Below the pieces are notes generated by a model that saw only the letters and a program-made list of their open reading frames with translations, did not search any database and had not been told where the DNA came from. Of a DNA stretch of 33,032 nucleotides, positions 1-33,032 are shown one piece after another. The DNA comes from Thermoproteota archaeon. Lineage in GTDB: Archaea; Thermoproteota; Thermoprotei_A; Sulfolobales; Acidilobaceae. A program made the translations under genes and the position numbers. The first letter of the stretch is position 1. Each line of letters begins with the position of its first letter. The stretch lies in NCBI GenBank assembly GCA_030549835.1, contig JAUQQR010000017.1, forward strand, positions 1 to 33,032, in the 5' to 3' direction.

Positions 1-39
1 TAGATGTAGTTTACGAGATTTCCTCTATAGCCTGAGAAC

Positions 40-123
40 GATATAAACTTGTATAAACAGTTATAAAACAGAGAACAGCTACATTAGAGGCACCTTAAAA
101 GCCTTTTACTGTGACTGCTTTTC
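40..123 (-). repeat. Left arm of 84-nt perfect inverted repeat
   Basis: These 84 bases are the exact reverse complement of 32949-33032 at the other end of the window. The arm covers the last codons and stop of the DMT transporter gene (stop at 106-108). A degenerate third copy lies at 21721-21758, next to a decayed tnpB right end. I infer that the repeat is the left end of an IS200/IS605-type element running out of the window. The repeat could also explain why the sequence stops here if this is an assembled contig. Confidence 0.85.
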
Positions 124-954
124 GCTTCTAGGTTCAAAGGCTATTACTGTGAGAGCTAGTAGTATTAGCATATAGGCTGTTAGGGTTAATAGTGATGGTA
201 TTTCTCTGAAGAGTATTAGCCCCCAGATAGCTGCTAGTACTGGCTCAATTGTAGCTATTATTGAGGCTGTTGAAGCTCTAATATGCTCTACTCCTCTAGT
301 AAATAGCCAGTATGGTAGTAGAGTTGTGAATATTGCAAGGTATGATCCAACTATTAGTGATCTATATATTATGTTAATGCTAGCTATTTCATCTATGCTA
401 GTCCTAATGGTTATGCTAAGGATAAGTACTGGCGTTGTTGCTAGTAGCGTATATGGCATTGCACCTATAGATACCTCTCTCCTGTATCCCAGCTTCGAGT
501 AGTATCTAGCTATTGAAATATAGATACCATAGGATAAGCCAGATATTATACCGAAGAGGAAGCCTGCTAGGTTGAGGTTATTTAAAGCATTAAATCCCAT
601 GAGGGCCATGGCTATGATTATTAGAATAACGCTAATGATAGAATTTACGCTAGGCCTTTCTCCATATACTAGTGAGGTAATAGTAGCCCAGAGAGGAGCA
701 GTGTATAAGAGGAAGGCAGCGTAGCCAACACCAGCAGTAACTGCAGCTAGAGGGTAAGAGGCGAATAGTAGACCGAGAGGAATACCAGCCATAATAGAGC
801 TCATACTAAAACTCCTATAAAATAGTAAAGCAATAAAACCAGCTACTATAGACCTCACAAACGCTAATACAGTAATATCACCACCATATGTACTAGCAAC
901 ACCAATAGTAGACCATAAGATAGCAGCACATACAACATAGAAGCCAGGCCACAC
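106..954 (-). CDS. EamA/DMT-family drug/metabolite transporter
   Basis: This is a polytopic membrane protein of the EamA (drug/metabolite transporter) superfamily, about 282 residues from the GTG at 954, with two repeated EamA halves and about ten hydrophobic helices. Typical motifs are AAILWSTIGVAS in the first helix, YTAPLWATITSLVYGERP at the end of the first half, and ATIEPVLAAIWGLILFREIPS in the second half. The substrate cannot be told from the sequence. The open frame continues upstream to a TTG at 1068, but those 38 extra residues (including WAQKVPMIPAWSG) are encoded inside transposon remnant R1 and resemble a TnpB C-terminal tail. I therefore prefer 954, which gives the usual family length. 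At the other end, the last residues KQSQ and the stop lie in the 84-nt terminal repeat. The gene is thus bracketed by element sequence at both ends. Confidence 0.85.
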   Translation of the reverse strand: MWPGFYVVCAAILWSTIGVASTYGGDITVLAFVRSIVAGFIALLFYRSFSMSSIMAGIPLGLLFASYPLAAVTAGVGYAAFLLYTAPLWATITSLVYGERPSVNSIISVILIIIAMALMGFNALNNLNLAGFLFGIISGLSYGIYISIARYYSKLGYRREVSIGAMPYTLLATTPVLILSITIRTSIDEIASINIIYRSLIVGSYLAIFTTLLPYWLFTRGVEHIRASTASIIATIEPVLAAIWGLILFREIPSLLTLTAYMLILLALTVIAFEPRSEKQSQ

Positions 955-1210
955 CGTTTCCCATCCTAGATTTTTAGGATGGGTTGCGCCTCCTGCCCCG
1001 CGCTTCGCAGCTGCTACCAAGCCACTCCACGCGGGAATCATGGGCACCTTTTGAGCCCAACGGCACAAGGGCTCACATCTAATTTTTATCCCTAGAATAG
1101 GATGAGAGAATAAATCTTATAAACATTAACTCCCTAGTAGAGTAGTACTTCTCCAAAAATCCTACAAAAACCCTTATAAACCTAACACACCAAAACAGCC
1201 GTCAACCCTC
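954..1210 (-). mobile_element. R1: tnpB-less IS200/IS605-type remnant with promoter-like boxes
   Basis: Read on the minus strand, this 257-bp block is very similar to 14389-14651 (R2), and its core is shared with 3520-3748 (R3). It holds two TTTATAAG boxes (the inner one at 1116-1124), then the block GATAAAAATTAGATGTGAG (1090-1072). Next comes a GGGC/GCCC pairing core followed by ATGA, then a terminal 9-bp hairpin (960-968 with 975-983) and the end GGGAAACGG. One frame reads WAQKVPMIPAWSG, which looks like a TnpB C-terminal tail. No tnpA or intact tnpB is present. The inner TATA-like box is about 25 bases ahead of the 19-nt block, so an RNA of roughly 140-150 nt could be made. Confidence 0.7.
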
Positions 1211-1342
1211 TACACCTATACCAAGAGATATAAGTATGATACTTGAATTTTAAAAATACGGTAACATTATATACTCTCAACATATTATCTATCAAAACCA
1301 ATTTTAGGGTTAACTATACTAGCTTGGTTTTGGTGCTTAATA

Positions 1343-1678
1343 TTGGAGAGTATAGTTGAGTTTGAGGATTTCGCTAAACTTGATATTAGAGTTGGTAGAA
1401 TAATAAAGGCTGAGTTAGTTCCTGGTAGTAAGAAGCTTATTAAGACTATTGTTGATATTGGTGGAGAAGAAAGGCAGATACTTATTGGGGTAGCTAAGTG
1501 GTATAAGCCTGAGGATCTAGTTGGTAAGCTTGTTATTGTCTTAGTTAATCTTAAACCTAAAGTTATGGCTGGACTTGTAAGCCAGGGTATGGTTCTTGCA
1601 GCCGGCTGTGATAGGGATGAGAGGCCTATACTCTTAACTGTTGAGGAGCCTGTAAGGGTAGGCTCGAAGGTTTGCTAG
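1343..1678 (+). CDS. Stand-alone MetRS C-terminal tRNA-binding domain (MetRS beta, OB fold)
   Basis: This 111-residue protein is a single EMAP-II/Arc1p/CsaA-type OB-fold tRNA-binding domain, as found at the C terminus of many methionyl-tRNA synthetases. Supporting motifs are FAKLDIRVGRI near the N terminus, LIKTIVDIGGEERQILIG in the middle, and the hallmark VNLKPKVMAGLVSQGMVLAA. It probably binds tRNA in trans and enhances the separate catalytic MetRS encoded at 21863-23572, which ends without this domain. Translation starts at TTG 1343 behind GGTG at 1332-1335. TATA-like sequences lie upstream around 1248-1275. The gene stands alone on the plus strand and converges with the gene at 1696-2322. 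CsaA, a chaperone-like relative, has the same fold, but the split MetRS makes the tRNA-binding role likelier. Confidence 0.88.
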   Translation: MESIVEFEDFAKLDIRVGRIIKAELVPGSKKLIKTIVDIGGEERQILIGVAKWYKPEDLVGKLVIVLVNLKPKVMAGLVSQGMVLAAGCDRDERPILLTVEEPVRVGSKVC

Positions 1679-1695
1679 TAAGAATAGGATATTAT

Positions 1696-2322
1696 CTATC
1701 CCCATAACATACTTAATTTGACATTTCTATTATTAAGCCTAATATATTCAACTATAGCCTCCTCTACATTAATATAACCTATAGCATCAATCCTAGCTAG
1801 CTGAGCCCTCCAACCTATTCTCGTTGCCTGATTTCTATTATAACGAGTTACCATAGCCCTAATCATACTAATATCTAACTCATCTCTCTCCTCTATAGGT
1901 TTAAGTAGAGGGTCTGGTATTAGAAGTCTCAAGTGGCTTGGTATAGCTAATATGAATATATCTGAGTCTATACTATAAGCTACAGCCTTAAAAGCCACTC
2001 TAGAGGCTATGAAATCTTCTAGCCTTAATATCCACTCCTGTGGTATATACCCGGTCTCAACCTCTACTATTACAGAGCAGCATGGACTCTCAGCATATAC
2101 ATCAGCCTTGAACCCTGTAGGTAGCTCCTCCTCTACCCTAACATCAAACCCCCTTAAATGTAAATCTATAGCTACTATTAGCTGTAATAATGCATGGTAT
2201 CTAGCGATAGCTCCCCTAGATACTTCCTCATATAATCTCTCAAATACTGTTGATAATCCATTATGAGAATTTAACTTTAACCTGGTAGATATTTCAACTA
2301 TATCCTGTCTAAGATCCGACAC
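1696..2322 (-). CDS. Conserved hypothetical protein with PD-(D/E)xK-like motif
   Basis: I do not recognise this 208-residue protein as a named family. The first 60 residues are helical (LSTVFERLYEEVSRGAIARYHALLQLIVAIDLHL). They are followed by GFDVRVEEELPTGFKADVYAE and VIVEVETG. The spacing of Asp74 and Glu87/Glu89 on predicted strands resembles the D...(D/E)xK core of restriction-endonuclease-like folds, with Glu in place of the usual Lys. A nuclease or a nuclease-derived nucleic-acid-binding role is therefore inference only. There are no membrane segments. Translation begins at GTG 2322 behind AAAGGG. The neighbours are a convergent tRNA-binding domain gene and, 100 bp upstream, a thioesterase gene on the same strand, which do not suggest a function. 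Confidence 0.7.
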   Translation of the reverse strand: MSDLRQDIVEISTRLKLNSHNGLSTVFERLYEEVSRGAIARYHALLQLIVAIDLHLRGFDVRVEEELPTGFKADVYAESPCCSVIVEVETGYIPQEWILRLEDFIASRVAFKAVAYSIDSDIFILAIPSHLRLLIPDPLLKPIEERDELDISMIRAMVTRYNRNQATRIGWRAQLARIDAIGYINVEEAIVEYIRLNNRNVKLSMLWG

Positions 2323-2422
2323 TCTAAGCCCTTTTAATTAAGGCTCATCTAAGATTAATATAGTGTGTACACTTCGATAAGAGATTGAGTATTATCAGAG
2401 GTTATTACTAGATATTACCTAT

Positions 2423-3454
2423 TTATAATTTGATGATTTTCTCTTTAATTAATGATAACTTCTCTAGAGTCTGCTTAGACTTTAACATTCTTATTATACT
2501 CTCCCTCCTCTCTTTTCTAGCAATAGCTTCCCTAATGAGCTCTTCTTGCCATTCATACTCTGGCTTAAATCCCCTTACAGGAGTACTTGCACCATCTACT
2601 CCTATATGGACAAATGTAAAGTAGCTTGTAGACGCGTGTAGCCTCTCCCAAGTTAATGGGTTAATAGTATTAACTTTAGCTTTAACCTCTACACTCTTAA
2701 ATCCTACATATGATAATGTAGCGTTAATCTCTACAATATGGCCCACCTTTATAGGAGTATAAAAGTCTGTCACATCTACTGCTCCAGTAACTACTACGCC
2801 CTGAGCATACTTAGAGGCTACAATACTTGTTATCTCATCTAGTTTCCTAAGAAGTCTTCCACCATGGAGAACATTATAGCCTAATGAATCCTCAGGATTA
2901 ACTATATACATGCTTGAAATAAAATATCCACTTATAAGAGGTTTAGGTATAGAGGTATCTTTAACTCTAGTTCTCCTATCCTTAATCCTCTCTTCTCTCC
3001 CAACCCTCCTTCTAATAGCCTCTTCTAGAATCTCCTCCTCGAGGCTACTAGTAGACTCTAAGCATATACCTACTGGTTTAGGTCTAAGATTATCATCTAC
3101 AGATACGAGAGTTAAAGATGAAGCTGTAGTTAATCTCTTCTCTCCACTTCTAGGATTCTCTGTTTCAACAAGTACAGCAACATCAATACTACTTCTACCA
3201 ATATACTCAACCCATGATGTCAATATAACTATATCCCCAACTCTCACAGGCGAAATGAATACAGTATCCTCAATACAAGCTAGAAGCGTATACGACCTAG
3301 CTAATCTCATAGCTGTAAGCGTAGCTGTATCCACAATCCACTCTAACATATACCCACCATGCATTATACCTATAGGATTCGAGTTACTAGGAGTAACATG
3401 TCGAATAACCTGTAATCCTGTACTCGACAGTGGCACCGCTCTCTTACAACTCAA
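2423..3454 (-). CDS. Acyl-CoA thioesterase with two hotdog domains (YciA/BACH type)
   Basis: This cytosolic enzyme is predicted to hydrolyse acyl-CoA to free acid and CoA. It contains two tandem hotdog domains. The first spans about residues 10-130, with the motif MHGGYMLEWIVDTATLTAMRLA. The second spans about residues 170-300, with NVLHGGRLLRKLDEITSIVA and VDVTDFYTPIKVGHIVEINA. Each HGG...D/E motif corresponds to the catalytic helix region of the YciA/BACH family. The two-domain fusion would form a pseudo-dimer like BACH. About 40 basic residues follow the second domain. The start at TTG 3454 is the longest choice and has only a weak AAAGGG signal. The strand then runs antisense through element R3 before reaching the uL15 gene, so no shared operon is seen. 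Confidence 0.83.
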   Translation of the reverse strand: MSCKRAVPLSSTGLQVIRHVTPSNSNPIGIMHGGYMLEWIVDTATLTAMRLARSYTLLACIEDTVFISPVRVGDIVILTSWVEYIGRSSIDVAVLVETENPRSGEKRLTTASSLTLVSVDDNLRPKPVGICLESTSSLEEEILEEAIRRRVGREERIKDRRTRVKDTSIPKPLISGYFISSMYIVNPEDSLGYNVLHGGRLLRKLDEITSIVASKYAQGVVVTGAVDVTDFYTPIKVGHIVEINATLSYVGFKSVEVKAKVNTINPLTWERLHASTSYFTFVHIGVDGASTPVRGFKPEYEWQEELIREAIARKERRESIIRMLKSKQTLEKLSLIKEKIIKL

Positions 3455-3519
3455 TTTTATTCCCTTTATTCTATAGGGTATCCATTTTATACTTTAAACT
3501 CTTTCTATATCCTTCCTCC

Positions 3520-3748
3520 TTTATAAGGGGCTGTTTTCTCTTTTTTTCGAGGAAATTTTTATAAGCTATGATTTCTAATCCTAGGATGAGCCTGAGGAGC
3601 GATAAGGAGCATTGCTTTAAGCTTCCCGGGGGATAAAAATTAGATGTGAGTCTTATATAGTTAGGCCCGGAAGGGTGCCCATGACCTCGCGAGGAGTTGA
3701 GGTACAACTCGTCCTAGAGAAACCTACAGAAACTTAGGGCGGGAAACG
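3520..3748 (+). mobile_element. R3: tnpB-less IS200/IS605-type remnant, diverged relative of R1/R2
   Basis: This plus-strand block shares its order of motifs with R1 and R2. It has TTTATAAGG at 3520-3528, GGAAATTTTTATAAGC at 3551-3566, the identical block GATAAAAATTAGATGTGAG at 3632-3650, and GGTGCCCATGACC at 3674-3686. It ends in a weak terminal hairpin (CCTA...TTAGG) and GGGAAACG at 3741-3748. One frame reads RVPMTSRGVEVQLVLEKPTET then stop, again like a TnpB tail. The spacing between the second TATA box and the 19-nt block is 40 or more bases longer than in R1/R2. The element points toward the 3' end of the uL15 gene and fills the 313-bp gap between the uL15 gene and the thioesterase gene. 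Confidence 0.65.
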
Positions 3749-3767
3749 TTTCTCTGAATAAAGTAGA

Positions 3768-4232
3768 TTATTTTTCTTCCATACTATTGGTTACTAGTAT
3801 TTTTCCTCCTGCCTCTTCTATTTTCTTTATTGCTTTTTTACTAGCTTCTGGTACTATTACTTTTACTGGTATGTTTATATTGCCTTCACCTAGTAGTTTG
3901 GTTATTCCGAGTGATGTTAGGTTTACTACTATCATGTTATCTTCTATTATTTGTTTTCCTTCAGCTTTCTGCTTCTCTATTATCTCTACTAAGTCCCCTA
4001 TATTTATAGCTTTCTGCTCGTATTTAGTGCTAGTTCTCCTCGGTATGAACCCCTTCTTGCCATACCAGTCTGGCGCATACTTTATAGTCCATGTCCACTC
4101 ATGTTTCCCTAGACCTGCTGCTCCTTTACCACCTCTTGATCCAGATTTTCTATGTTGCCCTACACTACCCCATCCCATTGTTCTAGTTCTCCCTCTTAAT
4201 TTCCTACTTTTCTTCTCTCTTCTCACAACCAT
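3768..4232 (-). CDS. rpl15: 50S ribosomal protein uL15
   Basis: This 154-residue protein is archaeal uL15, a large-subunit protein that binds 23S rRNA near the base of the central protuberance. The N-terminal tail is basic and glycine-rich as in the family (KKSRKLRGRTRTMGWGSVGQ, then GSRGGKGAAGLGKHEWTWT). The globular C-terminal part has the expected KVIVPEASKKAIKKIEEAGG. It is the last gene of the ribosomal run, 10 bp downstream of the uL30 gene. In most archaea secY follows here, but in this window the strand passes instead into element R3 and the thioesterase gene. Confidence 0.97.
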   Translation of the reverse strand: MVVRREKKSRKLRGRTRTMGWGSVGQHRKSGSRGGKGAAGLGKHEWTWTIKYAPDWYGKKGFIPRRTSTKYEQKAINIGDLVEIIEKQKAEGKQIIEDNMIVVNLTSLGITKLLGEGNINIPVKVIVPEASKKAIKKIEEAGGKILVTNSMEEK

Positions 4233-4242
4233 TTTACACCAC

Positions 4243-4722
4243 CTATATCATTCTTAGTATTAAGTCATTTATAGCATGCCCTCTATAACCTAGTTCTCCC
4301 CCACTACCATATATTTTCTTAGTACTCCTCTTAAAGCCTCCTCTAGGTGGGTGTAGTCTAAAGAAAGGTTTGACACCGTAGGGTTCAAGCTTATGATAAT
4401 ATATCTCTCCTGAGATTAGCTTTTCAGCCATCTCATCTAGGCTATTTAATTTTAATGTTTCTCTAACCCACTCATCAGTGATAGGCTTGTCGCCTATAAG
4501 TTTACCTCTTCTTCTAATTAATTCTACTAAGACACTCTTATCAATCTCACCCCATGTAGCCCATGACTCTACTACTTTTAACATCCCATTTAAGCCCGGT
4601 AAGCTACTATGATATAATGATGCTGTATATTTTCTCCTAAGTCTTAGCATGTAAAGTGTCTTCTCTATATCTGGTGGTATATCAACAGTACCTCTAAGCC
4701 TAACTATAACATATAAGCTCAT
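4243..4722 (-). CDS. rpl30: 50S ribosomal protein uL30 (archaeal long form)
   Basis: This is archaeal uL30 of 159 residues, longer than the bacterial protein of about 60, as usual in archaea and eukaryotes. The N-terminal ferredoxin-like core is visible in YVIVRLRGTVDIPPDIEKTL and in MLRLRRKYTASLYHSS. The C-terminal extension includes FRLHPPRGGFKRSTKK. It binds 23S rRNA in the large subunit. It lies 9 bp downstream of the uS5 gene and 10 bp upstream of the uL15 gene, so co-translation from one mRNA is likely. Confidence 0.97.
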   Translation of the reverse strand: MSLYVIVRLRGTVDIPPDIEKTLYMLRLRRKYTASLYHSSLPGLNGMLKVVESWATWGEIDKSVLVELIRRRGKLIGDKPITDEWVRETLKLNSLDEMAEKLISGEIYYHKLEPYGVKPFFRLHPPRGGFKRSTKKIYGSGGELGYRGHAINDLILRMI

Positions 4723-4731
4723 AGGTAGCTC

Positions 4732-5358
4732 TCACCTTATCCAATCAAGTGGTGTGATGAAGCTATAAGTATTCCTTAAAGCATTATAAGTGGCCCTAGC
4801 AAAATTATAAGTTGTTCTGGTTTCTCCTCTAGTATAAGACCATATGTCAGTGATCCCAGCTAGCCTTAAAACAACTTTAGCTATATCCCCTACGACAAGA
4901 CCCGTACCTTTAGGGGCTGGTTTCAATATTATCTCTACACTTCCACTCTTACCTCTAACAGTGAATGGAACACTATGAGGTTCACCACATGTACACTCCC
5001 AGCTCCCACAACCTCTCCTAACCGGGATGATGTTAAGTTTAGCGTTTGTTATAGCCTTCTCTATGGCAAATCTAAACTGCCTAGCTTTCCCTTTACCTAT
5101 ACCAACATAGCCTTCTCTATTACCAATAATTACTACAGCCCTATACTTAGTTATTCTCCCTGCATCAGTCATCTTCTGGACTATACTAACATCTATAACC
5201 TCATGTTCAAGGCCGGGTATTAGCATATCTACTATTTCAGGCTCTAGTATTGGTAAATTTCTCCTAAAAATCTCCTCTATATTAGTAATCTTACCTTCTT
5301 TAACAAGTTTTCCAACCCTAGTTCTAGGAACCCAGGTCTCAATAGCTGACTCAGCCAT
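4732..5358 (-). CDS. rps5: 30S ribosomal protein uS5
   Basis: This 208-residue protein is archaeal uS5 of the small subunit, which contributes to decoding fidelity and mRNA entry. It has the double-stranded-RNA-binding-like N-terminal domain ([20 protein letters not shown], then [20 protein letters not shown]). The C-terminal domain contains [20 protein letters not shown] and [16 protein letters not shown]. The archaeal insertion [14 protein letters not shown] adds three cysteines. The gene is 11 bp downstream of the uL18 gene in the minus-strand operon. Confidence 0.97.
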
Positions 5359-5369
5359 ACTAATTCACC

Positions 5370-5987
5370 TCATGTGTTTAAGCTTCTAATTTTAGGCTCA
5401 TACTCAGCTTTTATCTTAGACAATATATCCTCAAAGTGCACTATTATATCTTCAGGCTTTAAACCTCTAGATAAATATCTTGAGAACTGCCTCTTATAAA
5501 ACTCCTGGTTAGACTCAGCTAGAGTCTTAGCCCATTCAGCTATATGCTCACATTTAATCCTATCCTCACCTGGTAATATTTCGGGAGAGTGTGGAACTTT
5601 TAGCCCTGCATCAAGAGCTCCTTTAAGAGCTGCGAAGGCTCTACATCCTTTACTCGGCCTATAGAGTCCTATATCTAGGACTGCTTCTCTGACTCCTTTA
5701 AGTAATGCTCTGTAACCTGCTAGGAGACCTGTTAAATATGCTGCACACATATTCTTACCTCCACCAAGCCAATTATATAGTTTAGTGAGCTCCTTGCTAT
5801 GAGCCATTGCTATAACCCTATCACCTTCAATCTTAGCTTCTACAACTTGAACCATAATATAGTTTAAGGTTCTCCTAAAGACTATTCTCGGCTTACCAGA
5901 TTTTATTAACTTAATCCTCTTATAGTAATTTGTCTTACCCTCCCTACGCCTCCTCCATGGTACTCTATAGGTTGGGCCTCTAGCCAT
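5370..5987 (-). CDS. rpl18: 50S ribosomal protein uL18
   Basis: Archaeal uL18 binds 5S rRNA and anchors the central protuberance of the large subunit. The 205 residues match the archaeal/eukaryotic L5-type length. Recognisable parts are [20 protein letters not shown] at the N terminus, [12 protein letters not shown], and [20 protein letters not shown]. The N-terminal segment is strongly basic. Its start overlaps the stop of the eL19 gene by a single base, which suggests translational coupling. Confidence 0.97.
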
Positions 5988-6451
5988 TAACTAACACCTT
6001 TTAGTAACCCTAATTGTTTAAGGTATTGTTTAACTTCTGATGCAGTCTTAAATGCTCCACCCTTAGCCATAGTGTAGAGTTTCCTATATGTCCTCTTATC
6101 TATAGCATTATGATCTCTAAGCCATTTAAGCATTCTCCTAATCTTCCTAATCCTCCCAATCCATACTTCTCTTTCCTCTATCCTAGCTCCAGCCGTACCT
6201 TTCCTTTTGCCATGGCCTCTACGCTTACCCTCTCTCCTAGCTCTTCTTCTCTCAAGCCACCTAGTATGAGAGTTTCCTTTAGTTGGCTTTACTTTTATTA
6301 AGCCCTTAGCTATAAGTTTCTCTACATCTCTCCTAGTTATAGCTTGGCTTATCTCCTCTTCATGTTCAGGATCTGGACTTATCCATATTCTACTCTCTCC
6401 TACTCCTAGTATATCAGCTGCTAGCCTCCTCTGAACACTATAATCTGGCAT
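5987..6451 (-). CDS. rpl19e: 50S ribosomal protein eL19
   Basis: This 154-residue protein is eL19, found in archaea and eukaryotes but not bacteria. The family signature is seen in [20 protein letters not shown], then in [16 protein letters not shown] and [20 protein letters not shown]. The last stretch is the long basic helix that crosses the subunit interface in ribosomes. Both ends overlap neighbouring genes by one base (eL32 upstream, uL18 downstream), so tight coupling is likely. Confidence 0.97.
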
Positions 6452-6837
6452 TAACCTATCACCTTAAATCCTCTATCTTCAGCAATCTTAATTAGCTCTA
6501 ATCTCTTCCTTAACCCGACACTAGACGCGATGTAAACAATATGTTCTCTAGGATTAAGTGTTTCAAGGTCTCTTAAGCTATGAATAACCACTGGTTTTAA
6601 GCCTGAGGGGTGTAAACCTCTAATCTCCTTCCTCGTTCTATAGCCTACCTTAACCCTAGGAGGGTAGCCTTTAATCTCTAATCTCATTTTACTATCTTTA
6701 CCTTTAGGTTTCCTCCAGCTATCTCTTCTCTCAAACTTCCAGAATTCCCATGACAAATACCTCATAAACTTAGGTTTCCTCTTACCTCTTATGAGTCTTT
6801 GTATCCTCCTCCTCTGTTTAATGTCCTCTAGGCTCAC
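6451..6837 (-). CDS. rpl32e: 50S ribosomal protein eL32
   Basis: eL32 is a large-subunit protein shared by archaea and eukaryotes. The 128 residues include the basic N-terminal extension (KPKFMRYLSWEFWKFERRDS), the core KGYPPRVKVGYRTRKEIRGL and HPSGLKPVVIHSLRDLETLN, and the C-terminal SSVGLRKRLELIKIAEDRG. It follows the uL6 gene by 2 bp and overlaps the eL19 start by one base. Confidence 0.97.
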   Translation of the reverse strand: MSLEDIKQRRRIQRLIRGKRKPKFMRYLSWEFWKFERRDSWRKPKGKDSKMRLEIKGYPPRVKVGYRTRKEIRGLHPSGLKPVVIHSLRDLETLNPREHIVYIASSVGLRKRLELIKIAEDRGFKVIG

Positions 6838-6839
6838 CT

Positions 6840-7385
6840 CTAGGCAACCTCTCTAGCATAGATATAAATCCCATCCATAAATTTTCTCCTATCTTTATCT
6901 CTAACCCTAGTAACTTCCTCTATTCTAGCTGCTGTCTGAGATACACTCTCTATATCTATACCTTCTACTATAACATCCTGGCCTGATACAGTAACTCTAA
7001 CGCCGCCAGGGACCTCAACAGCTCTTAAAGACTTCTCTCCTAAAAAATTAGATATCACTACTCTACCCTTCTCTACCTTAACACTTATAGGGTAGTGTAC
7101 ATAGATGATTTTAAGCTTATACCTAAAACCTCTAGTTACACCTACTATCATATTCCTTATATGTGATGCTAGTGATCCTACTAGGGCAATTTGTCTAGCT
7201 CTAGGGAAGAAACTCTCAATAATAACTCGATTACCCTCAACTCTGATATTAACTCCTCTGGCATGGCTAAAGTCTTTTAAGATTTCCCCCTTAGGCCCTT
7301 TAACTTTAACTCTTAATCCTTCTACTTCTACACTAACACCTTCAGGTATCTCAACTTCTCTACTAACATGAACTTCTCTAGCCAT
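6840..7385 (-). CDS. rpl6: 50S ribosomal protein uL6
   Basis: uL6 (181 residues) sits near the factor-binding site of the large subunit. Both of its repeated domains are visible: VSVEVEGLRVKVKGPKGEI in the first, and HYPISVKVEKGRVVISNFLG followed by VTVSGQDVIVEGIDIESVSQ in the second. The ATG at 7385 is supported by AGGGTGG five bases upstream. This is the first gene of the local operon. In most archaea uS14 and uS8 precede uL6, but here a divergent gene starts at 7518, so uL6 appears to have its own promoter. Confidence 0.97.
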   Translation of the reverse strand: MAREVHVSREVEIPEGVSVEVEGLRVKVKGPKGEILKDFSHARGVNIRVEGNRVIIESFFPRARQIALVGSLASHIRNMIVGVTRGFRYKLKIIYVHYPISVKVEKGRVVISNFLGEKSLRAVEVPGGVRVTVSGQDVIVEGIDIESVSQTAARIEEVTRVRDKDRRKFMDGIYIYAREVA

Positions 7386-7436
7386 AAAGCCACCCTAATT
7401 CCTGATACCTAGTTAACGTAGAATAGAGTATTTTAA

Positions 7437-7445
7437 CCTTAAATA
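7437..7445 (-). promoter_or_regulatory. Probable TATA box of the uL6-uL15 ribosomal operon
   Basis: On the minus strand this reads TATTTAAGG preceded by AAAGG, a good match to a crenarchaeal BRE/TATA element. A start site about 25 bases downstream (around 7415) would give a leader of about 30 nt that contains the uL6 ribosome-binding site. It lies in the 132-bp divergent gap with the gene at 7518. Confidence 0.5.
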
Positions 7446-7517
7446 CCTTTAACTCTATATTTCTTATAGGATTCACTTTTAATAATTAAAACTATTAAGC
7501 TCCTAGCTTATGTTTAA

Positions 7518-7913
7518 ATGGGGGTTAAATTGAGGAAGGTCGTTGAAGTAGATATGGGTAAGTATAAGAGCGTAGAGCTAACCCTAGATGAAGCTGAGAA
7601 GCTATTATTTGAAGTCTCCCGCCTTATAGGCTATGAGTCTCAGGACTTAGAGGAAGCGTATAGGGTTTTAAGGAATTTCGACTCATTCTATGATATTGCA
7701 AGAAAGAAGTATAAGGATTATATAGTACTATCTAAGAGTCTAAATGATATGATTAGAGGAGCCGTCATAGTAGATAGACTTAGACTTATAAAAGAAGGAG
7801 ATACTAGGAAAGTAATAGTAACATTTGACAGGAGAGTCAAGGAGGATATTATAAGAGAGGCATTAAAAAAATTAGGCTTCGAGACTGAGATTAAGAGGAT
7901 AGAGTTATTCTAA
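7518..7913 (+). CDS. Conserved hypothetical protein, alpha/beta, 131 aa
   Basis: I do not recognise this protein. It is 131 residues, soluble and highly charged. A helical N-terminal part (LTLDEAEKLLFEVSRLIGYE) is followed by SFYDIARKKYKDYIVLSKSL. A C-terminal beta-alpha-beta segment follows (RKVIVTFDRRVKEDIIREAL, then KKLGFETEIKRIELF). No catalytic or metal motif is apparent. The ATG at 7518 has an AT-rich TATA-like stretch (TTTTAATAATTAAAAC) about 35 bases upstream, suggesting a very short leader. It begins the plus-strand run that continues with the Rpo13-like gene 17 bp downstream. Confidence 0.75.
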   Translation: MGVKLRKVVEVDMGKYKSVELTLDEAEKLLFEVSRLIGYESQDLEEAYRVLRNFDSFYDIARKKYKDYIVLSKSLNDMIRGAVIVDRLRLIKEGDTRKVIVTFDRRVKEDIIREALKKLGFETEIKRIELF

Positions 7914-7930
7914 GATTAATATAGCTACCG

Positions 7931-8356
7931 GTGACCGAGATGAGCTCAGAACTAGAAGAGGAGACTATAGAGGAGGGAGTAGAGCTAGTTGAGAGAAGGA
8001 GAGGAGAAGAAGAGGTAGAGACTATAGAGGTTGAAGGAGAGCATTTAGAACCTGAGTCTGCTATGCCATTATACGATGTGACGAGGCCAGAGCTCCTAGA
8101 TACAATGATAACAGCAGTTGAAATTCTAACTCAGACAGTTGACGGGCGCATAGGGCTAAATGAAGCAGTGAAAATGTACTCTAAGGAAGTTGAGGAGAGA
8201 CTTAAAAAACTTCTAAGTGAAGGTGTAATAGTTAAGAAAGTTAAAACAAGGAAGAGGAAAACTAAAACTACGAAGAGAGAAGCAAAGAGAGAAACCAGGG
8301 AGAAAGTTAAGAAGAAGGCTAAGAGGAAAACTAAGAAAGAAGAAGTCGGTACATAG
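7931..8356 (+). CDS. rpo13: Candidate RNA polymerase subunit Rpo13
   Basis: This 141-residue protein has three zones: a very acidic N terminus (about residues 1-45), a short helical middle, and a Lys/Arg-rich C-terminal tail (about 95-141, KKKAKRKTKKEEVGT at the end). The middle segment LTQTVDGRIGLNEAVKMY resembles, as I remember it, the Sulfolobus Rpo13 helix-turn-helix segment, which reads LLNGKITLEEAKKLF. Rpo13 is a small crenarchaeal RNA polymerase subunit whose basic tail contacts downstream DNA, and the same acidic-helical-basic order is known there. The identification rests on architecture and this one segment. A DNA-binding charged protein of another kind is the alternative. The start is GTG 7931; an in-frame ATG lies at 7940. 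Confidence 0.6.
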   Translation: MTEMSSELEEETIEEGVELVERRRGEEEVETIEVEGEHLEPESAMPLYDVTRPELLDTMITAVEILTQTVDGRIGLNEAVKMYSKEVEERLKKLLSEGVIVKKVKTRKRKTKTTKREAKRETREKVKKKAKRKTKKEEVGT

Positions 8357-8372
8357 CTTAAAGTGGTAGACT

Positions 8373-9863
8373 ATGTATCCCTATGAGCTCTACATAGAAG
8401 TTAGAAGTCCTAAATACGGGCCTGAATGGGGTTCTGGAGGAGTCTTTGGATTAAAATACTGTAACCATATACTATACTATACCCTAGCTTTTGAGGCTGA
8501 AGCTCACTTTATTAGCCCGGCGTCTAAGCTAATATATAGATTTGAGCATCTAGGACCTGGCCCAGCCTCTGGAGGAGATACTTATAACGCTGTAGATTGC
8601 TCTGACGACTTTATATACTTTGGAGGCTGGGTTCATAACCCTTCGATATTTAAGGGGAAAAGCGGTTTTGAGGGGGAGATAGATTTCAGGAATAAGTATA
8701 GCCATGTACACTCCTATGATATTTCTAGAGGCGTTATTAGCCTTATATGGTCTGAGAGTATACATGATGAGTATAAGTGGGCTGGCGAAGTATCAGAGAT
8801 TATATATAACCCTATACTAGGAGATCTCCTATTAGCTAGAGCTGATGGGCACGTAAATTTAGGTATTTATAGGTTAAACCCTAAGAGTAGTAAACTAGAT
8901 ATTATTAGTTCTATTCCTGGACTTAAGGGATCAATATTTTTAGACTATGCTTGTTTCGATATACAACCAGACTGGGTTAGAGGTATTGATGGGGTTCAAT
9001 GTTTTGACTTATCAACTTTGAAACAGTATAAATTCATGATTGAAGACTGGTCTAAGATATCTGTTGATGGCGGTGCTGTAGAGTATAGAGGCTCTGGGTA
9101 CGCTATAAGTGCCTATACTAGATACTATCACTTCATTAGGGGCGGAGTACTTGTAGGTAATCCTCTAGAGCCTGAACTAGATGGTGTATGGTTTATTAGA
9201 TTACTTGATTTTGGGAATACTATCTATTCACAACTATCACCTCAAAGATCAAATGCTGTAATTGCTGGAGGAGGCGTACTAGCCCCCTTTAATGCGTATA
9301 CACATGGCGTCCTACATATAGACTACTCTCAGGGTATTATTAGAGATATAAACGATACTAGAGGCCCCAGTATACTAGTCTATATAACACCACCTCAAGC
9401 TAGAATAGTTGGAGTTTATGGTGCTCGGATAACCTCTGCTACTAAGATGGGCTCTAAGATACTACTAGGCTATAACACAGCTCCCAACCTTGGCGGTAGA
9501 GATGCGACACCTATAGATATAGGATATAAGGGTATATTAGTAGTAGATGAAGATACAATACTAAATAGGTCAAGCCCTCCAGTAACATTTAGGTTTAGAG
9601 GCCGTATAGTAGGAGATAGTACCTTTGGGGGGATACCTTTAACAGGATATAAGAATAAGTCATTGATAATTAAGTCATATAAGAGTAATACTATAGAGGT
9701 TTATGATTATGACTCTGGATTACCTCCAGAACTCTTATCAGTAGAACGCTATAGTATAGGTGAGGGTAAGAATATTATAGACCTTGGAGGGTTTGTAAAT
9801 ATAGCGTCCTTCAGGCTTAAGAATATAGACGAAGATAGTTTAATATATGTAAGTTTAAGCTAA
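8373..9863 (+). CDS. DUF2139-like conserved archaeal protein, probable beta-propeller
   Basis: This 496-residue protein looks like the archaeal family annotated as DUF2139, which has no known function; I recall the family from its length and style rather than from a search. It is rich in short strands, Gly, Tyr, Trp and Asp. Blade-like repeats such as DDFIYFGGWVHNPSIF, GDLLLARADGHVNLGIYRL and SKILLGYNTAPNLGGRDATP fit a beta-propeller. There is no signal peptide and no membrane segment. The ATG at 8373 is 16 bp after the Rpo13-like gene and is preceded by GGTAG, so the two genes are likely co-transcribed. No catalytic motif is seen. Confidence 0.72.
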   Translation: MYPYELYIEVRSPKYGPEWGSGGVFGLKYCNHILYYTLAFEAEAHFISPASKLIYRFEHLGPGPASGGDTYNAVDCSDDFIYFGGWVHNPSIFKGKSGFEGEIDFRNKYSHVHSYDISRGVISLIWSESIHDEYKWAGEVSEIIYNPILGDLLLARADGHVNLGIYRLNPKSSKLDIISSIPGLKGSIFLDYACFDIQPDWVRGIDGVQCFDLSTLKQYKFMIEDWSKISVDGGAVEYRGSGYAISAYTRYYHFIRGGVLVGNPLEPELDGVWFIRLLDFGNTIYSQLSPQRSNAVIAGGGVLAPFNAYTHGVLHIDYSQGIIRDINDTRGPSILVYITPPQARIVGVYGARITSATKMGSKILLGYNTAPNLGGRDATPIDIGYKGILVVDEDTILNRSSPPVTFRFRGRIVGDSTFGGIPLTGYKNKSLIIKSYKSNTIEVYDYDSGLPPELLSVERYSIGEGKNIIDLGGFVNIASFRLKNIDEDSLIYVSLS

Positions 9864-9925
9864 GATAGCCTCAGCTAAGGTTAATTTATAAGCCTTATCT
9901 ATAACATATAGATTAGGTGCTAATT

Positions 9926-10549
9926 GTGGCATATATGCCTGAAGAATTATTTAGAGCCACAGTAGTAGGTATTAAAGCCGCTAATGGTGTAGTAATTGCA
10001 ACTGATAAGAGACTTAGTTATGGGGGCTTAATTCTCAGCAAAAATGTTAAAAAAATATTTACGATAAATGAAAAAGTAGCCATAGCCTTTGCAGGTCTTT
10101 ACGGGGATGCTAGTGGACTTATAAGAATTCTAGAAGCTGATTTAAAGGCATATGAGATGTTAACTAATACTCCTATAGCGGTAAAAACCTTAGCTAAGAG
10201 ACTCTCTACCATAATGTACGCCTATAAGTGGTTCCCATTCTTTGTAGAGACTCTAGTTGGCGGTATAGATATTGATGGTAAACCTAAACTATATGTTCTA
10301 GATCCCCTAGGCTCAACCCTAGATGAGGATTTTGCAGCTATAGGAACGGGGGCTACAATAGCCTTCGGGCTCCTAGAGAGAGACTATAGCCCCAATATGC
10401 CTATTGAGAATGCTGAGAACCTAGCTATATCAGCAGTTAGATCAGCTATAAGTAGGGATGTAGGGAGCGGTGATGGAATAGATGTTATTTCAATAACACC
10501 TAATGGTATTAGAGAGAGGAGTATAAAATTGAGGCTAGTTGAGGGTTGA
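9926..10549 (+). CDS. psmB: Proteasome beta subunit lacking the catalytic Thr1
   Basis: This is a 20S proteasome beta-type subunit, seen in VVGIKAANGVVIATDKRLS, GGLILSKNVKKIF, AIAFAGLYGDASGL, ETLVGGIDIDGKPKLYVLDP and FAAIGTGATIAFGLLE. Aligning VGI with the family places the catalytic Thr1 at Ala11, preceded by Arg instead of Gly, while the positions of Asp17 and Lys33 are kept (Asp27 and Lys43 here). Autoprocessing and peptidase activity are therefore not expected. Some crenarchaea are known to have two beta paralogues, and this would be the structural, non-catalytic one. I chose GTG 9926 because AGGTG (9915-9919) is six bases upstream; GTG 9917 is also in frame. The endonuclease V gene overlaps its stop. 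Confidence 0.9.
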   Translation: MAYMPEELFRATVVGIKAANGVVIATDKRLSYGGLILSKNVKKIFTINEKVAIAFAGLYGDASGLIRILEADLKAYEMLTNTPIAVKTLAKRLSTIMYAYKWFPFFVETLVGGIDIDGKPKLYVLDPLGSTLDEDFAAIGTGATIAFGLLERDYSPNMPIENAENLAISAVRSAISRDVGSGDGIDVISITPNGIRERSIKLRLVEG

Positions 10550-11277
10550 AAACATATTGTAGAGAGATTTCTAGCAGGTTCAACGTATCTAGAGCTATAA
10601 AAGCGCAATATATCCTCTCAAAACTTCTCATCCTAGAAGCTCTTAGAGACAAAATAGAAACTATTACTGGACTAGACGTATCATATGTTAGATTGGATAA
10701 TAGAGAAGTAGGGTTAGGAGTAGCAGTCATAGTTGAATACCCTAGACTTAAAGTAATGAAATGCAATTATTATATTAGAGAAGTATGTATACCATACATA
10801 CCAGGTTTACTAGCATTTAGAGAGATGGAGATCCTAGCACCTCTACTATCGAATCTAATAGAATCATATAATATAGACTTATTAATGGTAGATGGACATG
10901 GAATATCTCATCCTAGAGGCTTCGGCATAGCTAGTCATATAGGGTTAGCATTTAATAAGTCATCAATAGGAGTAGCTAAGAGTAAACTAGTAGGGAGAGA
11001 AGAGTTTATAGGAGGGAGGAGGCTACTAGTACATGATAATAAGGTTATCGGGGCTATTATCGAGACTGGTAAAGGTAGAATATATGTTAGTCCAGGATAT
11101 AAGATTACATTAGAAGATGCTATTGAAATAGTAAGAGCTACAATAAAACCGGATAGTATACTCCCAGAACCTCTAAGATTAGCAGACTCTATAAGTAGGA
11201 CTTTAAAGAGAGAAGTATCTATTGAGAAACTAGAGAACCCTATGGTGAGAGAGTGTAAGCTCTCAACGCTGGTGTAA
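10546..11277 (+). CDS. nfi: Endonuclease V (deoxyinosine 3' endonuclease)
   Basis: Endonuclease V cuts the second phosphodiester bond 3' to deoxyinosine in DNA damaged by deamination, a frequent lesion in thermophiles. The 243 residues contain the family motifs in order: GLDVSYV (metal-binding Asp44), PYIPGLLAFREME (with the essential Glu), DGHGISHPRGFGIASHIG (second Asp and His), and GVAKSKLVG. Translation begins at TTG 10546, which overlaps the stop of psmB, so the two are translationally coupled. The gap to the next gene is 4 bp. Confidence 0.94.
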   Translation: MKTYCREISSRFNVSRAIKAQYILSKLLILEALRDKIETITGLDVSYVRLDNREVGLGVAVIVEYPRLKVMKCNYYIREVCIPYIPGLLAFREMEILAPLLSNLIESYNIDLLMVDGHGISHPRGFGIASHIGLAFNKSSIGVAKSKLVGREEFIGGRRLLVHDNKVIGAIIETGKGRIYVSPGYKITLEDAIEIVRATIKPDSILPEPLRLADSISRTLKREVSIEKLENPMVRECKLSTLV

Positions 11278-11281
11278 GCTT

Positions 11282-12535
11282 ATGGATAAGAGAATACTCT
11301 ACATAATATTAATATTACCATTAATATTCTCAATCTACATACATAATCCCGGATTTGAAGCGCCCCTAGGATTATATGGTTTAAAGTATAGTGATATAGT
11401 TTACGGCTTATTCTACCCTATATTTCTTGATTTTAAAGCCCATAGTGAGGGTGGTAGGTGGTTTACAGGCGATAAGCCTACTAGTCTTAGTAAAGGTATT
11501 AGAGTATGTCCTATACCCTATGTTGACTATCACTTCGAGTACCCTCCTCTAGCAGGTCTACAATGGTATATCTCTACATGTATAGCTATATACTTAACGT
11601 TTCCTAAAGTCTTCGATAGTAGAGAGTATAGGTATCTAGTTGATAGTGCTGCTATGAGGCATTACGTGTTGATGGCTTTAACTATAGTAGTATCTTATAT
11701 AGTCTTAGTAGCATCGCTACTTCACATAGTTAGACTATTAAACTTAGAGTCTTGGAGGGTCATGGTCTTAGCGCTTCTACCATCTACTACTATCTACATT
11801 GTGTATAACTGGGATTTACTAGCTATAACCTTATACACTCTTGCATTCTACTTCTACCTCCAAAGGAGGTATAGCTATGCTGGAGCTCTAGCAGGTTTAT
11901 CTGTATCAGTTAAGCTATTAACAGTAGTTGCTAGTCTAATCATACTCATAATGGTATACTTGAAGAGTAGGAATCTAAAGACTACATCTGAGTATCTAAT
12001 TAGCTTCACAGCGGCTGGGATAGCACCATACATTATACTACTCTTATACACTCCTCAAGGCTTCTACTCAATGGTAAGTCATCATTCTAGCTGGTATTGT
12101 GAGAACTGTATATATATGTTATTAGTAGGAGATATATGGAGTTATACTCATAAGATTTTAGCGGCATTAGTTATAGGAGCTATAACAGGCACCCTATTAA
12201 CATTAACACTTTACACTAGAAATAATATAACTAAATTAATTTATGTAGCCTTATCTACGACAATAGTATTCAACTATGTATTCTCACCTCAGATGATAAT
12301 TATGTTAACCCCTATAGCTATAATAGCACTTACTAATCTACAGCTACTAGCATACTCAATAGCTGACTTAGCTAACGCGCTAATAATAATAGTGTTTTTT
12401 GAAGATAACATAAATCCATGGACACTAGAAGGGTATACTCAGAAAATCGTTCTAGTAAGGAATATAATATTAGCATTCTTAGTCTTACACGTATTATTTA
12501 CCCTTTATAAGTCTCAATTCCAGAGGGGTCATTAG
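11282..12535 (+). CDS. Polytopic membrane glycosyltransferase, GT87/DUF2029-like
   Basis: This 417-residue integral membrane protein has about ten hydrophobic helices. A large extracytoplasmic loop follows the first helix and contains DYHFEYPPLAGLQWY. The segment YNWDLLAITLYTLAFYFYLQ with GALAGLSVSVKLLT closely resembles polyprenol-phosphate-mannose-dependent GT-C enzymes (GT87/PimE-like). It probably transfers a sugar onto a lipid or surface glycan outside the cell. The acceptor is unknown. The ATG at 11282 follows the endonuclease V stop by 4 bp. It converges with thiDN 13 bp away. Confidence 0.78.
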   Translation: MDKRILYIILILPLIFSIYIHNPGFEAPLGLYGLKYSDIVYGLFYPIFLDFKAHSEGGRWFTGDKPTSLSKGIRVCPIPYVDYHFEYPPLAGLQWYISTCIAIYLTFPKVFDSREYRYLVDSAAMRHYVLMALTIVVSYIVLVASLLHIVRLLNLESWRVMVLALLPSTTIYIVYNWDLLAITLYTLAFYFYLQRRYSYAGALAGLSVSVKLLTVVASLIILIMVYLKSRNLKTTSEYLISFTAAGIAPYIILLLYTPQGFYSMVSHHSSWYCENCIYMLLVGDIWSYTHKILAALVIGAITGTLLTLTLYTRNNITKLIYVALSTTIVFNYVFSPQMIIMLTPIAIIALTNLQLLAYSIADLANALIIIVFFEDNINPWTLEGYTQKIVLVRNIILAFLVLHVLFTLYKSQFQRGH

Positions 12536-12548
12536 TTTCACTTATAGT

Positions 12549-13937
12549 CTACTCTCTTACTATCTTTTTACTAATCATTACTAATTTCTCTGCTACCTCG
12601 ACGGCATTTCTACCAAATACTTTAGTTGTAGGCTCCTTACCATGTTCTCCATAATCATATATTACATCAGGTACTCTACCCCCTACCCTCTCTACAGCTA
12701 CCCTTATACCCCACGGTATTGTCCCACCTTCTCTCCTCTTAACTTCTTCAGGCTCCTCTCTCCTATCATAGTAGCTCCACGATAATCCTAGTCTATTCAC
12801 AGCCTCCTCTATATCTCTTCCATATCTTATGTTAGCTGCAGCTCTAATCTCAGGATTAAACTCCATAGCTGTTAGGACTGCTCTAGCTACATGTCTTGAT
12901 GCTCCAAACTCTGGCTTAGCTGGTACTACTAGTCTGTCTTTAAATTTACCTATCCTACCCGGTACCCCAGCTACGTCTATCGGTGTTCTAGCATATGGTT
13001 TAGGTAGAGCCATTACTATATTCATTTGAACTTCGGGAATCAGCTCTACAACATATTTCGAGTTTCCTCTAAGTATATCAATAGCCTTCTCTAACTCTAC
13101 TAGAGTATTGTATCTCTCTGCAGGTATCATAGTCCAAGCTATAGGGTTAACTGGGCCGTGGCCGCCTCCAATCTCAAATCCGTAGTCTATAGCAATAGTT
13201 ATAAATTGTTTAGCTACATTAACAGCCTCTACAATACTCCTACCTTTCGCTAGCCCAGCAGCAATAGCTGCTGAGAATGCACAGCCAGTGCCGTGATCTG
13301 TAGTTTTATTAATTCTAGGAGCTTTAAGTTCATAGTATTCACCCCTATAGTATAGAATATCTATAGAATACTCACCCTCAATATGTCCTCCCTTAACTAC
13401 TGCAGCCTGGGCTCCTAACTCTTCAACTATAATTCTAGCAGCTTCTCTAGCCCTAGATATAGAGTCTATAGTTAGACTTGTAAGCTTCTCTGCTTCAAAC
13501 CTATTAGGTGTTATCACTGTGGCTCTTGGAACAATCTCTCTAATTAACGTATCCATAGCTTCTGCTCTAAGTAGTGGAGCTCCACTTTTAGCGATCATGA
13601 CAGGGTCAACAACTAGTGGGAAGCCATACTTATCTATAGTCTTAGCTATAGCTCTAATAATACTACTATTACTAAGCATACCAGTCTTAGCCGCATCTAC
13701 TCCTAGATCATCAGCAATAGCTTCAATCTGAGAAACAACAATCTCAGGTGGTAAATCAAAAATAGCTCTAACCTCCCTAGTATTCTGAGCAGTGATACTA
13801 GTAATAGCCGAAGTACCATGAACACCCATAACAGCAAAAGTCTTTAAATCAGCCTGAATACCAGCACCACCACCACTATCACTCCCAGCAATAGTTAATG
13901 CAACTGGTATAACCTTACTTCTCAAAGCTTTCACCAT
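12549..13937 (-). CDS. thiDN: Bifunctional HMP/HMP-P kinase and thiamine-phosphate synthase (ThiD-ThiN)
   Basis: This 462-residue fusion acts in thiamine synthesis. Residues about 1-265 are ThiD, which phosphorylates hydroxymethylpyrimidine twice: VALTIAGSDSGGGAGIQADL, TGMLSNSSIIRAIA, VVDPVMIAKSG, and the anion hole DHGTGCAFSAAIAAG. Residues about 280-455 are ThiN, which joins HMP-PP to thiazole phosphate in archaea: VMALPKPYARTPIDVAGVPG, VPAKPEFGASRHVARAVLTA, and DVIYDYGEHGKEPTTKVFG. ThiN replaces bacterial ThiE. The ATG at 13937 has AT-rich promoter-like sequence (TTTTAATTATTTAC) just upstream. I found no TPP riboswitch signature (CUGAGA) in the leader. Confidence 0.95.
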   Translation of the reverse strand: MVKALRSKVIPVALTIAGSDSGGGAGIQADLKTFAVMGVHGTSAITSITAQNTREVRAIFDLPPEIVVSQIEAIADDLGVDAAKTGMLSNSSIIRAIAKTIDKYGFPLVVDPVMIAKSGAPLLRAEAMDTLIREIVPRATVITPNRFEAEKLTSLTIDSISRAREAARIIVEELGAQAAVVKGGHIEGEYSIDILYYRGEYYELKAPRINKTTDHGTGCAFSAAIAAGLAKGRSIVEAVNVAKQFITIAIDYGFEIGGGHGPVNPIAWTMIPAERYNTLVELEKAIDILRGNSKYVVELIPEVQMNIVMALPKPYARTPIDVAGVPGRIGKFKDRLVVPAKPEFGASRHVARAVLTAMEFNPEIRAAANIRYGRDIEEAVNRLGLSWSYYDRREEPEEVKRREGGTIPWGIRVAVERVGGRVPDVIYDYGEHGKEPTTKVFGRNAVEVAEKLVMISKKIVRE

Positions 13938-14080
13938 ACGAGTAAATAATTAAAACAGGTTAATATACCGTAATATAACTAGGTTATAGATCTGAAATGG
14001 CTAAACAATAAAGTAGTATAACTATACTCTAAAAGAGTAAACTTAAAATAAATCTGTCAAGTATGATTTAACTAACTCTC

Positions 14081-14353
14081 TTATAATGGAGGTATTAGGA
14101 GACTTTTACAGTCCATACATCCCTTCTCTAGATGCTCTACGTGTATACAGCAAGATGATAGCGGCTTACCCTCATTATCCTCAATATTTACTAGTATATA
14201 GTTGCCTTCTAATCTTGCCTTTGCTCTAAATGGTTTTCTTAATAGCTTCTCTATATTAATTTCATAACTCCTACCCCCATATGTTATACGTAGTTTTGCT
14301 ATATATAGCCCCTCGCTACCTAATTCTATAGAACTTATCTTTACTAAAACCAT
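14081..14353 (-). CDS. Small Cys-rich hypothetical protein
   Basis: I do not recognise this 90-residue protein. The first 65 residues look like an all-beta domain (GLYIAKLRITYGGRSYEINI, then KARLEGNYILVNIEDNEGKP). A short Cys-rich C-terminal tail follows (SSCCIHVEHLEKGCMDCK), with CC, CxxC and a His that could bind a metal. It starts at ATG 14353, only 36 bp downstream of the end of element R2, which points the same way. A transcript from R2 would run straight into it. The 143 bp between it and thiDN hold only AT-rich sequence. Confidence 0.6.
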   Translation of the reverse strand: MVLVKISSIELGSEGLYIAKLRITYGGRSYEINIEKLLRKPFRAKARLEGNYILVNIEDNEGKPLSSCCIHVEHLEKGCMDCKSLLIPPL

Positions 14354-14388
14354 CTACCCTCCCCCGAGAGTATACTATATGAGGTAAG

Positions 14389-14651
14389 CCGTTTCCCATC
14401 CTAGGTTTTGTAGGTACTCCAAGGATGGGTTGTGCCTCTACCCCGCGATTCGCAGTGGCTACTAGCCACTCCACGCGAGGGTCATGGGCACCTTTTGAGC
14501 CCAACGGCACAAAGCTCACATCTAATTTTTATCCCTAGGATAGGATGAGAGAATCAAAGCTTATAAACATTACCTCCCTAGTAGCGCAGTACTTCTCCAA
14601 AATCCTACAAAAACCCTTATAAACCTAACGCATCAAAACAGCTGTCAACCC
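14389..14651 (-). mobile_element. R2: tnpB-less IS200/IS605-type remnant, close copy of R1
   Basis: This 263-bp block is a near copy of R1 along its length. Both TTTATAAG boxes are present (inner one at 14560-14568), as are GATAAAAATTAGATGTGAG (14533-14515), the GGGC/GCCC core with ATGA, and the terminal GGGAAACGG. The terminal stem is 7 bp (14395-14401 with 14423-14429) with a longer loop than in R1. The TnpB-like tail frame reads RWAQKVPMTLAWSG and then stops. Differences such as compensating changes in the 60-base GC-rich arm could tell whether the RNA fold has been under selection. It fills most of the 312-bp gap between 14353 and 14666. Confidence 0.7.
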
Positions 14652-14665
14652 TATATAATGAGATA

Positions 14666-15025
14666 TTAAGAATAGCTATTCCTAACTCTTCCTAACTCTT
14701 TTAATATAATCTTAACCTTATCATTAAACTCTCTAGGACTATTTAATAGTAGGGTTGTTAGAGCGTCTTCTAACTCTCCTGCTAAGACTTGTGATACTAT
14801 AGGCTTGATAAATATATTTTTTAGAATATACCGTACCATGAGGCCCTTCCTACCACCGTACACTTTATCTAAGACTGCTAGTAATGCCTCAGAATTGTCA
14901 ATAAGTAAATCTATACATGATACTCCTGCTTCTTTATAGCATGCTAGCTCTAATACCTCATAGAGGCCTGAATAGCTTCTCCAGGCATGCTTCCTAATAA
15001 TCTCTTTTACTCTATCCCTACCCAT
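14666..15025 (-). CDS. Small helical protein coupled to KaiC-like ATPase
   Basis: This 119-residue protein is mostly alpha-helical. The pattern IRKHAWRSYSGLYEVLELAC followed by IDLLIDNSEALLAVLDKVYG, GRKGLMVRYILKNIFIKPI reminds me of the small NitrOD5/DUF3227-type output domains of archaeal signalling proteins, but I cannot confirm that. Its ATG at 15025 lies inside the 3' end of the ATPase gene (8-bp overlap), so the two are almost certainly translated from one mRNA and may act together. The C terminus is basic. Confidence 0.7.
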   Translation of the reverse strand: MGRDRVKEIIRKHAWRSYSGLYEVLELACYKEAGVSCIDLLIDNSEALLAVLDKVYGGRKGLMVRYILKNIFIKPIVSQVLAGELEDALTTLLLNSPREFNDKVKIILKELGRVRNSYS

Positions 15026-16427
15026 TATGTATACACCTAGACTTTATTATACTTCCAGCTTCTCTCATACACAATTCAAATATATTTAAATCCATTATAT
15101 AAGGATGGTAGCCTCTCCTCCAGGTGTAGATCCTATAACCTAGTCTACCAGACTCTATCATTACAGGTTTAAATCTAAAGACTATATCTGAGAGGGAAGC
15201 ATTAACTCTATCCATGACGCGATTAATATAACTACTCATTCTTACAATCTGAACCCCCATATTTTTTAAGTAATTAATCTGATTATATAATGCTGGTATA
15301 TACCTTCTTAGTTTAAAAGTAACCATTGGGATATCAACTCCATGAAATACTACAATGTCTTTACCTTCAGCTAGGGAGATCTCATAGTGGGCTATACTTG
15401 ATAAGCTTGTAGAGAAGGGGTTTAAGCTAGTAATTTCAATTATACTTATTAGTCTCTTTACTTCATCTTCTGTTAAACCCATCATATCCAAAGCTTTACT
15501 TATTAAATAGTATATGCTCTCTTTTGGGTACTTATAGGATACTACTAGCATTTTTAAGTTACTAGCTAAGCTTAAGGCTAAGGGTATCATTGCTGCATAT
15601 ATTGGTCTAGAGTTTGACGGGTATGTTATGTATATAACTTCACTCTTCCATATACTTGGAGATCCTAAAGCGTCAGCTAGAGATTTACATGGTATCCTAA
15701 TTTCCTCTCTGTTTTCCATAATCTCACTAACTATTATTGGTGGCCATAGCTTCAGTCCCTTAAACTCTTCTATTATGAATGGTAACTCTGCTATGTTCAG
15801 CGAATTCCCCCTAGCCTTCCTTATCTCCATGTACCTCTCTATTAGCCCTCTCCTAATTTTATGCTTTAATATTACAACTATGTCTGCTACAAACTCTATC
15901 CCAGCTATTGGTAGTATATCCGATTCTAGAGGGAGCTCTGATATTAAGATTAGTATGCTATTAGTAAGTGTTGGTAGAGTATAGAAGTAATTTTGGAGAT
16001 ATAATCTCTCAACTCCACTTCTCTCTAGCCCTGCTAAGATAGCATTTATGGAATCTATAACTATAATCCCATAATTCTTCCTCCTTACAACGTTGCCAAT
16101 CTCTTCTATTAAGTCTCCTATAGATGTTGATACAGGTAGTTTAACAAAATCTAGTAATCCCATGGCTTCAAGCTCATCAAGATTTAATCCTAAGAATTTA
16201 GCATATCTGACGAGTTTATCTTTATCTTCTTGAAATGTTATGTAGAGGCATGGTATTTGCCTGACAGCATTAGATCTACATATAGTTAAAGCTAGTGTTG
16301 TCTTACCACTACCTGGATGGCCAGCTACTACAACCATAGAGCCCCTCGTAAAACTCCTACCAATGAGGGAATCGAGTTCTGGAATACCAGTTATTAGAGT
16401 AGGACTATCAGGTGTCATAGCACTCAT
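15018..16427 (-). CDS. KaiC-like RecA-superfamily ATPase with degenerate second domain
   Basis: This 469-residue protein belongs to the KaiC/RadA-like ATPases (COG0467 type). The first domain is complete: GIPELDSLIGRSFTRGSMVV at the start, Walker A GHPGSGKTT (residues 36-44), and Walker B IIVIDSINAI around 120-130. It also has VADIVVILKH and the typical RYMEIRKARG. The second half (about 240-469) has the same kind of fold but no Walker A, so it is probably a non-hydrolysing copy. Archaeal KaiC-like proteins are implicated in signalling and motility control, but the role here is unknown. It overlaps the small helical gene by 8 bp. The start chosen is ATG 16427. Confidence 0.85.
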   Translation of the reverse strand: MSAMTPDSPTLITGIPELDSLIGRSFTRGSMVVVAGHPGSGKTTLALTICRSNAVRQIPCLYITFQEDKDKLVRYAKFLGLNLDELEAMGLLDFVKLPVSTSIGDLIEEIGNVVRRKNYGIIVIDSINAILAGLERSGVERLYLQNYFYTLPTLTNSILILISELPLESDILPIAGIEFVADIVVILKHKIRRGLIERYMEIRKARGNSLNIAELPFIIEEFKGLKLWPPIIVSEIMENREEIRIPCKSLADALGSPSIWKSEVIYITYPSNSRPIYAAMIPLALSLASNLKMLVVSYKYPKESIYYLISKALDMMGLTEDEVKRLISIIEITSLNPFSTSLSSIAHYEISLAEGKDIVVFHGVDIPMVTFKLRRYIPALYNQINYLKNMGVQIVRMSSYINRVMDRVNASLSDIVFRFKPVMIESGRLGYRIYTWRRGYHPYIMDLNIFELCMREAGSIIKSRCIHNG

Positions 16428-16572
16428 ATAAACCCCTATATGGAGGATTAATAGCTACTAGGGATAAGCATAAATCAACTGAGAATAGTGTTATCAATTA
16501 ATCATATCTTTTAATCTCCTACAGTATACTATAGACATCTGTGTTTTTAGGAGCTACTCTACGTTAAGTATT

Positions 16573-17694
16573 ATGGTGTTTAATTTGAGGACATCATTGA
16601 TTAGAGATTTACACTTAGAGTATGGGGCTTCTTTTGGAGAGTTTGCAGGATGGGAGGTTCCTATGGTCTACACTAGTACCATAGAAGAGCACCTTACTGT
16701 TAGAAGCGATGTAGGCATATTTGATATTAGCCATATGGGTAGACTTAAGGTTAGCGGTCCTGATGCTACTGAGCTATTTGAGGTTATTTATACTAAGAGG
16801 GTTAGTAAAACTAAAGTTGGGTTTATGAGTGGCCCCACATTAGCTCTCAATCCCTATGCTAGAGTTAAGGATGATGAGATGCTATATAATATTAATGGCG
16901 AAGAGTGGCTTTTAATCCCTAATGCTGCAGTAGCAGATCACATGATGGAGTATCTAAGGAGTATGGCTTTAAGTAGGAGTTTAAAGGTTGAAGTTGAAGA
17001 CTTAAGAGATAAGTATGTTATGCTTGCCATCCAAGGACCTAAGACTGTAGAAGTAATGTCTAGGCTCGGTGCTAGCTGGGCTGAGAATCTTAAACCATTA
17101 GAGTTTAGAGTTGGAGAGTATGTAGCTGGGGTTAAGACGTTTATTGTTAGTAGAAGTGGGTGGACTGGAGAGGATGGATTTGAGATTATAGCAGAACCTA
17201 AACATGGAGAAATAATATTTAGGGAAGCTGTAAAGACTGGAGTAAAACCTGTAGGTATAGCTGCTAGAGATACTCTAAGGATAGAGATGGGCTTCGTCCT
17301 TGGAGGCCACGAATATGGGGAAGACCCATTAAAATTCCCTTGTGCTCTAAGCTTAAGGTATGGCATGGGGGCTATTGATTGGAGCAAGAAGGGGTTTATA
17401 GGTGAGGAGGCTCTAAGAGCTTGTAGGAGAGAGGGTGTTAGGTGGATTAGAGTTGGCTTAGTTATGAGGAAAGAAGCGGCTAGAATCATACCCAGGCATG
17501 GCTATAATATATACTTAGAAGATATCAATATTGGATGGGTTACAAGCGGAACGTATAGCCCAATACTTGAGAGAGGTATAGCTCAAGCATATATAGACTC
17601 AAGATACGCCCTAATAGGTGAAACAGTAGAATTAGAAGTTAGAGGTTCTAGGTATGAGGCTAGAATAGTAGACTTCCCATTCATAAAGAGGTGA
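16573..17694 (+). CDS. gcvT: Aminomethyltransferase, glycine cleavage T protein
   Basis: GcvT releases ammonia from the aminomethyl-lipoyl arm of the H protein and makes methylene-tetrahydrofolate (or the archaeal pterin equivalent). The 373 residues are full length and colinear with the family: GASFGEFAGWEVPMVYTSTI near the start, VRSDVGIFDISHMGRL, AIQGPKTVEVMSRLG, RSGWTGEDGFEI, ARDTLRIEMGFVLGGHEYG, and GWVTSGTYSPILERGIAQAY. The conserved Asp lies in ARVKDDEML. The other glycine-cleavage genes are not in this window. The start is ATG 16573. A possible short reading frame follows its stop. Confidence 0.95.
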   Translation: MVFNLRTSLIRDLHLEYGASFGEFAGWEVPMVYTSTIEEHLTVRSDVGIFDISHMGRLKVSGPDATELFEVIYTKRVSKTKVGFMSGPTLALNPYARVKDDEMLYNINGEEWLLIPNAAVADHMMEYLRSMALSRSLKVEVEDLRDKYVMLAIQGPKTVEVMSRLGASWAENLKPLEFRVGEYVAGVKTFIVSRSGWTGEDGFEIIAEPKHGEIIFREAVKTGVKPVGIAARDTLRIEMGFVLGGHEYGEDPLKFPCALSLRYGMGAIDWSKKGFIGEEALRACRREGVRWIRVGLVMRKEAARIIPRHGYNIYLEDINIGWVTSGTYSPILERGIAQAYIDSRYALIGETVELEVRGSRYEARIVDFPFIKR

Positions 17695-17876
17695 AAGCTT
17701 AATAGGCTACTGCGATTTAGTAGGCAATATTATAATAATAGTATTAATATTATTATCAGTTGTAGTAGCAATCTATAGATATAGCAGGTATAGTTTGAGG
17801 AGATCTTAGCTACTACGCTAAAACTATATTAATAAATTTTAGAACTTAACAGTATAGCAGGTATAGGTGGGTTCTA

Positions 17877-19643
17877 TTGAGTCTAAGTAGAACTATCAAA
17901 ATATTAGAGGAGATAGTAAATATTCCAATATACCATGTAGTAGGTATAGTTTATGGTGGAAAAATTCTACTCTACTCGAATGAGGGAGGATTTAGTAGCC
18001 TATGGATCCTAGATCCTACTAGTGGTGAGAGAAGTAGGTTAACGAGAGAGCCTGTAATGTGGGTTGCAGAGCCTCCTCTAGGGTCTAGGAGGGTTGTTTA
18101 TACCAAAGACATATCTAGAGGTAGAGAGCTTCAAATACTCTACTCTATTGATATTATTAGTAGTGTTGAAGAACCTATAGTATCAATGGACCCACTAAGG
18201 ATTTTTGGATTAGCTGATGACGGCTCTACAATAGCATTTACTGGAGTTACATCAGAGGATATTGCCATCTATATTGCTAGAAAAGGCTATCTAGAGAAGA
18301 TAGTCAAACTACCAGGCTTTGGCTTCGTTAATGATATTAGAGATAATCTTATAGTTGGTTATGGTAGCTTAGCTGGAAACCCCCTATCTATGGAAATATT
18401 TATTGTTGATATTTTAACTAGAGAGTTTAAACTATATACTCCTAAGCCTGGTAGTATTAATAAGACACCTATAATAGCAGGTGACTGGATTATTTTTGAG
18501 ACTAATGCTTTCAATAGTAAGGTTAATGAGCTCTATGCATTAAATACTAAGACTATGACATTATCACCTTTAACATTTAAGTACAGAGACTACTATACTT
18601 ATAGACCTGTAGAGCATATTAAATTTAAGTTATATAACGGTAATTGGCTCGTCATAGGTAAGAGAGAGGGTAGGTCTAAGGTATTCCTTGACGGTAAGCT
18701 TGTTAAAACACCTGATGGTATGGCGTTAGGTGCAGTATACTATAATGGTAATGTGTATTTAAGCTACTCTAGTCTCAATAAGCCTAGTATAGTTATAGAG
18801 GCTAGTATAGAGAAAGAAGATTATAGGGTTATCCTAGAGTCTAAACTCCCAAGTGATATTGCTGAATCTTTTAGTAGAGTAGGCTTTACATATATTAGCT
18901 CAACTGACGGGGTACAAATACCACTATACTATGTTGAGAGTAAGCTAGCAGGTAGACCTGGACCTACAGTAATATACATTCATGGAGGCCCCTGGTTTGA
19001 GATATCAGACTCATGGAATACTGTTATAGCTGCTCTTATAGCCTCAGGCTTTAACGTTATAGCACCTAACTTTAGAGGTTCCACAGGCTATGGTGAGACC
19101 TTCAGAATACTTGACATAGGAGACCCTGGAGGGGGGGATTTAGAGGATATAGTAGCAGCCTCAAAATGGGTTCATGAGTCAGGATTAGCTGATAGACTCT
19201 ATGTAATGGGTTATAGTTATGGAGGATACATGACTCTATGGGCACTAGCTAATAAGCCAGAGCTCTACGAGTGTGGAGTTGCAGGGGCTAGCGTAGCAGA
19301 CTGGGAGGAGATGTATAGTTTAAGTGATGCAGTATTTAGGGCATTTATAGAGATTTTATTCAATAAGAACATGGAGCTATTAAAAGAGAGATCTCCTATA
19401 AATAAAGTTGATAATATTACTAAACCAGTGTGCATAATACACCCACAAAATGATACTAGAACGCCATTAAAACCAATATTAAATCTTATGAGTAGAATGC
19501 TGGAGAAAGGTAAGACATTTGAAGCACACATAATACCAGATATGGGTCATGTAATAACTACAATAGATGATGCAATAAAAATACTACTACCAGCTCTACT
19601 ATTCTTAGAAAGATGCCTACTAAAACCCTATAAGACAGGGTGA
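17877..19643 (+). CDS. S9-family serine peptidase (acylaminoacyl-peptidase/prolyl oligopeptidase type)
   Basis: This 588-residue cytosolic peptidase has an N-terminal beta-propeller (about residues 1-340, with repeats such as GERSRLTREPVMWVAEPPLG) and a C-terminal alpha/beta hydrolase domain. The hydrolase part shows YIHGGPWFEISDSWNTV, FNVIAPNFRGSTGYGETF, the nucleophile elbow GYSYGGYM with Ser447, Asp526 in HPQNDTRTPLKP, and His558 in DMGHVI. These match acylaminoacyl-peptidases such as the Aeropyrum enzyme, which removes acylated N-terminal residues from peptides. No signal peptide is seen. Start TTG 17877 follows the site AGGTGGG. Confidence 0.93.
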   Translation: MSLSRTIKILEEIVNIPIYHVVGIVYGGKILLYSNEGGFSSLWILDPTSGERSRLTREPVMWVAEPPLGSRRVVYTKDISRGRELQILYSIDIISSVEEPIVSMDPLRIFGLADDGSTIAFTGVTSEDIAIYIARKGYLEKIVKLPGFGFVNDIRDNLIVGYGSLAGNPLSMEIFIVDILTREFKLYTPKPGSINKTPIIAGDWIIFETNAFNSKVNELYALNTKTMTLSPLTFKYRDYYTYRPVEHIKFKLYNGNWLVIGKREGRSKVFLDGKLVKTPDGMALGAVYYNGNVYLSYSSLNKPSIVIEASIEKEDYRVILESKLPSDIAESFSRVGFTYISSTDGVQIPLYYVESKLAGRPGPTVIYIHGGPWFEISDSWNTVIAALIASGFNVIAPNFRGSTGYGETFRILDIGDPGGGDLEDIVAASKWVHESGLADRLYVMGYSYGGYMTLWALANKPELYECGVAGASVADWEEMYSLSDAVFRAFIEILFNKNMELLKERSPINKVDNITKPVCIIHPQNDTRTPLKPILNLMSRMLEKGKTFEAHIIPDMGHVITTIDDAIKILLPALLFLERCLLKPYKTG

Positions 19644-19734
19644 AACAGAGAATCCTACAATTTAAGATAAGCCAATAATTAGTCCTACCTCCTCGGAAAA
19701 ATAAAGAAACAAACCAAGTATTATGAAGTTATTA

Positions 19735-20079
19735 TTATACACCTACTAGATTCTTTTCAGTCTTGCTAGACACAGATTCTAGTAAGTTAATAGACTCCTG
19801 TTGTCTGTCCCTAACTATAAGCTTATACTCTCCTACTATATACCTCTCATTAAATTCCCTCTGTGACATGAATACTAGCCTAGTAGGTTTCCTACTAAGT
19901 CTTCTTCCACAGAGAGGACAACGGCTTTCATCATACCCACTTATAGCCTTTGATGGCGTAGGGGGACCGTTAAACTTATTCCTATTACTACTATCTCCTA
20001 TAGCATACCAGTAAAGCTTAAAGCCGCAACTACGACATATAACAACTATAACTCCAACTCCCTTAGTGTTAAGACTCAA
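19735..20079 (-). CDS. Zinc-ribbon protein, function unknown
   Basis: This protein of about 114 residues carries two CxxC knuckles: CRSCGFKLYWY and, some 35 residues later, CPLCGRRLSRKP. These probably bind one zinc as a ribbon. The C-terminal half is charged (SQREFNERYIVGEYKLIV) and ends in a Ser/Glu/Lys-rich tail. I cannot name the family. I chose TTG 20079 because GAGGTGA lies just upstream; the frame remains open to TTG 20106. Zinc-ribbon proteins of this size are often nucleic-acid-binding or transcription accessory factors, but nothing here proves that. Confidence 0.65.
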   Translation of the reverse strand: MSLNTKGVGVIVVICRSCGFKLYWYAIGDSSNRNKFNGPPTPSKAISGYDESRCPLCGRRLSRKPTRLVFMSQREFNERYIVGEYKLIVRDRQQESINLLESVSSKTEKNLVGV

Positions 20080-20106
20080 AAATATCACCTCAATAGTGAG
20101 AGCCAA

Positions 20107-20437
20107 AGATGTCTAAAGTGTCTAATATCTAATAAGTACTACGCCTCCTAATACTAGCTTTTAACCTTAAATAGTATGGGAAAGCTTATATGGTAGCTAA
20201 TATTAGGTAGTGCATTGATTTGCTTAGATATATTAGTTATTGAAAGAGTAAACCTTTAGAAATTATTTAAAGCGCCTCCATGACTATCAATAGAGTATCT
20301 ATTAAGATATCTTTATCTATATAATCTATATAGCATAAATCTAAGCTATAGAGGGAGCTTATGTTAATATTTAATCTTAATGAGTTAGCGAAACTCTTTT
20401 AATTACTAACTGATAAACATAATCTTGGGTGGGGATT
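20107..20437 (+). other. AT-rich leader region of aIF5A with possible uORF and stem-T-run
   Basis: This gap of about 330 bases holds no recognisable tRNA or other gene. A TATA-like element, AATTATTTAAAG, lies at 20261-20272, which would give a leader of about 140 nt before aIF5A. Within it, GAGGGAGCTT precedes an ATG at 20361 that opens a 13-residue frame (MLIFNLNELAKLF, stop 20400-20402). The last codons of that frame form a small stem, GAGTT (20382-20386) with AACTC (20392-20396), followed by four T. A leader-peptide or attenuation role is speculation. Confidence 0.3.
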
Positions 20438-20839
20438 TTGAGCTACTCATATGCTACACTAGGAGATTTGAGGAAGGGTAGCTATATTATTATAGATGGT
20501 GAGCCTTGTAGAATAGTAGAGTATTCTACAGCTAAGACAGGTAAGCATGGGAGTGCTAAAGCTCATATTATAGCTATAAGCCTACTTACGGGACAGAAGA
20601 AGACCCTAGTAGCCCCAGTAGATACTAGAGTTCAAGTTCCAGTTATAGAGAAGAGAGTTGGTCAAGTAATAGCTGATCTTGGAGGCTCAGTCCAGGTTTT
20701 AGATATGGAGTCTTATGAAACAATTGAAATAGCTAAGCCTGTAGATGATCCAGAATTAGCCAATGCTCTTAAAACTGGAGTTAATATCGAGTACTGGATA
20801 GTACTAGGTAAGCCTATAGTAGTGAGGCTTAGATCATAG
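20438..20839 (+). CDS. eif5a: Translation initiation factor aIF5A (hypusine-containing)
   Basis: aIF5A binds the ribosome E site and relieves stalls, such as at proline runs, after a lysine is changed to hypusine. The 133 residues are typical of archaeal family members. The modification loop is [11 protein letters not shown], with Lys36 as the target. Flanking motifs [20 protein letters not shown] and [20 protein letters not shown] also match. I chose TTG 20438 because GGTGGGG lies just upstream and the protein then begins [10 protein letters not shown] as in relatives; GTG 20429 is in frame too. The next gene is convergent, only 5 bp away. Confidence 0.96.
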
Positions 20840-20844
20840 CATAG

Positions 20845-21339
20845 CTATATGTTAATATAGTAGACTCTATATTTGCTAACTTCATCAATAACCTGTTTCA
20901 TATAATCCTCTAGTATTAACCCTGCATTCATACTCTTCTGAGAAGAGGCTATCTTTATAACCTCTTCTAAGACCCTCTCGTAAGACTTAAACTTTTCATT
21001 CAATATTCTCCACGGTATACCTTTCATTGATTCCTCAACATAGCTATTCCTAGGTAGTAAGCCTATAAGCATTAAGACAGATAGTATAGGGTAACCTATG
21101 TAGCCTCTAAACCTAGTCCCATTATCATCAGAGTATACTTGTAATACTCTACCTTGCCCAAATCTTATAATGACTTTATAAGTTCTATCACCAAGACTTG
21201 ATTCTACAATAGCTCTAACCTCATAATCACTCTTAGAAATTATCTTAACCCTACCATCTGCTAAAGATCCTGAAGCCTCGAGAACTTTAATCTTAGGAGG
21301 TAACTTTAATAAGCTCATAATATAATCAACCATATCCAT
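20845..21339 (-). CDS. Conserved hypothetical protein, 164 aa
   Basis: I do not recognise this protein. The first 80 residues look like beta-rich antiparallel structure (KVLEASGSLADGRVKIISKS, TYKVIIRFGQGRVLQVYSDD). A hydrophobic stretch, YIGYPILSVLMLIGLL (about residues 80-95), could be a buried core or a single membrane helix. The C-terminal half is helical and charged (NEKFKSYERVLEEVIKIASS). No cysteine, metal or nucleotide motif is present. It is convergent with aIF5A at 5-bp distance, which gives no functional hint. Confidence 0.7.
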   Translation of the reverse strand: MDMVDYIMSLLKLPPKIKVLEASGSLADGRVKIISKSDYEVRAIVESSLGDRTYKVIIRFGQGRVLQVYSDDNGTRFRGYIGYPILSVLMLIGLLPRNSYVEESMKGIPWRILNEKFKSYERVLEEVIKIASSQKSMNAGLILEDYMKQVIDEVSKYRVYYINI

Positions 21340-21477
21340 ATACTATATCCAAACTTAATAACTTACTATCCTCACATAGAATTTAATAATAAGAATAAAT
21401 TTCACGATTAGTCCTATATTCTATAGATCTCAGAATCCACATTATTCTAATCTAACTAATTTTCTAATCTCCTCCTC

Positions 21478-21650
21478 TCCTTGAAGGTGAGGTTTTCAGC
21501 TCTTATAATCATCGCCTCATTTATTGTTCCCTTACATTGGTCTTTGGACTGCATCACCCTCTGGGGGCGCTCAAGTGACCCCTAGGCATCCCACATCTTG
21601 AGTATTCATAGAGAGCCATCCTAGGGGAGAGCTTTTATTTATAAGCTCTC
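21478..21650 (-). mobile_element. R5: decayed tnpB 3' end of an IS200/IS605-type element
   Basis: On the minus strand a short frame, ALYEYSRCGMPRGHLSAPRG, stops at 21556-21554. YEYSRCG resembles the zinc-ribbon end of TnpB, and the PRGHL...PRG tail resembles R4. The strand then continues as a right-end-like stretch to about 21478 (GAAAACCTCACC). Upstream is a perfect 8-bp hairpin with an 8-nt loop (21627-21634 with 21643-21650). A degenerate copy of the window-end repeat lies further upstream at 21721-21758, possibly the left end of the same element. The rest of the 523-bp gap (21340-21862) is featureless AT-rich sequence. Confidence 0.5.
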
Positions 21651-21720
21651 TACTCTCTCACCAGGTAGCTCTCAGCATTAAGAACATGTAGATATGGATT
21701 ATAAGCTTTAATGATACGAA

Positions 21721-21758
21721 CTAATATAAACAGCTATAAAATTCAAACAGCTACATTA
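21721..21758 (-). repeat. Degenerate copy of the window-terminal repeat
   Basis: This stretch aligns with 48-86 of the left terminal arm at roughly 32 of 39 positions by eye, sharing TATAAACAG, TATAAAA and AACAGCTACATTA. It has the same orientation as the left arm and lies upstream of R5 on the minus strand. That fits a left end of the same transposon family, and also suggests that the window-end repeats are transposon left ends. Confidence 0.5.
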
Positions 21759-21862
21759 TGCTTTCAAATGTGTAAATTAAAGTTTATCTATTTAAGTAGA
21801 GGAGCTTAGTCATAAGAAGTCTTATACGGGTCACTAGGGTTTAATGTTTAGCTACGCAATAC

Positions 21863-23572
21863 CTACTCTCTTATTATATGTGGTCTTTTTAGTGCTGCTT
21901 TTCTTCTTGCTTCTTCGATTATGGATTCTACTTTATCTAGGAAGTCTGGTGGTAGCTTTGTGAATAGAGGTTCTACTCTTCTTATGTTAAACTGGTTTGT
22001 TTCTTTGTAGAGCTCTTCGTCCCATACTATTTTATTAACATCGCCTTCTAAGCCCAGCATAGACCAGAGTTTTTGCGCTGCTTTTGGCATTATTGGTGCT
22101 ATTAAGTGTGCTAGGATTTTAACTATTAGTGTTGCTGTCCATAGTGCTTTGCTAGCTTCTTCTAGGTTTGCCTTGATTAGACTCCATGGTTCTCTCTCAT
22201 TTAAATACTTATTTCCTAATCTTGCTATTTCTAGTATGTACTCTGAGGCTTGTTTAAGTCTTATATTATCATATGCATCTATGGCTTTAAATGCTAGTGA
22301 CTTAGCCTCTCTTAAAGTATCTTCGTCTCGTTTACTTAGCTCTAGTGGTTTAGTTAGCATTCCTCCTATTCTCAATACTAGTGTTAATGTCCTATTTACG
22401 TAGTTACCTATATCATCGTTTAATTCTGTGTTTATTATTCTATAGAACTCACTCCATGTAAAGTTTTGATCTCTAATCTCTGGTCTTAGCCTAACTATAA
22501 CCCATCTCCAATACTCTCCTGGAACTATCTCTAGTGCTTCATCAATCCATATACCTATCCTCCTACTCTTACTGAAATGTTTACCTTCATAGAGTAGATA
22601 CTCTGTAGCACTAATCCTCCACGGTAGATTGTAAGGCTTCTCGCTTGCTAGTAGTAATGCAGGAAGAATTATAGAGTGGAATGGTATATTATCTTTACCA
22701 ATAAAGTATAATGTTTTAGAGTCTCCACCCATCCACCACTTGACCCACTCATCTCTCGCACCTATCATCTCAAAGTATTCTATAGTCGCACTAATATATC
22801 CTAGTAGTGCATCAAACCATACATATATAGTTTTTTCTTGAGCTCCAGGGAATGGAGCCTCAATACCCCAGGGGGTATCTCTAGTAATACTCCGAGGCTT
22901 AAGGCCTTGTGTAACCCAGTTTAGACTATATTCTCTCACATTATCCTGTAATTCTCCATTACTTTTAAGCCATGCTAATAGCTTATCCTTAACTCTCCCT
23001 AAATCAATAAACCAATGTCTAGTTACTTTATATACTGGCTTAGTCCCACATAGAGTACACCTAGGATTTATGAGCTCAGTAGGATGTAGGAGTCTACCAC
23101 ACTCATCACACTGATCTCCTCTAGCTCTCTCATAGCCACAGTAAGGGCACTTACCTTCAACGAACCTATCAGGTAAGAATATCTTATCAAACTCACAGTA
23201 TGGTAGAACCTCGTCTTGCTCGAATATATAGCCTTTATCATAGAGCTCGGACATGAATGCTTTTACAAACTCCTTATGGGTCGGGCTCTCAGTCCTAGAG
23301 TAATTACTAAACTCTATTCCAAACTCACTAAAAAGCTCTAAGTCGCGTTTATGAACAGCATCTGTTAAGACTCTAGGCTCTACACCCTTCCTCCTAGCCT
23401 CTAACTCTATGGGGGTACCGTGCTCATCACTACCTGTGACATATACTACTTCGTGACCTCTAAGCTTTAGATACCTAGTATAAACATCAGCACTTATGAG
23501 ATGAATAACTGTTCCTAAGTGTGGAATATAGTTTACATATGGCCATGCAGCTGTAACAATAAACCTAGCCAT
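21863..23572 (-). CDS. metG: Methionyl-tRNA synthetase, catalytic subunit
   Basis: MetRS attaches methionine to initiator and elongator tRNA-Met using ATP. The protein (about 569 residues from ATG 23572) has the class I HIGH-type motif PHLGT at residues 17-21. Two zinc knuckles follow in CPYCGYERARGDQCDECGRL and CTLCGTKP, and the KMSKS-type loop is HFSKSRRIGI. The anticodon-binding helical domain includes WSEFYRIINTELNDDIGNYV. The protein ends after that domain. The C-terminal OB-fold tRNA-binding domain is missing and is instead encoded separately at 1343-1678. I preferred ATG 23572 because AGGTG lies upstream; a GTG at 23584 is in frame. Confidence 0.97.
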   Translation of the reverse strand: MARFIVTAAWPYVNYIPHLGTVIHLISADVYTRYLKLRGHEVVYVTGSDEHGTPIELEARRKGVEPRVLTDAVHKRDLELFSEFGIEFSNYSRTESPTHKEFVKAFMSELYDKGYIFEQDEVLPYCEFDKIFLPDRFVEGKCPYCGYERARGDQCDECGRLLHPTELINPRCTLCGTKPVYKVTRHWFIDLGRVKDKLLAWLKSNGELQDNVREYSLNWVTQGLKPRSITRDTPWGIEAPFPGAQEKTIYVWFDALLGYISATIEYFEMIGARDEWVKWWMGGDSKTLYFIGKDNIPFHSIILPALLLASEKPYNLPWRISATEYLLYEGKHFSKSRRIGIWIDEALEIVPGEYWRWVIVRLRPEIRDQNFTWSEFYRIINTELNDDIGNYVNRTLTLVLRIGGMLTKPLELSKRDEDTLREAKSLAFKAIDAYDNIRLKQASEYILEIARLGNKYLNEREPWSLIKANLEEASKALWTATLIVKILAHLIAPIMPKAAQKLWSMLGLEGDVNKIVWDEELYKETNQFNIRRVEPLFTKLPPDFLDKVESIIEEARRKAALKRPHIIRE

Positions 23573-23642
23573 ATCTAAATGCACCTTCAGAGATTAATAT
23601 TAATAATCTAGACCAATAAGCTTTAGTATAAGACTATTTTGA

Positions 23643-23936
23643 CTACCCAGACTTGCTTTCCTGAACCTCCTCAGAGTATATTCCTATAATTCTCTTCTGT
23701 AATCCTTCACCACATTCTCCTGTTACTAATCCTACATAGTCTCCTTCTCTAAACTCTCTCTTCTCAATCTTATCACCGCAAGCCTCTATAGTAAATACTT
23801 TTGTAATCTTACCTGTATAGCTGCGCATTCTAGATAACTCCATTGTTTGTCTTAATAGTAATAGTAGGAGAGCTCCCAGTATAATGAGTAACAGGAGTGA
23901 CTGGAGCCATTCAAATCTTAGATTATCAGTAACCAT
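23643..23936 (-). CDS. Small single-pass membrane protein, partner of DUF1512-like protein
   Basis: This 97-residue protein has one membrane helix (about residues 11-29, LQSLLLLIILGALLLLLLR). A small beta-rich domain follows (SYTGKITKVFTIEACGDKIE, then GDYVGLVTGECGEGLQKRII) with two cysteines. I do not recognise the family. The gene sits 11 bp downstream of the DUF1512-like gene on the same strand, so the two are co-transcribed and probably work together at the membrane. MetRS follows 70 bp downstream. Confidence 0.7.
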   Translation of the reverse strand: MVTDNLRFEWLQSLLLLIILGALLLLLLRQTMELSRMRSYTGKITKVFTIEACGDKIEKREFREGDYVGLVTGECGEGLQKRIIGIYSEEVQESKSG

Positions 23937-23947
23937 TACATATCCCC

Positions 23948-25060
23948 CTATATAACGCCACTAGTATTACCTATACCGGCTACAATTACTACATCTCCAC
24001 TCTTAGTCTCAGATAATATTATCTCTTTAGCTCTCTGAACTGCCTTCTCTACACCCTCATATATCTTCTTATTCATAGCATATAAAGCCTCCTCCATAGA
24101 CATTTTAATTATTAGAGCTCTCAATGGAATATTATATTCTGTAGCTATTCTCTCAAATCTTATCTTCTCAGGTCCAATATCGCCTATTGCTGCTCCCACA
24201 CCTTCAGCTATTGTCCCACTCTCTTCACCTTCAAGTTTTAATGCTGCATCTATTGTTAGTAGTAAGCTCGGCTTCATATTCTTCTCTACAAGCTCTCTAA
24301 TTATCTTCTCTACAGCTGTACCAGGTTTTCCAACTGTAGGCGCTGGACCCTTAGCCTTAACTATTACGAGCCTTCTACCATCTATATCAACTTCTGTAGC
24401 AACTGTGTCTAGCTCAACTTCTCTCCAATTTGTAGAATGGTTAGAGAGTCTATATGCTACTAGTGGGCCTGCAGCGTCCCCTATAGGGTACCCTGCTAGG
24501 AAGTCTGTAAGAGCTTTCCTATAAGCATTAGCTATTCTAAGTATCTGTGGCATTATAAGTTGGAGCTGCATTATAAGAACCCAATTCTTAGTCTTCTCTC
24601 CTAATAACAGATAGTGTTTTACAGCCTTATAGATGAATACTAGAGCAGATGTTATCTCAGCTGAAACCTCAGCTTTTCCTCTTATAACCTCACTACTCTC
24701 AGGTAATGCTTTAGTGAACTCCTCCCTAAACCTCCTAATCCTAATATTAATTAGTAGGTCTAGCCTCTTAATTATATCAATAGGCTCTATTGATACAGGC
24801 TCTATGATGAAGAAGTCGACTATCTTATTTAGTAAGCTCTCAGGGTTTCTAGCATTATTCTTAACTAGGAAATCTAGAGTCTTTCTCCTAGCATCCTCAG
24901 CTAAACTCTCTAATATTACAAGCTTACTCCTAATATCCCTAGTCCATATATAGACTTGTATTCTCTGATTTAAACCTAGAAATAGTGCTATAATGAATAT
25001 TATAAAGAGCAACTGACTCAGAGCCTGAATCCATGAGACTAAATCTTGGCCATTAACCAT
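23948..25060 (-). CDS. DUF1512-like archaeal membrane-anchored protein
   Basis: This 370-residue protein resembles the archaea-specific DUF1512 family, of unknown function; I assign it from memory of the family's length and layout. It has an N-terminal membrane helix (WIQALSQLLFIIFIIALFLG), then a long charged helical region (about residues 35-190). A C-terminal alpha/beta domain is glycine-rich (VKAKGPAPTVGKPGTAVEKI, EGVGAAIGDIGPEKI, and DVVIVAGIGNTSGV at the very end). The glycine-rich turns could bind a nucleotide or phosphate, but no standard P-loop is present. Start ATG 25060. The adjacent small membrane protein gene is 11 bp downstream. Confidence 0.75.
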   Translation of the reverse strand: MVNGQDLVSWIQALSQLLFIIFIIALFLGLNQRIQVYIWTRDIRSKLVILESLAEDARRKTLDFLVKNNARNPESLLNKIVDFFIIEPVSIEPIDIIKRLDLLINIRIRRFREEFTKALPESSEVIRGKAEVSAEITSALVFIYKAVKHYLLLGEKTKNWVLIMQLQLIMPQILRIANAYRKALTDFLAGYPIGDAAGPLVAYRLSNHSTNWREVELDTVATEVDIDGRRLVIVKAKGPAPTVGKPGTAVEKIIRELVEKNMKPSLLLTIDAALKLEGEESGTIAEGVGAAIGDIGPEKIRFERIATEYNIPLRALIIKMSMEEALYAMNKKIYEGVEKAVQRAKEIILSETKSGDVVIVAGIGNTSGVI

Positions 25061-25157
25061 TTAGTCTCCCCAAGCCAAGAGATAAGATGTTAATTTACGC
25101 TTATAAGCAATCTTTAAACTAATAAGCACAATATATTCTAGAGAACAAAAATAATAC

Positions 25158-25859
25158 TTAGTAAATATTAGTCTTAAAGTCAAACTCGTAGGATTCACCA
25201 GGCTTTAATATCACAATCTTTGATGGTAAACACTTATCTTCAACAATTCTCTTAAACTCTAGGGGATCACCATATAGTACTGGGAATGTTCCATAGTGCA
25301 TAGGTATAACGACTTTAGGTCTAATTAGCTCTACTGCTTTAGCAGCCTCTACATGATCCATTGTGAAGTGCCCTCCTATAGGTAGTAGGGCTATATCTGG
25401 CCTATATATCTCTCCTATAAGCCTCATATCCATTGTAACTCCCGTATCTCCTGCATGGTATACTCTAGCCTCATCCCCAATTATTACAACGCCAGTCGGA
25501 CTACCATATGGGCTACTATGAGTTGCTGGTGTTAAAGCAATCTTCAGGTTACCTAAACCTACTATCATGGGCCCACCTATATTACCTCCAATAACTCTAT
25601 CTTCTCCAATCCTCTTTCCTAACTCACTTGCTAACTCAAATATACCTACAATCTTAGATTTAGGATTATTCCTAGCTATTAAGACTGTATCTCCTACATG
25701 ATCAAAGTGCCCATGAGTTACAACTATCAAGTCTACATCCCTAATATCCTCAGGCTTAACTGGAGATAGTGGATTAGTTATCCAGGGATCTATAAGTATC
25801 TTAAACCCATCAATATTTAACTCGAAAGACGCATGACCATAGTATGTTATCCTACCCAC
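25158..25859 (-). CDS. Metallo-beta-lactamase-fold hydrolase, UPF0173 family
   Basis: This 233-residue soluble protein is a metallo-beta-lactamase-fold hydrolase of the UPF0173 group. The metal-binding motif THGHFDH is at residues 48-54, followed by a downstream His in TPATHSSPYG. HAGDTG supplies the bridging Asp, and PMHYGTFP the last His. Two zinc or similar ions are expected. The substrate is unknown, and UPF0173 members are poorly characterised. It is divergent from methionine aminopeptidase across a 123-bp gap holding a symmetric TATA sequence. Start GTG 25859. Confidence 0.92.
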   Translation of the reverse strand: MGRITYYGHASFELNIDGFKILIDPWITNPLSPVKPEDIRDVDLIVVTHGHFDHVGDTVLIARNNPKSKIVGIFELASELGKRIGEDRVIGGNIGGPMIVGLGNLKIALTPATHSSPYGSPTGVVIIGDEARVYHAGDTGVTMDMRLIGEIYRPDIALLPIGGHFTMDHVEAAKAVELIRPKVVIPMHYGTFPVLYGDPLEFKRIVEDKCLPSKIVILKPGESYEFDFKTNIY

Positions 25860-25893
25860 TATACTACACCATCACTAGCTCTAGAAGTCAAGG

Positions 25894-25904
25894 TATTTAA
25901 ATCT
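25894..25904. promoter_or_regulatory. Symmetric TATA element between divergent hydrolase and MetAP genes
   Basis: The sequence GTATTTAAATC is nearly palindromic, so it can be read as a TATA box on either strand. On the minus strand it would place a start about 25 bases away near 25870, just before the hydrolase GTG. On the plus strand it gives a leader of about 60 nt for methionine aminopeptidase. Confidence 0.4.
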
Positions 25905-25982
25905 AGTATGGTTTGAGCTCTAAGCAATACTACTATTATGATAATAAACCCTAGAACCCTATACTCTCCACTGGTGTAGGGT

Positions 25983-26882
25983 TTGAGTTTTGATATTAAT
26001 AAGTTGAAGCTATCTGGGAGAATTGCTTCAACTGTTAGAGATTACTCTATTAAGCTTGTTAAGCCTGGTGTTAGAGCCTCTGAGGTATGTGAGCGTCTAG
26101 AATCCTATATTATAGAGCTTGGGGGCTATCCTGCTTTTCCATGTAACTTCTCTGTGAATAGTGTAGCTGCACACTACACTCCCGGCTTATCAGATGATGT
26201 TATAGTCTCTGAGAGAGATATAGTGAAGATTGATATCGGCGTCCACATAGATGGACATATAGCTGATACGGCTATAACCATAGACCTATCTGGAGAGTAC
26301 GGTAAACTTATTGAAGCATCTCAGAGAGCTCTCGAAACTGTAACCTCCATAATGAAGCCATATATAAGTCTTTATGAAATAGGGAGAACTATAGAGTCGG
26401 AGATTAAAGCTCTAGGGTATAAGCCTATAAGAAACCTTTCAGGCCATAATATAGGCCTATATGTAGTTCATGCAGGACTAAGCATACCAAACTATGCAGA
26501 TAGGACACTATATTATACTAGAATACCACCTAACACAATTATAGCTATAGAACCCTTTGCTACAAATGGTAGGGGGCAAGTAAAGGAGGTTTTACAAGTA
26601 AACATATACTCATATACAGGCAGAAAGCCTAAAATAGGGCTTACAAGTAAAGAAAACGAGATCCTAGAATATATAATAGGAAGATATAAAACCCTACCAT
26701 TCACACCGCGCTGGCTTAAAAACATCTCAGATCAAAGAGAACTTGAAGAAATAATTAGAACACTTAGAACTAAAGGAGTACTCCACGGCTACCCAATATT
26801 AATTGAGGCTGGAAATGGGTTAGTATCACAATTTGAGCATACATTCTACATTACAGAAAATGAAGTAATAGTTATAACATGA
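25983..26882 (+). CDS. map: Methionine aminopeptidase, type II
   Basis: MetAP removes the initiator methionine from nascent proteins. The 299 residues have the pita-bread fold motifs in order: FPCNFSVNSVAAHYTPG with the substrate-gating His, IDIGVHIDGHIADTAITID with two metal-binding Asp, GHNIGLYVVHAG with a metal-binding His, and IAIEPFAT with Glu. The final metal ligand Glu is in SQFEHTFYIT. The long stretch between the last two motifs, including TPRWLKNISDQRELEEIIRT, is the type II insertion. The start is TTG 25983, behind the site GGTGTAGGG. It neighbours branched-chain aminotransferase, convergently. Confidence 0.96.
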   Translation: MSFDINKLKLSGRIASTVRDYSIKLVKPGVRASEVCERLESYIIELGGYPAFPCNFSVNSVAAHYTPGLSDDVIVSERDIVKIDIGVHIDGHIADTAITIDLSGEYGKLIEASQRALETVTSIMKPYISLYEIGRTIESEIKALGYKPIRNLSGHNIGLYVVHAGLSIPNYADRTLYYTRIPPNTIIAIEPFATNGRGQVKEVLQVNIYSYTGRKPKIGLTSKENEILEYIIGRYKTLPFTPRWLKNISDQRELEEIIRTLRTKGVLHGYPILIEAGNGLVSQFEHTFYITENEVIVIT

Positions 26883-26945
26883 ATAGTTATATGATTGAAC
26901 TAAAGAATTATACTAAAGCTAATATAGGCATTATATAATCATAGT

Positions 26946-27866
26946 TTAGTATACTGCAGTTAGCCAATGCTTATATTTCTCGTCTAATCCTCGCACTATC
27001 TTATCATACGCCTTTTGCAGTTTAAGTGTTATAGGGCCTGGCTCGCCACTACCTATTACATGATTATCAACAAATACTACAGGCGTAATTTCTGCAGCTG
27101 TTCCTGTCAGGAATACCTCATCTGCGGTGTAGATTTCTTCTCTTATTATATCTCTCTCATATACCTTTAGGTCTAAGTCTCTAGCTATTCTGATTACAGA
27201 ATCTCTTGTTATACCTTCAAGTATTGATGCCGTTATTGGAGGTGTTGATACTTCACCTTTTCTAACTATGAAAATATTTTCACCTGAACCTTCTGAAATA
27301 TAACCTCTAATATCTAATAGTATTGCCTCATCAAATCCAAGCCTTAAAGCCTCACTTAGAGATATAACTGAGTTTAGGTATATTCCCGACGCTTTAGCCA
27401 TAATTGGCATTGATACACTAGGAACTCTTCTCCAACTAGCAATTTTAGCTTTAATTCCACTAGGTTTAAGATAGTGTCCGAAGGGGAATGCTGCTATAGC
27501 TACCCTGACTGGGAGGTTAGCTATATTTAATGATAAACTACCCTCACCAACAAATACTATAGGTCTAATGTATATATCCTCTTTATAGTTATTAGCTCTA
27601 ATAACCTCTAGGGTTGCGTTAACTAAGTCTTCAATACTATACGCTAACTCTAACCCTATGATTTTAGCGCTATTTAAAAGCCTAGCCATGTGATCTGTGA
27701 GTCTAAAAACATAGAGATTATCTACTCCCATATATCCTCTTATACCCTCAAATACAGCAGTACCATAGTGTAAAGCATGTGTTAAAACATGAATCTTAGC
27801 ATCTTCACAATTAATAATCTTACCATCAAGCCATATATACCTAATCTTATTACACCAAACACTCAA
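26946..27866 (-). CDS. ilvE: Branched-chain amino acid aminotransferase
   Basis: This class IV PLP enzyme moves the amino group between glutamate and the keto acids of leucine, isoleucine and valine. Motifs include IWLDGKIINCEDAKIHVLTH, HYGTAVFEGIRGY, MAKASGIYLNSVISLSEALR (holding the PLP Lys), DEAILLDIRGYISEGSGENI, EGITRDSVIRIA and DEVFLTGTAAEITPV. I chose the TTG at 27866 (306 residues). The upstream ATG at 27914 is covered by a TATA-like sequence (27913-27922), so it would not be transcribed. The usual family start also lies here. The frame is open to 27914. Confidence 0.94.
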   Translation of the reverse strand: MSVWCNKIRYIWLDGKIINCEDAKIHVLTHALHYGTAVFEGIRGYMGVDNLYVFRLTDHMARLLNSAKIIGLELAYSIEDLVNATLEVIRANNYKEDIYIRPIVFVGEGSLSLNIANLPVRVAIAAFPFGHYLKPSGIKAKIASWRRVPSVSMPIMAKASGIYLNSVISLSEALRLGFDEAILLDIRGYISEGSGENIFIVRKGEVSTPPITASILEGITRDSVIRIARDLDLKVYERDIIREEIYTADEVFLTGTAAEITPVVFVDNHVIGSGEPGPITLKLQKAYDKIVRGLDEKYKHWLTAVY

Positions 27867-27912
27867 GACTACATACCCTCTAAGGGAACCATTATATCCA
27901 CATAGTACACCC

Positions 27913-27922
27913 ATATTTAAGC
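27913..27922 (-). promoter_or_regulatory. Probable TATA box of ilvE
   Basis: On the minus strand this reads GCTTAAATAT. About 25 bases downstream (near 27888) transcription could start, leaving about 20 nt before TTG 27866. The sequence also covers the first bases of the upstream ATG at 27914, which argues against that start. Confidence 0.4.
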
Positions 27923-28103
27923 TTTACGGTGCTTATAGATTGAGATTAATTTAAGAGGTTAGCTAGCTTAATGATCTTAATTCCAACCCTTGATATATTT
28001 CTATGATACAGATACATATATGACTCAGCTTATCAGGATCTATGAGTTTATAGGGAATTATAGAAAGATTAAAGGTTAGAATGTTCTAGTTTAGTAAGGG
28101 GCT

Positions 28104-29921
28104 ATGTTGAAGGTTAGATTAGCTGTAATTGATTATAGTAGTTGTAAGCCTAAGAAGTGTAGCTATGAATGTATAAGTGTTTGTCCTGTCAATCGAGGTG
28201 GTAAAGCTATAGCTATAGATGCTGATAAAGTCTCTAGAGGGCAGCCCACTATATTTGAGGATACTTGTATTGGTTGTGGTCTTTGTGTTAAAGCATGCCC
28301 CTTTGAGGCAATATTCATAGTTAATTTACCTACAGAGCTTGAAGAGGAAGCAGTACATAGGTATGGTGTTAATAGATTCAAGCTTTATAGACTACCTATA
28401 CCTAAGGATGGGCTAGTTGTAGGTATTATAGGTAGGAATGGATCTGGAAAGACTACAGCTATTAGGATATTAGCTGGTGAGATTAAACCAAATCTTGGAG
28501 ATTCTAGTAGAACACGTGATTGGGATGAGATTATTAGAAGATTTAGAGGTAGTGAGCTTCAAGTATACTTTAAGCTTCTAAGTGTGGGTAAGCTTAGAGT
28601 TGTACATAAGATTCAGCATGTAGATATTGTTCCTAGGAGGGTTAAGGGTACTGTTGGTGAGCTCCTTTTAAAAGCTGATGAGAGGGGGTTGGCTAGAGAT
28701 ATAGCATCTTATCTGGGCTTAGATAAGCTATGGGATAGGAGGGTTGAGAATCTTAGTGGTGGGGAGTTACAGAAGCTTCTAGTAGCTGCTACATTATGTA
28801 AAGATGCTAATGTATACATATTCGATGAGCCTAGTAGCTTTCTAGATGTGAGGGAGAGAGTTAGAGTAGCTAAGCTTATACGAAGTGAGGCTAAACCAGG
28901 GAAGTTTATATTAGTAGTAGAGCATGACCTAGCTATTCTAGACTATATTAGTGATAATATACATGTAATATATGGAGAACCTGGAGTATACGGTATAGTA
29001 TCTCTACCCTACAGTACAAGGTCTGGCATTAACTTCTTCCTAGACGGCTACCTCCCAGCAGAGAATATTAGGTTATGGAAGGAGTCTATAAAGTTTAGAG
29101 TACATAGTGATCATGTAACGGTAGATGAGGGTAAATTAGCTAAGCTAATCTCATGGACTAAGCTTAAAGTATCTCTAGGAGACTTTAAGCTAATAGTAGA
29201 ACCTGGAGAAGTATGGAGGAGTCAGGTTATAGGTATAGCAGGACCTAACGGTATAGGTAAGACTACATTCGTTAAGACTATAATCGGGGATATTAAGCCT
29301 ATAGAGGGTACAATAATATCATTCATTGAGAGAGATATTAGGGTAGGCTATAAGCCACAATACGTTAACCCTGAAATGCTCCCTGAGAATGTAACAGTAT
29401 TAGATATACTAAGAGCAGTAAACCCTGAAGCAGTAACACCAGGATCATGGCTGTACGTAGAGTTAACTAAGAAGCTTAAACTAGATAAGATACTTGATAG
29501 AGATGCTAGAAGCCTAAGTGGGGGGGAGCTCCAAAAACTAGTACTAGCGGTTGCACTAGCAAAAGATGCTGACATATACCTACTAGATGAGCCATCAGCA
29601 TATCTAGATGTAGAAGAGAGATTAGGAGTAGCAAGAATAGTTAGGAGACTAGTAGAGACTAGGAGTGTAGCAGCATTCATAGTAGAACATGACATAATGA
29701 TAGCAGACCTAATATCAGATAAGCTAATGGTATTTACTGGAGAGCCTAGCATAGAGGGAATAGCATACCCCCCAGAGAGTGTAAAGAGTGGAATGAATAA
29801 GCTACTATCAACACTAGCAATAACAATGAGGAGAGATCCTGATAGCGGGAGGCCTAGGGTAAACAAGGAGGGTAGCTACCTAGATAGAATGCAGAAGGCA
29901 AAACAAGAATACTACTGGTAG
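28104..29921 (+). CDS. abce1: Ribosome recycling ATPase ABCE1 (RLI)
   Basis: ABCE1 splits ribosomes after termination and during rescue, using ATP and iron-sulfur clusters. The 605 residues begin with a ferredoxin-like region carrying two [4Fe-4S] sets: CKPKKCSYECISVCP and CIGCGLCVKACPF. Two ABC domains follow. The first has Walker A GRNGSGKTT (about 110-118), signature LSGGELQKL and Walker B VYIFDEPSSFLD. The second has GPNGIGKTT, LSGGELQKL and IYLLDEPSAYLD. The hinge and C-terminal ends are complete. Start ATG 28104. No closely linked partner is visible. Confidence 0.98.
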   Translation: MLKVRLAVIDYSSCKPKKCSYECISVCPVNRGGKAIAIDADKVSRGQPTIFEDTCIGCGLCVKACPFEAIFIVNLPTELEEEAVHRYGVNRFKLYRLPIPKDGLVVGIIGRNGSGKTTAIRILAGEIKPNLGDSSRTRDWDEIIRRFRGSELQVYFKLLSVGKLRVVHKIQHVDIVPRRVKGTVGELLLKADERGLARDIASYLGLDKLWDRRVENLSGGELQKLLVAATLCKDANVYIFDEPSSFLDVRERVRVAKLIRSEAKPGKFILVVEHDLAILDYISDNIHVIYGEPGVYGIVSLPYSTRSGINFFLDGYLPAENIRLWKESIKFRVHSDHVTVDEGKLAKLISWTKLKVSLGDFKLIVEPGEVWRSQVIGIAGPNGIGKTTFVKTIIGDIKPIEGTIISFIERDIRVGYKPQYVNPEMLPENVTVLDILRAVNPEAVTPGSWLYVELTKKLKLDKILDRDARSLSGGELQKLVLAVALAKDADIYLLDEPSAYLDVEERLGVARIVRRLVETRSVAAFIVEHDIMIADLISDKLMVFTGEPSIEGIAYPPESVKSGMNKLLSTLAITMRRDPDSGRPRVNKEGSYLDRMQKAKQEYYW

Positions 29922-30097
29922 AAGATAGTAAAATACACTACTACACATTTAGAAAGCTTCACCCTCTAGGGTAGAAAGGATGTAGCTAACCCTCCATTAA
30001 CTTAATTAGAAGTGTAGATCGTATTGTAAGCTAAATCATCTCATGATATTTTTACTTAAAAGTCTAGGTTTAACTATGATTCTGTTAGGTGTATTAT

Positions 30098-30901
30098 TTG
30101 CGCCTAAAGTCTAGGAGGACTTTGCCTAGTGAAGGAGAGCTTGTTGTTGGTGATGTTAGAGAGGTTTATGATCATGGCGCCTACCTTGAGTTATTAGAGT
30201 TTCCTGGTGTTACAGCTTATCTTCCTTGGAGTGAAGTAGCTACTAGGGCTATAAAGAATATTAGAGAGGTTCTTAGGCCTAACCTTAGACTTGTAGTTAA
30301 GGTTATTAGAGTCTATAGAGGTAAGGGTAGTGTTGATGTTAGCCTTAAGAGGGTTATGGAGAGTGAGAAGAGGAAGAAGATGGTGGCCTTTAAGAGGTAT
30401 GCTAAGGCAGCTACACTTATACTAGGATTAGCTGAGAAGCTAGGTAAGAGTATTGATGAGGCTTACGAGGAAGCTATATGGAAGCTTGAAGATACATATG
30501 GCGACCCTCTATTAGGATTAGAGATGGCTGCTATAGAGGGTGTGAAGGCACTAGAGAACGCAAAGATACCTGCAGAGTGGCAAGAACAACTAATGGAGAC
30601 TATAAAGACACATATTAAGCCTAAGACAGCTAAGATATCAGGAATACTAACCTTAAAATCAAAAGCTAGAGATGGCGTATATAGAATTAAAGCTGTCCTA
30701 GGGAGGATAATGGAGACTATAAAGTCCGAGGAGAATATTAAAGTCAGAGTGTACACAATCGGATCCCCAAGATATAGGATAGAACTAGAAGGCTACGACT
30801 ATAAAATACTCGAAAACACACTCACAAAAATACTAAAAGACATAGAACTAGAAGCTAAAAAACAAGGAGTAGAATTTAGCTTCGAAAGACTCAAACAATA
30901 G
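30098..30901 (+). CDS. eif2a: Translation initiation factor aIF2 subunit alpha
   Basis: aIF2-alpha is part of the heterotrimer that brings Met-tRNAi to the small subunit. The 267 residues show an S1-type OB domain at the N terminus ([31 protein letters not shown] and [12 protein letters not shown]), a helical middle domain, and a C-terminal alpha/beta domain ([20 protein letters not shown]) that binds the gamma subunit. I chose TTG 30098 because AGGTG (30087-30091) is six bases upstream; the frame is also open to GTG 30089. Nop10 follows within 12 bp, a common archaeal order. A possible TATA element is TTTACTTAAAAG at 30051-30062. Confidence 0.97.
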
Positions 30902-30912
30902 AGGGCTTAAAA

Positions 30913-31083
30913 TTGAAATGGTATATGAGGAAATGCATAAGATGCGGTAGGTACACTCTAAGAGAAGATAAATGTCCATACTGCGGAGGAGAACTAGTAA
31001 TACCACACCCCCCAAAATTCTCTCCACAAGATAAATACATAAAGTATAGGTATGAGCTAAAGAAAGAGAAAAAACTCATATAA
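30913..31083 (+). CDS. nop10: Ribosome biogenesis protein Nop10
   Basis: This gene of 56 residues encodes Nop10, the small zinc-binding core protein of H/ACA pseudouridylation complexes (with Cbf5, Gar1 and L7Ae). The protein starts [19 protein letters not shown], then [20 protein letters not shown], then [17 protein letters not shown]. The four zinc-ligand cysteines are Cys8, Cys11, Cys21 and Cys24. The HPPKFSP motif is a strong family signature. It starts at TTG 30913 behind GAGGG (30901-30905) and lies 11 bp after the aIF2-alpha stop, a co-transcribed pair. A strong hairpin from element R4 begins 10 bp after the stop. Confidence 0.96.
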
Positions 31084-31086
31084 CCA

Positions 31087-31170
31087 CCGTTTGCTCCTAG
31101 ATGTTCCATCTAGGGGCTTCCACCTCGCCCACGTGGATTTAGGTGTCCGCGTGGATTCATGGGTGGCTAG
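31087..31170 (-). mobile_element. R4: IS200/IS605-type right-end remnant with strong hairpin
   Basis: On the minus strand this reads CCCATGAATCCACG near its start, like the CCCATGA core of R1-R3. It then has paired CCACG/CGTGG segments, GAGGTGGAAGC, and an 11-bp hairpin (31093-31117, including one G-T pair, 3-nt loop), and ends AAACGG. One frame reads PPMNPRGHLNPRGRGGSP then stop, the style of a TnpB C-terminal tail. No tnpA or tnpB remains. The hairpin immediately follows nop10 and could also work as a transcript end for it. Confidence 0.55.
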
Positions 31171-31277
31171 ATTGATTAATACAATGGGAGTTTAATTTAT
31201 ATATATTAGTATATACTGGTTTAAACGAATAGTTTAGAGGCTTTGACTTTGAGATTCTTCTCTAAGGTGTTGATCTA

Positions 31278-31619
31278 GTGGATTTATTGAAACTACTTAG
31301 AGCTTCACTAGGTCTCGCTATAGTTGCTTATTTGGGGTTTAACTTTATAGCTATGTATTTGAATTTACTGCCTGCGTTCGTCTATTTTGAGAACTTCTTC
31401 TGGGCCTTAGCTTATACTGTAGCCTTCTATGCTTCTTTGAAAAGAATTTTATGGCCTTCCCTCTTAATATCTTCTTTTAATGCTGGCAGAATCTCGGATG
31501 CTATCATAACATCTACTGGGTCACTTCACCCACTAGCTCTACAGCATACGCCCATCGCGCTCCACACTTTAACAATAATAGTGTTATCTGTAGCCTCCAT
31601 GGTGGGGAGGCGTGGCTAA
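31278..31619 (+). CDS. Small membrane protein of unknown function
   Basis: This 113-residue protein has three or four hydrophobic segments (LRASLGLAIVAYLGFNFIAM, FFWALAYTVAFYASL, and LHTLTIIVLSVASMVG at the end). I do not recognise it as a named family. It begins at GTG 31278 behind GGTG and its stop overlaps the start of the MFS transporter gene by 8 bp, so the two are translationally coupled and probably linked in function. Base usage is richer in G and C than the aIF2-alpha/Nop10 genes just upstream. Confidence 0.65.
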   Translation: MDLLKLLRASLGLAIVAYLGFNFIAMYLNLLPAFVYFENFFWALAYTVAFYASLKRILWPSLLISSFNAGRISDAIITSTGSLHPLALQHTPIALHTLTIIVLSVASMVGRRG

Positions 31620-32763
31620 GTCTGGCAGGCTGGAGTTATTGATAATGGCTTTTATCGGGTTTGTTGGGATCCTTGACACTTCGTTCATGATACCTATAAT
31701 AGCGCTTTACGCTGAAAGCCTAGGAGCTAGTAAGGCTGAAGCCGGGTTCATAGCCGGCTTCTATAGTATGGTAGCTATACCTGCTAGTATAGCAGCTGGA
31801 ATTCTAGTTGATAGGCTGGGTAGGAAGAAAATGCTCGTAGTAGGTCTCTTGTGGGACTCTCTGTCTGTGCTCCTTTACTCCATGGTAGCTAGTAGCTTCC
31901 AGCTACTGATCGTTAGGGGGCTCCACGCTATAGGAGGGAGCCTCGTATACCCGGCTTTCATAGCTAGAACTAGGGAGATCAGCGGTGAAAGAGTAGGCTA
32001 TAGTGTGGGAAGGCTTTTAGCTCCAGTGGCTCTAGCCAACGCTCTGGGGACTGCTAGCGCAGGGTTTTTAACATACATGCTAGGTTATAGGATTCCGTTC
32101 ATAGCCTTATCTCTAATTATACTATTAGCCGGCATTCTAGCTTTAACGCTCCCCGAGAGGCCTGAAGAGAGGAGCTGGAGGGGACTCAAAGGGGTAGTTG
32201 AGGGAATTAGAGAAGCGAGCCCCTCAGTAATCTCAGGCTTATGGCTAATCATAGTCTTATACGTAACCCTCGGGATAATAGTTGGAGGACTAGCTACCAG
32301 CATATCTGGAGTCGTAGTGCCGGGAGAGAGGGAGGCTAGACTTTTAACAGGCACTGGCGTCTCACTATCTTCCCTAGTAGCTGCTGTTTTCCTCGTGTTG
32401 AGCGGGCTAGTATCAGACAAGAGAGGAGTTAAACTTGTAATTTTATACTCAATAGCAGCTTCAACCCTAGGATTTATACTTCCAGCAGCTGTTCTAAGCC
32501 CACAAACAATATTGCTAGGCCTCATACTATTCGGAATAGGCTTAGCAGGCTTCCTACTATCTAGTACTATCCTAGTTACTAACGTCTCAGCTAAAGCTAG
32601 AGGCACTACTGTAGGGCTCCAGCAGGTTCTCAACATAGTTGGTATAGCAGTTGGAGCGCCAGCAGGGGGCCTTCTGGCAGCTATGGGTCCCCACCATGTT
32701 TTAATAGTTGCCGCTTTAATCCCGCTCCTAGCTATCCCAGTCCTAGTTTATAGCGGAAGCTAA
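31612..32763 (+). CDS. Major facilitator superfamily (MFS) transporter
   Basis: This 383-residue integral membrane protein has about twelve hydrophobic helices and belongs to the MFS. The cytoplasmic loop motif ILVDRLGRKKMLVVG between helices 2 and 3 matches the family signature D-R-x-G-R-K/R, and a related SGLVSDKRGVKLVILYS occurs in the second half. The helix 4-5 segment also resembles drug-efflux members (LRGLHAIGG-like VRGLHAIGGSLVYPAFIAR). Substrate and direction are unknown. Start GTG 31612 overlaps the small membrane gene. The coding sequence is more G+C-rich than most of the window. Confidence 0.9.
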   Translation: MAKSGRLELLIMAFIGFVGILDTSFMIPIIALYAESLGASKAEAGFIAGFYSMVAIPASIAAGILVDRLGRKKMLVVGLLWDSLSVLLYSMVASSFQLLIVRGLHAIGGSLVYPAFIARTREISGERVGYSVGRLLAPVALANALGTASAGFLTYMLGYRIPFIALSLIILLAGILALTLPERPEERSWRGLKGVVEGIREASPSVISGLWLIIVLYVTLGIIVGGLATSISGVVVPGEREARLLTGTGVSLSSLVAAVFLVLSGLVSDKRGVKLVILYSIAASTLGFILPAAVLSPQTILLGLILFGIGLAGFLLSSTILVTNVSAKARGTTVGLQQVLNIVGIAVGAPAGGLLAAMGPHHVLIVAALIPLLAIPVLVYSGS

Positions 32764-32948
32764 ATCCTAGATACTGGTATGAGTATAATCTTTAGAGTCT
32801 TAGTAAACTCTCTAGTCTTATAAAGCTTCTCAGACACCCTCTCGATACCTATCTCGATTCTAAATACATATAGTAGCCGAAACACCTAAATTTTACAGAG
32901 AAAACAGTCTCTCAGGCTCACTATATACTTTTTGAAAGGTGTTAAAGA

Positions 32949-33032
32949 GAAAAGCAGTCACAGTAAAAGGCTTTTAAGGTGCCTCTAATGTAGCTGTTCT
33001 CTGTTTTATAACTGTTTATACAAGTTTATATC
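32949..33032 (+). repeat. Right arm of 84-nt perfect inverted repeat
   Basis: These 84 bases are the exact reverse complement of 40-123. The match runs up to the last base of the window, so the repeat may be longer. The 185 bases between the MFS stop and this arm contain no gene I can support. Confidence 0.85.

Follow-up and report, generated by a model that had tools for sequence, protein, structure and literature searches.

R1 and R2, two short elements in the 33,032-nt stretch of archaeal DNA analysed here (the window), are MITE-like deletion derivatives of an IS607 element that carried a serine-recombinase tnpA and a tnpB. We consider it likely that both are guide-RNA-bearing IS607 MITEs, that the third element, R3, is a chimera in decay, with parts from two IS607 lineages, and that all three are probably idle in their own genome. 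The window constitutes contig C39 in a genome assembly of 1.42 Mb (G000; 68 contigs, 96% complete). The named sequences closest to one protein of the window are from MAGs labelled Staphylothermus sp., Desulfurococcales archaeon and Pyrodictiaceae archaeon (69-72% identity), which makes an uncultured Thermoproteota archaeon of Desulfurococcales type the most likely host.

Exact boundaries were obtained from aligned copies, 16 in the case of R1. R1 (954-1208, (-)) is a complete 255-bp IS607-derived miniature element of the A lineage with a GG crossover at both ends, R2 (14389-14651, (-)) is a complete 263-bp element of the same kind and lineage, and R3 (3527-3749, (+)) is a decayed chimeric miniature element with a B-lineage left end and an A-like right end. 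The original prediction had the same bounds for R2 but slightly different ones for R1 (954-1210) and R3 (3520-3748). R1 and R2 are ~87% identical. The sequence blocks said to be shared by the three elements, namely the 19-mer GATAAAAATTAGATGTGAG, the GCCCATGA core, a GC-rich arm and the end GGGAAACG, were all present at the reported positions. The 19-mer occurs exactly at three sites in the window, 1072-1090 (-), 3632-3650 (+) and 14515-14533 (-), and at no further site in the window when up to three mismatches were allowed (0.04 expected). The TATA-like sequence TTTATAAG occurs 13 times in the window, as compared with 5.1 expected, and six of these occurrences are at R1-R3.

A genome-wide search for further copies, proposed together with the original prediction, was productive: BLASTN with R1 yielded 36 matches in its own genome, 12 of which are at least 170 bp long. 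Among the five congeners, R1 had three weak matches, all in a single genome. In G000, several copies lie at contig ends (on C1, C36, C38, C45, C58, C19 and C59), indicating that the assembly broke at these repeats and that there are probably more copies than were counted. At either end of the window itself lies one arm of an 88-nt inverted repeat, 99% complementary (40-127 and 32945-33032), probably a dispersed sequence at which assembly failed. A plasmid search returned no match.

Matches to remnants of the autonomous element, found in the same genome on contigs C41, C47 and C16, relate R1 to IS607. On C41, the sequence immediately preceding a tnpA remnant of IS607 type matches the left third of R1; on C47, the 3' terminus of a tnpB remnant matches its right half. 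R1 retains the opening codons of tnpA, TAC TAC TCT ACT AGG GAG (YYSTRE), at 1130-1147, and the 19-mer corresponds to the last tnpB codons, encoding KLDVS. An A precedes the GG (A|GG) in 16 of 16 aligned left ends, while the right ends read AAAC-GG in nearly all aligned copies, R3 having GT instead. There are no terminal inverted repeats, with 6-7 of 25 positions matching between the two ends. IS607 elements cross over at GG and do not duplicate their target (PMC6188088; PMC10711439). Searches of the genome gave no match to the Y1 transposase (Y1_Tnp, PF01797) and no Pfam match to OrfB_IS605 (PF01385), and both absences count against an IS200/IS605 origin. Overall, the tnpA and tnpB remnant matches, the GG ends and the lack of both inverted repeats and a Y1 transposase assign the elements to IS607, with its serine TnpA, and the IS200/IS605 assignment of the original prediction is therefore incorrect.

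Another genus of the order contains an intact element with the same ends, G160c (genome G160, contig C2, 340.4-343.5 kb stretch). Its left and right ends are GGGAGTGCAACTGTTTTGATGTGTTAGGTTTATAAAGG and GCGGGAAACGG, respectively; its TnpA contains HTH_17 and Resolvase domains, and its TnpB, of 424 aa, contains a TNB domain. The G160 genome also holds a tnpB-less element. A second complete element is G138c. The expected relative with an intact tnpB thus exists in another genus but is represented in G000 by remnants, and no intact tnpB was found there.

The VPM(I/T) tails that had been taken for TnpB C termini belong to another frame. The TnpB frame reads KLDVSPCAVxLKxCP-stop in R1 and in the C47 remnant and VSFVPLGSKGAHDPRVEW in R2, whose open C-terminal frame is 72% identical to residues 385-424 of TnpB from the Sulfolobus virus STSV2 (tblastn). 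The broader proposal, that R1-R3 lack tnpB and derive from a TnpB element, holds on both counts.

At the opposite end of R1, the segment at 1130-1208 (-) comprises the tnpA promoter region and the first tnpA codons, and matches both the C41 remnant and G160c. Within it, the outer TATA-like box TTTATAAG (1173-1180, (-)) would be that of the A-lineage tnpA promoter. The inner box (1116-1123, (-)) is like the left end of lineage B, and transcription is predicted to start just before GGGATAAAAATTAG. In R2, the outer and inner boxes were recognized by sequence at 14616-14623 (-) and 14560-14567 (-). The left part of R1 and R2 is, to judge from these sequences, the original tnpA promoter region. Retention of both boxes, originally described for all three elements, applies to R1 and R2. 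In R3, only the inner box (3557-3565, (+)) belongs to the element, the outer one (3520-3527) consisting almost entirely of target DNA to its left. An EamA transporter gene with the same orientation as R1 (106-1068, (-)) has R1 at its 5' end, and its called ORF begins within R1; R1 may therefore have replaced the promoter or start of this gene. A search for the empty R1 site in congeners found no EamA match beside the neighbouring gene.

Covariation and a pseudoknot identify the right end, by comparison of sequences, as a genuine TnpB guide-RNA (omega RNA/reRNA) scaffold, in line with what had been proposed for it. The guide RNA overlaps the 3' end of tnpB and stops at the element boundary. We built a covariance model (CM) from 16 copies in the genome and compared folding with that of shuffled sequence (z). 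The 128-nt scaffold of R1, which overlaps the tnpB 3' end (954-1081, (-)), scored 153.6 bits and that of R2 (14389-14524, (-)) 148.9 bits, scores to be read in the light of the membership of both in the training set; z was -3.8 and -3.1, respectively. By contrast, the degenerate scaffold of R3 (3641-3749, (+)) scored 60.7 bits and folded no better than shuffled sequence (z -0.03). In R1, the terminal hairpin CCCATCCTA...TAGGATGGG (960-983, (-); helix 6) precedes AAAC-GG and covaries across 74 sequences. The pseudoknot (helix 2) is formed by the loop CCGTT at 1059-1063 (-) and AACGG at 954-958.

Across the 74 relatives, 94.4% of the cells in helices are paired as compared with 74.5% in shuffles, 32 of 37 pairs have changes on both sides, and 470 cells are changed on both sides as compared with 124, although the counts for the nested helices lean towards the model because the alignment was fitted to a model holding them. 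None of 500 shuffles reached any of these three values, and in slid controls pairing fell to 33-46%. The pseudoknot is absent from the model's structure, and 93% of its cells are paired, with both-side changes in three of its five pairs. In it, the P1 loop pairs with the terminal five bases of the element, including the crossover dinucleotide, with which the pseudoknot covaries: the two strands are CCGUU/AACGG here, GCGUU/AACGC in the congener G004, whose dinucleotide is GC, and CCUUG/CAAGG in STSV2. The pseudoknot is intact in R1 and R2 and broken in R3. Compensating changes, whose presence the original prediction had made a test of the RNA, are thus found across the relatives. Within the 16 copies from G000, however, covariation did not exceed that in shuffles, so that compensating changes cannot be claimed for this genome and the signal comes from the relatives. 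Rfam contained no match at the gathering threshold, and below it a chance match only.

IS607 TnpB activity requires such a pseudoknot, and the flanking nucleotide forms part of the scaffold (PMC10711439); the predicted guides accordingly begin after GG. The covariation of the pseudoknot with the dinucleotide, whether GG or GC, agrees with this proposal. The original placement of the guides at the bases following GGGAAACGG agrees with the boundary mapping. From IS607 reRNA biology (PMC10711439) and this mapping, the predicted guide of R1 is TGTGGCCTGGCTTCTATGTT (934-953, (-)), at the 5' end of the EamA gene, and that of R2 would be CTTACCTCATATAGTATACT (14369-14388, (-)).

R3 had been regarded as a full sibling of R1 and R2; its features instead are those of a decayed chimera of two IS607 lineages, with a left end from lineage B. 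Its middle is truncated and helices 4-5 are mostly deleted. Lineage B is represented in G000 by decayed full-length or long copies on C16, C10, C60 and C52 and by an intact TnpA of 224 aa on C58. Elements of this lineage have GGGCTGTTTTCTTCTTAATTTTTCGAGGAAATGTTTATAAGC as the left end and GTCCCTAGATG...CATCTAGGGACAAACGG as the right. The inner stretch of R1 and R2 resembles the lineage-B left-end promoter, and nesting of B in A, seen in copies C30 and C59b, could be the source of their inner box. R3 is located between rpl15 and a 4HBT thioesterase gene. In all four congeners that match at this site, it is unoccupied and the rpl15-4HBT gap spans some tens of bases or less, indicating that R3 is a lineage-specific insertion.

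The account that we favour for the origin and behaviour of elements such as R1 and R2 is as follows. An internal deletion removed nearly all of tnpA and tnpB while retaining both ends: on the left, a TnpA site and the tnpA promoter; on the right, a TnpA site and the TnpB guide-RNA scaffold. The deletion sets the promoter directly before the guide RNA, with the chromosomal sequence after AAAC-GG as the guide. TnpA supplied in trans could move the element as a circle via crossover at GG. With a cognate TnpB, the transcript may lead the nuclease to cut the empty site, whether donor or allelic (left flank, GG, guide), and such cutting would favour retention of the element.

The guide-RNA family extends well beyond this genome. 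The covariance model matched 107 of 214 genomes of the order. Further matches were to lineage B and to the right ends of tnpB in the Sulfolobus viruses STSV2-4. The viral TnpB genes were reached via a match in a phage collection and served as outgroups in the RNA alignment. STSV2 has two (L104:1342-2625 and L133:2001-3260); both bear this guide-RNA family at the right end, with 85% identity between them. We inspected 57 loci, sampled from model matches with at least 1 kb upstream in a manner that favours high-scoring, multi-copy genomes: 49, in 19 genomes, had no TnpB stretch longer than 72 aa, and eight had one. Groups of genomes differ in how the left end is joined to the RNA, from which we infer that guide-RNA-only elements arose more than once.

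The congener G004 contains full-length TnpB ORFs together with about ten tnpB-less guide-RNA elements. In one TnpB lineage, comprising L209:1198-2607 (G004 C22), L128 (G004 C23) and L122 (G019 C31), the RuvC Glu motif is altered: the canonical VVLEKLP is replaced by VVIGDID or IIIGNVH, and none of the zinc-ribbon Cys remains. The one member scanned had no Pfam match. These proteins are possibly nuclease-impaired; an alternative position for the Glu is conceivable. In the type-2 elements of G004 (L203, L204, L205, L206 and L210), a GC-rich hairpin (AGCCCCC...GGGGGGCT) is fused directly to the scaffold; in the intact gene, this hairpin sits within tnpB, upstream of the guide RNA.

Whether the guides are in use in G000 bears on the chief alternative, which is that R1 and R2 are active in trans: transcribed, loaded by a TnpB encoded elsewhere in the genome, and cutting empty sites to protect the element. 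The scaffold and pseudoknot are intact and have promoter boxes in register with them, and guide-RNA-only elements recur in many genomes with differing junctions, as this explanation would lead one to expect. Moreover, in G004, with its full-length TnpB ORFs, unique mutation events avoid paired RNA positions (13 versus 17.4 expected, p 0.04), a marginal value given that four families were tested. However, the G004 TnpB lacks the canonical catalytic Glu and zinc-ribbon Cys, and no signal of selection was obtained for the families in G145 and G161. In G000, the search of the 96%-complete assembly found no intact tnpB but only fragments or pseudogenes: C47 holds a C-terminal fragment, and the copies on C10 and C16 contain stops. 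An intact gene could be absent merely from the assembly, as it may have been missed among 68 contigs with several copies ending at contig edges. Nor was there any sign of selection on RNA structure among the tnpB-less copies of this genome, in a test of limited power based on 16 related copies. Substitution rates were 10.3% at paired and 10.6% at unpaired positions, broken pairs numbered 57 as compared with 57.05 expected, and 60 of 106 unique mutation events fell at paired positions (60.7 expected). The RNA part has diverged more than the left end (15.3% versus 7.9%), the latter being the most conserved part. We therefore consider it unlikely that R1 and R2 are guides in use by a TnpB of this genome, as the original prediction had suggested.

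Its other suggestion, that the elements are MITE remnants, fits this genome best. Because the autonomous partners found are fragmentary or pseudogenes, save for one intact lineage-B TnpA, and the RNA imposes no constraint on the drifting copies, R1-R3 most likely represent idle guides or fossils of guide RNAs. In genomes that hold both components (G160, G138 and G004), use in trans is plausible.

Two further explanations fared worse. The right-end hairpins might be kept solely as DNA sites for a transposase, as in IS200/IS605, with the RNA reading being incidental. Both ends needed for mobility are indeed present and the left end is the best conserved, but covariation that spans ~130 nt and takes in a pseudoknot as well as nested helices is typical of TnpB guide RNAs, the IS607 TnpA, as a serine recombinase, carries out its exchange on double-stranded DNA at GG (PMC6188088), and the genome is without a Y1 transposase, which makes this account very improbable. 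That the sequences are host RNAs with a native regulatory or structural role and no connection with TnpB accords with the lack of an Rfam match at the gathering threshold but is hardly credible given dispersed copies with exact boundaries and the overlap of the same sequence with the tnpB 3' end in intact elements and Sulfolobus viruses.

Taking R1 and R2 as IS607 MITEs that carry guide RNAs, we tentatively suggest that guide-RNA-only IS607 elements across the order could be mobile, self-retargeting guides that parasitise the TnpB of other copies, and that in G004 they may serve the TnpB without the canonical catalytic Glu, in a ribonucleoprotein that binds rather than cuts. If so, every new insertion would create a guide directed at the empty version of its site. 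Should tnpB-less copies be used where TnpB is present, many short elements would share one nuclease and be protected by self-made guides, a testable selfish strategy in hyperthermophilic archaea. Regardless of function, the analysis defines an order-wide archaeal family of IS607 guide RNAs that has no match in Rfam at the gathering threshold. Non-autonomous copies carrying guide RNAs have reportedly also been described in work on IS200/IS605 elements of Geobacillus. Our literature search, which had most subscription journals outside its scope, found no paper describing guide-RNA-only elements of IS607.

Among known systems, IS607 elements with a TnpB reRNA, as represented by ISXfa1 (PMC10711439) and the RAGATH-18 reRNAs (PMC11061315), likewise have an HTH-serine TnpA, a GG crossover, a TnpB and a right-end guide RNA with a pseudoknot that includes the flanking nucleotide. 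In contrast to those systems, tnpA and tnpB are deleted here and the RNA family is an archaeal one that Rfam does not match at the gathering threshold. Of the RAGATH-18 RNAs, 64% adjoin IS607 TnpBs and 36% do not, so that orphan reRNAs were already known in number; in the portion of that report consulted, the latter are not presented as mobile elements (PMC11061315). The Sulfolobus MITEs SMN1 and SM3A are likewise short and non-coding, occur in related archaea and are moved in trans by the transposase of an IS. They are attributed to ISC1733 and ISC1058, terminal inverted repeats are said to be typical, and no guide RNA is described in the portion consulted (PMC3718332). SisTnpB1 of Sulfolobus islandicus (PMC10640517) is likewise an archaeal TnpB with a right-end guide RNA, and its AT-rich left-flank motif, TTTAA/TTTAT, resembles the T-rich ...A|GG flanks found here; unlike the present elements, it is assigned to IS200/IS605 and encodes an active nuclease. 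The PATEs of Haloquadratum (PMC3119063) are also transposase-free archaeal elements derived by core deletion from tnpB-bearing transposons, which they outnumber. They are of IS605-type origin with near-terminal palindromes, some being only 52 bp long, whereas the elements described here derive from IS607 and keep a full guide-RNA scaffold. By analogy, these elements would work like a cross of PATEs and IS607 reRNA loci.
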